DNA from: Candidatus Methylomirabilota bacterium
GTDB taxonomy: Bacteria; Methylomirabilota; Methylomirabilia; Rokubacteriales; CSP1-6
NCBI GenBank assembly: GCA_035709005.1
Contig: DASTFB010000078.1
Span: forward strand, 1 to 32,047
Reading direction: 5' to 3'
Length of the DNA: 32,047 nucleotides
Shown: positions 1 through 32,047 of the stretch, piece by piece
Position numbering within the stretch: position 1 is the stretch's first letter
Layout of the letters: every line of letters begins with the position of its first letter
Notes under the pieces: model-generated
Database searches by the model: none
What the model saw: the letters and a program-made list of their open reading frames with translations, nothing else
What the model was told of the DNA's origin: nothing
Translations under genes and position numbers: made by a program

Positions 1-404
1 CTGCTCCTCGACGAGATGGGTCCGGCCGACCTCGGGCCCGGCGAGGCCAAGGGCGCGCCCGACCACCCGCACCGCGGCTTCGAGACGGTGACCTACATGC
101 TCCACGGCGAGCTCGAGCATCGCGATTCGGCGGGCCACGCCCGGCGTCTGGGTCCGGGCGATGTGCAGGGCGGGAGGAGCGGCCGGTGATCGACGGCCAG
201 GCCGCCATTCTCGCCACCGACGGGGAGCTGATCTCGCTCGCCGCGCCGGCCGGCGCCCACGCGCCGCTGGAGCTCCTTCTCGTCGCCGGGCTCCCCTTGC
301 GCGAACCCGTGGTCCGCTACGGCCCGTTCGTGATGAACAGCAAGGAGGAGATCGTTCAGGCGGTCGAGGACTTCAGGGCCGGCCGCCTGGGCCGTCGCTC
401 CTGA
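1..404 (+). pseudogene. pirin family protein, internally deleted and cut by the window edge
   Basis: Two pieces of one pirin (cupin-fold, iron-binding) gene lie in different frames. From base 1, frame 1 reads the N-terminal cupin strand region with the motif [11 protein letters not shown], which supplies two iron-binding histidines, and continues to LGPGDVQ before meeting TGA at 187-189. From 186, frame 3 gives the typical pirin C-terminus, with [14 protein letters not shown] and a final stop at 402-404. The middle of the protein, about 120 residues in normal pirins and including the second pair of metal ligands (the GxxHSE-like segment), is missing at the junction around 170-190. The protein cannot bind iron normally, so I call it a pseudogene. 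The 5' end lies outside the window. A collapsed assembly is the alternative explanation. Confidence 0.8.
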
Positions 405-419
405 GGCCGTCGACGTCGG

Positions 420-1076
420 TCAGAGATCGAACCGAAACGAGATGCCGCCGATGAGGTAGTGGGAGACGAGCTCGGTGTTGATGGTGGCGTCCTCGCCGAG
501 AATCGTGACGTCCCATTCGGGACTGACCCGGGTCATCCGATACTCGGCGAAGATCCCGAACTCTTTCGTGAAGAGGAAGGTCACGCCGGCCCGCGCGTCC
601 AGGCCCACCTCGTATGTCCGGTCGCTGGTGCGTCCGCCCAGGTCGGAGCCGAGATCGCCGGCGAACTTGACCGAGAAAAGGCCCGGGCCGCCCGCGATGT
701 AGGGCTGGATCTGGCCCTTGGGAAATTCCTCCGACATCAGGAGCGGCAGCCGCAGCATCAGCAGCGCGGAGACCGGGAACACCGTGACGTCGGGGTCGGG
801 CCTCAAGTAGGACACCTCGGCCGCCACGCCGAGCCAGCGGGCGCTGTCGAACCAGTAGCCCACGCGCACCCCGAAGGCGTAGGTCGTCGAGAAGTTCACT
901 TCGTCCGTCATCGTCACGCCGAAGATCTCCAGGTCGAGATCCTCTCGCTCGGTGCGGGTGGCGCCGGCCCAGAGATCGCTGAACCACTCCGCCGAGGCCG
1001 GGCTGGCCGCGATGAGAAGCGCACAGAGCACACCCACGGCCGCGCTCACAGACTTCGTCAATCGCGTCATCGTCAA
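420..1076 (-). CDS. outer-membrane beta-barrel protein (OmpA/OmpW-like 8-strand type)
   Basis: A 218-residue protein with a Sec signal peptide: a basic start, a hydrophobic core around residues 11-27 and an AxA-type cleavage site (SPASA) near residue 29. After it come alternating amphipathic strands rich in Gly, Tyr and Phe, ending in an aromatic C-terminal strand (SFRFDL), as usual for small outer-membrane barrels. The segment GQIQPYIAGGPGLF closely resembles the protein at 15332-16138, so the two are paralogues. The start is TTG at 1076, five bases after a GGAGAGGA ribosome-binding site; an ATG two codons later (1070) is the alternative. A TTGACC/TACGGT promoter lies upstream. The gene stands alone, facing the pirin remnant. 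Its substrate or ligand is not visible. Confidence 0.8.
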   Translation of the reverse strand: MTMTRLTKSVSAAVGVLCALLIAASPASAEWFSDLWAGATRTEREDLDLEIFGVTMTDEVNFSTTYAFGVRVGYWFDSARWLGVAAEVSYLRPDPDVTVFPVSALLMLRLPLLMSEEFPKGQIQPYIAGGPGLFSVKFAGDLGSDLGGRTSDRTYEVGLDARAGVTFLFTKEFGIFAEYRMTRVSPEWDVTILGEDATINTELVSHYLIGGISFRFDL

Positions 1077-1114
1077 TGGAGTCCTCTCCTCTTTGCGGCG
1101 CGAGCCTCTCTTCG

Positions 1115-1144
1115 ACCGTAGAGCGCCCGCGCGCGACTGGTCAA
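1115..1144 (-). promoter_or_regulatory. possible sigma-70 promoter of the barrel gene
   Basis: Read on the minus strand, TTGACC (1144-1139) is followed after 18 bases by TACGGT (1120-1115). The -35 hexamer is near perfect and the -10 hexamer is weak (3 of 6). It lies about 40 bases upstream of the start codon at 1076, in the region shared with the divergent radical SAM gene. Confidence 0.4.
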
Positions 1145-1246
1145 GTTTTGACTACCCTCCTGACGGGGCGATGAGATGCCCGGCCCATCGACCAGCGATG
1201 ATCGGGATGATCTCGGCACCCGAGACTCGCCAGGTGACGAGCACGG

Positions 1247-1252
1247 TATAAT
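1247..1252 (+). promoter_or_regulatory. perfect TATAAT -10 box of a probably leaderless gene
   Basis: TATAAT at 1247-1252 is followed after only six bases by the ATG at 1259. Transcription would start at or next to the start codon, and no Shine-Dalgarno sequence could fit. No convincing -35 hexamer is visible 17 bases upstream (GACTCG). Confidence 0.5.
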
Positions 1253-1258
1253 GCGCGC

Positions 1259-2155
1259 ATGCCGGCCCGGTACCGCGAAGAGCCCTGTCGGACCGCGCTG
1301 AACCGCGTGGTCGGGATGGATTTCCGCTGGTCCCTGAACCCGTACATGGGCTGTGAGCATCGGTGCACGTTCTGTTATGTGAGGGCGTTCGAGCAGCGCG
1401 CCGACCGTCCCTGGGACGAGCGCTATGGCCAGTCGATCCGAGTCAAGATCAACGTGGCCGAGGTGCTGAAGAGGGAGCTGGCGCGGCCTTCGTGGACGCG
1501 CGAGGTGGTCGCGATCGGCGCCGCCACCGACCCCTACCAACCCGCCGAAGGCAAGTATCGGCTGACCCGGCACTGCCTGGAAGTGCTGGCCGCCGCCCAC
1601 AACCCGTTCGGCCTGGTCACTCGCGGGCCGATGATCGTGCGCGACGTCGACGTGCTGCAGGCCGCCTCCGCCCGCGCCGACGTCGACGTGCACTTCTCGA
1701 TTGCGACGCTGGACGATGAGATCTGGCGCAAGACCGAGATCGGGACGGCGCCTCCGCGCCAGCGGCTCCGGGCTCTGCGCCGCCTGGTGGACGCCGGGAT
1801 TCGTGCCGGAGTGGGGGTGGCGCCAATCCTGCCCGGGATCTCCGACCGTCCGGACCAACTGGCGGCCGTCGTGCGCGCCGCCCGCGATGCCGGCGCCACG
1901 CACCTCTGGTGCAACCTGCTCTATCTCAAGCCGGGCACGCGGGAGCACTTCCTCGAGCACCTCGCGCGCGACTGGCCCGACCTCTTGCCGCGGTACGAGC
2001 GGCTGTACCGCGCCGCCGCCTATCTGGAGAAGAACGTCGCGGAGCCCATCAAGCGACAGGTGGCGGAGTTACGCGAAGCGCTGCAGATCGCCGATCGGCG
2101 ATCCGTGAAGCTCGAGCCGCCCTCGCCGGCCGAGCAGCTCGCCCTGGCCATCTAG
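1259..2155 (+). CDS. radical SAM protein, SPL / Rv2578c-like family
   Basis: A 298-residue radical SAM enzyme. The segment NPYMGCEHRCTFCYVRAFE holds the iron-sulfur motif CX3CX2C (Cys32, Cys36, Cys39), which binds the 4Fe-4S cluster that cleaves S-adenosylmethionine. The following SAM-binding barrel carries IGAATDPYQPAEG, typical of the spore-photoproduct-lyase-like subgroup often annotated as DNA repair photolyase or Rv2578c family. The length is normal for this family. The substrate is unknown; a real photolyase role is not shown. The ATG at 1259 lies six bases after a perfect TATAAT, which points to a leaderless mRNA. It is convergent with the MurB-like gene, four bases apart, with no terminator visible between them. 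Confidence 0.85.
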   Translation: MPARYREEPCRTALNRVVGMDFRWSLNPYMGCEHRCTFCYVRAFEQRADRPWDERYGQSIRVKINVAEVLKRELARPSWTREVVAIGAATDPYQPAEGKYRLTRHCLEVLAAAHNPFGLVTRGPMIVRDVDVLQAASARADVDVHFSIATLDDEIWRKTEIGTAPPRQRLRALRRLVDAGIRAGVGVAPILPGISDRPDQLAAVVRAARDAGATHLWCNLLYLKPGTREHFLEHLARDWPDLLPRYERLYRAAAYLEKNVAEPIKRQVAELREALQIADRRSVKLEPPSPAEQLALAI

Positions 2156-2159
2156 CGTC

Positions 2160-3035
2160 TCACTCGCCGACGACCCGGATCATGTGCTGCAGCGTGACGC
2201 CGGAGGTCGTGCGGACCCGCTCGCGAACGAGGTCCATCAGGGCGAGGACGTCGGCGGAGCTGGCGCCGCCCCGGTTGATGATGAAGTTCGGGTGCTTGAC
2301 GGCGATCTCGGCGCCGTTCACGCGCTTGCCCCTGACGCCGGCCTTGTCGATGAGCGCGGCGGCGGTCATGCCCGGCGGATCCTGCCAGATCACGGCCGAA
2401 GCGAGGACGAGCGGCTCGCACCGCTTCTTGAGCTTCAGGCGCCGGCCCACGTCGGCCTGGACGTCGCGCCGGGGCCGCCGCCGGAGCCGGAGTCGACAGC
2501 CGACGACAATGGCGTTGGGCTCCACCTGGAACGTCGCCGGCCGGGGACCTACGTCCTGGAGCTTGATTTCATCCAGCGTACCGTCGGGCTGGACGATGTA
2601 GACGGCGGTCACCACGTCGCCGATGCCCCCGCTCTCGCTGTGCGCGTTCATGGCCAGCGCACCGCCTACCGTGCCCGGAATCCCGGCCAGGCACTCGAGA
2701 CCCCCGAGGTCCTGCGCGGCCGCCTCTCGGATGAGCGACGAGACGCCGACCGCCGCGCCGGCCACCGCTTCCTCCCCCTGGAACTCCACGCGGCGCAGAC
2801 AGCCATCGAGCTTGATGACGACGCCGCGAATGCCGCGGTCGCGGACGAGGACGCCGCTACCCCCGCCGAGCATCGTGAGCGGCAGGCGCTCGCGATCCAC
2901 GAACTGGAGCGCGTGACGGATGTCGTCGACGTCCTGCGGCATGATCAGGATGTCGGCAGGACCGCCGAGCCGAAGTGAGGTGTAGAAACTGATCGGCTCC
3001 TTGAACCTGACGTCTCCGCGGATCGATCCGAGCAT
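2160..3035 (-). CDS. murB: MurB-like FAD protein lacking two catalytic residues
   Basis: A 291-residue homologue of UDP-N-acetylenolpyruvoylglucosamine reductase, the second enzyme of peptidoglycan precursor synthesis. FAD-binding features are well kept: YTSLRLGGPADI (18-29), LGGGSGVLV (56-64) and GIPGTVGGALAMNA (118-131). The C-terminal substrate domain is also recognisable (AALIDKAGVRGKRVNGAEIA, then HPNFIINRGGASSADV). However, the catalytic serine of the usual GSVFKNP motif aligns with Val215 in ASAVIWQDP, and the catalytic glutamate of LEPEI aligns with Met285 in LQHMI. The tyrosine of the YRxS motif is proline, though its arginine seems kept (GPRPATFQ). It may be a non-canonical paralogue. 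The ATG at 3035 is preceded by GGAGG five bases upstream; a longer reading frame to 3149 has no such support. Confidence 0.75.
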   Translation of the reverse strand: MLGSIRGDVRFKEPISFYTSLRLGGPADILIMPQDVDDIRHALQFVDRERLPLTMLGGGSGVLVRDRGIRGVVIKLDGCLRRVEFQGEEAVAGAAVGVSSLIREAAAQDLGGLECLAGIPGTVGGALAMNAHSESGGIGDVVTAVYIVQPDGTLDEIKLQDVGPRPATFQVEPNAIVVGCRLRLRRRPRRDVQADVGRRLKLKKRCEPLVLASAVIWQDPPGMTAAALIDKAGVRGKRVNGAEIAVKHPNFIINRGGASSADVLALMDLVRERVRTTSGVTLQHMIRVVGE

Positions 3036-3406
3036 TGCGGCCTCCGTGTTGCGGGCTCTCGACCCCGCTGCGCCGCCAGGACCCGCCGTGGGCGGCGACC
3101 GACGGGCAGCACATGAGATGCCAAAGGCATTCCATGCCGGACCGAGCATCGATTGACGTGGGCGTTCTCACCGGCGAGAGCGCCGTATGACTGCGGCAAC
3201 AAACGTGCTTTGTCGCTCGATGACGCTTTCGCGGCGGGCTCACCTAACCTGGAACAGCCACCCACCCGGGGAATGCCTCGGAGGCAACTTCATGCCAGCC
3301 CGGCACGCCAGCGTACGAGAATGGCACCGCCCGGAGAGGGCGCGCTCGCTATGTGCCCGTCATTGCGCCCCTCGGTTTGGCGCAGCCCTTGCCCTGTATA
3401 CCCGGT
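3036..3406. other. intergenic region between divergent genes, no gene supported
   Basis: This 371-base stretch separates the divergent MurB-like and transglycosylase genes. It holds the GGAGG ribosome-binding site of the MurB-like gene (3041-3045) and TATACC (3397-3402), a possible -10 box four bases before the ATG at 3407. No convincing -35 box was found for either direction. An ATG at 3292 has a good GGAGG seven bases upstream, but its frame has no protein-like character. Confidence 0.4.
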
Positions 3407-4129
3407 ATGCCTGGTCAAGGTCTGCCCAACACCCCGCGCCGGCGCGTGCAGCCGAAGCCCGGGCCGGCGTTCGGCCGGTCGCTCGTCCAGCAGGTGGGCG
3501 GCCTGTTGATGTTGCTGCTGGTGGTCGTGCCGGGATACGTGATGTCGCGGCCGATCCCCGACGAGGTGGCGCAGGCCGCCAAGGCCAACCAGAGCGGCCG
3601 CGCGGTCACGACCGCGATGATCGGTGAACACATCCGCGAAATAGCGCCGCGCTACGGCGTCTCCGAGGTGCTGGTCGCCTCGATCATCGCCGTGGAATCC
3701 GAGTACAACCCTCGGGCGGTGTCGCGGAAGGGCGCCCGGGGGCTCATGCAGCTCATGCCGGCGACGGCATCGAGCCTGAGGGTCGACGACCCCTTCGATC
3801 CCCGGGAGAATATCGAAGCCGGCGTTCGCCATCTCCGCCGCCTGATGGACCTCTTCGACAACAATCTGCCGCTCGTCATCGCCGCCTACAACGCAGGCGA
3901 AAATGCCGTGCGCCGGTACCGGGGAATCCCGCCCTACCGGGAGACGCGCCAGTATGTCTCGCGGGTGCTGCGCAAGGTGCGGCGCGCTCAGCCTGACAGC
4001 GTCCCCGCGTATCAGGAGCCGACTCGCCTGAAGCCCCGGAAAGATCGCCGCACGTCGAGCGACGCACGGTCGGCCCTGCTGATCATTCCGGCCGTCTACC
4101 AGCCGGGCTCCGCGCCGCGCACCCGCTGA
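3407..4129 (+). CDS. lytic transglycosylase, SLT domain (GH23)
   Basis: A 240-residue membrane-anchored murein transglycosylase that cleaves the MurNAc-GlcNAc bond to form 1,6-anhydro ends. A single transmembrane or signal-anchor segment lies at about 28-46. The SLT domain follows at about 75-190. It has the catalytic glutamate in IIAVESEYNP (Glu97), the signature GARGLMQLMPATA (109-121) and the late motif IAAYNAGENAVRRY (158-171). The tail from about 195 is basic and proline-rich. I chose the ATG at 3407; a GTG at 3353 in the same frame, behind GGAGAGG, is possible. It ends 17 bases from the stop of the convergent CPBP-like gene. It acts in the periplasm on peptidoglycan, in keeping with the other envelope genes here. 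Confidence 0.88.
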   Translation: MPGQGLPNTPRRRVQPKPGPAFGRSLVQQVGGLLMLLLVVVPGYVMSRPIPDEVAQAAKANQSGRAVTTAMIGEHIREIAPRYGVSEVLVASIIAVESEYNPRAVSRKGARGLMQLMPATASSLRVDDPFDPRENIEAGVRHLRRLMDLFDNNLPLVIAAYNAGENAVRRYRGIPPYRETRQYVSRVLRKVRRAQPDSVPAYQEPTRLKPRKDRRTSSDARSALLIIPAVYQPGSAPRTR

Positions 4130-4145
4130 GCCGCGGGCTGGGCCG

Positions 4146-4787
4146 TCAACTGCCGGCCAGCCAGTGGCCGATGAGGTCCTGGTCCCGCACCCAGTAGAAG
4201 TAGGTCGTCCCCAGCACCGCGTGAGAGAGCGCGATCGGCAGCAGCTGCCGGTCGCGCACGTAATACCAGCTCCACACGGTTCCCCCGATCATCGTGACGG
4301 CCACGACGTCCCAGGCCGGCAGATGGACGGCGCCGTAGACGACGCCGTTCGCCGCGGCGAGCACGAAGGGAGGCGCGGCGGGCCAGAGGGCGCGCATCCG
4401 ACCGAGCAAGTAGAACTGGAACAGCGTCTGCTGGAGCAGCGCCCAGGGGATGAACAACGCCAGCGCCACGGGCAGGGTCGGTTTGAGCAGGTGCGCCGCC
4501 ACAGCGCTCGCCGTGTCCGCCGTCCACCAGACGCGGACGGCACCGAGCGCGGCGAACAGCGCGACGATGATCGAGGTGCCGGTCAGCAAATGCATCGCCG
4601 AGTGGCGGACACGTTCGGCGGCCGGCCAGTCGGGTGAGCCCCAGATTCGGCGTCGCGTGTAGCCGGCCGTCATGAGGATGACGACGACCGCGAGCAGGGC
4701 CAGGCCCAGGTCGACGGCGGGCGGCCGTACCGGCACGAGGGCCAGGTAGAGGGCTGTCAGCGCCCCCAGCCCGGCCACCTCGAGCAT
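4146..4787 (-). CDS. CPBP-like intramembrane protein with altered first motif
   Basis: A 213-residue polytopic membrane protein with about six hydrophobic segments. Its C-terminal half resembles the CPBP (Abi/Rce1) intramembrane protease family. Motif 2 is present as YGAVHLP (His155) and motif 3 as LSHAVLG (His189). The glutamate pair of motif 1 (EExxxR) is replaced by Gln119-Gln120 in LLQQTLFQ, and its arginine is also Gln. It may lack protease activity, although Gln-containing variants could be a subfamily of their own. The ATG at 4787 overlaps the TGA of the upstream DUF488 gene (TGATG), showing translational coupling. A longer frame reaches 4991, but that part lies inside DUF488 and has no membrane character. 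Substrate unknown. Confidence 0.7.
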   Translation of the reverse strand: MLEVAGLGALTALYLALVPVRPPAVDLGLALLAVVVILMTAGYTRRRIWGSPDWPAAERVRHSAMHLLTGTSIIVALFAALGAVRVWWTADTASAVAAHLLKPTLPVALALFIPWALLQQTLFQFYLLGRMRALWPAAPPFVLAAANGVVYGAVHLPAWDVVAVTMIGGTVWSWYYVRDRQLLPIALSHAVLGTTYFYWVRDQDLIGHWLAGS

Positions 4788-5344
4788 CACCGCGCGCCGG
4801 ACGCTGGCCAACTCGAGCCCTTGTGCCGGTCCCGATACGTCACCGACGTACCCTCCACCGACGCCCACGGTGTCAACGTGTGAAGCGCGGCGGTGGTCGC
4901 GCTCAGGATGTGCCGCACGGCAAGCCCGCGGGCGGTCAGGGCGTCGGCGATTAGACTGCGGTGACAGCGCCAGGGCACCGCTTCTGCGCACATGATGGCC
5001 GTGCGCTGCCGACGGGCCAGCTCGAGCAGCGCCGCCAGGCTCTCGGCGAAGGCAGGCGTCTGCATGTGGTCGGCGTACCCGCGGAATCCGGCGTTGCGCC
5101 AGCCGACATTGATCGAATCCGGACGAGGGCGGCGCAGACCTCCCAGCCCGGGCAGGTGCAGGTAGGCGACACCCGCATCCTGGAGACTCCGCGCGAGGCG
5201 CTCCTGGTTGAATTGAGGATTGTGCCGGGAGCGGGGGATGGTCCGTACGTCGGCGAGCTGAACGATCGCATGGCCCGACAGCAGCGCGAGCAACTCGCCG
5301 ATCGGGCGCGTGGAGTGCCCGACTGTCCAGATGCCGCCGGTCAC
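4787..5344 (-). CDS. DUF488 family protein
   Basis: A 185-residue DUF488 protein. Visible signatures are IWTVGHST near the N-terminus (5-12), ADVRTIPRSRHNPQFN (51-66), and a cysteine motif CAEAVPWRCHRSLIADAL (118-135). These are the conserved blocks of the family, which has no agreed biochemical role; the CX8CHR arrangement suggests metal or nucleic-acid handling, but this is speculation. The GTG start at 5344 overlaps the TGA of the hybrid kinase gene by four bases (GTGA), and its stop overlaps the start of the CPBP-like gene. All three are therefore one translationally coupled transcript, an unusual setting for a DUF488 gene. Confidence 0.8.
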   Translation of the reverse strand: MTGGIWTVGHSTRPIGELLALLSGHAIVQLADVRTIPRSRHNPQFNQERLARSLQDAGVAYLHLPGLGGLRRPRPDSINVGWRNAGFRGYADHMQTPAFAESLAALLELARRQRTAIMCAEAVPWRCHRSLIADALTARGLAVRHILSATTAALHTLTPWASVEGTSVTYRDRHKGSSWPASGAR

Positions 5345-8300
5345 CTCGCCGCCCGGGCGATCAAGCTCGTCAGCTGCTCGGGATCGACCGGCTTCACCAC
5401 GTGGTCGTCGAACCCGGCCTCCAGCGCCTGCTGGCGATCCTGGGGCCGGCCATAGCCAGTCAGGGCGATGAGGAGGACCGCCGGCCCCAGCGCTGCCCGA
5501 ACCCTGCGCGCCACCTCGTTGCCGTCGAGCACGGGCAGGCCGATATCCACCAGCATGACGTCGGGGCGTTCGCGCAAGGCGACGGTCACGGCGTCGACGC
5601 CGTTGTCCGCGACCAGGACTCGATGGCCGGCCAGCTCCAGGCAGGCCTGGAGCATCTGGGCGCTATCCACGTTGTCCTCGACCACGAGCACCGAGCACGC
5701 CGGACCTGGCGCCGCCGCCGGCGGGGCGTTCGAGCTGGCCGGATGCAACGAGGCCGCCGGTAGCCGGGCGATGAACTCGCTGCCCCGCCCTTTGCCCTCG
5801 CTCCGGGCCGAGACGTCGCCACCGTGGAGCTCCACCAGCCGGCGAACCAGCGTCAAGCCGATGCCGAGCCCCCCTTCGGAGCGCGCCAGTGAGGGATCGA
5901 CCTGGGCGAAGAGGTCGAAGATTCGGGGCAACATCTCGTCAGGGATGCCGACCCCGGTGTCGCTGACGGAGAGCACGACCCAGCCGGCCTCTTGACCTGC
6001 GGTGAGGACGATGCTTCCTCCCGGCGGGGTGTACTTGGCCGCGTTGTTCAGCAGGTTACCGATGATCTGCACGATCCGGGTCGGATCGGCCTCCACGCGG
6101 ATCGGCGTGTTGGGCAGGTCGACGCGGATCGTGTGACCCCGGCTCTCGATCAGGCTGCGGGTGGACTCCATCGCCTCGGCCACGGCGGAGCCGATCTCCA
6201 GGGGGACCTTGACCAGCTCGATCTTGCCCTGGGTGATCCGGGCCACGTCGAGGAGGTCGTCGAGCAGCCGGGTGAGGTGCAGGAGCTGGCGTTCGACGAT
6301 CTCGCGGGCGCGCTGAACGACCGGGTCATCGCCCAGCCGCTCGCCGATCACGTAGAAGCCACTGCGGATCGGAGCCAGCGGATTGCGGAGCTCGTGGGCG
6401 AGCATGGCCAGGAAATGGTCTTTGGCCCGGCTGGCGGCCTCGGCCTCGCTGCGGGCCTGGCGGTCGGCTTCATGAAGTTGCGCGTTCTCGATGGCCAGGG
6501 CCACGCGATCGGCCACGAGCTGCAAGAGGCGGGCGTCGTCCTCGCTGAAGCGCCGGGGCTGGGTCGAGCCGACCCGGATGATGCCGGTGGCCCAGCCGCC
6601 GACGAGGAGGGGGGCCCCGAGGAGCGAGCGGATCCCCCGCTCGCTCAGCACGGACGCGTGTAGCTCTACCTTCTTGGCGATGTCCTCGGCCACCATCGGC
6701 CCTCGGGCGAGCACGACCTGCCCGGAGAAGCCCCGGCCGATCGGGATGGGCGCCAGGTCGTCTCCGGCCTCCAGACCGCTGACCGCGCGCGGCACCAGCA
6801 CCTGCCGCTCCTGGTCGACGAGGAAGACGGCCGCCGTGTCGACGCCGAGGACGTCTCGAACCCTGGTGAGGAGCTCGCGGAGCAGATCTTCCACACCGAG
6901 CGCCGCCAGGGCGACGTCCGTGATGCCTTGCAGGCGCCGGAGCTCGGCTGTGGCGGCTTCCGCCTCCGACCGGGCCCGCTCGGCTTGCAAGGCCACCGCC
7001 TCGGCCTCCCGCTGCCGGTGCTGAGCCTCCTGGTAGAGCTGGGCGTTGCGCAACGCCACGGCCGCCTGCGCGGCGAACATCTGCGCGAGGCTCTCGTCAT
7101 CCGGGCTCAGTCGCAGGGGCTGCGCCGAGTGCAGGGCGAGGACGCCGAGCACGATCTGCCGCCATACGATGGGAAACCCGAAGACGCTGCGGAGCCCATG
7201 AGCCCGGTGCCACGCGGGGTGCGGAACGAGCTCGTTCTCGAAGACATCGGGGACGTGGATCGGCCGACGGTCGGCCGCGACCACGGCGATGAGGTTGCCG
7301 GTCAGGGGCAGCGCCTCGATCGGGTAGTCGCGGCGGTGGCGTTCGCTCGAACACGCCCGCAGCGTGGCGATGCCATTGTCGGCGTCGACGATCCAGAGGG
7401 TGACGACGGCGATCCCCATGATCTCGGCGGCCATGCGGCTGATGCCGTCCAGCACCTCGTCGATTTCCAGCGACGACGAGACCAGTCGGTTGACGTGCGC
7501 GAGAATGCGCAAGCGCTCCGCCCGGACCTCCTGGACGGCGTACAGCCGCGCGTTGTTGAAGGCGATCGCGGCCTGGTCGGCAAAGGCCTCGGCCAAGCGC
7601 ACCTCGTCGGCCGTGAACCGCCGCCCGGCCCGGTCGCCGAGGAAGAGCGCACCGATCGTCTCGTCCTGCACCATGAGCGGCACCGCGAGGCCAGCCCGCG
7701 GCGCCGTCCGGAGCGCCTCCCGGAGCGGCTCGCCGAGGACCATGCGGGGATCGTTGATGAGGTCCTCGGTGACCGCGGTCCGACGCTCCCGCAGGGCGAG
7801 CCCGACCGTCCCCATCCCGGCCGGAAGCGGCAGACGCTCCGGCAGGCCGCGATCGCCCGACACCGCCAGCGGCACGCAGGCACCGGTGTCGGGGTCCAGC
7901 CGGTAGACGATGACGCACAGCGCGCCGATGAGCTCCCGCAGACTGCCGACGACGCGCTGGGCCACCTCTTCCACATTCAGCGTCTGCGACAGCAGGCGGC
8001 CCGTCGCCGTCAAGGCCTCGGCGATCCGGCGCCGCTGCTCGCTCTCGGTGTAGAGCCGGGCATTGTCGACGGCCAGGGAGGCTCGCCGGGCCAGGTCTTC
8101 GGCCAGCGCGAGGTCTTCCGGCCCGTAGCGCCGGCCCGCCTGCCCCGACACGAGCGACAGCGCCCCGAGGGTTCGCCCCCGCGCCATCAGGGGCACGATG
8201 ATGAACGAGGTGTACGTCAGGGCGCGGGCGATCTGCCGGTGCTGAGGGTCCGGGGCAATGGCGGCGAGCATCGACTCGGTGATCTCCGGAGCCACCTGAG

Positions 8301-9072
8301 GGCGACCGGTCCGTAACACCGTGGTCACCGGATGCGGTCCCTTCGGGTCGGGTGGGAACCGTTCCTGGACGGTGGCGACGAGCGGCCACAGATCGGGCCT
8401 GGCGTGCGCCGCGGCAACGCGTCGGATCGTGCCATCGTCGGCGAGCATGTCGATCACGCACATGTCCGCCAGGGCCGGTACGGTGAGCCGCGCCAGGCGC
8501 TGCAAGGTCGCCTCATAGTCGAGGCTGCCTGCCAACAAGGTGGAGACTTCTCCCAGCAGGCCGACCTGTTCGGCAGCCTTGCGCTCGGCCGCGACGAGCC
8601 GGCTGTTGCGGATCGCAACCGCGGCGTGCTCGGCCAGCCTCCGCAACACCTCTTCGTCCCGTTCGCCGAACGGTCGCGGGGCCCGGTTCGCCACCTGAAT
8701 GAGCGCCTCGACCCGGTCGCGGATGCGAACGGGGACCGTTACGGCATCGGCCTTGCGGACGGCCCGGCCGGTGGCCAGGACCTCCTCCACCAGCCTTCGG
8801 ATGATGGTGCCCTCGCGCTCCTGGAAGCCCTGGAGCTCGGGGCCCACTCGATACCGGAAGGTGAAGCCGTCGGCGCCGGGCTCACGCAGCGCGATCCGGG
8901 CCACGTCGCTGCGGCAGAGGTCTCGGGCCGTTTCGGCCACTCGCTGCAGGACCGCGTCCGTGTCGAGCGAGGCGTTGATGGTTTCGGCCAGCTCACGGAG
9001 CAGGTCGGCCTCGCGGCTGGACAGCCGCTCGTACCCGTGACCACGGCTCATCTCCGGGACGGGCGACGACAT
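5341..9072 (-). CDS. hybrid histidine kinase with five GAF domains and a receiver
   Basis: A 1243-residue soluble sensor with no membrane segment. Five GAF-type modules follow one another at about 20-160, 170-340, 350-510, 520-680 and 715-865, each ending in the recurring helix pattern AxAIxNARLY. A coiled coil (about 683-715) separates GAF4 from GAF5. The HisKA domain has FLAMLAHELRNPLAPI with phospho-accepting His893. The ATPase domain has the N box LLNNAAKYTPPGG, G1 DTGVGIP (1038-1044) and G2 GGLGIGLTLV. The C-terminal receiver (1128-1240) has acidic Glu1132/Asp1133, phospho-acceptor Asp1176 and Lys1227. GAF domains usually bind small ligands, cyclic nucleotides or chromophores; no bilin-binding cysteine is obvious. 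It is first in a coupled operon with DUF488 and CPBP-like genes and divergent from an NtrB/NtrC pair. No DNA-binding output is fused. Confidence 0.9.
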   Translation of the reverse strand: MSSPVPEMSRGHGYERLSSREADLLRELAETINASLDTDAVLQRVAETARDLCRSDVARIALREPGADGFTFRYRVGPELQGFQEREGTIIRRLVEEVLATGRAVRKADAVTVPVRIRDRVEALIQVANRAPRPFGERDEEVLRRLAEHAAVAIRNSRLVAAERKAAEQVGLLGEVSTLLAGSLDYEATLQRLARLTVPALADMCVIDMLADDGTIRRVAAAHARPDLWPLVATVQERFPPDPKGPHPVTTVLRTGRPQVAPEITESMLAAIAPDPQHRQIARALTYTSFIIVPLMARGRTLGALSLVSGQAGRRYGPEDLALAEDLARRASLAVDNARLYTESEQRRRIAEALTATGRLLSQTLNVEEVAQRVVGSLRELIGALCVIVYRLDPDTGACVPLAVSGDRGLPERLPLPAGMGTVGLALRERRTAVTEDLINDPRMVLGEPLREALRTAPRAGLAVPLMVQDETIGALFLGDRAGRRFTADEVRLAEAFADQAAIAFNNARLYAVQEVRAERLRILAHVNRLVSSSLEIDEVLDGISRMAAEIMGIAVVTLWIVDADNGIATLRACSSERHRRDYPIEALPLTGNLIAVVAADRRPIHVPDVFENELVPHPAWHRAHGLRSVFGFPIVWRQIVLGVLALHSAQPLRLSPDDESLAQMFAAQAAVALRNAQLYQEAQHRQREAEAVALQAERARSEAEAATAELRRLQGITDVALAALGVEDLLRELLTRVRDVLGVDTAAVFLVDQERQVLVPRAVSGLEAGDDLAPIPIGRGFSGQVVLARGPMVAEDIAKKVELHASVLSERGIRSLLGAPLLVGGWATGIIRVGSTQPRRFSEDDARLLQLVADRVALAIENAQLHEADRQARSEAEAASRAKDHFLAMLAHELRNPLAPIRSGFYVIGERLGDDPVVQRAREIVERQLLHLTRLLDDLLDVARITQGKIELVKVPLEIGSAVAEAMESTRSLIESRGHTIRVDLPNTPIRVEADPTRIVQIIGNLLNNAAKYTPPGGSIVLTAGQEAGWVVLSVSDTGVGIPDEMLPRIFDLFAQVDPSLARSEGGLGIGLTLVRRLVELHGGDVSARSEGKGRGSEFIARLPAASLHPASSNAPPAAAPGPACSVLVVEDNVDSAQMLQACLELAGHRVLVADNGVDAVTVALRERPDVMLVDIGLPVLDGNEVARRVRAALGPAVLLIALTGYGRPQDRQQALEAGFDDHVVKPVDPEQLTSLIARAAR

Positions 9073-9104
9073 GGTCTAAGTCTCTGAAGCGGCGCCCGCC
9101 CTTG

Positions 9105-9140
9105 CAACCGGAAAATCTTTGCTCAGGCCGCCTCCGGTTG
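9105..9140. repeat. 7-bp inverted repeat between divergent kinase genes
   Basis: CAACCGG (9105-9111) and CCGGTTG (9134-9140) are perfect inverted copies, 22 bases apart, midway between the divergent starts at 9072 and 9185. The right copy overlaps a TTGACC -35-like hexamer. It could be a shared operator or chance in GC-rich DNA. Confidence 0.3.
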
Positions 9141-9166
9141 ACCGCGGGGCCGGCCCGAGCGACCAT
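9138..9166 (+). promoter_or_regulatory. possible sigma-70 promoter of the NtrB/NtrC pair
   Basis: TTGACC (9138-9143), five of six matches, is followed after 17 bases by GACCAT (9161-9166), a weak -10 box. The predicted transcript start is about 12 bases before the ATG at 9185. Confidence 0.3.
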
Positions 9167-9184
9167 CACGTCGAAGCGGCAGGC

Positions 9185-10672
9185 ATGGGCCGCTACTCAC
9201 GTATGGGCCTGAGGCTCCGGCTGATCCTCGTGCTGGTCCTGCCCCTGGTGCTGGTGGTGGGGGTCTACGGACTCATGAGGGTCCGCTCGGAGCGCAGCGA
9301 GCTCTTACGCGAGAACGAGCGCAATGTGGCCCTCACCGCCAAGGCCATCCAGGTCGCGGTCGAGGCCGCGCTGCGCGACCGCCAGATCTCGGACATCCGC
9401 CGCCTCCTCTTCGAGATCGTCGAGGGGCAGGAGCAGATCGACCGCATCCGGATCTTCGATCAGGACCTGCAGCCTCTCCTCGTCTCCAATCCGCTGTCGA
9501 TCGGCGAGGAGATCCCGATGGCCTCGTTGCGGCTGACCATCGAAGGCGGACAGCCCCACACCTACTACGAGAGGGGCGACGAGCAGCCCGTGCTCTATTA
9601 CTTCATACCGCTTCGCGGGCGCGGAGGGGAGATCACCGGCACGCTAGAGTTGGTCCACCTGGCCTCGGGAGTCGAGCAGCGGATCCGCGCCGCGGTATGG
9701 GACGTCTGGCTGCGCCTGGGTGCGGTCCTCGTGCTGGTCGCGGTGATCACCGGCGCCATGCTGCAGCGGCAGGTGCTGCGGCCGCTCGCCAGACTCGTGG
9801 AGCGAATTCGCCGGCTCGGCCAGGGCGAACCCGGTCAGCCGCTGCCCGTCGAGCGGCGTGACGAGCTCGGTCGGGTAGCCGAGGCTTTCAACACGATGGC
9901 CGCACAGCTGGCCGAGGCCCGCCGCAAGCACCTGGCCGAGAGCGAGCGCGCCCTGGACCTGGAGCGCCAGCTTCGACACGCCGAGATCCTGTCCGTGGCC
10001 GGCCGGCTGGCCAGCGGCCTGGCCCACGAGGTGGGCACGCCCCTGAATATCATTTCGGGCCGGGCCGAATTCGTGCTCAAGACGTTGCCAGCGGACGACG
10101 GTCGCCGCGAAGACCTCGAGGTCATGATCGGCCAGATCGACCGCATCTCCGGGATCATCCGCGCCCTCCTGGACATGGTGAGACCGGCCAAGCCGGAGAT
10201 CCAGGCCATCGGCCTGGCCACGGTCGTGGAGCGGCTCATGCCGCTGCTGCACCACACCGCCAGGCGCCATGGGGTCGTGCTGGCGGCCACGGTCGCCGAG
10301 GATTTGCCGCTGGTGCTGGCCGACCCGAACCAGGTGCAGCAGGTACTCATCAACGTCGTCATGAACGCGCTGGCGGCGACGGCTTCGCCGGGCCATGTCC
10401 GGATCCTCGCGCGGCCTCGGATGGCCGTGGGGCGTACGGGTGTCGAGCTCGACGTCACCGACACCGGATCCGGGATTCCCCCCGACATCCTGCCCCGGGT
10501 CTTCGAGCCGTTCTTCACCACCAAGGCGCCCGGCCAGGGCACCGGCCTGGGGCTGACGATCTGCCGGGACATCGTCCGAGAGCACGGCGGAGAGATCCAG
10601 GTGCGGAGCGCCGTGAACGAGGGAACGACGGTCACCGTCTGGCTGCCGGCGGCCGACGAGACCCGGAGATGA
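9185..10672 (+). CDS. membrane sensor histidine kinase, NtrB/AtoS-like
   Basis: A 495-residue sensor kinase. Transmembrane helix 1 is at about 10-31, an extracytoplasmic sensor domain spans about 33-172, and helix 2 lies at about 174-194. A HAMP linker (195-250) ends in FNTMAAQLAEARR. The HisKA domain has GRLASGLAHEVGTPLNII with phospho-accepting His281. The ATPase domain shows the N box VLINVVMNALAAT (387-399), DTGSGIPPDILPRVFEPFF (426-444) and GQGTGLGLTICRDIV. The HEVGTPL form is typical of kinases paired with sigma-54 activators. Its stop overlaps the start of the regulator by four bases (ATGA), so the two are cotranscribed and coupled. I chose the ATG at 9185; a TTG at 9119 and an ATG at 9203 are alternatives. 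The signal sensed is unknown. Confidence 0.9.
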   Translation: MGRYSRMGLRLRLILVLVLPLVLVVGVYGLMRVRSERSELLRENERNVALTAKAIQVAVEAALRDRQISDIRRLLFEIVEGQEQIDRIRIFDQDLQPLLVSNPLSIGEEIPMASLRLTIEGGQPHTYYERGDEQPVLYYFIPLRGRGGEITGTLELVHLASGVEQRIRAAVWDVWLRLGAVLVLVAVITGAMLQRQVLRPLARLVERIRRLGQGEPGQPLPVERRDELGRVAEAFNTMAAQLAEARRKHLAESERALDLERQLRHAEILSVAGRLASGLAHEVGTPLNIISGRAEFVLKTLPADDGRREDLEVMIGQIDRISGIIRALLDMVRPAKPEIQAIGLATVVERLMPLLHHTARRHGVVLAATVAEDLPLVLADPNQVQQVLINVVMNALAATASPGHVRILARPRMAVGRTGVELDVTDTGSGIPPDILPRVFEPFFTTKAPGQGTGLGLTICRDIVREHGGEIQVRSAVNEGTTVTVWLPAADETRR

Positions 10673-11997
10673 CCCCCAAGGTCCTGGTCGTCGACAACGA
10701 CAAGGAAATGGTGACGATGCTCCGGCGTCATCTGGAGAGCGAGCGGCTGTCGGTCACCGCCGTCACGAGCGGGCAGGCCGCGCTCGCCGCGCTGGAGCAG
10801 GAGGAGTTCGAGGTGGTCCTCACCGACCTCAGAATGGACGAGGTCGATGGCCTGGCCGTGCTCCGGCGAGCTCAGGCGGGACAGCCGGCGTCCCGCGTCA
10901 TCCTCATGACCGCCTTCGGCAGCCTCGAGAATGCGATCGAGGCGATGCGCCAGGGCGCGTACGACTACCTGACCAAGCCGTTCAAGCTGGCCGAAGTCAG
11001 CCTGGCGGTGCGCCGAGCCCTGGACGAGCGTCAGCTTCGGGAGGAGAACCGCCGGCTCCGCGCCGAGGTTGCTCAGCGCTACGGCTTCGACAACCTGCTC
11101 GGCCGCTCCCCGGCGATGCAGGCCGTGTTCGAGCAAATCCGGGCCGTGGCCCCGAGCGACGCGGCGGTCCTCTTGCTGGGAGACAGTGGAACCGGCAAGG
11201 AGCTGGTGGGGCGGGCCATTCACTGGAACAGCGGTCGCCGCGACGGTCCCTTCGTGCCGGTGAACTGTGCAGCCATCCCCGAGACGCTGTTGGAATCCGA
11301 GCTGTTCGGACACGAGAAGGGAGCCTTCACCGGAGCCGCCCGCAAACGGCGAGGGCTCTTCGTCGAGGCCGACGGCGGCACCCTGCTCCTCGACGAGATC
11401 GCCGACATGTCGCTGGCCCTGCAGGCCAAGCTGCTGCGCGCGCTCCAGGACAAGGCGATCCGGCCGGTCGGAGGCAGCGAAGAGATCCGGCTGGACGTCA
11501 GGATCATCAGCGCTACCAACCGGGACTTGCCGGCCCTCGTCCGGGACGGGACGTTCCGAGAGGACCTCTACTACCGTCTGGCCGTCATTCCGATCCGGCT
11601 TCCCGCCCTCCGTGAGCGCCGCGAGGACATTCCTCTGCTGGCCCGGCATTTCCTGGAGCGGGCGGCGGTCCCGCTCGGCAAGCGCCTGGACGGGTTCAGC
11701 GACGAGGCGATGGCGTGGCTGCTCGCGCATCGATGGCCCGGCAACGTCCGGGAGCTCGAGAACGTGGTGGAGCGGGCGGCCATCCTGGCCCGCGGGCCAC
11801 TGGTGACCCTGGCCGACCTGGGCACCGAGTTCACGATGCCAGGCGGGCTGGAGGCATCCCTGCGCCCCACGCTCGCCGAGTTGGAGCACCAGTACATGAT
11901 GCGGGTGCTGACCGAGACAGCGGGGGATAAGGCTGCCGCGGCGAAAATTCTCGGCGTCAGCGTTCGTACGCTGCAACGTAAGTTCAAGGAGAGCTGA
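10669..11997 (+). CDS. sigma-54-dependent response regulator, NtrC family
   Basis: A 442-residue activator with three modules. The receiver (1-120) has acidic Asp9/Asp11, phospho-acceptor Asp53 (VVLTDLRMD) and Lys103. The AAA+ sigma-54 interaction domain (142-375) has Walker A GDSGTGKE (171-178), the sigma-54-contacting loop GAFTGA (218-223), Walker B LLLDEI (239-244) and WPGNVRELENVV. The Fis-type helix-turn-helix is at the C-terminus (about 403-442, AAAAKILGVSVRTLQRKF). Such proteins bind palindromic upstream sites and use ATP to open sigma-54 promoters. A perfect palindrome starts five bases after this stop codon and a sigma-54 promoter follows, so its own target may be right beside it. 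It is coupled to the kinase gene by a four-base overlap. Confidence 0.94.
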   Translation: MTPKVLVVDNDKEMVTMLRRHLESERLSVTAVTSGQAALAALEQEEFEVVLTDLRMDEVDGLAVLRRAQAGQPASRVILMTAFGSLENAIEAMRQGAYDYLTKPFKLAEVSLAVRRALDERQLREENRRLRAEVAQRYGFDNLLGRSPAMQAVFEQIRAVAPSDAAVLLLGDSGTGKELVGRAIHWNSGRRDGPFVPVNCAAIPETLLESELFGHEKGAFTGAARKRRGLFVEADGGTLLLDEIADMSLALQAKLLRALQDKAIRPVGGSEEIRLDVRIISATNRDLPALVRDGTFREDLYYRLAVIPIRLPALRERREDIPLLARHFLERAAVPLGKRLDGFSDEAMAWLLAHRWPGNVRELENVVERAAILARGPLVTLADLGTEFTMPGGLEASLRPTLAELEHQYMMRVLTETAGDKAAAAKILGVSVRTLQRKFKES

Positions 11998-12001
11998 GAG
12001 C

Positions 12002-12033
12002 CGACACGATGTCGCCATGGCGACATCGTGTCG
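12002..12033. promoter_or_regulatory. perfect 32-bp palindrome, candidate upstream activating sequence
   Basis: All 32 bases form a perfect palindrome centred on CCATGG, with the inner core TGTCGCCATGGCGACA and outer arms CGACACGA / TCGTGTCG. It begins five bases after the stop of the NtrC-type regulator. No T-run follows, so a simple intrinsic terminator is unlikely. Its centre is 92 bases upstream of the GG of the sigma-54 promoter at 12108, a usual distance for a binding site of an NtrC-type activator. Binding by the adjacent regulator is inference. Confidence 0.6.
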
Positions 12034-12107
12034 CCGCGGAACCTCCCAACCCTGAGGGTCTGCACGATAACTATCCGTTATCACTGATCTCATGAGGGCC
12101 CGGCGTC

Positions 12108-12123
12108 TGGCACCTGACTTGCT
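12108..12123 (+). promoter_or_regulatory. consensus sigma-54 (-24/-12) promoter
   Basis: TGGCAC (12108-12113), five spacer bases and TTGCT (12119-12123) give the exact GG-to-GC spacing of sigma-54 promoters and match the consensus TGGCAC-N5-TTGCW. The transcript would start near 12134. No credible protein-coding frame follows in this direction before the convergent ATP-grasp gene. Confidence 0.65.
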
Positions 12124-12133
12124 CTGGGATAGG

Positions 12134-12210
12134 AGCACTTCACGCCGCCGTCGTGCTTGCCCTCATCACCTCCTGGGCCACACCGGGGCGCGGCGGCGGC
12201 GTGAATGTCC
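12134..12210 (+). ncRNA. candidate sigma-54-driven small or antisense RNA
   Basis: This is the predicted product of the sigma-54 promoter at 12108. It would open almost at once with TTCACGCCGCCG (12139-12150), which is perfectly complementary to CGGCGGCGTGAA (12194-12205), forming a 12-bp stem around a 43-base loop. The loop holds ATCACCTCCT (12165-12174), the same sequence as the anti-Shine-Dalgarno end of 16S rRNA. The 3' end is undefined: there is no T-run, and longer transcription would run antisense into the ATP-grasp gene. On the opposite strand the same bases read as a ribosome-binding site before an eight-codon frame, so decay of a minus-strand gene is a rival explanation. Prediction only. 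Confidence 0.3.
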
Positions 12211-13233
12211 TCAAGAGGCTTCCGGCCTCGAGGCCGTACGCAGGCCGTACCGGGTCAGCGCCAGGTCCACGATTTCCAGAATGGTTTGCGGGTAGGTTCG
12301 CCCCGAGGCTCGCGCACCCTTCATGAACTCCCCCCGGGAATACAGGTGCGCATTGGGGTTCGCTTCGATGAGATAGGCCTTGTAGCCGGCCGCCAGACGG
12401 AAGTCGAAGCGGGCATAGTCACGCAGGTGCAGCGCGTGAAACGCGGTGAGGGCCGCCTGCTGCAGGCTCTCGACCACGCCGTCCGGTAGATCGTCGGCGA
12501 CCCGGTACCTGCTGCCGCGGTACGCTCGCGTCCCTTGCTGCCACTTCACCTCGGTACCGGCGATGCGCGGCGTGCCCTTGGGCAGGTGCGACAGGTCCAG
12601 CTCGACTGGCGGGAAGGCTTGGGGCTGGGAGTTGCCGAGGACACCCACGTAGAGCTCGCGCCCTTCGATGTATTCCTCCACCAGCACGGGCTGATTGAAC
12701 TCGGCGTGTAGATCGTCGATGCGCTCCATGAGGTTTTTGATGTTGTCGACCAGCGCGCTGAAGCCGATGCCGATGGATCCGTCCTCTCGGACCGGCTTGA
12801 CGATCACCGGGAAGTCGAGGTCATGGGCCCAGCCCACCCGGCCCCGGAAGACCGTGGCGAACTTGGGAGTGGTGATGCCGTGGAAGTTGAGGACCTTCTT
12901 GGTCAGGGCCTTGTCCATCCCCAGGTGGAGCCCGCGCGGGCCCGACCCCGTGTAGCGCAGGCCTAGCAGCTCGTAGTACGACGCCACGTGGGGCTCCTTG
13001 GTGTCGTCCTCGCCGTAGCTCTCCACGAGATTGAACAGCAGATCGGCCCGGACCGTGGCCAGGCGAGTGAGACACCGACGACTGCCGTCCACCGCGACGA
13101 AGAAGACCTCGTGGCGGGCCCGCCGCAGCACCTCGGCAATTTCCATGACGTCGGTCTTCTGCGGTGCCCGGCGCCGTTCCGGCGTGGGGGGCTCCGCGGC
13201 GCCGCGGGCAATGCCGATCCGCAGCCTAGCCAC
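12211..13233 (-). CDS. D-Ala-D-Ala ligase-like ATP-grasp enzyme
   Basis: A 340-residue ATP-grasp protein of the D-alanine-D-alanine ligase type, which joins a carboxylate to an amine with ATP. Visible blocks are LRYTGSGPRGLHLGMDKALTK start region (92-112), PVIVKPVREDGSIGIG (142-157) for the nucleotide-binding loop, VLVEEYIEGREL (183-194), and the metal-binding set RFDFRL (Asp277) and LIEANPN (Glu290, Asn292). All catalytic elements look intact. The N-terminal part is shorter and more divergent than in true Ddl, and no mur genes flank it, so the substrate is probably not D-alanine. The GTG start at 13233 overlaps the stop of the upstream metallopeptidase by eight bases; a longer frame to 13305 lies wholly inside that gene. 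The two are clearly coupled. Confidence 0.82.
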   Translation of the reverse strand: MARLRIGIARGAAEPPTPERRRAPQKTDVMEIAEVLRRARHEVFFVAVDGSRRCLTRLATVRADLLFNLVESYGEDDTKEPHVASYYELLGLRYTGSGPRGLHLGMDKALTKKVLNFHGITTPKFATVFRGRVGWAHDLDFPVIVKPVREDGSIGIGFSALVDNIKNLMERIDDLHAEFNQPVLVEEYIEGRELYVGVLGNSQPQAFPPVELDLSHLPKGTPRIAGTEVKWQQGTRAYRGSRYRVADDLPDGVVESLQQAALTAFHALHLRDYARFDFRLAAGYKAYLIEANPNAHLYSRGEFMKGARASGRTYPQTILEIVDLALTRYGLRTASRPEAS

Positions 13234-14293
13234 CCGCCGGGACTCCGGGCCGGACCCCCCGGGAGCGCAGGGACCGCGGCCGGGCGCGCGGGGTGAATCC
13301 GCCACGCGTCAGATAGTTCATGGTGAGGGTGGTCGCATACGTGGTGAGCTCCACCAACGTCGTCGCCTCGTGGCGCGTGTCGACGGACAGCTGCAGGCGC
13401 TCGGCCGTCTCGGCGATACTGTCGACCAGAGCCCGGATCACGGAGCGTCGGACCCCGGTCCAGTACTCGATCTTGTTGACGAGATCGGCATGGCGCTCGC
13501 GCACGAACTCGGCCGCCGGGCGCAGGCCCCGACGGCGGCCCCCTTTGCGCACGAAGAAGTCGGGAAGGTCATTCTCGAGCGCGACGTCCACCAGCGGCCG
13601 TTCCGCCTGGGTCGCGCGGAAGAAATCCTCCACCGTCATGTCCATCTCCTCCACGGTGATGTCCGTGGAGGCCAGGCGAACGGGCGGCTCGGTATCGGCG
13701 AGGGCCCGCGCGACCCGGTCCACGTATCGGAGCTTGCGCATGGCCGGCCAGCCCCGGTAGCGCTCGCGCCAGCGCGACCGCGGCGTCAGCCAAACGGCAA
13801 ACGTCTCGGCGAAGTCCTCGTCGGGATGTTTCTGGGCGTACCAGCCCTCCAGATGGCGCACGAAGTTGCGGTGAAAGGGCACCGGGCGGTACCGCTCGCG
13901 ATAGGGCCGCGTGAACGGGCCGAACAGCTCACGCCACTGTGGAGTCTCGTAGAGCCGATAGGCGTAGTTGAAGGCGTGGCCCGCCTCGTGCCGGAGGTAC
14001 ATCAGGATCTCGCGCTCGTCCTCCAGATCGTCGATCTCCTTCTCCAGCCGGGCCAGCTTGGGATCGGCCAGATAGAACGGGATGCCGATGATCGGCTCGC
14101 CGTCAGGACAGCCCCACTCGTCGGTGAGGTAGGCGTGCGGGCGAAAGCGGCGAAGCCCTTTGCGCTCGAGCTCGGCGTGAAGCATCTTGACGTAGCGCTC
14201 CACCGGCGAGCCTTCGAGCTTGAGCCCCAGCTGGTTGATCCGCTGGGGAAGCAGCGCGCGGGCGTCGGGTGGGGCCGCTTCAAACGTACGCAT
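13226..14293 (-). CDS. putative zinc-binding metallopeptidase (HEAGH)
   Basis: A 355-residue protein with the zincin motif in YLRHEAGHAFNYAYRLYE: His102, Glu103 and His106 would bind and activate water at zinc. The downstream acidic residue in HPDEDFAETFAVW (Glu163) is a likely third ligand, as in gluzincin-type enzymes. No signal peptide or membrane helix is visible, so it is probably cytoplasmic. It resembles the family annotated as putative zinc-binding metallopeptidase (I believe Pfam PF15887); its substrates are not known. The ATG at 14293 (MRTFEAAPPD) fits the family start, with an ATG at 14311 as the alternative; neither has a clear ribosome-binding site. Its stop lies inside the ATP-grasp gene start, suggesting a ligase-peptidase module. 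Confidence 0.75.
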   Translation of the reverse strand: MRTFEAAPPDARALLPQRINQLGLKLEGSPVERYVKMLHAELERKGLRRFRPHAYLTDEWGCPDGEPIIGIPFYLADPKLARLEKEIDDLEDEREILMYLRHEAGHAFNYAYRLYETPQWRELFGPFTRPYRERYRPVPFHRNFVRHLEGWYAQKHPDEDFAETFAVWLTPRSRWRERYRGWPAMRKLRYVDRVARALADTEPPVRLASTDITVEEMDMTVEDFFRATQAERPLVDVALENDLPDFFVRKGGRRRGLRPAAEFVRERHADLVNKIEYWTGVRRSVIRALVDSIAETAERLQLSVDTRHEATTLVELTTYATTLTMNYLTRGGFTPRARPRSLRSRGVRPGVPAGG

Positions 14294-14491
14294 GGGGCCA
14301 CTTGCACCCATGCTAAACCGGGACGTCGTCCCTCAGGAAGCGCGGCGGCGCGGGGGCCCTCCCCCGCGCTGCCTGCCGGGGTCAGCGGTGCCAGCGATGC
14401 GGCAGGCGCGCGGCGCCCGGCAACGGCGCTCCAGCGGCCCGCCGTCGATGATGCGCCCGAGCGTCGCCACGAACGGGACCTCGCCCTCTAT

Positions 14492-14656
14492 TCAATAGCG
14501 CGAGGTCGGCGGCCAGCTCTCCAGGACCACCAGGGGGCAGTAGCGCTGCAGGACGCCGAGCGCGCCCTGCAGCACCGCCAGCTCACTGCCTTCGGTGTCG
14601 ATCTTCACGAGGTCGGGTCCCTCGCCGGCCTCCTCGACCATCTCGTCGAGCGTCAC
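14492..14656 (-). pseudogene. FkbM-type methyltransferase, C-terminal fragment
   Basis: A 54-codon frame reads TLDEM, then DLVKIDTEGSELAVLQGA and PLVVLESW, which are the end of the SAM-binding fold in FkbM-family O-methyltransferases (usual form DxVKIDVEGxExxVLxGA). A TAG codon stands directly before the first codon and the N-terminal two thirds, with the SAM-binding glycine loop, is absent. The same frame stays fairly open after the TGA at 14492, reading EVPFVATLGRIIDGG, whose origin I do not recognise. This is a remnant, not a working gene. Confidence 0.65.
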
Positions 14657-14672
14657 CTACCAGCGCCTTCGA

Positions 14673-14690
14673 CCCCGCTTTCACGCGGGG
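14673..14690. terminator. GC hairpin, possible terminator
   Basis: CCCCGC (14673-14678) and GCGGGG (14685-14690) form a six-base GC stem with a six-base loop. On the plus strand CTCTCTGT follows, only partly T-rich. It sits between the FkbM remnant and the small membrane protein genes, so its role is unclear. Confidence 0.3.
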
Positions 14691-14726
14691 CTCTCTGTGG
14701 GGTCATAGCGGGTAGAGGAGGCTGGG

Positions 14727-14927
14727 ATGACGCTGCTCGAGCTACGACTCCTGTTCGTCGTGGGGTTGCTCGTCACCGCGGCGCTGGCCTACCTGACGGC
14801 GATGAGCGCGGAGGCCGTCATGCGCGGGGTGGCTCGCCTGGGCGAGCGCTTGCACGCCCCCTACCGACCGGACATGAAGCAGCGTAGTGTGCACGGTCCG
14901 CAGGCCGCGGGGAGGGTCCGATGCTGA
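14727..14927 (+). CDS. small single-pass membrane protein, unknown
   Basis: A 66-residue protein I do not recognise. One hydrophobic helix spans about residues 4-25 (LELRLLFVVGLLVTAALAYL), followed by a basic, probably cytoplasmic tail. The ATG has a strong GAGGAGG ribosome-binding site six bases upstream (14714-14720), which is why I accept so short a gene. Its last seven bases overlap the start of the next gene (ATGCTGA), showing coupling. Both genes encode one-helix membrane proteins and may form a small complex. Confidence 0.6.
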   Translation: MTLLELRLLFVVGLLVTAALAYLTAMSAEAVMRGVARLGERLHAPYRPDMKQRSVHGPQAAGRVRC

Positions 14928-15286
14928 CCGCGGTCGGAGCCGGGCTGGGGATCGTCGTCGCGCTGACCCTGCCTCTGCTGGCCATCTTCGGTCTACTGGC
15001 GATCGCCGATTGGCGGCATCGGCGGCGGATGAGTGTGATTGCCCGGCAGGTGGCCGTGACCGAGGCCATCCACCGTGAGTTCGGCGCCGTAGTGGCCCCC
15101 GTGGTCAGCAAGCGGCCCGGCGGGCCGTGGACCGTTCTCATGGCCCTGCCTCCCGAGCGCTGGGAGATGGCGGGTCCCCTGGCCACGATCGCCCACGACG
15201 TGGTCGCCGGCGATAACGGGCGTGAGGGCCGTATCCGCGTCGTGCTGACGGGACCGGACCGAAGCTCCCTGGCGCAATTGCGCTAG
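14921..15286 (+). CDS. small membrane-anchored protein, unknown
   Basis: A 121-residue protein of unknown function. A transmembrane helix covers about residues 3-28 (rich in Gly, Leu, Ile, Ala), followed at once by WRHRRR, which by the positive-inside rule places the rest in the cytoplasm. The soluble part (35-121) has mixed alpha/beta character and one notable stretch, GPWTVLMALPPERWEMAG. The ATG at 14921 has GGGAGG five bases upstream and overlaps the stop of the previous small gene. No catalytic motif is visible. Confidence 0.6.
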   Translation: MLTAVGAGLGIVVALTLPLLAIFGLLAIADWRHRRRMSVIARQVAVTEAIHREFGAVVAPVVSKRPGGPWTVLMALPPERWEMAGPLATIAHDVVAGDNGREGRIRVVLTGPDRSSLAQLR

Positions 15287-15331
15287 GCCGCCCGGGGGCA
15301 AAAAGGTTGGGTCGCGGTCCTCCCTCCCCTG

Positions 15332-16138
15332 ATGATGGTCGGGACGGAAGGGGGGCCCCTGCTGAAGGCGCGCGCGGTGTTCATCATCTGTGGCGGCCTC
15401 GCGCTGGCTACCGCCGGCCCAGCGCACGCCGAGCTCTATCTGGCCGTCTTCGGCGGCACCGCCTTCACCGAGAGCAAGACCACCGAGACCCGACTCGATC
15501 TCACCAGCGGGATGGGCACGGTCACCCTCCTCGACGGCACGTTTAGCGAAGTCGACTTCCACGACTCCCTTCTGGTCGGCGCCAAACTCGGCTACTTCTT
15601 CACCCGTCCGCTCCTCGGCGGCCAGCTGGGCTCGGAGCTCGAGCTCTCGTACACCGAGCCGCACGCCTCGCGGCAAACCGTCACGTTCAGCGGCACCATG
15701 TTCGGGGCTTCCACGACGACGGAGATGAGCATCCAGAGCGCGAGTTTCGACGTGTTCGGCGTGGCCGTGAACCTGCTCTACCGCCTGCCCCTCTTCACCA
15801 GCGCCGGCTACCCCTACGGCCGCCTGCAGCCCTACATCGGCGCGGGCGCCGGGGCTTTCATCGCCACGATGTCCACACGGACGTCGCCCTTCGACGCCAA
15901 TACCCGGCTCGATGACACCGACGTGCAGCCGGGCGTGCAGGCGCTGGGCGGTTTGAAGTTCTTCGTCTTCCGAAAAGTCGCCGTCTTCGCCGAGTATCGG
16001 TTCACGCAGACCGACGACTTCGAGTTCAACTTCCGGGCCCATGGCACGGTGGGAGGATCACCCGCGACCGAGACGGCCCGCGACCGCTCCGACCTGACGC
16101 AGCACCACGCCGCCTTCGGGCTCGCCATCCACTGGTGA
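15332..16138 (+). CDS. outer-membrane beta-barrel protein, paralogue of 420-1076
   Basis: A 268-residue outer-membrane protein. The signal peptide spans about residues 12-32 and ends in GPAHA. The mature part shows alternating strands, GYFFTRPLLGGQLGSELELS, YPYGRLQPYIGAGAGAF and VAVFAEYRFTQTDDFEFNF, and ends with an aromatic residue (AIHW), the usual signal for barrel assembly. The same order of blocks, including QPYI followed by a glycine-rich turn and FAEYR, appears in the protein at 420-1076. No clear ribosome-binding site precedes the ATG at 15332 or the next ATG; a GTG near the hydrophobic core cannot be excluded. It follows two small membrane proteins by 45 bases and may be in their transcript. 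Confidence 0.75.
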   Translation: MMVGTEGGPLLKARAVFIICGGLALATAGPAHAELYLAVFGGTAFTESKTTETRLDLTSGMGTVTLLDGTFSEVDFHDSLLVGAKLGYFFTRPLLGGQLGSELELSYTEPHASRQTVTFSGTMFGASTTTEMSIQSASFDVFGVAVNLLYRLPLFTSAGYPYGRLQPYIGAGAGAFIATMSTRTSPFDANTRLDDTDVQPGVQALGGLKFFVFRKVAVFAEYRFTQTDDFEFNFRAHGTVGGSPATETARDRSDLTQHHAAFGLAIHW

Positions 16139-16211
16139 GCCGGGCCCGCCTCATCAGGCCGGCGTAGACCGGTCAGCCCCGTAAACCGCCCCTCGTCGCG
16201 GCCTCATCCGC

Positions 16212-16217
16212 TATGAT
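16212..16217 (+). promoter_or_regulatory. TATGAT -10-like box before the asparagine synthase gene
   Basis: TATGAT (five of six matches) ends nine bases before the ATG at 16227, so the leader would be only a few bases or absent. No Shine-Dalgarno sequence is visible. No good -35 hexamer was found. Confidence 0.4.
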
Positions 16218-16226
16218 GCCCTCCGC

Positions 16227-18032
16227 ATGTGCGGCATCGCGGGGATCCTGCTGCGGCGTGGCCGCGCCGATGAGGTCGTCGTGCGGCGCATGGCCGCCGC
16301 GTTGGCCCACCGGGGTCCCGACGACCTGGGCCTGCACCTGGCCGGACCGCTCGCCCTGGCCCAAACACGGCTGGCGATCATCGACCTCGAGGGTGGCCAT
16401 CAGCCCATGGTCGACGGCGACCTGTCTCTCGCCGCCAATGGGGAGATCTACAACTTCGTCGAGCTGCGCCGTGATCTGGAAGCTCGCGGGCGGCGCTTCG
16501 CCACCGCGTCCGACAGCGAAACCATTCTCCATCTCTATGCCCTCGATGGCGTCGATGGCGTGGCCGCGCTCAACGGCATGTTCGCCTTCGCGCTCTACGA
16601 CGCGCGCCGCGCCGAGCTGGTGCTTGCCCGCGACCGGGCAGGTATCAAGCCGCTCTATTACGCGAGGCTCGGGGATCGGCTGCTGTTCGCCTCGGAGCTC
16701 AAGGCGCTCCTGGCCGTCTGGCCCGGCGCCCCCGAGATCGCCGCGGAGTCCCTCGTGCAGTCGCTGCAGAATCGGTTCAACAGCGGTGAGATGAGCCTCG
16801 TGCGCGGTATCCGCCGTCTGCCCCCGGCCACGGTACTGGTCGTGGATGGCGACCTGAACGCGCGCGAGCATCGCTACTGGTCAGCCCTCACCACGCGTCC
16901 GCGGGTGGTGGATTTCGAGCAAGCCGCCGAGGAATTCGAGCCGCTGTTCCGACAGGTGATGGTGGAGCACCTGCGCGCAGACGTGCCCTATGGATTATTC
17001 CTGTCCGGCGGCGTCGATTCCGGCGTCCTCCTGGCGATGATCAGCGAGCTGACCGGGCGGCGGCTGCGAACGTTTTCCGTGAGCTACGGCGATCGAGGAA
17101 CCGCCGACGAGGGACCCGACGCCGCGGCCATCGCGCGGCGTTTCGGCGCCGAGCACACCGAGATCACCCTCGACGGGGATGCCGTCTTCCGCCGGCTGCC
17201 CCATACCGTCTGGGCCACGGACGAGCTGCTGGGCGACTACGCGTGCCTGCCGACATCGTTCCTGGCCGAGCGGGCGGGTCAGGCTTTGAAGGTCGCGTTG
17301 ACCGGGGAGGGCGGGGATGAAGTCTTTGCCGGCTACAGCCGCTACCGCCGCACTCTGCTCCAGCGATGGCTGCGAAACCTGGTGGCGCCGGGGTCAGGCG
17401 GCTTTCGGACGCGGGGCGGCTGGCACCGGGTATGGGTCCGCCGCGCGTTCGGCGCCGAGCTGAAGGCCGCGGCCGCCGCCTGGCGCACGCCCTTCATCGC
17501 GGCCTGGCAGGCGACGCCCCGGACCTGGAGCCACACCACCCGCTGCCAGTACACGGACGTGGCCACGTTCCTGGCCGACGACCTGCTCGTGAAGGCCGAT
17601 CGCGTGCTCATGGGGTTCGGCCTCGAAGGGCGGGTCCCCTACCTCGATCACCGGGTCATCGAATTCGCCTTCGCGCTGCCCGATGCCCTCAAAGTGAGCG
17701 GCCGGCAGGGCAAGCTGTTCCTCAAGCGCTGGGCCGGCCGCCGCCTGCCCGCCGACCACCTGTGGCGCCGCAAGCGGGGGTTCTACGTGCCGATCGGGCG
17801 ATGGTTGCGCGGGAAGTTCCTCGACGGGCTGGCCGAACGCCTGCCCGCACACCCGGCCATCCGGCAGTGGTTCCGCCCCGACGGCATCGCGGCGCTCGTG
17901 AAGGCGCAGCAGACCCGCGGCACCGCGACCCGTGAGATCTGGGGGCTGATGCAGCTCGCCATCTGGCATCGCATCTTCGTGGAAGGCCACGTGCCCGGGC
18001 GTGACGAGGATCCGCTGGAGTGGATCGCGTGA
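16227..18032 (+). CDS. asnB: asparagine synthase, glutamine-hydrolysing
   Basis: A 601-residue two-domain amidotransferase. The N-terminal class II glutaminase starts MCGIAGI, with nucleophile Cys2 exposed after methionine removal, and has LAHRGPDDLG (26-35), QTRLAIIDLEGG (46-57) and NGEIYN (71-76). The synthetase domain has the pyrophosphate loop LSGGVDSG (259-266) and a later GEGGDEVFAGYSRY block. Together they move ammonia from glutamine to a carboxylate activated with ATP; aspartate is the classical substrate, but members near glycosyltransferase genes often amidate surface sugars or lipids. The length is normal. It starts behind a TATGAT box with no ribosome-binding site. Its TGA abuts the stop codon of the convergent glycosyltransferase with no base between them. 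Confidence 0.85.
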   Translation: MCGIAGILLRRGRADEVVVRRMAAALAHRGPDDLGLHLAGPLALAQTRLAIIDLEGGHQPMVDGDLSLAANGEIYNFVELRRDLEARGRRFATASDSETILHLYALDGVDGVAALNGMFAFALYDARRAELVLARDRAGIKPLYYARLGDRLLFASELKALLAVWPGAPEIAAESLVQSLQNRFNSGEMSLVRGIRRLPPATVLVVDGDLNAREHRYWSALTTRPRVVDFEQAAEEFEPLFRQVMVEHLRADVPYGLFLSGGVDSGVLLAMISELTGRRLRTFSVSYGDRGTADEGPDAAAIARRFGAEHTEITLDGDAVFRRLPHTVWATDELLGDYACLPTSFLAERAGQALKVALTGEGGDEVFAGYSRYRRTLLQRWLRNLVAPGSGGFRTRGGWHRVWVRRAFGAELKAAAAAWRTPFIAAWQATPRTWSHTTRCQYTDVATFLADDLLVKADRVLMGFGLEGRVPYLDHRVIEFAFALPDALKVSGRQGKLFLKRWAGRRLPADHLWRRKRGFYVPIGRWLRGKFLDGLAERLPAHPAIRQWFRPDGIAALVKAQQTRGTATREIWGLMQLAIWHRIFVEGHVPGRDEDPLEWIA

Positions 18033-20624
18033 TCATGGCTCTTGCCGGCCGCGATACCCGTGTGCGACTCGGACAAAGTACCGCCGCCCTTCAGCGCCGT
18101 TTTGGCCCACGGGCAGCTCGCGAATCGGCCCGAGGCTGGCGACGTAACGGCCGAGGTGCGGCGCCTCGAGCGCCTGGCGGTCCTTGCCCACCAGGATCAA
18201 GGATCTTCCCACGTGGTGGCCGGGCGGAAACCAGAAGTCGTACATAAGACCCTGGCGTCCGAAAAGGTTATCGCTCGTCGTCTTGTCGGCGCCGCTGCCG
18301 TGGCGGGCGTAGAAGGCCAGCTCGCTGGCGAGGTTGTACTTGTCCATGCCGACGATGAGAGGCTGCTGCCCCGTCCGCGTGCGCACGCGCCCTTCGACCT
18401 CCTCGACCTCATGGCTGAGCGCGCGCCAGCTCTTGCCGAGGGGGCCGAGCGGCCGCGGCGCGCCGGGCCATCCCAGCACGTCGTAGTGGAACAGCGCGCC
18501 ATAGAAGAGCATGAGCGCAATCACGGTCGGCTTCCAGAAGCGCTGCAGGGGGCCGCCACGCCAGCCGTCGGCGGCCCCGACGGAGGGGAAGACGCTCGCC
18601 GCCATGAACGGTAACGCCGCCAGCCACACGGGGCCCGTCCAGTTGAACTTCGTCTCGTTCCTGAAACTGGAGAGGACGAAGACCGACAAAGGGACGAGCG
18701 TGAAGACGAGTCCATACCGCCGCTTGGCGGATGACCGCGCCACTCCCCAGAGGAAGCCGGCGACGCCCAGCGGCGTAATCAACAACAGCACGTGGCTGAG
18801 GAGCGTCGCCACCTCGAAACGTGGGGCGTGGCTCCAGCGTTGCGACCCCTGAAAAACGAAGGACACCCAGCCATGCTGCGCGTTCCACAGCAACATGGGT
18901 GACGCCAGGGCGAGCGTGACGAGGCTCGCCGCATATGGCCGGGGAGACCGCAGCCAGCGGCGTGAGGACGGGCTCAGGAGCAGGTACACCAGGGCGGCCA
19001 GCGGGACGAGGAGGATCGTGTACTTCGCGAGCAGCCCGAGCCCGACGCAGATACCTGCGCCGAGCCAGGCCCGGGGTCTCCCGCCCAGCAGCGCCCCCTC
19101 CAGATAGTAGAGAGCTCCGGCCCAGGACGCCACCAGGGGGGCGTCGGGCGTCATGAAAAAGCCGGTGCCGAACAGAAAGGGCAGGACCGCGAAGAGCAAG
19201 GCCGCCGCATACGCGTACGGGCGTCCCAGGAGATTCGCGGCCAACCGTACGCTGAAGTAAAGCGCCACGAGTGACGCGGCCAGGGCCCCCGCACGCACGC
19301 CCCATTCGGATTGACCGAAGACCGCCGTCCCGAGCCAGACGAGCCAGGCCACCATGGGCGGATGGTCCAGATAGCCCAGGTCGAGATGCCGCGAGTAGTT
19401 CCAGTAGTACGCTTCCTCGGGGAGTAGCTCCACCACGCCGGCGTACACGCAGCGCAGACCGAGCAGATAGGCCGAGACGCCGAGCGCCGCCAGCCGCCAG
19501 GACACCGTCAGTTCTTTGGGACGATCGGAGGCCCGGAACGCGAAGAACACCCCCCCGATGTAGCTCGTCATCGCGGCCACCAGGGCCGCAGGGACGATCG
19601 CTGCCGGTGCGGGCAGACCCAACGAGCGGTGCGCGAGGGCGAGCACGCCGCCTCGCAGGAGCACGGCGAGGAGCGCCACGGCGATGAACGCCCCGTACCG
19701 CGTGAGCGCGACCGAGCCCCGGGCACAGTGCCGGCCCGGAAAGCCCGCCCACGCGCCGAGCAGGCAGGTCGCGCTGATAGCCGCGGCAAAGCTCGTCAGG
19801 TGGGCGAGGGCGAGGGGCGCCCCTTCCGCCAGCAGGGCATGGAAGATCGCGATGTCCAGGAGGAATCCCAGTCCGGCCGCGAGGGCAAACCCCGACGCCT
19901 CGCGGCCTGAGGGGCCTGCCCCCACCAGGTCGACGAGCTGCGCCAGGTAGGACAGCACGACGCGGGCGTCCAGCTTGGAGGCGCCATGGGCCCGGGTCCG
20001 GAAGGTGATGGGAATATCCTCGACCCTCTGCCCGGGCTGAGACCGGGCGAGAATCTCCAGCCCGATCTTGAACCCGCCGGGCGCCTTCCTGGCTTCGAGC
20101 AGGGTCTGTTTGCGCACGGCGAAGAACCCCGAGCAGGGGTCCCGCACATCGACCAGGAGCCTGGCCAGTGTGGCCGCGGTCCTGGAGATCAGCCGCCGGC
20201 TAAACGGCCAGCCCGGAGTCGCGCCCCCCGGGATATACCGGCTCCCGATGGCCATGTCACACGCGCCGTCGAGCACTGGCCTGGCCAGCGCCGCGACTGC
20301 GGATGCCGGATGGCTGAGGTCGGCATCCATGACGACGATGACCTCGCCCGACGCGAATCGCGCCCCGGCCAGAACCGCCCCCGCGAGGCCTCGTTCGGCG
20401 TCTCGGGCCAGCAGGCGCACCCTGGCGTCCCTGGACTCCCACCCGCGGACGCGCTCGCGCGTTCCATCCGTGGACGTGTCGTCGACGACGAGCACTTCGA
20501 CATCGAGCGAAGCTCGGTCGCCCTCCTCGAGCACCCGCGCCACGACCTCATCGATGTTGTGCACCTCATCGCGGGTAGGCAGGATGACGGTGACTCTGCC
20601 GTGGGCGGGAAGCCTCTTCGCCAT
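18033..20624 (-). CDS. GT2-GtrA-GT39-like three-module glycosyltransferase
   Basis: An 863-residue fusion. Module 1 (about 8-235) is a GT2 enzyme like dolichol- or polyprenyl-phosphate mannosyltransferase: VTVILPTRDEVHNIDEV, VDDTSTDGT and the DxD motif MDADLSHP (Asp100, Asp102). Module 2 (about 245-365) is a four-helix GtrA-like membrane domain, often linked with flipping of lipid-bound sugars. Module 3 (about 375-863) is a polytopic GT39/ArnT-like transferase, with LPEEAYYWNYSRHLDLGYLD followed by HPPMVAWL. The order suggests charging of a lipid carrier on the inside, flipping, and transfer on the outside. The ATG at 20624 follows the upstream GT4 gene by 14 bases; no clear ribosome-binding site is seen. 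The acceptor is unknown. Confidence 0.87.
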   Translation of the reverse strand: MAKRLPAHGRVTVILPTRDEVHNIDEVVARVLEEGDRASLDVEVLVVDDTSTDGTRERVRGWESRDARVRLLARDAERGLAGAVLAGARFASGEVIVVMDADLSHPASAVAALARPVLDGACDMAIGSRYIPGGATPGWPFSRRLISRTAATLARLLVDVRDPCSGFFAVRKQTLLEARKAPGGFKIGLEILARSQPGQRVEDIPITFRTRAHGASKLDARVVLSYLAQLVDLVGAGPSGREASGFALAAGLGFLLDIAIFHALLAEGAPLALAHLTSFAAAISATCLLGAWAGFPGRHCARGSVALTRYGAFIAVALLAVLLRGGVLALAHRSLGLPAPAAIVPAALVAAMTSYIGGVFFAFRASDRPKELTVSWRLAALGVSAYLLGLRCVYAGVVELLPEEAYYWNYSRHLDLGYLDHPPMVAWLVWLGTAVFGQSEWGVRAGALAASLVALYFSVRLAANLLGRPYAYAAALLFAVLPFLFGTGFFMTPDAPLVASWAGALYYLEGALLGGRPRAWLGAGICVGLGLLAKYTILLVPLAALVYLLLSPSSRRWLRSPRPYAASLVTLALASPMLLWNAQHGWVSFVFQGSQRWSHAPRFEVATLLSHVLLLITPLGVAGFLWGVARSSAKRRYGLVFTLVPLSVFVLSSFRNETKFNWTGPVWLAALPFMAASVFPSVGAADGWRGGPLQRFWKPTVIALMLFYGALFHYDVLGWPGAPRPLGPLGKSWRALSHEVEEVEGRVRTRTGQQPLIVGMDKYNLASELAFYARHGSGADKTTSDNLFGRQGLMYDFWFPPGHHVGRSLILVGKDRQALEAPHLGRYVASLGPIRELPVGQNGAEGRRYFVRVAHGYRGRQEP

Positions 20625-20638
20625 CGAGGGGGATCGGC

Positions 20639-21748
20639 TCAGCGAGTCGTCAGCAGACGACGATAGAGCACCTCCATCCGGTCGACCTTCGTCCGAGTCG
20701 AGAACTGTCTGACGACCAGTTCTCGGCCGGCCCGACCGAGTGCCCTCGCGTAGGTCGGATCGTCGATGACATACCCGATCGCCGCGGCGAGGCCGGCGAC
20801 GTCGCGGGGACGCACGAGCAAGCCGGTCTGGCCGTGGCGGACCAGCTCGGGGTTGCCCTCGATGTCGGTGGCCACCACCGGGGTTTCCACCGCCAACGCC
20901 TCTCGCAGCGTACCGCTCAGACCCAGGCCGGTGTGCGACGCATCGACGCAGCACGTGCTGGCGCGCAGGATCTCCGGAATGTCTTCCCGATAGCCGAGGA
21001 TCCGGACGGCGTGCTCGATGCCCTGCACCCGGGCTCGCTCGAGAAGTGGCGCCGGGTTCCGAGCGCCGACGACGAGGAGCCGCGCGTGAGGCATACGGCG
21101 GATGACGGTCGACATGGCGTCCATCACGTCGTCGTTGCCCTTCGTGCTGCGCACGCCGATCTGCGTGATCAGCGGGTCGTCCGGGCCAAGGCCCAGCTCC
21201 TTTCGTGCCGCGCTGCCGTCGACGCGGGCATGGAACCGCTCGGTATCAGTCCCCGAATAGATGACCTCGATCTTGGCGGGCGGCACACCGCCGGCCACGA
21301 GCCACCGCTTGACCGACTCGCAGACGGCGACGATGGCGGTGACTCGACGGGTGGCATAGCCCATGGCCTGGAGGCGCCCGACCGGGAAGCTGACGCCGCG
21401 GTTGGCGACGAGAACGGGAAGCGGGGCGAGCAGCCCGGCCAGGAGGGCCAGCCGGCAGGCAGCCCCTTTGTGGGCGTGCACGATCTGAATGCCGTGGGCC
21501 CTCATGATGCCGATCAGGGCGCGAACCGACCTGAGATCCAGGGCCGAGGTCAGAGACAGCGGATAATAGGCAAGCCCGCACTCGGCGGTCTTTTGCGCCC
21601 AGATTTCGCTGGGCCGGGTCGCCACGACGACGTGGTGCCCCCGGCCGGCCAGCCCGGTGGCCAGCTCCATCGCCTGAACAGCCGCCCCGGTGAAGTAGTC
21701 GCCTTTCGGGTAAAGATGAAGCACATGCAGAGGGGTGAGCGCCGCCAC
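20639..21748 (-). CDS. GT4 family glycosyltransferase (GT-B fold)
   Basis: A 369-residue retaining glycosyltransferase. The N-terminal Rossmann domain opens HVLHLYPKGDYFTGAAVQ and holds IVHAHKGAACRLALL. The C-terminal nucleotide-sugar domain has YSGTDTERFH (164-173), the block starting LITQIGVRSTKGNDDVMDAM, and SGTLREALAVETPVVATDI, where Glu of REAL and the downstream EGNPELV match the GT4 EX7E region. It is cytoplasmic and probably acts on a lipid-linked glycan. The start is GTG at 21748, six bases after a TACACT -10-like box, again a leaderless arrangement. It lies 46 bases from the stop of the sensor kinase gene and 14 bases before the three-module glycosyltransferase, with which it likely forms an operon. 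Confidence 0.87.
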   Translation of the reverse strand: MAALTPLHVLHLYPKGDYFTGAAVQAMELATGLAGRGHHVVVATRPSEIWAQKTAECGLAYYPLSLTSALDLRSVRALIGIMRAHGIQIVHAHKGAACRLALLAGLLAPLPVLVANRGVSFPVGRLQAMGYATRRVTAIVAVCESVKRWLVAGGVPPAKIEVIYSGTDTERFHARVDGSAARKELGLGPDDPLITQIGVRSTKGNDDVMDAMSTVIRRMPHARLLVVGARNPAPLLERARVQGIEHAVRILGYREDIPEILRASTCCVDASHTGLGLSGTLREALAVETPVVATDIEGNPELVRHGQTGLLVRPRDVAGLAAAIGYVIDDPTYARALGRAGRELVVRQFSTRTKVDRMEVLYRRLLTTR

Positions 21749-21754
21749 CCGCTC

Positions 21755-21760
21755 AGTGTA
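21755..21760 (-). promoter_or_regulatory. TACACT -10-like box before the GT4 gene
   Basis: On the minus strand TACACT is separated by six bases from the GTG start at 21748, the same spacing as TATAAT to ATG at 1247-1259. It could give the glycosyltransferases a leaderless transcript of their own. The -35 position reads GGTTCC and is not convincing. Confidence 0.35.
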
Positions 21761-21794
21761 GGGAGGCGGAGCTTACCGGAACCTGTCCCGAGCC

Positions 21795-23168
21795 TTACAT
21801 CCGTGAAAGCTCGGCTGGCCTGGCCGCCACCCTCTCGGCGGTGAGAGCCGCGGGAAAAACCACGGTGAACTCGGTCCCCGCACCGGGTGTGCTGGCGACC
21901 TCGGTACGGCCGCCGTGGGCCTGCACGACGGCGCGGACCAGGCTGAGCCCCAACCCGAGGCCGGGCTGGGACTGGCTGCCGTGGCCCCGGTAGAGACGGT
22001 CCCAGATCCGCGACAGCTCGTGAGCGGCGATGCCGATCCCCGTGTCTCGGATGCGAAGCAGGGCACACCCGTTTTCCTCCACGGCGCTGATGTCGATCCG
22101 TCCCCCGGGAGCGGTGTACTTGATCGCGTTGTCGAGCAGGTTCGCCACGACCTGGCGAAGCCGACCACGATCGGCCATCACGCGAGGGGCGCCCGTGCCG
22201 GATGTGGACAGGGCCAGCGCTTTGTCCTGCGCGACGAGGTGATAGAGGTCCACGACTTCGGCGATCAACGCCGACAGGTCCACGGACTCCAGCCGCAGCT
22301 TCACGGCGCCGGCTTCGGCCTCGGAGATATCCATCAATGCGTTGAGCATGGACAGCAGTTGATCCAGCTCTTCCAGACATTCGCCCACCGCTTGACGTAG
22401 GACCTCGGGCTCGTTGCCCGCCTGCAGGGCGAGCTCGGATGCGCCGCGGATCCGCATGATGGGCGTCCGGAGCTCGTGGGCGACGTTGTCGAGGGCCCCC
22501 CGCATCCCGTCCATGAGCGCGGTGATGCGTTCCAGCATCTCGTTGAACAGGAGGACCAGCTCGTCCAGCTCGTCGCCGTTCCACCGTGCCGGCACTCGGG
22601 TGCCCATTTTGCCCTCGGCGACGGCTCGCACGGCCAGCACGATCTGGCGAATCGGGCGGAGAGCCGATGACGCCAGGAGGGTTCCGCCCACGAGACCCAG
22701 GGCCAGTACGGGAACGAGGACAAGGAACGCCACCCGCCGAAACCGCTGCAGCACTTCGGCGCGATCGCCGGTGCTGCCGGCGACCTCGAGGCGACCGCCG
22801 TCGGGCAGCGGCACCGACGTCAACTCGAGATCGGATCCCGTGGCCCCCGGTCTGCTCAGGACCCGCCACTCCCCGGCTGGCCCGATGGGGGCGTTTTCGA
22901 AATACCTGGCGTCCAGGGTCGTAAGTTGGGCCGGCTTCCAGATGAACCGGGTCGTCCCGTCGGCGTCGAGGAGGCGGACCGCGAACGGTTCGCCGGTGCC
23001 CGACGCCTCCTGCCCGACCAGGAGATCCCTGACGGCGGTGACGCCGCCGCTGCGATAGAGGGCCAGGAGCTCCCCGAGCTCCCACTGGATCTGCTGACGA
23101 TCCTCGCGCTCGAGCGCCGAGGACAGCAACACGTAGGCCAGGCCCAGCACCACCAGCACGCTGGCCAC
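21795..23168 (-). CDS. sensor histidine kinase of an OmpR-type system
   Basis: A 457-residue kinase as read from the GTG at 23168. Helix 1 lies at the very N-terminus, an extracytoplasmic domain spans about 20-145, and helix 2 is at about 146-168. HAMP follows (170-222), then HisKA with DNVAHELRTPIMRIRG (phospho-accepting His231) and the ATPase domain with VVANLLDNAIKYTAPGG, DTGIGIAAHEL and GLGLGLSLVRAVV. It lies directly downstream of its regulator. The start is doubtful: the frame continues upstream through LRPTIGVKLTVYASAYL, a normal kinase N-terminus that completes helix 1, but holds no ATG, GTG or TTG. A CTG at 23219 is a possible start. The signal is unknown; envelope glycan control is suggested by the genes that follow. 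Confidence 0.87.
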   Translation of the reverse strand: MASVLVVLGLAYVLLSSALEREDRQQIQWELGELLALYRSGGVTAVRDLLVGQEASGTGEPFAVRLLDADGTTRFIWKPAQLTTLDARYFENAPIGPAGEWRVLSRPGATGSDLELTSVPLPDGGRLEVAGSTGDRAEVLQRFRRVAFLVLVPVLALGLVGGTLLASSALRPIRQIVLAVRAVAEGKMGTRVPARWNGDELDELVLLFNEMLERITALMDGMRGALDNVAHELRTPIMRIRGASELALQAGNEPEVLRQAVGECLEELDQLLSMLNALMDISEAEAGAVKLRLESVDLSALIAEVVDLYHLVAQDKALALSTSGTGAPRVMADRGRLRQVVANLLDNAIKYTAPGGRIDISAVEENGCALLRIRDTGIGIAAHELSRIWDRLYRGHGSQSQPGLGLGLSLVRAVVQAHGGRTEVASTPGAGTEFTVVFPAALTAERVAARPAELSRM

Positions 23169-23223
23169 GAGATACGCCGAGGCGTAGACGGTCAGCTTGA
23201 CGCCGATCGTCGGCCGCAGGCGG

Positions 23224-23898
23224 TTACGGAACGCGGAGAACGTAGCCGACTCCTCGGATCGTGTGTATCAGCTTGTCGGGGCGGTCACCGTCGACCTTGG
23301 TCCTGACCCGCGACACCAGAACTTCCACCACGTTCGTCTGCGGGTCGAAGTCGTAACCCCACACGTGTTGTAGGATCATCGTCTTGGACACGGGACGCCC
23401 GGCGTTGCGCATGAGGTACTCCAGGAGGGAGAACTCGCGAGGTTGCAGCTCGATGGGCCGGTCGTCACGGGTGACGTTGCGCGTGATGAGGTCCAGGCTG
23501 AGGCCGCCGGCCGTCAGCCGCGTCGGCTCCACCGCCCGCGTGCTGCGCCGGAGCAGGGCCTGGAGTCTGGCCAACAGCTCGGAGAATGCGAACGGCTTGG
23601 TCAGGTAATCGTCGCCGCCCGCCTGCAGACCGCGGACCCGATCGTCCACGGTCCTCCGGGCGCTCAGGATGAGGACGGGAGTGGTCACGCGGCGCTTGCG
23701 CAGCTGCTCGATCAGCGACAGACCGTCGAGGCCGGGCAGCATCACATCGACCACGGCCACGTCGTACGGCTCGGCCACCGCGAGCTCGAACCCGTCTTCA
23801 CCGGTACGGGCCTGATCGACGGCCCACCCCGCCTCCTTCAGGCCTTTGGCGAGAAACGACGCGATCTTTCCATCATCCTCGACGATCAGTGCCCGCAA
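23224..23898 (-). CDS. OmpR/PhoB-type response regulator
   Basis: A 224-residue regulator. The receiver has acidic residues in RALIVEDDGK, the phospho-acceptor aspartate in VAVVDVMLPGLDG and the switch lysine in DDYLTKPFAFSELL. The C-terminal winged helix shows the block starting RPIELQPREFSLLEYLMRN and a recognition-helix region with NVVEVLVSRVRTK, ending GVGYVLRVP. I chose TTG at 23898, giving the family start MRALIVEDD, with GAGGA four bases upstream. An in-frame ATG at 23931 would add eleven atypical residues and falls between the predicted -35 and -10 boxes. The kinase gene follows directly. Likely targets are the downstream glycosyltransferases, by position only. Confidence 0.88.
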   Translation of the reverse strand: MRALIVEDDGKIASFLAKGLKEAGWAVDQARTGEDGFELAVAEPYDVAVVDVMLPGLDGLSLIEQLRKRRVTTPVLILSARRTVDDRVRGLQAGGDDYLTKPFAFSELLARLQALLRRSTRAVEPTRLTAGGLSLDLITRNVTRDDRPIELQPREFSLLEYLMRNAGRPVSKTMILQHVWGYDFDPQTNVVEVLVSRVRTKVDGDRPDKLIHTIRGVGYVLRVP

Positions 23899-23916
23899 CG
23901 CGTCCTCGACGATCCC

Positions 23917-23945
23917 ATCGTAGACGAACATCGCCGCCTTGGCCA
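23917..23945 (-). promoter_or_regulatory. possible sigma-70 promoter of the OmpR-type system
   Basis: On the minus strand TGGCCA (23945-23940) and TACGAT (23922-23917) are 17 bases apart, each with four of six matches. The transcript would start near 23910, which rules out the ATG at 23931 and favours the TTG start at 23898. Confidence 0.4.
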
Positions 23946-23959
23946 GCGGCGCGGTCTGA

Positions 23960-23988
23960 TTGCAGGACCCTCGACGGTGTGCTATCCC
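23960..23988 (+). promoter_or_regulatory. possible sigma-70 promoter of the amidase gene
   Basis: TTGCAG (23960-23965) and TATCCC (23983-23988) are separated by exactly 17 bases and end 12 bases before the ATG at 24001. Both hexamers are partial matches. The leader would be about five bases and no Shine-Dalgarno sequence is visible. Confidence 0.35.
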
Positions 23989-24000
23989 TCGGGCGCGCCC

Positions 24001-25422
24001 ATGGACCAGTCCACGCTCTGCTTCTCCGGTCTTGCCGAGCTCGCCGCCCGCATCCGCGCGCGCGAGCTCTCCCCCGTCGAGGTGGTGGACGCGCACCTGG
24101 CCCGCATCGAGGCGCTGAACCCGACGTTGCTGGCCTTTCTCGAGGTGACCGCCGACCGGGCGCGCCAGCAGGCCAAAGCCGCCGAGGCCGAGATCGCGGC
24201 CGGCCGCTACCGCGGTCCCCTGCACGGGATCCCCTGGGGCGCCAAGGACATCTTCGACACGGCGGGGATTCGGACGACCCACGGCTCCTCCTTCTTCCGG
24301 GACAACGTCCCGCCGGAGGACGCCGAGGCGGTGGCGCGGCTGACCCGGGCCGGCGCGGTGCTGCTCGGCAAGTGCCACACCCACGAGTTCGCCGCGGCGG
24401 CCACGACGGTGAACCCTCACTACGGGACGACCCGCAACCCCTGGGATCCGGAGCGAATCGCCGGAGGCTCCAGCGGGGGCTCGGCGGCGGCGGTGGCGGC
24501 GGGCCTCTGCCCTGTGGCGCTGGGGTCGGACACCGGCGGCTCCATCCGGGTGCCGGCCGCCTTCTGCGGCGTCGTCGGCTTCAAGCCCACTCACGGCCGG
24601 ATCAGCCTGCGTGGCGTGTGTCCCAACGTGCTGAGCTTCGACCACGTCGGCCCGCTGACCCGCACTGCTCGGGACGCCGCGCTCGTGCTACAAGCGATCG
24701 CCGGCTACGACGCGCGCGACGCCATGTCCCGGGATGTCCCGGTGCCCGACTTCTCCGCGAAGCTGGGAGCGAGTCTCCGCGGCATGCGCCTGGCGCTGTG
24801 CCCCGACTTCTATGCCCACGCGGAGGTCGACCAGGAGATCGCCACCGCGTTCGCCCGGGCGGTAAGCACGCTTCAGGATCTGGGCGCGACGGTGCAGACG
24901 GTCGCCTTTCCGCACTATGCGCGCATCGAACGGACGGCGACGGCAATACTCGGCGCCGAGTTCGCCGAGTTCCATCGCCCGTTCTACGAAAAAAATCCCG
25001 ACGGCTACGGTGCCGACGTGCGGGCTCGCCTGGAACGGGCCCTCGAAGTCAAGCTCGACGATTTCGTCCGGGCCGGGCGAGAGCGCGAGCTGCTCCGCCG
25101 CGAAGTCACCGAGGCGTTCCGAGAGGTCGATGCCCTCGTCTCGCCCAGCACGCCCGCCGTCGCGGCGCCCATCGCCACCCTGATGGCCCGGCTCAACGGC
25201 AAGGACGTGTCCTGCCTCTGGTTGCACCGGCCGTTCCTGACGCCCCACAATCTGACCGGTTACCCGGCCATCGCCATGCCGATGGGCTTCGCCGCCGATG
25301 GCCTGCCCCTCTCCATACAGATCGTCGGGAAGCCATGGGGCGAGGCCGAGCTGCTGGCCATCGCCCACGCGTACGAGACCGCCACGCCCGAGCGGCGCGG
25401 GCGGCGGCCCCCCGGACCCTGA
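24001..25422 (+). CDS. amidase signature family enzyme
   Basis: A 473-residue amidase of the Ser-cisSer-Lys type. The catalytic lysine is in [14 protein letters not shown] (Lys82), the cis-serine region is [15 protein letters not shown] (154-168) and the nucleophile is Ser181 in [16 protein letters not shown]. The rest of the fold, including [12 protein letters not shown] and a C-terminal [12 protein letters not shown], is intact. It resembles GatA but is probably a general aliphatic or aryl amidase: no gatB or gatC is nearby. The ATG at 24001 is the natural start; the frame is open further upstream, but that part is antisense to the response regulator. A metallo-beta-lactamase-fold gene follows after eight bases, so the two are likely cotranscribed. 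Confidence 0.88.
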
Positions 25423-25430
25423 TTCCCGCC

Positions 25431-26339
25431 GTGGCGATCCGCCGAGCCCGACTGCAGTTCACGCACCTGGGCGCGGCAGGCTGGAGCATCAGCGACGGCC
25501 GGACAGTCGTGCTCGTCGACCCGTACCTCTCGCGGGTCCGGTTCAGCGGCCGCGCCTACGGGGCCCCCGTCGCGGCAACCGTCCCGGGCGACCGGCGCCG
25601 CCTGCTCACCATGGACGATGTTCCCGAGCCCGACACGGCCACGATCGACGCCCGGATTTCCCGCGCCGATTTCATCCTCCTGTCCCATTCGCACTTCAAC
25701 CACTGCATGGACATGCCGCACATCGCCCGCAAGACCGGGGCCACGGTCATCGGCACCGAAAGCTCCGCGAACATCGCCCGGGCCGGCGGCGTGCCGGAAG
25801 CCCAGATCCTGACCGTGCGGGGAGGCGAAGACTACGAGTTCGGGCGGCTGTCGATCAAGGTCATTCCCAGCCTGCACTCTGCGCTCAGCGCCAAGCACTA
25901 CTTCAGCTCGGGCGTCGTTCCGCGCGACGTCCGGACGCCGCTCCGCCTCCGGGATTTCGTCGAGGGCGGCACCCTGGCCTACTACCTGCGGCTGGGCGCT
26001 CACGAAGTGCTAGTGTTCGGCTCGATGAACTACATCGAGCGCGAGGTCGCCGGGCTCCGGCCCGGAATCGTGCTCGTCGCCGCGGCGCAGCCCCGCCTGG
26101 AGATCCACGACTACACCGGCCGCCTCCTGCGCGCCCTGAGCCGCCCCCGGGTCGTCATCGCGACCCACTGGGACGACCAGGGACTCCCTTTCGGGGCGCC
26201 CCAGGACGAGGCCTGGGCGCGCGCGCAATCGTTCGTGGCCGAGGTCAAGGCCGTGGCCCCGCGCAGCCGGGTCGTGATCCCCCGGCACTTCGAGACGGTC
26301 GAGGTCGAGCCCCCCGGCCGGGTCAGACCGTCCCGATGA
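25431..26339 (+). CDS. metallo-beta-lactamase-fold hydrolase
   Basis: A 302-residue MBL-fold protein of the UlaG/RomA-like type. The metal motif is HSHFNHCMDMPHIA: His86, His88 and His91 are present, but the aspartate of HxHxDH is Asn90. A later histidine in VIPSLHSALS (His149) and THWDD (His246) are further ligand candidates. The position of the bridging aspartate reads VFGSMNY. The Asn change affects the second metal site, so it may use one metal or the nearby Asp94. No signal peptide is present. The GTG start at 25431 lies eight bases after the amidase stop. Its last 17 bases overlap the end of the convergent LLM gene. The substrate is unknown; a linked step with the amidase is possible. 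Confidence 0.78.
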   Translation: MAIRRARLQFTHLGAAGWSISDGRTVVLVDPYLSRVRFSGRAYGAPVAATVPGDRRRLLTMDDVPEPDTATIDARISRADFILLSHSHFNHCMDMPHIARKTGATVIGTESSANIARAGGVPEAQILTVRGGEDYEFGRLSIKVIPSLHSALSAKHYFSSGVVPRDVRTPLRLRDFVEGGTLAYYLRLGAHEVLVFGSMNYIEREVAGLRPGIVLVAAAQPRLEIHDYTGRLLRALSRPRVVIATHWDDQGLPFGAPQDEAWARAQSFVAEVKAVAPRSRVVIPRHFETVEVEPPGRVRPSR

Positions 26340-27165
26340 ACCGGGCGTAGGCATCGAGCATCGGCAGGATCTTCTCGCGCCCCTCCGAAGGAAGCCCGAA
26401 GATCGCCCGGCTGACCCCCGCCGCCCGCAAGCCGGCCAGCGCCGCGGCGTCCGGCCTGGCGAAGAAGATGCTCACGGGTACGGATGCCGGATCCCGGCCG
26501 GCAGCCCGGGCCTGCTGATGGAGCTCGGGAATGCGCTCGGCCGGATTCCGGCCAGGGCGGGAGATGGGCATCCAGCCGTCCGCGAACTCGATCACCCGAT
26601 CCAGCGTCCTCGCCCCGTCGCCGCCCATCAGGATCGGAGGATGGGGCTTCTGTAGCGGCTTGGGATGCGACCAGATCTTGTCGAAGCGGACGAACTCGCC
26701 GTGGTATTCCGCCTCCTCCTTCGTCCAGATCTCCTTCATCGCCAGCACGCGCTCACGGAGGACACGCCAGCGCTTCTTGAAGGCGGTCCCGTGATTCTCC
26801 ATCTCCTCGGCATTCCACCCGCCCCCGATCCCGAAGAGGAACCGCCCTCCCGAGAGGCGATCCAGACTGGCCACCTCCTTGGCGGTGGTGATGGCATCCC
26901 GCTCGACGATCAGGCAGATCCCGGTGCCCAGGCGAAGCCGCCTGGTCGCCATCGCCGCAGCGGTGAGCGCCACGAAGGGATCGTAGCTGTGCCAGTACTC
27001 TCTGGGCAGGTTGGGCCCACCCGGCCACGGGCTCCGGCGGCTGGCCGGGATGTGCGTGTGCTCGGGCACCCACAACGATTCGAACCCGCGCTCTTCGAGC
27101 GCCCGGCCGAGCTCGTCGGGCCGGATCGCGTAGTCCGTGGGGAACATCACCGCGCCGAAATCCAT
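26323..27165 (-). CDS. LLM class F420-dependent oxidoreductase (TIGR03619-like)
   Basis: A 280-residue luciferase-like TIM-barrel enzyme. Typical blocks are ERGFESLWVPEHTHIP, RLRLGTGICLIVERD, ASLDRLSGGRFLFGIGGGWN, and HPPILMGGDGARTLDRVIEF. These match the subfamily annotated as TIGR03619 F420-dependent oxidoreductases; use of F420 rather than FMN is a family inference and no F420 synthesis gene is in the window. The ATG at 27165 (MDFGAVMFPTDY) has a strong GAGGAGG five to seven bases upstream, better than the GTG at 27201, which lies in the end of the previous gene. It follows another LLM gene, so a two-enzyme oxidation route is possible. Confidence 0.85.
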   Translation of the reverse strand: MDFGAVMFPTDYAIRPDELGRALEERGFESLWVPEHTHIPASRRSPWPGGPNLPREYWHSYDPFVALTAAAMATRRLRLGTGICLIVERDAITTAKEVASLDRLSGGRFLFGIGGGWNAEEMENHGTAFKKRWRVLRERVLAMKEIWTKEEAEYHGEFVRFDKIWSHPKPLQKPHPPILMGGDGARTLDRVIEFADGWMPISRPGRNPAERIPELHQQARAAGRDPASVPVSIFFARPDAAALAGLRAAGVSRAIFGLPSEGREKILPMLDAYARFIGTV

Positions 27166-27197
27166 GGGCACCTCCTCGAGCTTGCTCCGGTGGTCGG

Positions 27198-28259
27198 TCA
27201 CTTGCGCCCGCCGCCGAGGCCGGCAGCGCGGAGGCGAGGAAAGACGACGTCGCGAAACGCAGCGAGCTCCCGCACGGGCAGGGCGAAGGTCTCGAGCGGC
27301 ATGAGGTACAGGTCGCGGATGCCGAGCTTCGTCATCGCGATGACCCGCTCCGCACAGTCCTCGGGCCTGCCGATGAGACCCAGGGCGTCGCAGAGCTGGG
27401 CCACCACCTCGTCGGGGACGAACGCGGTCGCGGCGATTGCGGCCTCCCAGTCGTGGGCGTGCGAGAGGTCCGGATAGATCGTGCGGACGGCGTCGGGAAT
27501 CTCGAGCTTGGGCAGCCGCAACGCCGCCGGCTCCAGCCAGTAGCCGCCCCAGCGCAGGATCCCCCAGTGAACTGCGGTCGGCCGGGCCAGGCGACGAGCC
27601 TCCTCGGTGGTCCTAGCCGTGGCGGTGCGCAAGGCCCAGATGAGCTCGAGGTCCTCGATGCGACGCCCCGCGCGGCGGGCCCCCCGCTGCAGGTGCTCGA
27701 GCGCTCGCTCCACGATGCCCCGGTTGCACCCGACCAGCAGGAGAACGCCATCGGCGATCTCGGCCGCCACCTCGATGGCCTTGGGACCCGACGCGGCCAT
27801 CAGCAGCGGGATGCTGGCCCCGGCGGCATAGCCCAGCCTGCCCGGAGTGCCGTCGAAGTCCACGGTTTCCCCGGCCAGCAGCGCGCGTACCGTCCGGAAA
27901 CACGCCCGCATCTCGTCGAGGCTAGCCGGTCGCCGCCCGATGGTGCTGGCGGACGTGTAGCCGGTGCCGAGCACGAGCTTTACCCGGCCGGGCGCCAGCT
28001 CCTCGACGGTCCGGATGGCGCCGGCCAGCACCGAGGCGTGACGCGTGAACGGATTGGTGACGGCGGGAAACAGGGTCAGCCGCGACGTACGGGCGGCCGC
28101 CTGCCCGAGGATCACGAAGGTGTCGCGGGACAGGAGCTGGCTGTCCAGGATACCCGCACCGTCGAACCCTGCGGCCTCGATGTCCTCAATGAGGCCCATC
28201 AGGCGGGGAACCGGCGCTGTGCCGGGAACCCGCAGATGAACACGCACAGCCTCGCTCAT
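27198..28259 (-). CDS. LLM class flavin/F420-dependent oxidoreductase
   Basis: A 353-residue second member of the luciferase-like family, closer to the methylene-tetrahydromethanopterin reductase-like branch. Visible blocks include EDIEAAGFDGAGILDSQLLS, RLTLFPAVTNPFTRHASVLA, LGTGYTSAST and IPLLMAASGPKAIEVAAEIA. The length is normal and the barrel looks complete. The ATG at 28259 has GGAGGG about nine bases upstream. It is first of a two-gene minus-strand unit and divergent from the sigma-54-like promoter of the lipoprotein gene. The substrate and the cofactor cannot be read from the sequence. Confidence 0.83.
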   Translation of the reverse strand: MSEAVRVHLRVPGTAPVPRLMGLIEDIEAAGFDGAGILDSQLLSRDTFVILGQAAARTSRLTLFPAVTNPFTRHASVLAGAIRTVEELAPGRVKLVLGTGYTSASTIGRRPASLDEMRACFRTVRALLAGETVDFDGTPGRLGYAAGASIPLLMAASGPKAIEVAAEIADGVLLLVGCNRGIVERALEHLQRGARRAGRRIEDLELIWALRTATARTTEEARRLARPTAVHWGILRWGGYWLEPAALRLPKLEIPDAVRTIYPDLSHAHDWEAAIAATAFVPDEVVAQLCDALGLIGRPEDCAERVIAMTKLGIRDLYLMPLETFALPVRELAAFRDVVFPRLRAAGLGGGRK

Positions 28260-28388
28260 CGTTCGCTACCCTCCTCAATCGGCCTAGAGGCTCACCGCCC
28301 CCGGGTGTGTGGCCGGCCGCTATAGTGGCGCAGGCCTCATCCACGCGCAATTTGCCTCGCCGGGCGCGTCGGGCTCCTCGCGGGCCGC

Positions 28389-28407
28389 CGATGCCTGGCT
28401 GGCATCG
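28389..28407. promoter_or_regulatory. palindrome CGATGCC-N5-GGCATCG, possible activator site
   Basis: CGATGCC (28389-28395) and GGCATCG (28401-28407) are perfect inverted copies with five bases between them. The centre lies 92 bases upstream of the GG of the sigma-54-like promoter at 28489, the same distance as at 12002/12108. Both sites contain CGATG...CATCG, but the cores and spacing differ, so binding by the same regulator is uncertain. Confidence 0.35.
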
Positions 28408-28488
28408 CGCTCATTCCTGTCCGGCACGCGCCGCCGGATCGCGCCCGCGAAATGCGCGTTCGCACGCCGATTTCAACGACACACGCTC

Positions 28489-28504
28489 TGGCACGGTTGC
28501 TGCT
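28489..28504 (+). promoter_or_regulatory. sigma-54-like promoter of the Pal-like lipoprotein gene
   Basis: TGGCACG (28489-28495) is a perfect -24 element, and TGCT (28501-28504) gives the -12 GC at the right distance; only one T of the TTGC block is changed, to C. The start of transcription would be near 28515, giving a 37-base leader with GGAGGGG before the ATG at 28552. Confidence 0.45.
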
Positions 28505-28551
28505 CGTGCGCGTCGTGACTCTAACGGCACGCACAAGCGGAGGGGAACTCA

Positions 28552-29070
28552 ATGAAGCTTCAGCTGCGGATCGTGATGTTATCGGCGCTGGCAATCACCG
28601 TAGGCCTGACCGGGTGCGATTCGGGGCCAGGGACGTCCAAGATCCAGGCCACACAAGCGCAGACCGACGCCACGGCGGAAGCCCCGAGCACGCCCGCGGT
28701 CGAGACGACGCCGGCCGCCGAGCCCGTAGCCCTCGGTGAGCTCAAGGACGTCCATTTCGACCTGGACCAGGCGAAGATCCGATCGGGCGAAGGCCGGATG
28801 CTGCGGGATCACGCCCGGTGGCTCAAGTCGAACCAGAACGCCATGGTCACCATCGGCGGGCACGCCGACGAGCGCGGCTCTGAGGAGTACAACCTGAGGC
28901 TCGGGGAGCGCCGGGCCAACGCCGTCAGGACCTATCTGATCGCGCAGGGCGTCGAGGCCGACCGGGTAACCGTCACGAGCCACGGCGAGCGCAGCCCGGC
29001 CTGCTCGGACCACACCGAGAGCTGCTGGAGCCAGAACCGGCGAGCAGAATTCCAGGTGCAATCCCGCTAG
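28552..29070 (+). CDS. pal: Pal-like peptidoglycan-associated lipoprotein (OmpA domain)
   Basis: A 172-residue lipoprotein. The signal sequence ends in the lipobox LTGC (Cys22), then comes a flexible Ala/Thr/Pro/Glu linker (about 27-62) and an OmpA-like peptidoglycan-binding domain (65-172). That domain has VHFDLDQAKI, IGGHADERGSEEYNLRLGER and RANAVRTYLIAQG, and ends with SCWSQNRRAEFQV, all typical of Pal. The domain binds diaminopimelate in the peptidoglycan. Residue +2 is Asp, which in enterobacteria keeps lipoproteins in the inner membrane; whether that rule holds here is unknown. GGAGGGG precedes the ATG by about six bases. No tol genes are adjacent, and the sigma-54-like promoter suggests conditional expression, so this may not be the housekeeping Pal. 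Confidence 0.87.
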   Translation: MKLQLRIVMLSALAITVGLTGCDSGPGTSKIQATQAQTDATAEAPSTPAVETTPAAEPVALGELKDVHFDLDQAKIRSGEGRMLRDHARWLKSNQNAMVTIGGHADERGSEEYNLRLGERRANAVRTYLIAQGVEADRVTVTSHGERSPACSDHTESCWSQNRRAEFQVQSR

Positions 29071-29090
29071 CGCCTTCGCCGGGTAAGCCC

Positions 29091-29116
29091 GGGCGTCCCG
29101 TGACGAACGGGCGCCC
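29091..29116 (+). terminator. hairpin after the Pal-like gene
   Basis: GGGCGTCCCGT (29091-29101) pairs with ACGGGCGCCC (29107-29116) with one bulged T and a five-base loop. Only GCTTAG follows, so it is a strong stem with a poor T-tract, 20 bases after the stop codon. Confidence 0.45.
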
Positions 29117-29484
29117 GCTTAGCGGCCGCATGGCGAGGACCCCTGCCTGCTGAAGAAGCCGATGTCGTCGAAGAAGTCCGTTCGACTCCGAGGCATCCCC
29201 CGCGTGCCTGTCGTATGCCAGGAGTGAAATCCTTACACAGAGCCTCACTCCGGTGCAATGCGCTATTGTCCGGCCCTCGCGTCTGGTCGGCTTGCGCGAG
29301 ATCGCTCGGGAGCGGGGATCCTCGCCAGCCGCCCGGCCCCCCGGATGGATCCCGGCCCGCGTGCCCGTTCGGCCCCGATGCCGCTGGCCAATGCCTCGAG
29401 AGGGTACGAGCCCTTTCTCAACAAAGCGGACGGCTGCGTCGAGATCGTGCTGCACCCGTCACCGGAGGGCCCCGGCGCTTCCGA
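29117..29484. other. region without a supported gene
   Basis: This stretch of 368 bases lies between the Pal-like gene and the unknown minus-strand gene ending at 29485. Open frames exist on both strands, but none has a ribosome-binding site, a protein-like composition or a known motif. TATTGT at 29262-29267 resembles a -10 box with no start codon at a useful distance. I see nothing else in it. Confidence 0.5.
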
Positions 29485-30057
29485 TCACGCGGACGGCGTA
29501 TCGTCCGCCCGCTCGCAGGTGGCGCACCAGGGCACGGCGCGCTCGAAATCGCGCTCCAGGATGTGTCGGGACACCCAGATGTTGAACACCTTTTCGACCG
29601 TTCGTGGTCCCGTGGTGACGATCGTCGCGTGTCCCTGGACGCATCCGGCGCCCAGCTTGTGCACCGGATCCGCGAACTCCGCCTCGCACGGACGGAAGTA
29701 GCACGGGTCAGGAGCCACCAGGTAGTCGGCCATGTCCACAGGCCGGACTGCGAAGCCCGTCCGGCCGCGGGTGGTCGGGACCGCGTAGCGTCCGTGGGTC
29801 AGCACCGCGACCACTTGGAAGCCCAGCGCGTACAACTCGTCCAGCGGGGCGGCGATCGAGCTCAGGTAGGAGGTCACCACCCCGATCTCATCCGTGGCGG
29901 CGGCCCTGTCTCGGCCGCCGAACACACTCTGGACCGCCGCGCCGACCTGTTCGTCCCGGTCCGGGCTCAGGGGCAGGCTCCAGCGATTGACCCGGTACAG
30001 GGGCGCTTCCAGCGTCCGCTCGAACTCCCCGGGGGTTCGAATGACGTCTATGACCAT
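29485..30057 (-). CDS. unknown protein with CX4C and CX2C pairs
   Basis: A 190-residue protein I do not recognise. It has no signal peptide or membrane helix. The C-terminal half holds two cysteine pairs, DPCYFRPCEAEF (Cys119, Cys124) and PWCATCERAD (Cys178, Cys181), plus Cys139 and His143 in GCVQGHATI. This could form a zinc or iron-sulfur site. The N-terminal half looks like an ordinary alpha/beta fold (VVTSYLSSIAAPLDELYALG). The ATG at 30057 has AGGAG six bases upstream; a TTG at 30087 lies behind it in the same frame. It is divergent from the NfeD-like gene, with a perfect inverted repeat between the two starts. Confidence 0.6.
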   Translation of the reverse strand: MVIDVIRTPGEFERTLEAPLYRVNRWSLPLSPDRDEQVGAAVQSVFGGRDRAAATDEIGVVTSYLSSIAAPLDELYALGFQVVAVLTHGRYAVPTTRGRTGFAVRPVDMADYLVAPDPCYFRPCEAEFADPVHKLGAGCVQGHATIVTTGPRTVEKVFNIWVSRHILERDFERAVPWCATCERADDTPSA

Positions 30058-30071
30058 CGGCCACTCCTGCC

Positions 30072-30091
30072 GCCCTTGCGTCGGCAAGGGC
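30072..30091. repeat. perfect 8-bp inverted repeat between divergent genes
   Basis: GCCCTTGC (30072-30079) and GCAAGGGC (30084-30091) flank a four-base loop, GTCG. It lies 15 bases upstream of the minus-strand ATG at 30057 and 20 bases upstream of the plus-strand ATG at 30111. It could be an operator for both genes or a hairpin in the leader. Confidence 0.45.
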
Positions 30092-30110
30092 CGTGCTCTA
30101 AGGCTGTTTC

Positions 30111-30497
30111 ATGCGCCACAGCCTCCTGACGTATCTCCTCTGGCAGGTCCCGGGCTGGCTCGCCGCCGGGGCCGTGCTGGCCTGGCTCCAGCTCACCTTC
30201 GATCTGCCGTCCGGCCTGACCGTCGCTGTCGGCGCGGCCTACGTCGTGAAAGACCTGCTGCTGTACCCGGCCATGCGGGCCGTGTTCCGGCCGGCCGAGC
30301 GGGTGCGGCCCATCGGCAAGCGGGGAGAGGTGCTGGACCCCCTCAACCCCGTGGGCCTGATCCGCGTCGACGGCGAGTTGTGGCAGGCGCGGGCCGTCGC
30401 CGGTCCGTTAGCCGCCGGGCGTCAGGTTGTCGTGCGTGGCACCAACGGCCTCACCCTGCTGGTGGAAGAGGCGACGGCCGGCAAACCGCTGCCCTGA
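30111..30497 (+). CDS. NfeD-like membrane protein with OB-fold domain
   Basis: A 128-residue protein. Two hydrophobic helices at about 10-28 and 36-56 anchor it in the membrane, and a C-terminal OB-fold domain of the NfeD type follows: GKRGEVLDPLNPVGLIRVDG (69-88), ELWQARA (89-95) and VVVRGTNGLTLLVEE. NfeD proteins usually pair with a stomatin/SPFH protein or a membrane protease, but no such partner is in the window. AAGGC, six bases before the ATG, is a weak ribosome-binding site. It is divergent from the unknown cysteine-containing gene. Confidence 0.75.
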   Translation: MRHSLLTYLLWQVPGWLAAGAVLAWLQLTFDLPSGLTVAVGAAYVVKDLLLYPAMRAVFRPAERVRPIGKRGEVLDPLNPVGLIRVDGELWQARAVAGPLAAGRQVVVRGTNGLTLLVEEATAGKPLP

Positions 30498-30572
30498 CGC
30501 ACCGAGGCCTTGCAGGGGACGTGCCACCGTCTGGGCCCGTCCCGCAGGGTCAGGCCCAGGCTGAGCGGCTGG

Positions 30573-30740
30573 TCAGGCGACCAGGGCCTCGCGTCCGGCG
30601 ACCCGGCGGAAGAGAAAAAAGCTGTAGCGCTCGACGAAGGCCTCGCGCAGGCGCGTCATCGTCTCGTTGTTGAACGAGGTCTGCAGGACGGTGGCAGCAG
30701 GGCCAGCGAGAAGACGACGGACCATGGTCTCGGCGTCATG
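30573..30740 (-). pseudogene. short frame-shifted gene remnant, origin unknown
   Basis: The ATG at 30740 has an excellent AAAAGGAG seven bases upstream and starts a signal-peptide-like stretch, MTPRPWSVVFSLALLPPSC, but the frame stops after 26 codons. From about 30690 a different frame, ending at TGA 30573, reads TVLQTSFNNETMTRL and FVERYSFFLFRRVAGREA with G/C-rich third codon positions like real genes here. The two pieces look like the ends of one secreted protein joined out of frame. It follows the DUF748 gene by 64 bases in the same direction. Real coding by the first 26 codons alone cannot be excluded. Confidence 0.3.
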
Positions 30741-30804
30741 GCGCGCTCCTTTTGTTCAGGGTCGCCGGCGAGGAGGCGAGAATGGCGCAGCGTCATGGCC
30801 CCGG

Positions 30805-32047
30805 TCAAGGGGCCCCGACCGCCCCGAGCTCGAGACGGGTGGGCACGGCGTCCTGCTCGGCGCCGCCGGCGGCCCGGGTGGCCCCGACCTCGACGCGCGG
30901 GGCCACCGCCGCGGCGGCCTCTTTGAGCACACGGGCCACGGCTTCACCCCGACGCTGGCCGAGCGCCGCCACCTCGTCATCGGCGAGCGGAGCTATCTCC
31001 ACCAACCGGCGGAACACCGCCTCGTAGAAGGCGCGATCGGGGCTGCCACGGCCGACGAACGCCAGCACCGGGTTCACGCGCTCGGCTTGTTTACCGGTCC
31101 GCTTCTCGTAGTCGGCCTGGAACTCCTCCATCGCCTTGGCGCCGCCACGCTCGCTCAGCAAGGCCTCCAGGGCGCGCTGGGTCTTGGCGTGGTCGAAGGC
31201 CACGGGGCCCGGGTCCTCGCCGGGCTTCAGCGACACCTCCAGCTGCCGGGCCAGCGTCTGGCGCACGCGGAGCGTGCGAAGCGCCTCGCCGTCCAGCTTC
31301 GGCTCGTAGCCGCCGTGTATCGTGAGCTTCAGCCGCGGGCGCTTGTCGAGCACCTCGGCCACGCGGGAGAGCTTCTGGCGCTCGGGCGGCAGCACGCTGT
31401 CGCTGCCCGCCTCGAACGTGATCGTCTGCAGCTTCTCGGCGTCGGCGCCGAACATTCCGCCCAGGGCCCGGAACGGTGACGTCACGACCCTCCTGATCAG
31501 GTTGACGACCGCCTGCCAGACGAGGTGGCCGTAGCTGAACTCGGGGTGATCGACGTTGCCCCGCACGGGCAGCGCGATGTCGATCCGTCCCTCCTCGTCG
31601 CTGAGGATGGCGATGGCGAGGTCCAGGGGCAGGCGCATCGCGCCCGGACTCTCCACGCGCTCGCCCAACTGCAGCTGTCGTAGCAGGACCTTGTTCTCGC
31701 CGACGAGGACGCTCCGATCGATCTTGTATTCGAGGTCGAGATCCATCGTGCCGGCCCGGATCTGGCGCCCGGCGAAGGTCGCGCTGTAGGGCGAGAGCGT
31801 CGACATGGGGACGTTGCGGAACGTCACCGCGATGTCGGTGAAGGACTTGGGGTGGAAGGAGTCGAGCGCGCCATCGACCTTGACGAGCCCGAACTCGTCC
31901 ACCTGGCCGTCCAGCTTGACCGTCGCCCGGCTGGCCGCATCGGAGGCCAGGCCGACCACCGTGCCGTCCAGCGTGTGTACCCGAGTGGCGAACGGCAGGA
32001 CCAGGCTCAGATCGGAGAAGCTCATCGAGCTGTCATCGATGCGCACG
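30805..32047 (-). CDS. DUF748 (AsmA-like) envelope protein, C-terminal part
   Basis: The last 413 or so residues of a larger protein whose start lies beyond the right edge. The visible part begins in beta-rich AsmA-like repeats (residues about 1-150, VTFRNVPMSTLSPYSATFAG, MDLDLEYKIDRSVLVGENK), which is the DUF748 region. It then has an OmpA-like segment, ITFEAGSDSVLPPERQKL to LKLTIHGGYEPKLDGEALR, and ends in an Ala-rich helical tail. DUF748 proteins are relatives of AsmA/YhdP and are thought to act between inner and outer membrane, perhaps in lipid transport; that role is a family inference. It is read on the minus strand and followed by the gene remnant at 30573-30740. Confidence 0.85.
   Translation of the reverse strand, partial: VRIDDSSMSFSDLSLVLPFATRVHTLDGTVVGLASDAASRATVKLDGQVDEFGLVKVDGALDSFHPKSFTDIAVTFRNVPMSTLSPYSATFAGRQIRAGTMDLDLEYKIDRSVLVGENKVLLRQLQLGERVESPGAMRLPLDLAIAILSDEEGRIDIALPVRGNVDHPEFSYGHLVWQAVVNLIRRVVTSPFRALGGMFGADAEKLQTITFEAGSDSVLPPERQKLSRVAEVLDKRPRLKLTIHGGYEPKLDGEALRTLRVRQTLARQLEVSLKPGEDPGPVAFDHAKTQRALEALLSERGGAKAMEEFQADYEKRTGKQAERVNPVLAFVGRGSPDRAFYEAVFRRLVEIAPLADDEVAALGQRRGEAVARVLKEAAAAVAPRVEVGATRAAGGAEQDAVPTRLELGAVGAP

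Follow-up and report, generated by a model that had tools for sequence, protein, structure and literature searches.

The locus and its kinase-activator operon

The window analysed here (32,047 nucleotides) is the entire contig C78 of a 4.59-Mb assembly, 95% complete, from an uncultured soil or groundwater bacterium whose relatives are Candidatus Rokubacteria/Rokuibacteriota. Its features of interest are listed in Table 1. The sensor kinase and activator genes form one operon, the activator open reading frame (ORF) overlapping the kinase stop by 4 bp, and the kinase more likely starts at ATG 9185 or 9203 than at TTG 9119. The activator carries a receiver (PF00072), a sigma-54 AAA+ domain (PF00158) and a Fis-type HTH (PF02954), and its translation contains the GAFTGA motif, as expected for a sigma-54 enhancer-binding response regulator; the host genome encodes many paralogous sigma-54 activators. 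A preliminary description, made from the letters of the window alone, had named the two genes an NtrB/NtrC pair. This family name fails because both proteins score under the NCBIfam cut-offs: the activator reaches 452.7 against an equivalog cut-off of 558.6 for NtrC, 479.8 against 714 for AtoC and 404.7 against 763 for GlrR, and the kinase reaches 103 against 240 for NtrB. The activator is NtrC-like in domain make-up, yet its best NCBIfam matches give it no equivalog assignment.

On the upstream side, a hybrid kinase of 1243 aa (5341-9072), containing five GAF domains and one receiver, is divergent from the operon, across a gap of 46 bp. On the downstream side, the true start of the convergent ATP-grasp gene is probably inside the called ORF, since the latter shares 80 bp (13226-13305) with the next gene, a Peptidase_Mx-like ORF at 13226-14311.

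Table 1. Features at the locus, with positions in the window
Feature	Position	Strand	Basis or remark
Sensor histidine kinase, HAMP-HisKA-HATPase_c	9119..10672	+	Pfam; 5' region and translation
Sigma-54 enhancer-binding response regulator	10669..11997	+	Pfam, NCBIfam, orthologs 61-80% identical
Operator dyad 1, CGACACGATGTCG	12002..12014	.	Same dyad kept in 47 sites of relatives
Operator dyad 2, CGACATCGTGTCG	12021..12033	.	Centre 19 bp from dyad 1 centre
Small AT-rich inverted repeat, GATAAC-N5-GTTATC	12066..12082	.	Spacer between operator and promoter
Predicted sigma-54 promoter (-24/-12), TGGCACCTGACTTGCT	12108..12123	+	Motif score
Predicted short hairpin RNA	12134..12208	+	Start ~12134, stem 12135-12208; fold prediction
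Terminal loop UCAUCACCUCCU, 12 nt, with AUCACCUCCU	12163..12174	+	Mean P(unpaired) 0.94 over the 10-mer
ATP-grasp (D-Ala-D-Ala ligase-like) gene, convergent	12211..13305	-	Pfam PF07478; stop 12211-12213

A double dyad and a sigma-54 promoter behind the activator gene

The palindrome CGACACGATGTCGCCATGGCGACATCGTGTCG (12002-12033) begins 4 bp past the activator stop (TGA, 11995-11997). As the preliminary description had reported, it is perfect over 32 bp, loop-free and complementary at 16 of 16 positions. That description missed three points: the palindrome resolves into two 13-bp dyads of the form CGACA-N3-TGTCG with 6 bp between them, relatives have the same site, and a 16S-tail loop caps the stem downstream of the promoter. 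The same order (CGACA-N3-TGTCG, 6 bp, CGACA-N3-TGTCG) is found behind several activator orthologs, and in an alignment of 48 sites all four half-sites are kept and the spacers are free. The window operator has no mismatch and is the one site among these 48 that is also fully symmetric at the free positions. Symmetry at the six free pairs has a chance of about 0.002 per site, which makes a second constraint conceivable; an RNA hairpin, or palindrome correction during replication, could possibly impose it, although neither is required.

The predicted promoter TGGCACCTGACTTGCT has the -24 GG/-12 GC spacing of sigma-54 promoters and is the top sigma-54 match in the window. With a score of 16.6, against 19.8 for the full consensus, it is near-consensus. 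Genome-wide background statistics were taken from a 400-kb sample of the host genome (800 kb of single strand); matches as good as this one occur once per 800 kb of single-strand sequence, so that about 6e-5 would be expected across the 49 positions open to the promoter. The palindrome centre (12017.5) is about 92 bp from the -24 GG (12109-12110), in agreement with the 92 bp given previously, and 103 bp from the -12 GC. The predicted start agrees with the one already proposed near 12134. In the spacer, the repeat GATAAC-N5-GTTATC, for which 400 kb of the host genome held no match, might bend the DNA or bind a second factor. The idea that operator-promoter spacers generally contain an AT-rich, IHF-type stretch was rejected because the enrichment is only slight, a 20-mer with at least 55% AT being present in 33% of the spacers and in 15% of the background.

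The operator-promoter unit in related genomes

Sixty related genomes were searched for the operator, using three of the four half-sites as the pattern and the reversed pattern as a control. Sites were present in 12 of the 12 genomes with an ortholog at least 64% identical to the activator, usually in several copies; the remaining 48 genomes gave zero or a single stray match, and the reversed pattern was near zero. Repeated occurrence of the double site is limited to Rokubacteria genomes with an orthologous activator. When no more than two mismatches are allowed, there are 47 sites, of which 41 lie 80-130 bp from a sigma-54 promoter and three more have a weaker promoter; for positions drawn at random from these loci the figure is 2.2%. 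The operator-promoter distances are helically phased with a period of 11.1 bp (0 of 5000 runs were equally strong), a pattern to be expected if regulator and polymerase need matching helix faces. The window pair, measured from the centre to the -12 GC, is ordinary within this set, and its promoter is among the top scorers.

An activator site at enhancer distance is therefore tied to the activator across genomes, and we consider the regulator-operator-promoter unit very well supported by these comparisons. It is hardly credible that the palindrome is just terminator-like, the sigma-54 match fortuitous and the two functionally unlinked: as RNA, the palindrome could form a hairpin past the activator stop, in the position of a terminator, but at least 12 genomes sharing the regulator have the double dyad at like spacing to sigma-54 promoters.

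Elsewhere, the regulon comprises genes for stand-alone receiver proteins, a trehalose-phosphatase, TreZ, MscS-type channels, OmpA lipoproteins, an SPFH protein, a lipoprotein family, a solute-binding protein and several 34-57-aa membrane proteins. Judged by the kinds of genes behind these operators, the relatives' regulon suggests a response to envelope or osmotic stress. The operator loci (L063:1008-13324, L064, L065, L069, L070, L073-L075, L081 and L095) include several sites that cluster around the activator gene. The site right behind the activator gene is followed by a lipoprotein gene in genome G031, a receiver protein gene in G018, genes for a 34-aa membrane protein and OmpA in G030 and a nucleotidyltransferase gene in G009.

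A sole detectable target with no credible gene

The window copy is the sole operator found in the host assembly, which is 95% complete; no other was detected at up to three mismatches. None of 12 looser host loci (two or three mismatches, or one half-site plus a promoter) has a promoter at enhancer distance, and the host homologs of three of the relatives' targets (the lipoprotein, a 100-aa protein and TreZ) have no adjoining operator or promoter. Two hits of the half-site/promoter pattern, at C39 and C87, were at chance level. As no second operator or target-linked promoter was found, the kinase-activator pair appears to be retained though its sole detectable target is the window promoter; degenerate sites, or the missing 5% of the genome, might hold others.

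No credible plus-strand gene follows this promoter, in agreement with the preliminary description. The ORF at 12205-12489 (+) is antisense to the Pfam-supported ATP-grasp gene, and no ORF near the start site combines a ribosome-binding site with a start codon. The search for a membrane-like small ORF behind the promoter found none, and all three frames of 12124-12333, searched for remnants of the relatives' targets, gave only antisense-of-ATP-grasp matches. It is quite improbable that the promoter drives an unannotated small protein comparable to the relatives' 34-57-aa membrane proteins. Such proteins stand behind the operator in at least five loci of relatives, AGGAG at 12131-12135 resembles a ribosome-binding site and one open frame has a hydrophobic stretch; however, no ATG, GTG or TTG is properly spaced from AGGAG, GTG 12153 is 17 nt off and in the stem and opens 57 codons without membrane-like character (17-residue maximum 0.78), and no homolog of the open frame was seen in relatives. 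Comparison between genomes, then, shows the operator, the promoter and their coupling, and that no credible gene follows them.

A predicted hairpin with an anti-Shine-Dalgarno loop

Folding predicts that a transcript from this promoter would form a single long 73-nt hairpin with an exposed loop, opening 1-5 nt from the predicted start. The folding energy is -60.5 kcal/mol for 12134-12245 (z -3.8) and -46.9 kcal/mol for a 77-nt fold, and the window leader has the strongest structure among 42 regulon leaders (z -5.2). The loop sequence AUCACCUCCU corresponds to the anti-Shine-Dalgarno (anti-SD) tail of 16S rRNA as known from bacteria in general. The predicted placement of an anti-SD motif in the unpaired loop of a stable hairpin is that of 'cuckoo'-type RNAs. 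This 10-mer has one other copy in the 800 kb of single-strand host background, and of 79 occurrences of ACCTCCT in 400 kb no other is in a comparable stem. Read on the minus strand, the loop gives AGGAGGTGATG, perhaps the remains of a dead translation start. Inside the window, the loop matches two or three ordinary strong SDs and nothing specific. An NfeR1-like feedback on the kinase was dropped because the kinase and activator starts match the loop poorly.

Between 11900 and 12400, nothing exceeded the Rfam gathering scores, the best chance match (E 0.07) lying far under its own, and no membership in the CrcZ, NrsZ or GlmY/GlmZ RNA families was detected. An intrinsic terminator (GC hairpin plus T run) was absent from both strands of the same interval, a count that leaves room for hairpin terminators lacking a T run. 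The preliminary description had proposed either a small RNA (sRNA) or an RNA antisense to the ATP-grasp gene as the product. The first is plausible given the hairpin at the start, the anti-SD loop and the second case described below, and the second would arise only through read-through of the hairpin. In the latter event, the transcript would cross into the ATP-grasp gene and lower its expression when the regulator is active. We find this form of control improbable: the promoter does face the 3' end of that gene with no U-tract terminator between, and the promoter of the second case faces an amidase gene likewise, but the convergent gene is not the same in the two genomes, the other regulon promoters drive sense genes, and a very strong hairpin stands right at the start.

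A second promoter without a gene

In genome G001, whose activator is 67% identical, the activator stop is likewise followed by the double operator, a sigma-54 promoter (CGGCACGGCGGTTGCG), a hairpin and a convergent gene that, from reading its translation, is presumably amidase-like. The preliminary description had looked to conservation in relatives. The operator and the promoter do recur there, the activators compared being 61-80% identical, but the G001 hairpin, which begins a few bases past the predicted start, has a stem unrelated in sequence to that of the window. Its unpaired stretch is AAAACCUCCUCCU, with a mean P(unpaired) of 0.72 for ACCUCCU. Among the 42 regulon leaders, ACCTCCT is present in two, exactly those without a gene; the chance of this is 1 in 861, for a motif spotted post hoc. 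These orphan cases number two and share no stem sequence, and neither hairpin has homologs.

A dedicated small RNA or an orphaned promoter

We give about an even chance to the reading that a regulator-dedicated sigma-54 sRNA with an anti-SD hairpin loop is encoded behind the activator gene, and we hold an sRNA product to be likelier than any single rival. The kinase would phosphorylate the activator, which would bind the double dyad behind its own gene and loop to sigma-54 RNA polymerase at the promoter. Transcription from about 12134 would yield a non-coding RNA of about 75 nt, essentially a single long hairpin whose loop would present the anti-SD. Such an RNA would most likely pair with the Shine-Dalgarno regions of target mRNAs and lower their translation. 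We infer the synthesis of the RNA, its anti-SD pairing action and, because no U-tract terminator follows the hairpin, its 3' end. The activator's sole direct output in the host would seem to be this RNA, the same operator driving stress and envelope genes in relatives. As for the module of regulator, binding site, promoter and RNA put forward in the preliminary description, the linkage of regulator, site and promoter is strongly supported by the relatives, and the RNA product is plausible, with some specific support.

The main rival, doubtful in our estimate though the strongest of those considered, holds that operator and promoter are real and that the gene they once drove disappeared or was relocated as the ATP-grasp gene came alongside, the hairpin being a bidirectional terminator of convergent genes and transcription from the promoter purposeless or colliding. 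The gene behind the post-activator site indeed differs in each of the four relatives named above (G031, G018, G030 and G009), and the G001 orphan also lies between convergent genes. The window hairpin could be a terminator, because hairpins that long are found in 3 of 23 convergent gaps of the host genome (13%) as against 0 of 28 divergent ones. However, the usual hairpins of host convergent gaps differ in sequence (GGAGGGGGC/AACCTCCCCC), and the hairpin is absent from the ATP-grasp orthologs, which are at other loci with no 3' hairpin of the window type and no conserved terminator behind them. Neither the hairpin at the start site nor the unpaired ACCUCCU, both common to the two orphans, is expected of a terminator. 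The unit also looks undecayed, because the operator is mismatch-free and fully symmetric and few promoters of the set score as well; both genes of the operon are intact despite no other operator being found in the genome, and the interval between the promoter and the ATP-grasp stop holds no remnant of the relatives' target genes.

Returning to the dedicated sRNA, a wider version of it is rather unlikely: the host regulon would have shrunk to one non-coding output, a 16S-tail mimic tuning SD-led mRNAs under envelope or osmotic stress, with a like RNA of unrelated stem behind the activator ortholog of another genus.

Relation to known systems

The layout of the locus has parallels in Pseudomonadaceae. 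In P. aeruginosa, the sRNA NrsZ (ntrB-ntrC-nrsZ) lies directly behind an NtrC-family regulator, needs sigma-54 and that regulator, and has a 5' stem-loop as its working part (PMC9308961, PMC8395346). The window unit, whose RNA is predicted, resembles it in its position next to the regulator and its sigma-54 promoter, but NrsZ is at least 226 nt long, is processed, carries the motif ACAGGCAG and depends on a true NtrC, whereas the window holds neither the motif nor the sequence. In Pseudomonadaceae, cbrA-cbrB-crcZ consists of a kinase, a sigma-54 activator and then a separate sigma-54-driven RNA unit (PMC8871633). The same order of kinase, sigma-54 activator and sigma-54 promoter is present here, again with a predicted RNA. 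However, CrcZ sequesters Hfq/Crc and CbrB binds non-palindromic subsites (PMC6296734), whereas the window has a strict double-dyad operator and a predicted single GC-rich hairpin with no Rfam match.

The comparison first proposed was GlmY/GlmZ under GlrR, a sigma-54 sRNA system controlled by a response regulator with the enhancer TGTC-N10-GACA (PMC4987338). It is not the nearest in layout, because NrsZ and CrcZ directly follow their own NtrC-family regulators. The window shares the half-sites TGTC/GACA, but their spacing differs (TGTC-N8-GACA in an array of four half-sites), the activator scores under the GlrR cut-off and the RNA is unrelated. As regards the loop, the alpha-r14/NfeR1 ('cuckoo') sRNAs of alphaproteobacteria carry an unpaired anti-SD in hairpins of differing stems and have a feedback link to the NtrC family (PMC10746234). 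The window and G001 are similar in that the anti-SD is kept and the stems are free. Homology to the alpha-r14 family is not seen, as that family has three hairpins with CCUCCUCCC and an NtrC-repressed sigma-70 promoter, whereas the window has one hairpin with AUCACCUCCU, a sigma-54 promoter and no Rfam match. By sequence the window unit stands outside all these families and, if the RNA is made, would work like them. It would then be a regulator-adjacent sigma-54 sRNA outside Proteobacteria, and possibly a regulon reduced to a single RNA with an anti-SD loop.

Enhancer-binding regulators of uncultured phyla are almost never tied to their targets. For the regulator studied here, sequence alone reveals the recognition code throughout Rokubacteria: two CGACA-N3-TGTCG dyads, separated by 6 bp, at 80-130 bp from a sigma-54 promoter. 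The regulon predicted from this code consists of trehalose enzymes, mechanosensitive channels, OmpA lipoproteins, receiver proteins and tiny membrane proteins.

Three minor observations were made along the way. A gene-end hairpin of the type GGAGGGGGC...GCCCCCTCC, which lacks a T run and has a ACCTCCCCC tract close by, is recurrent (L223:3462-3667, L222:6403-6517 and L216:9859-9943, also L005 and L108); it is probably either the clade's standard terminator or one of its repeat families. The cargo behind the operator nearest to the activator varies by genus (L083/G014 and L088/G016 versus L063/G031), as if operator and promoter together were a fixed socket. Finally, very small membrane proteins (about 34-57 aa; e.g. 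MKIPEKFEGVAVALALGIGAFAILGMIKLVASFT), which gene callers would miss, come first behind the operator-driven promoter in several genomes, at sites in L070 (3152), L069 (4977), L081 (4047), L063 (7745), L065 (9232) and L079 (3034).
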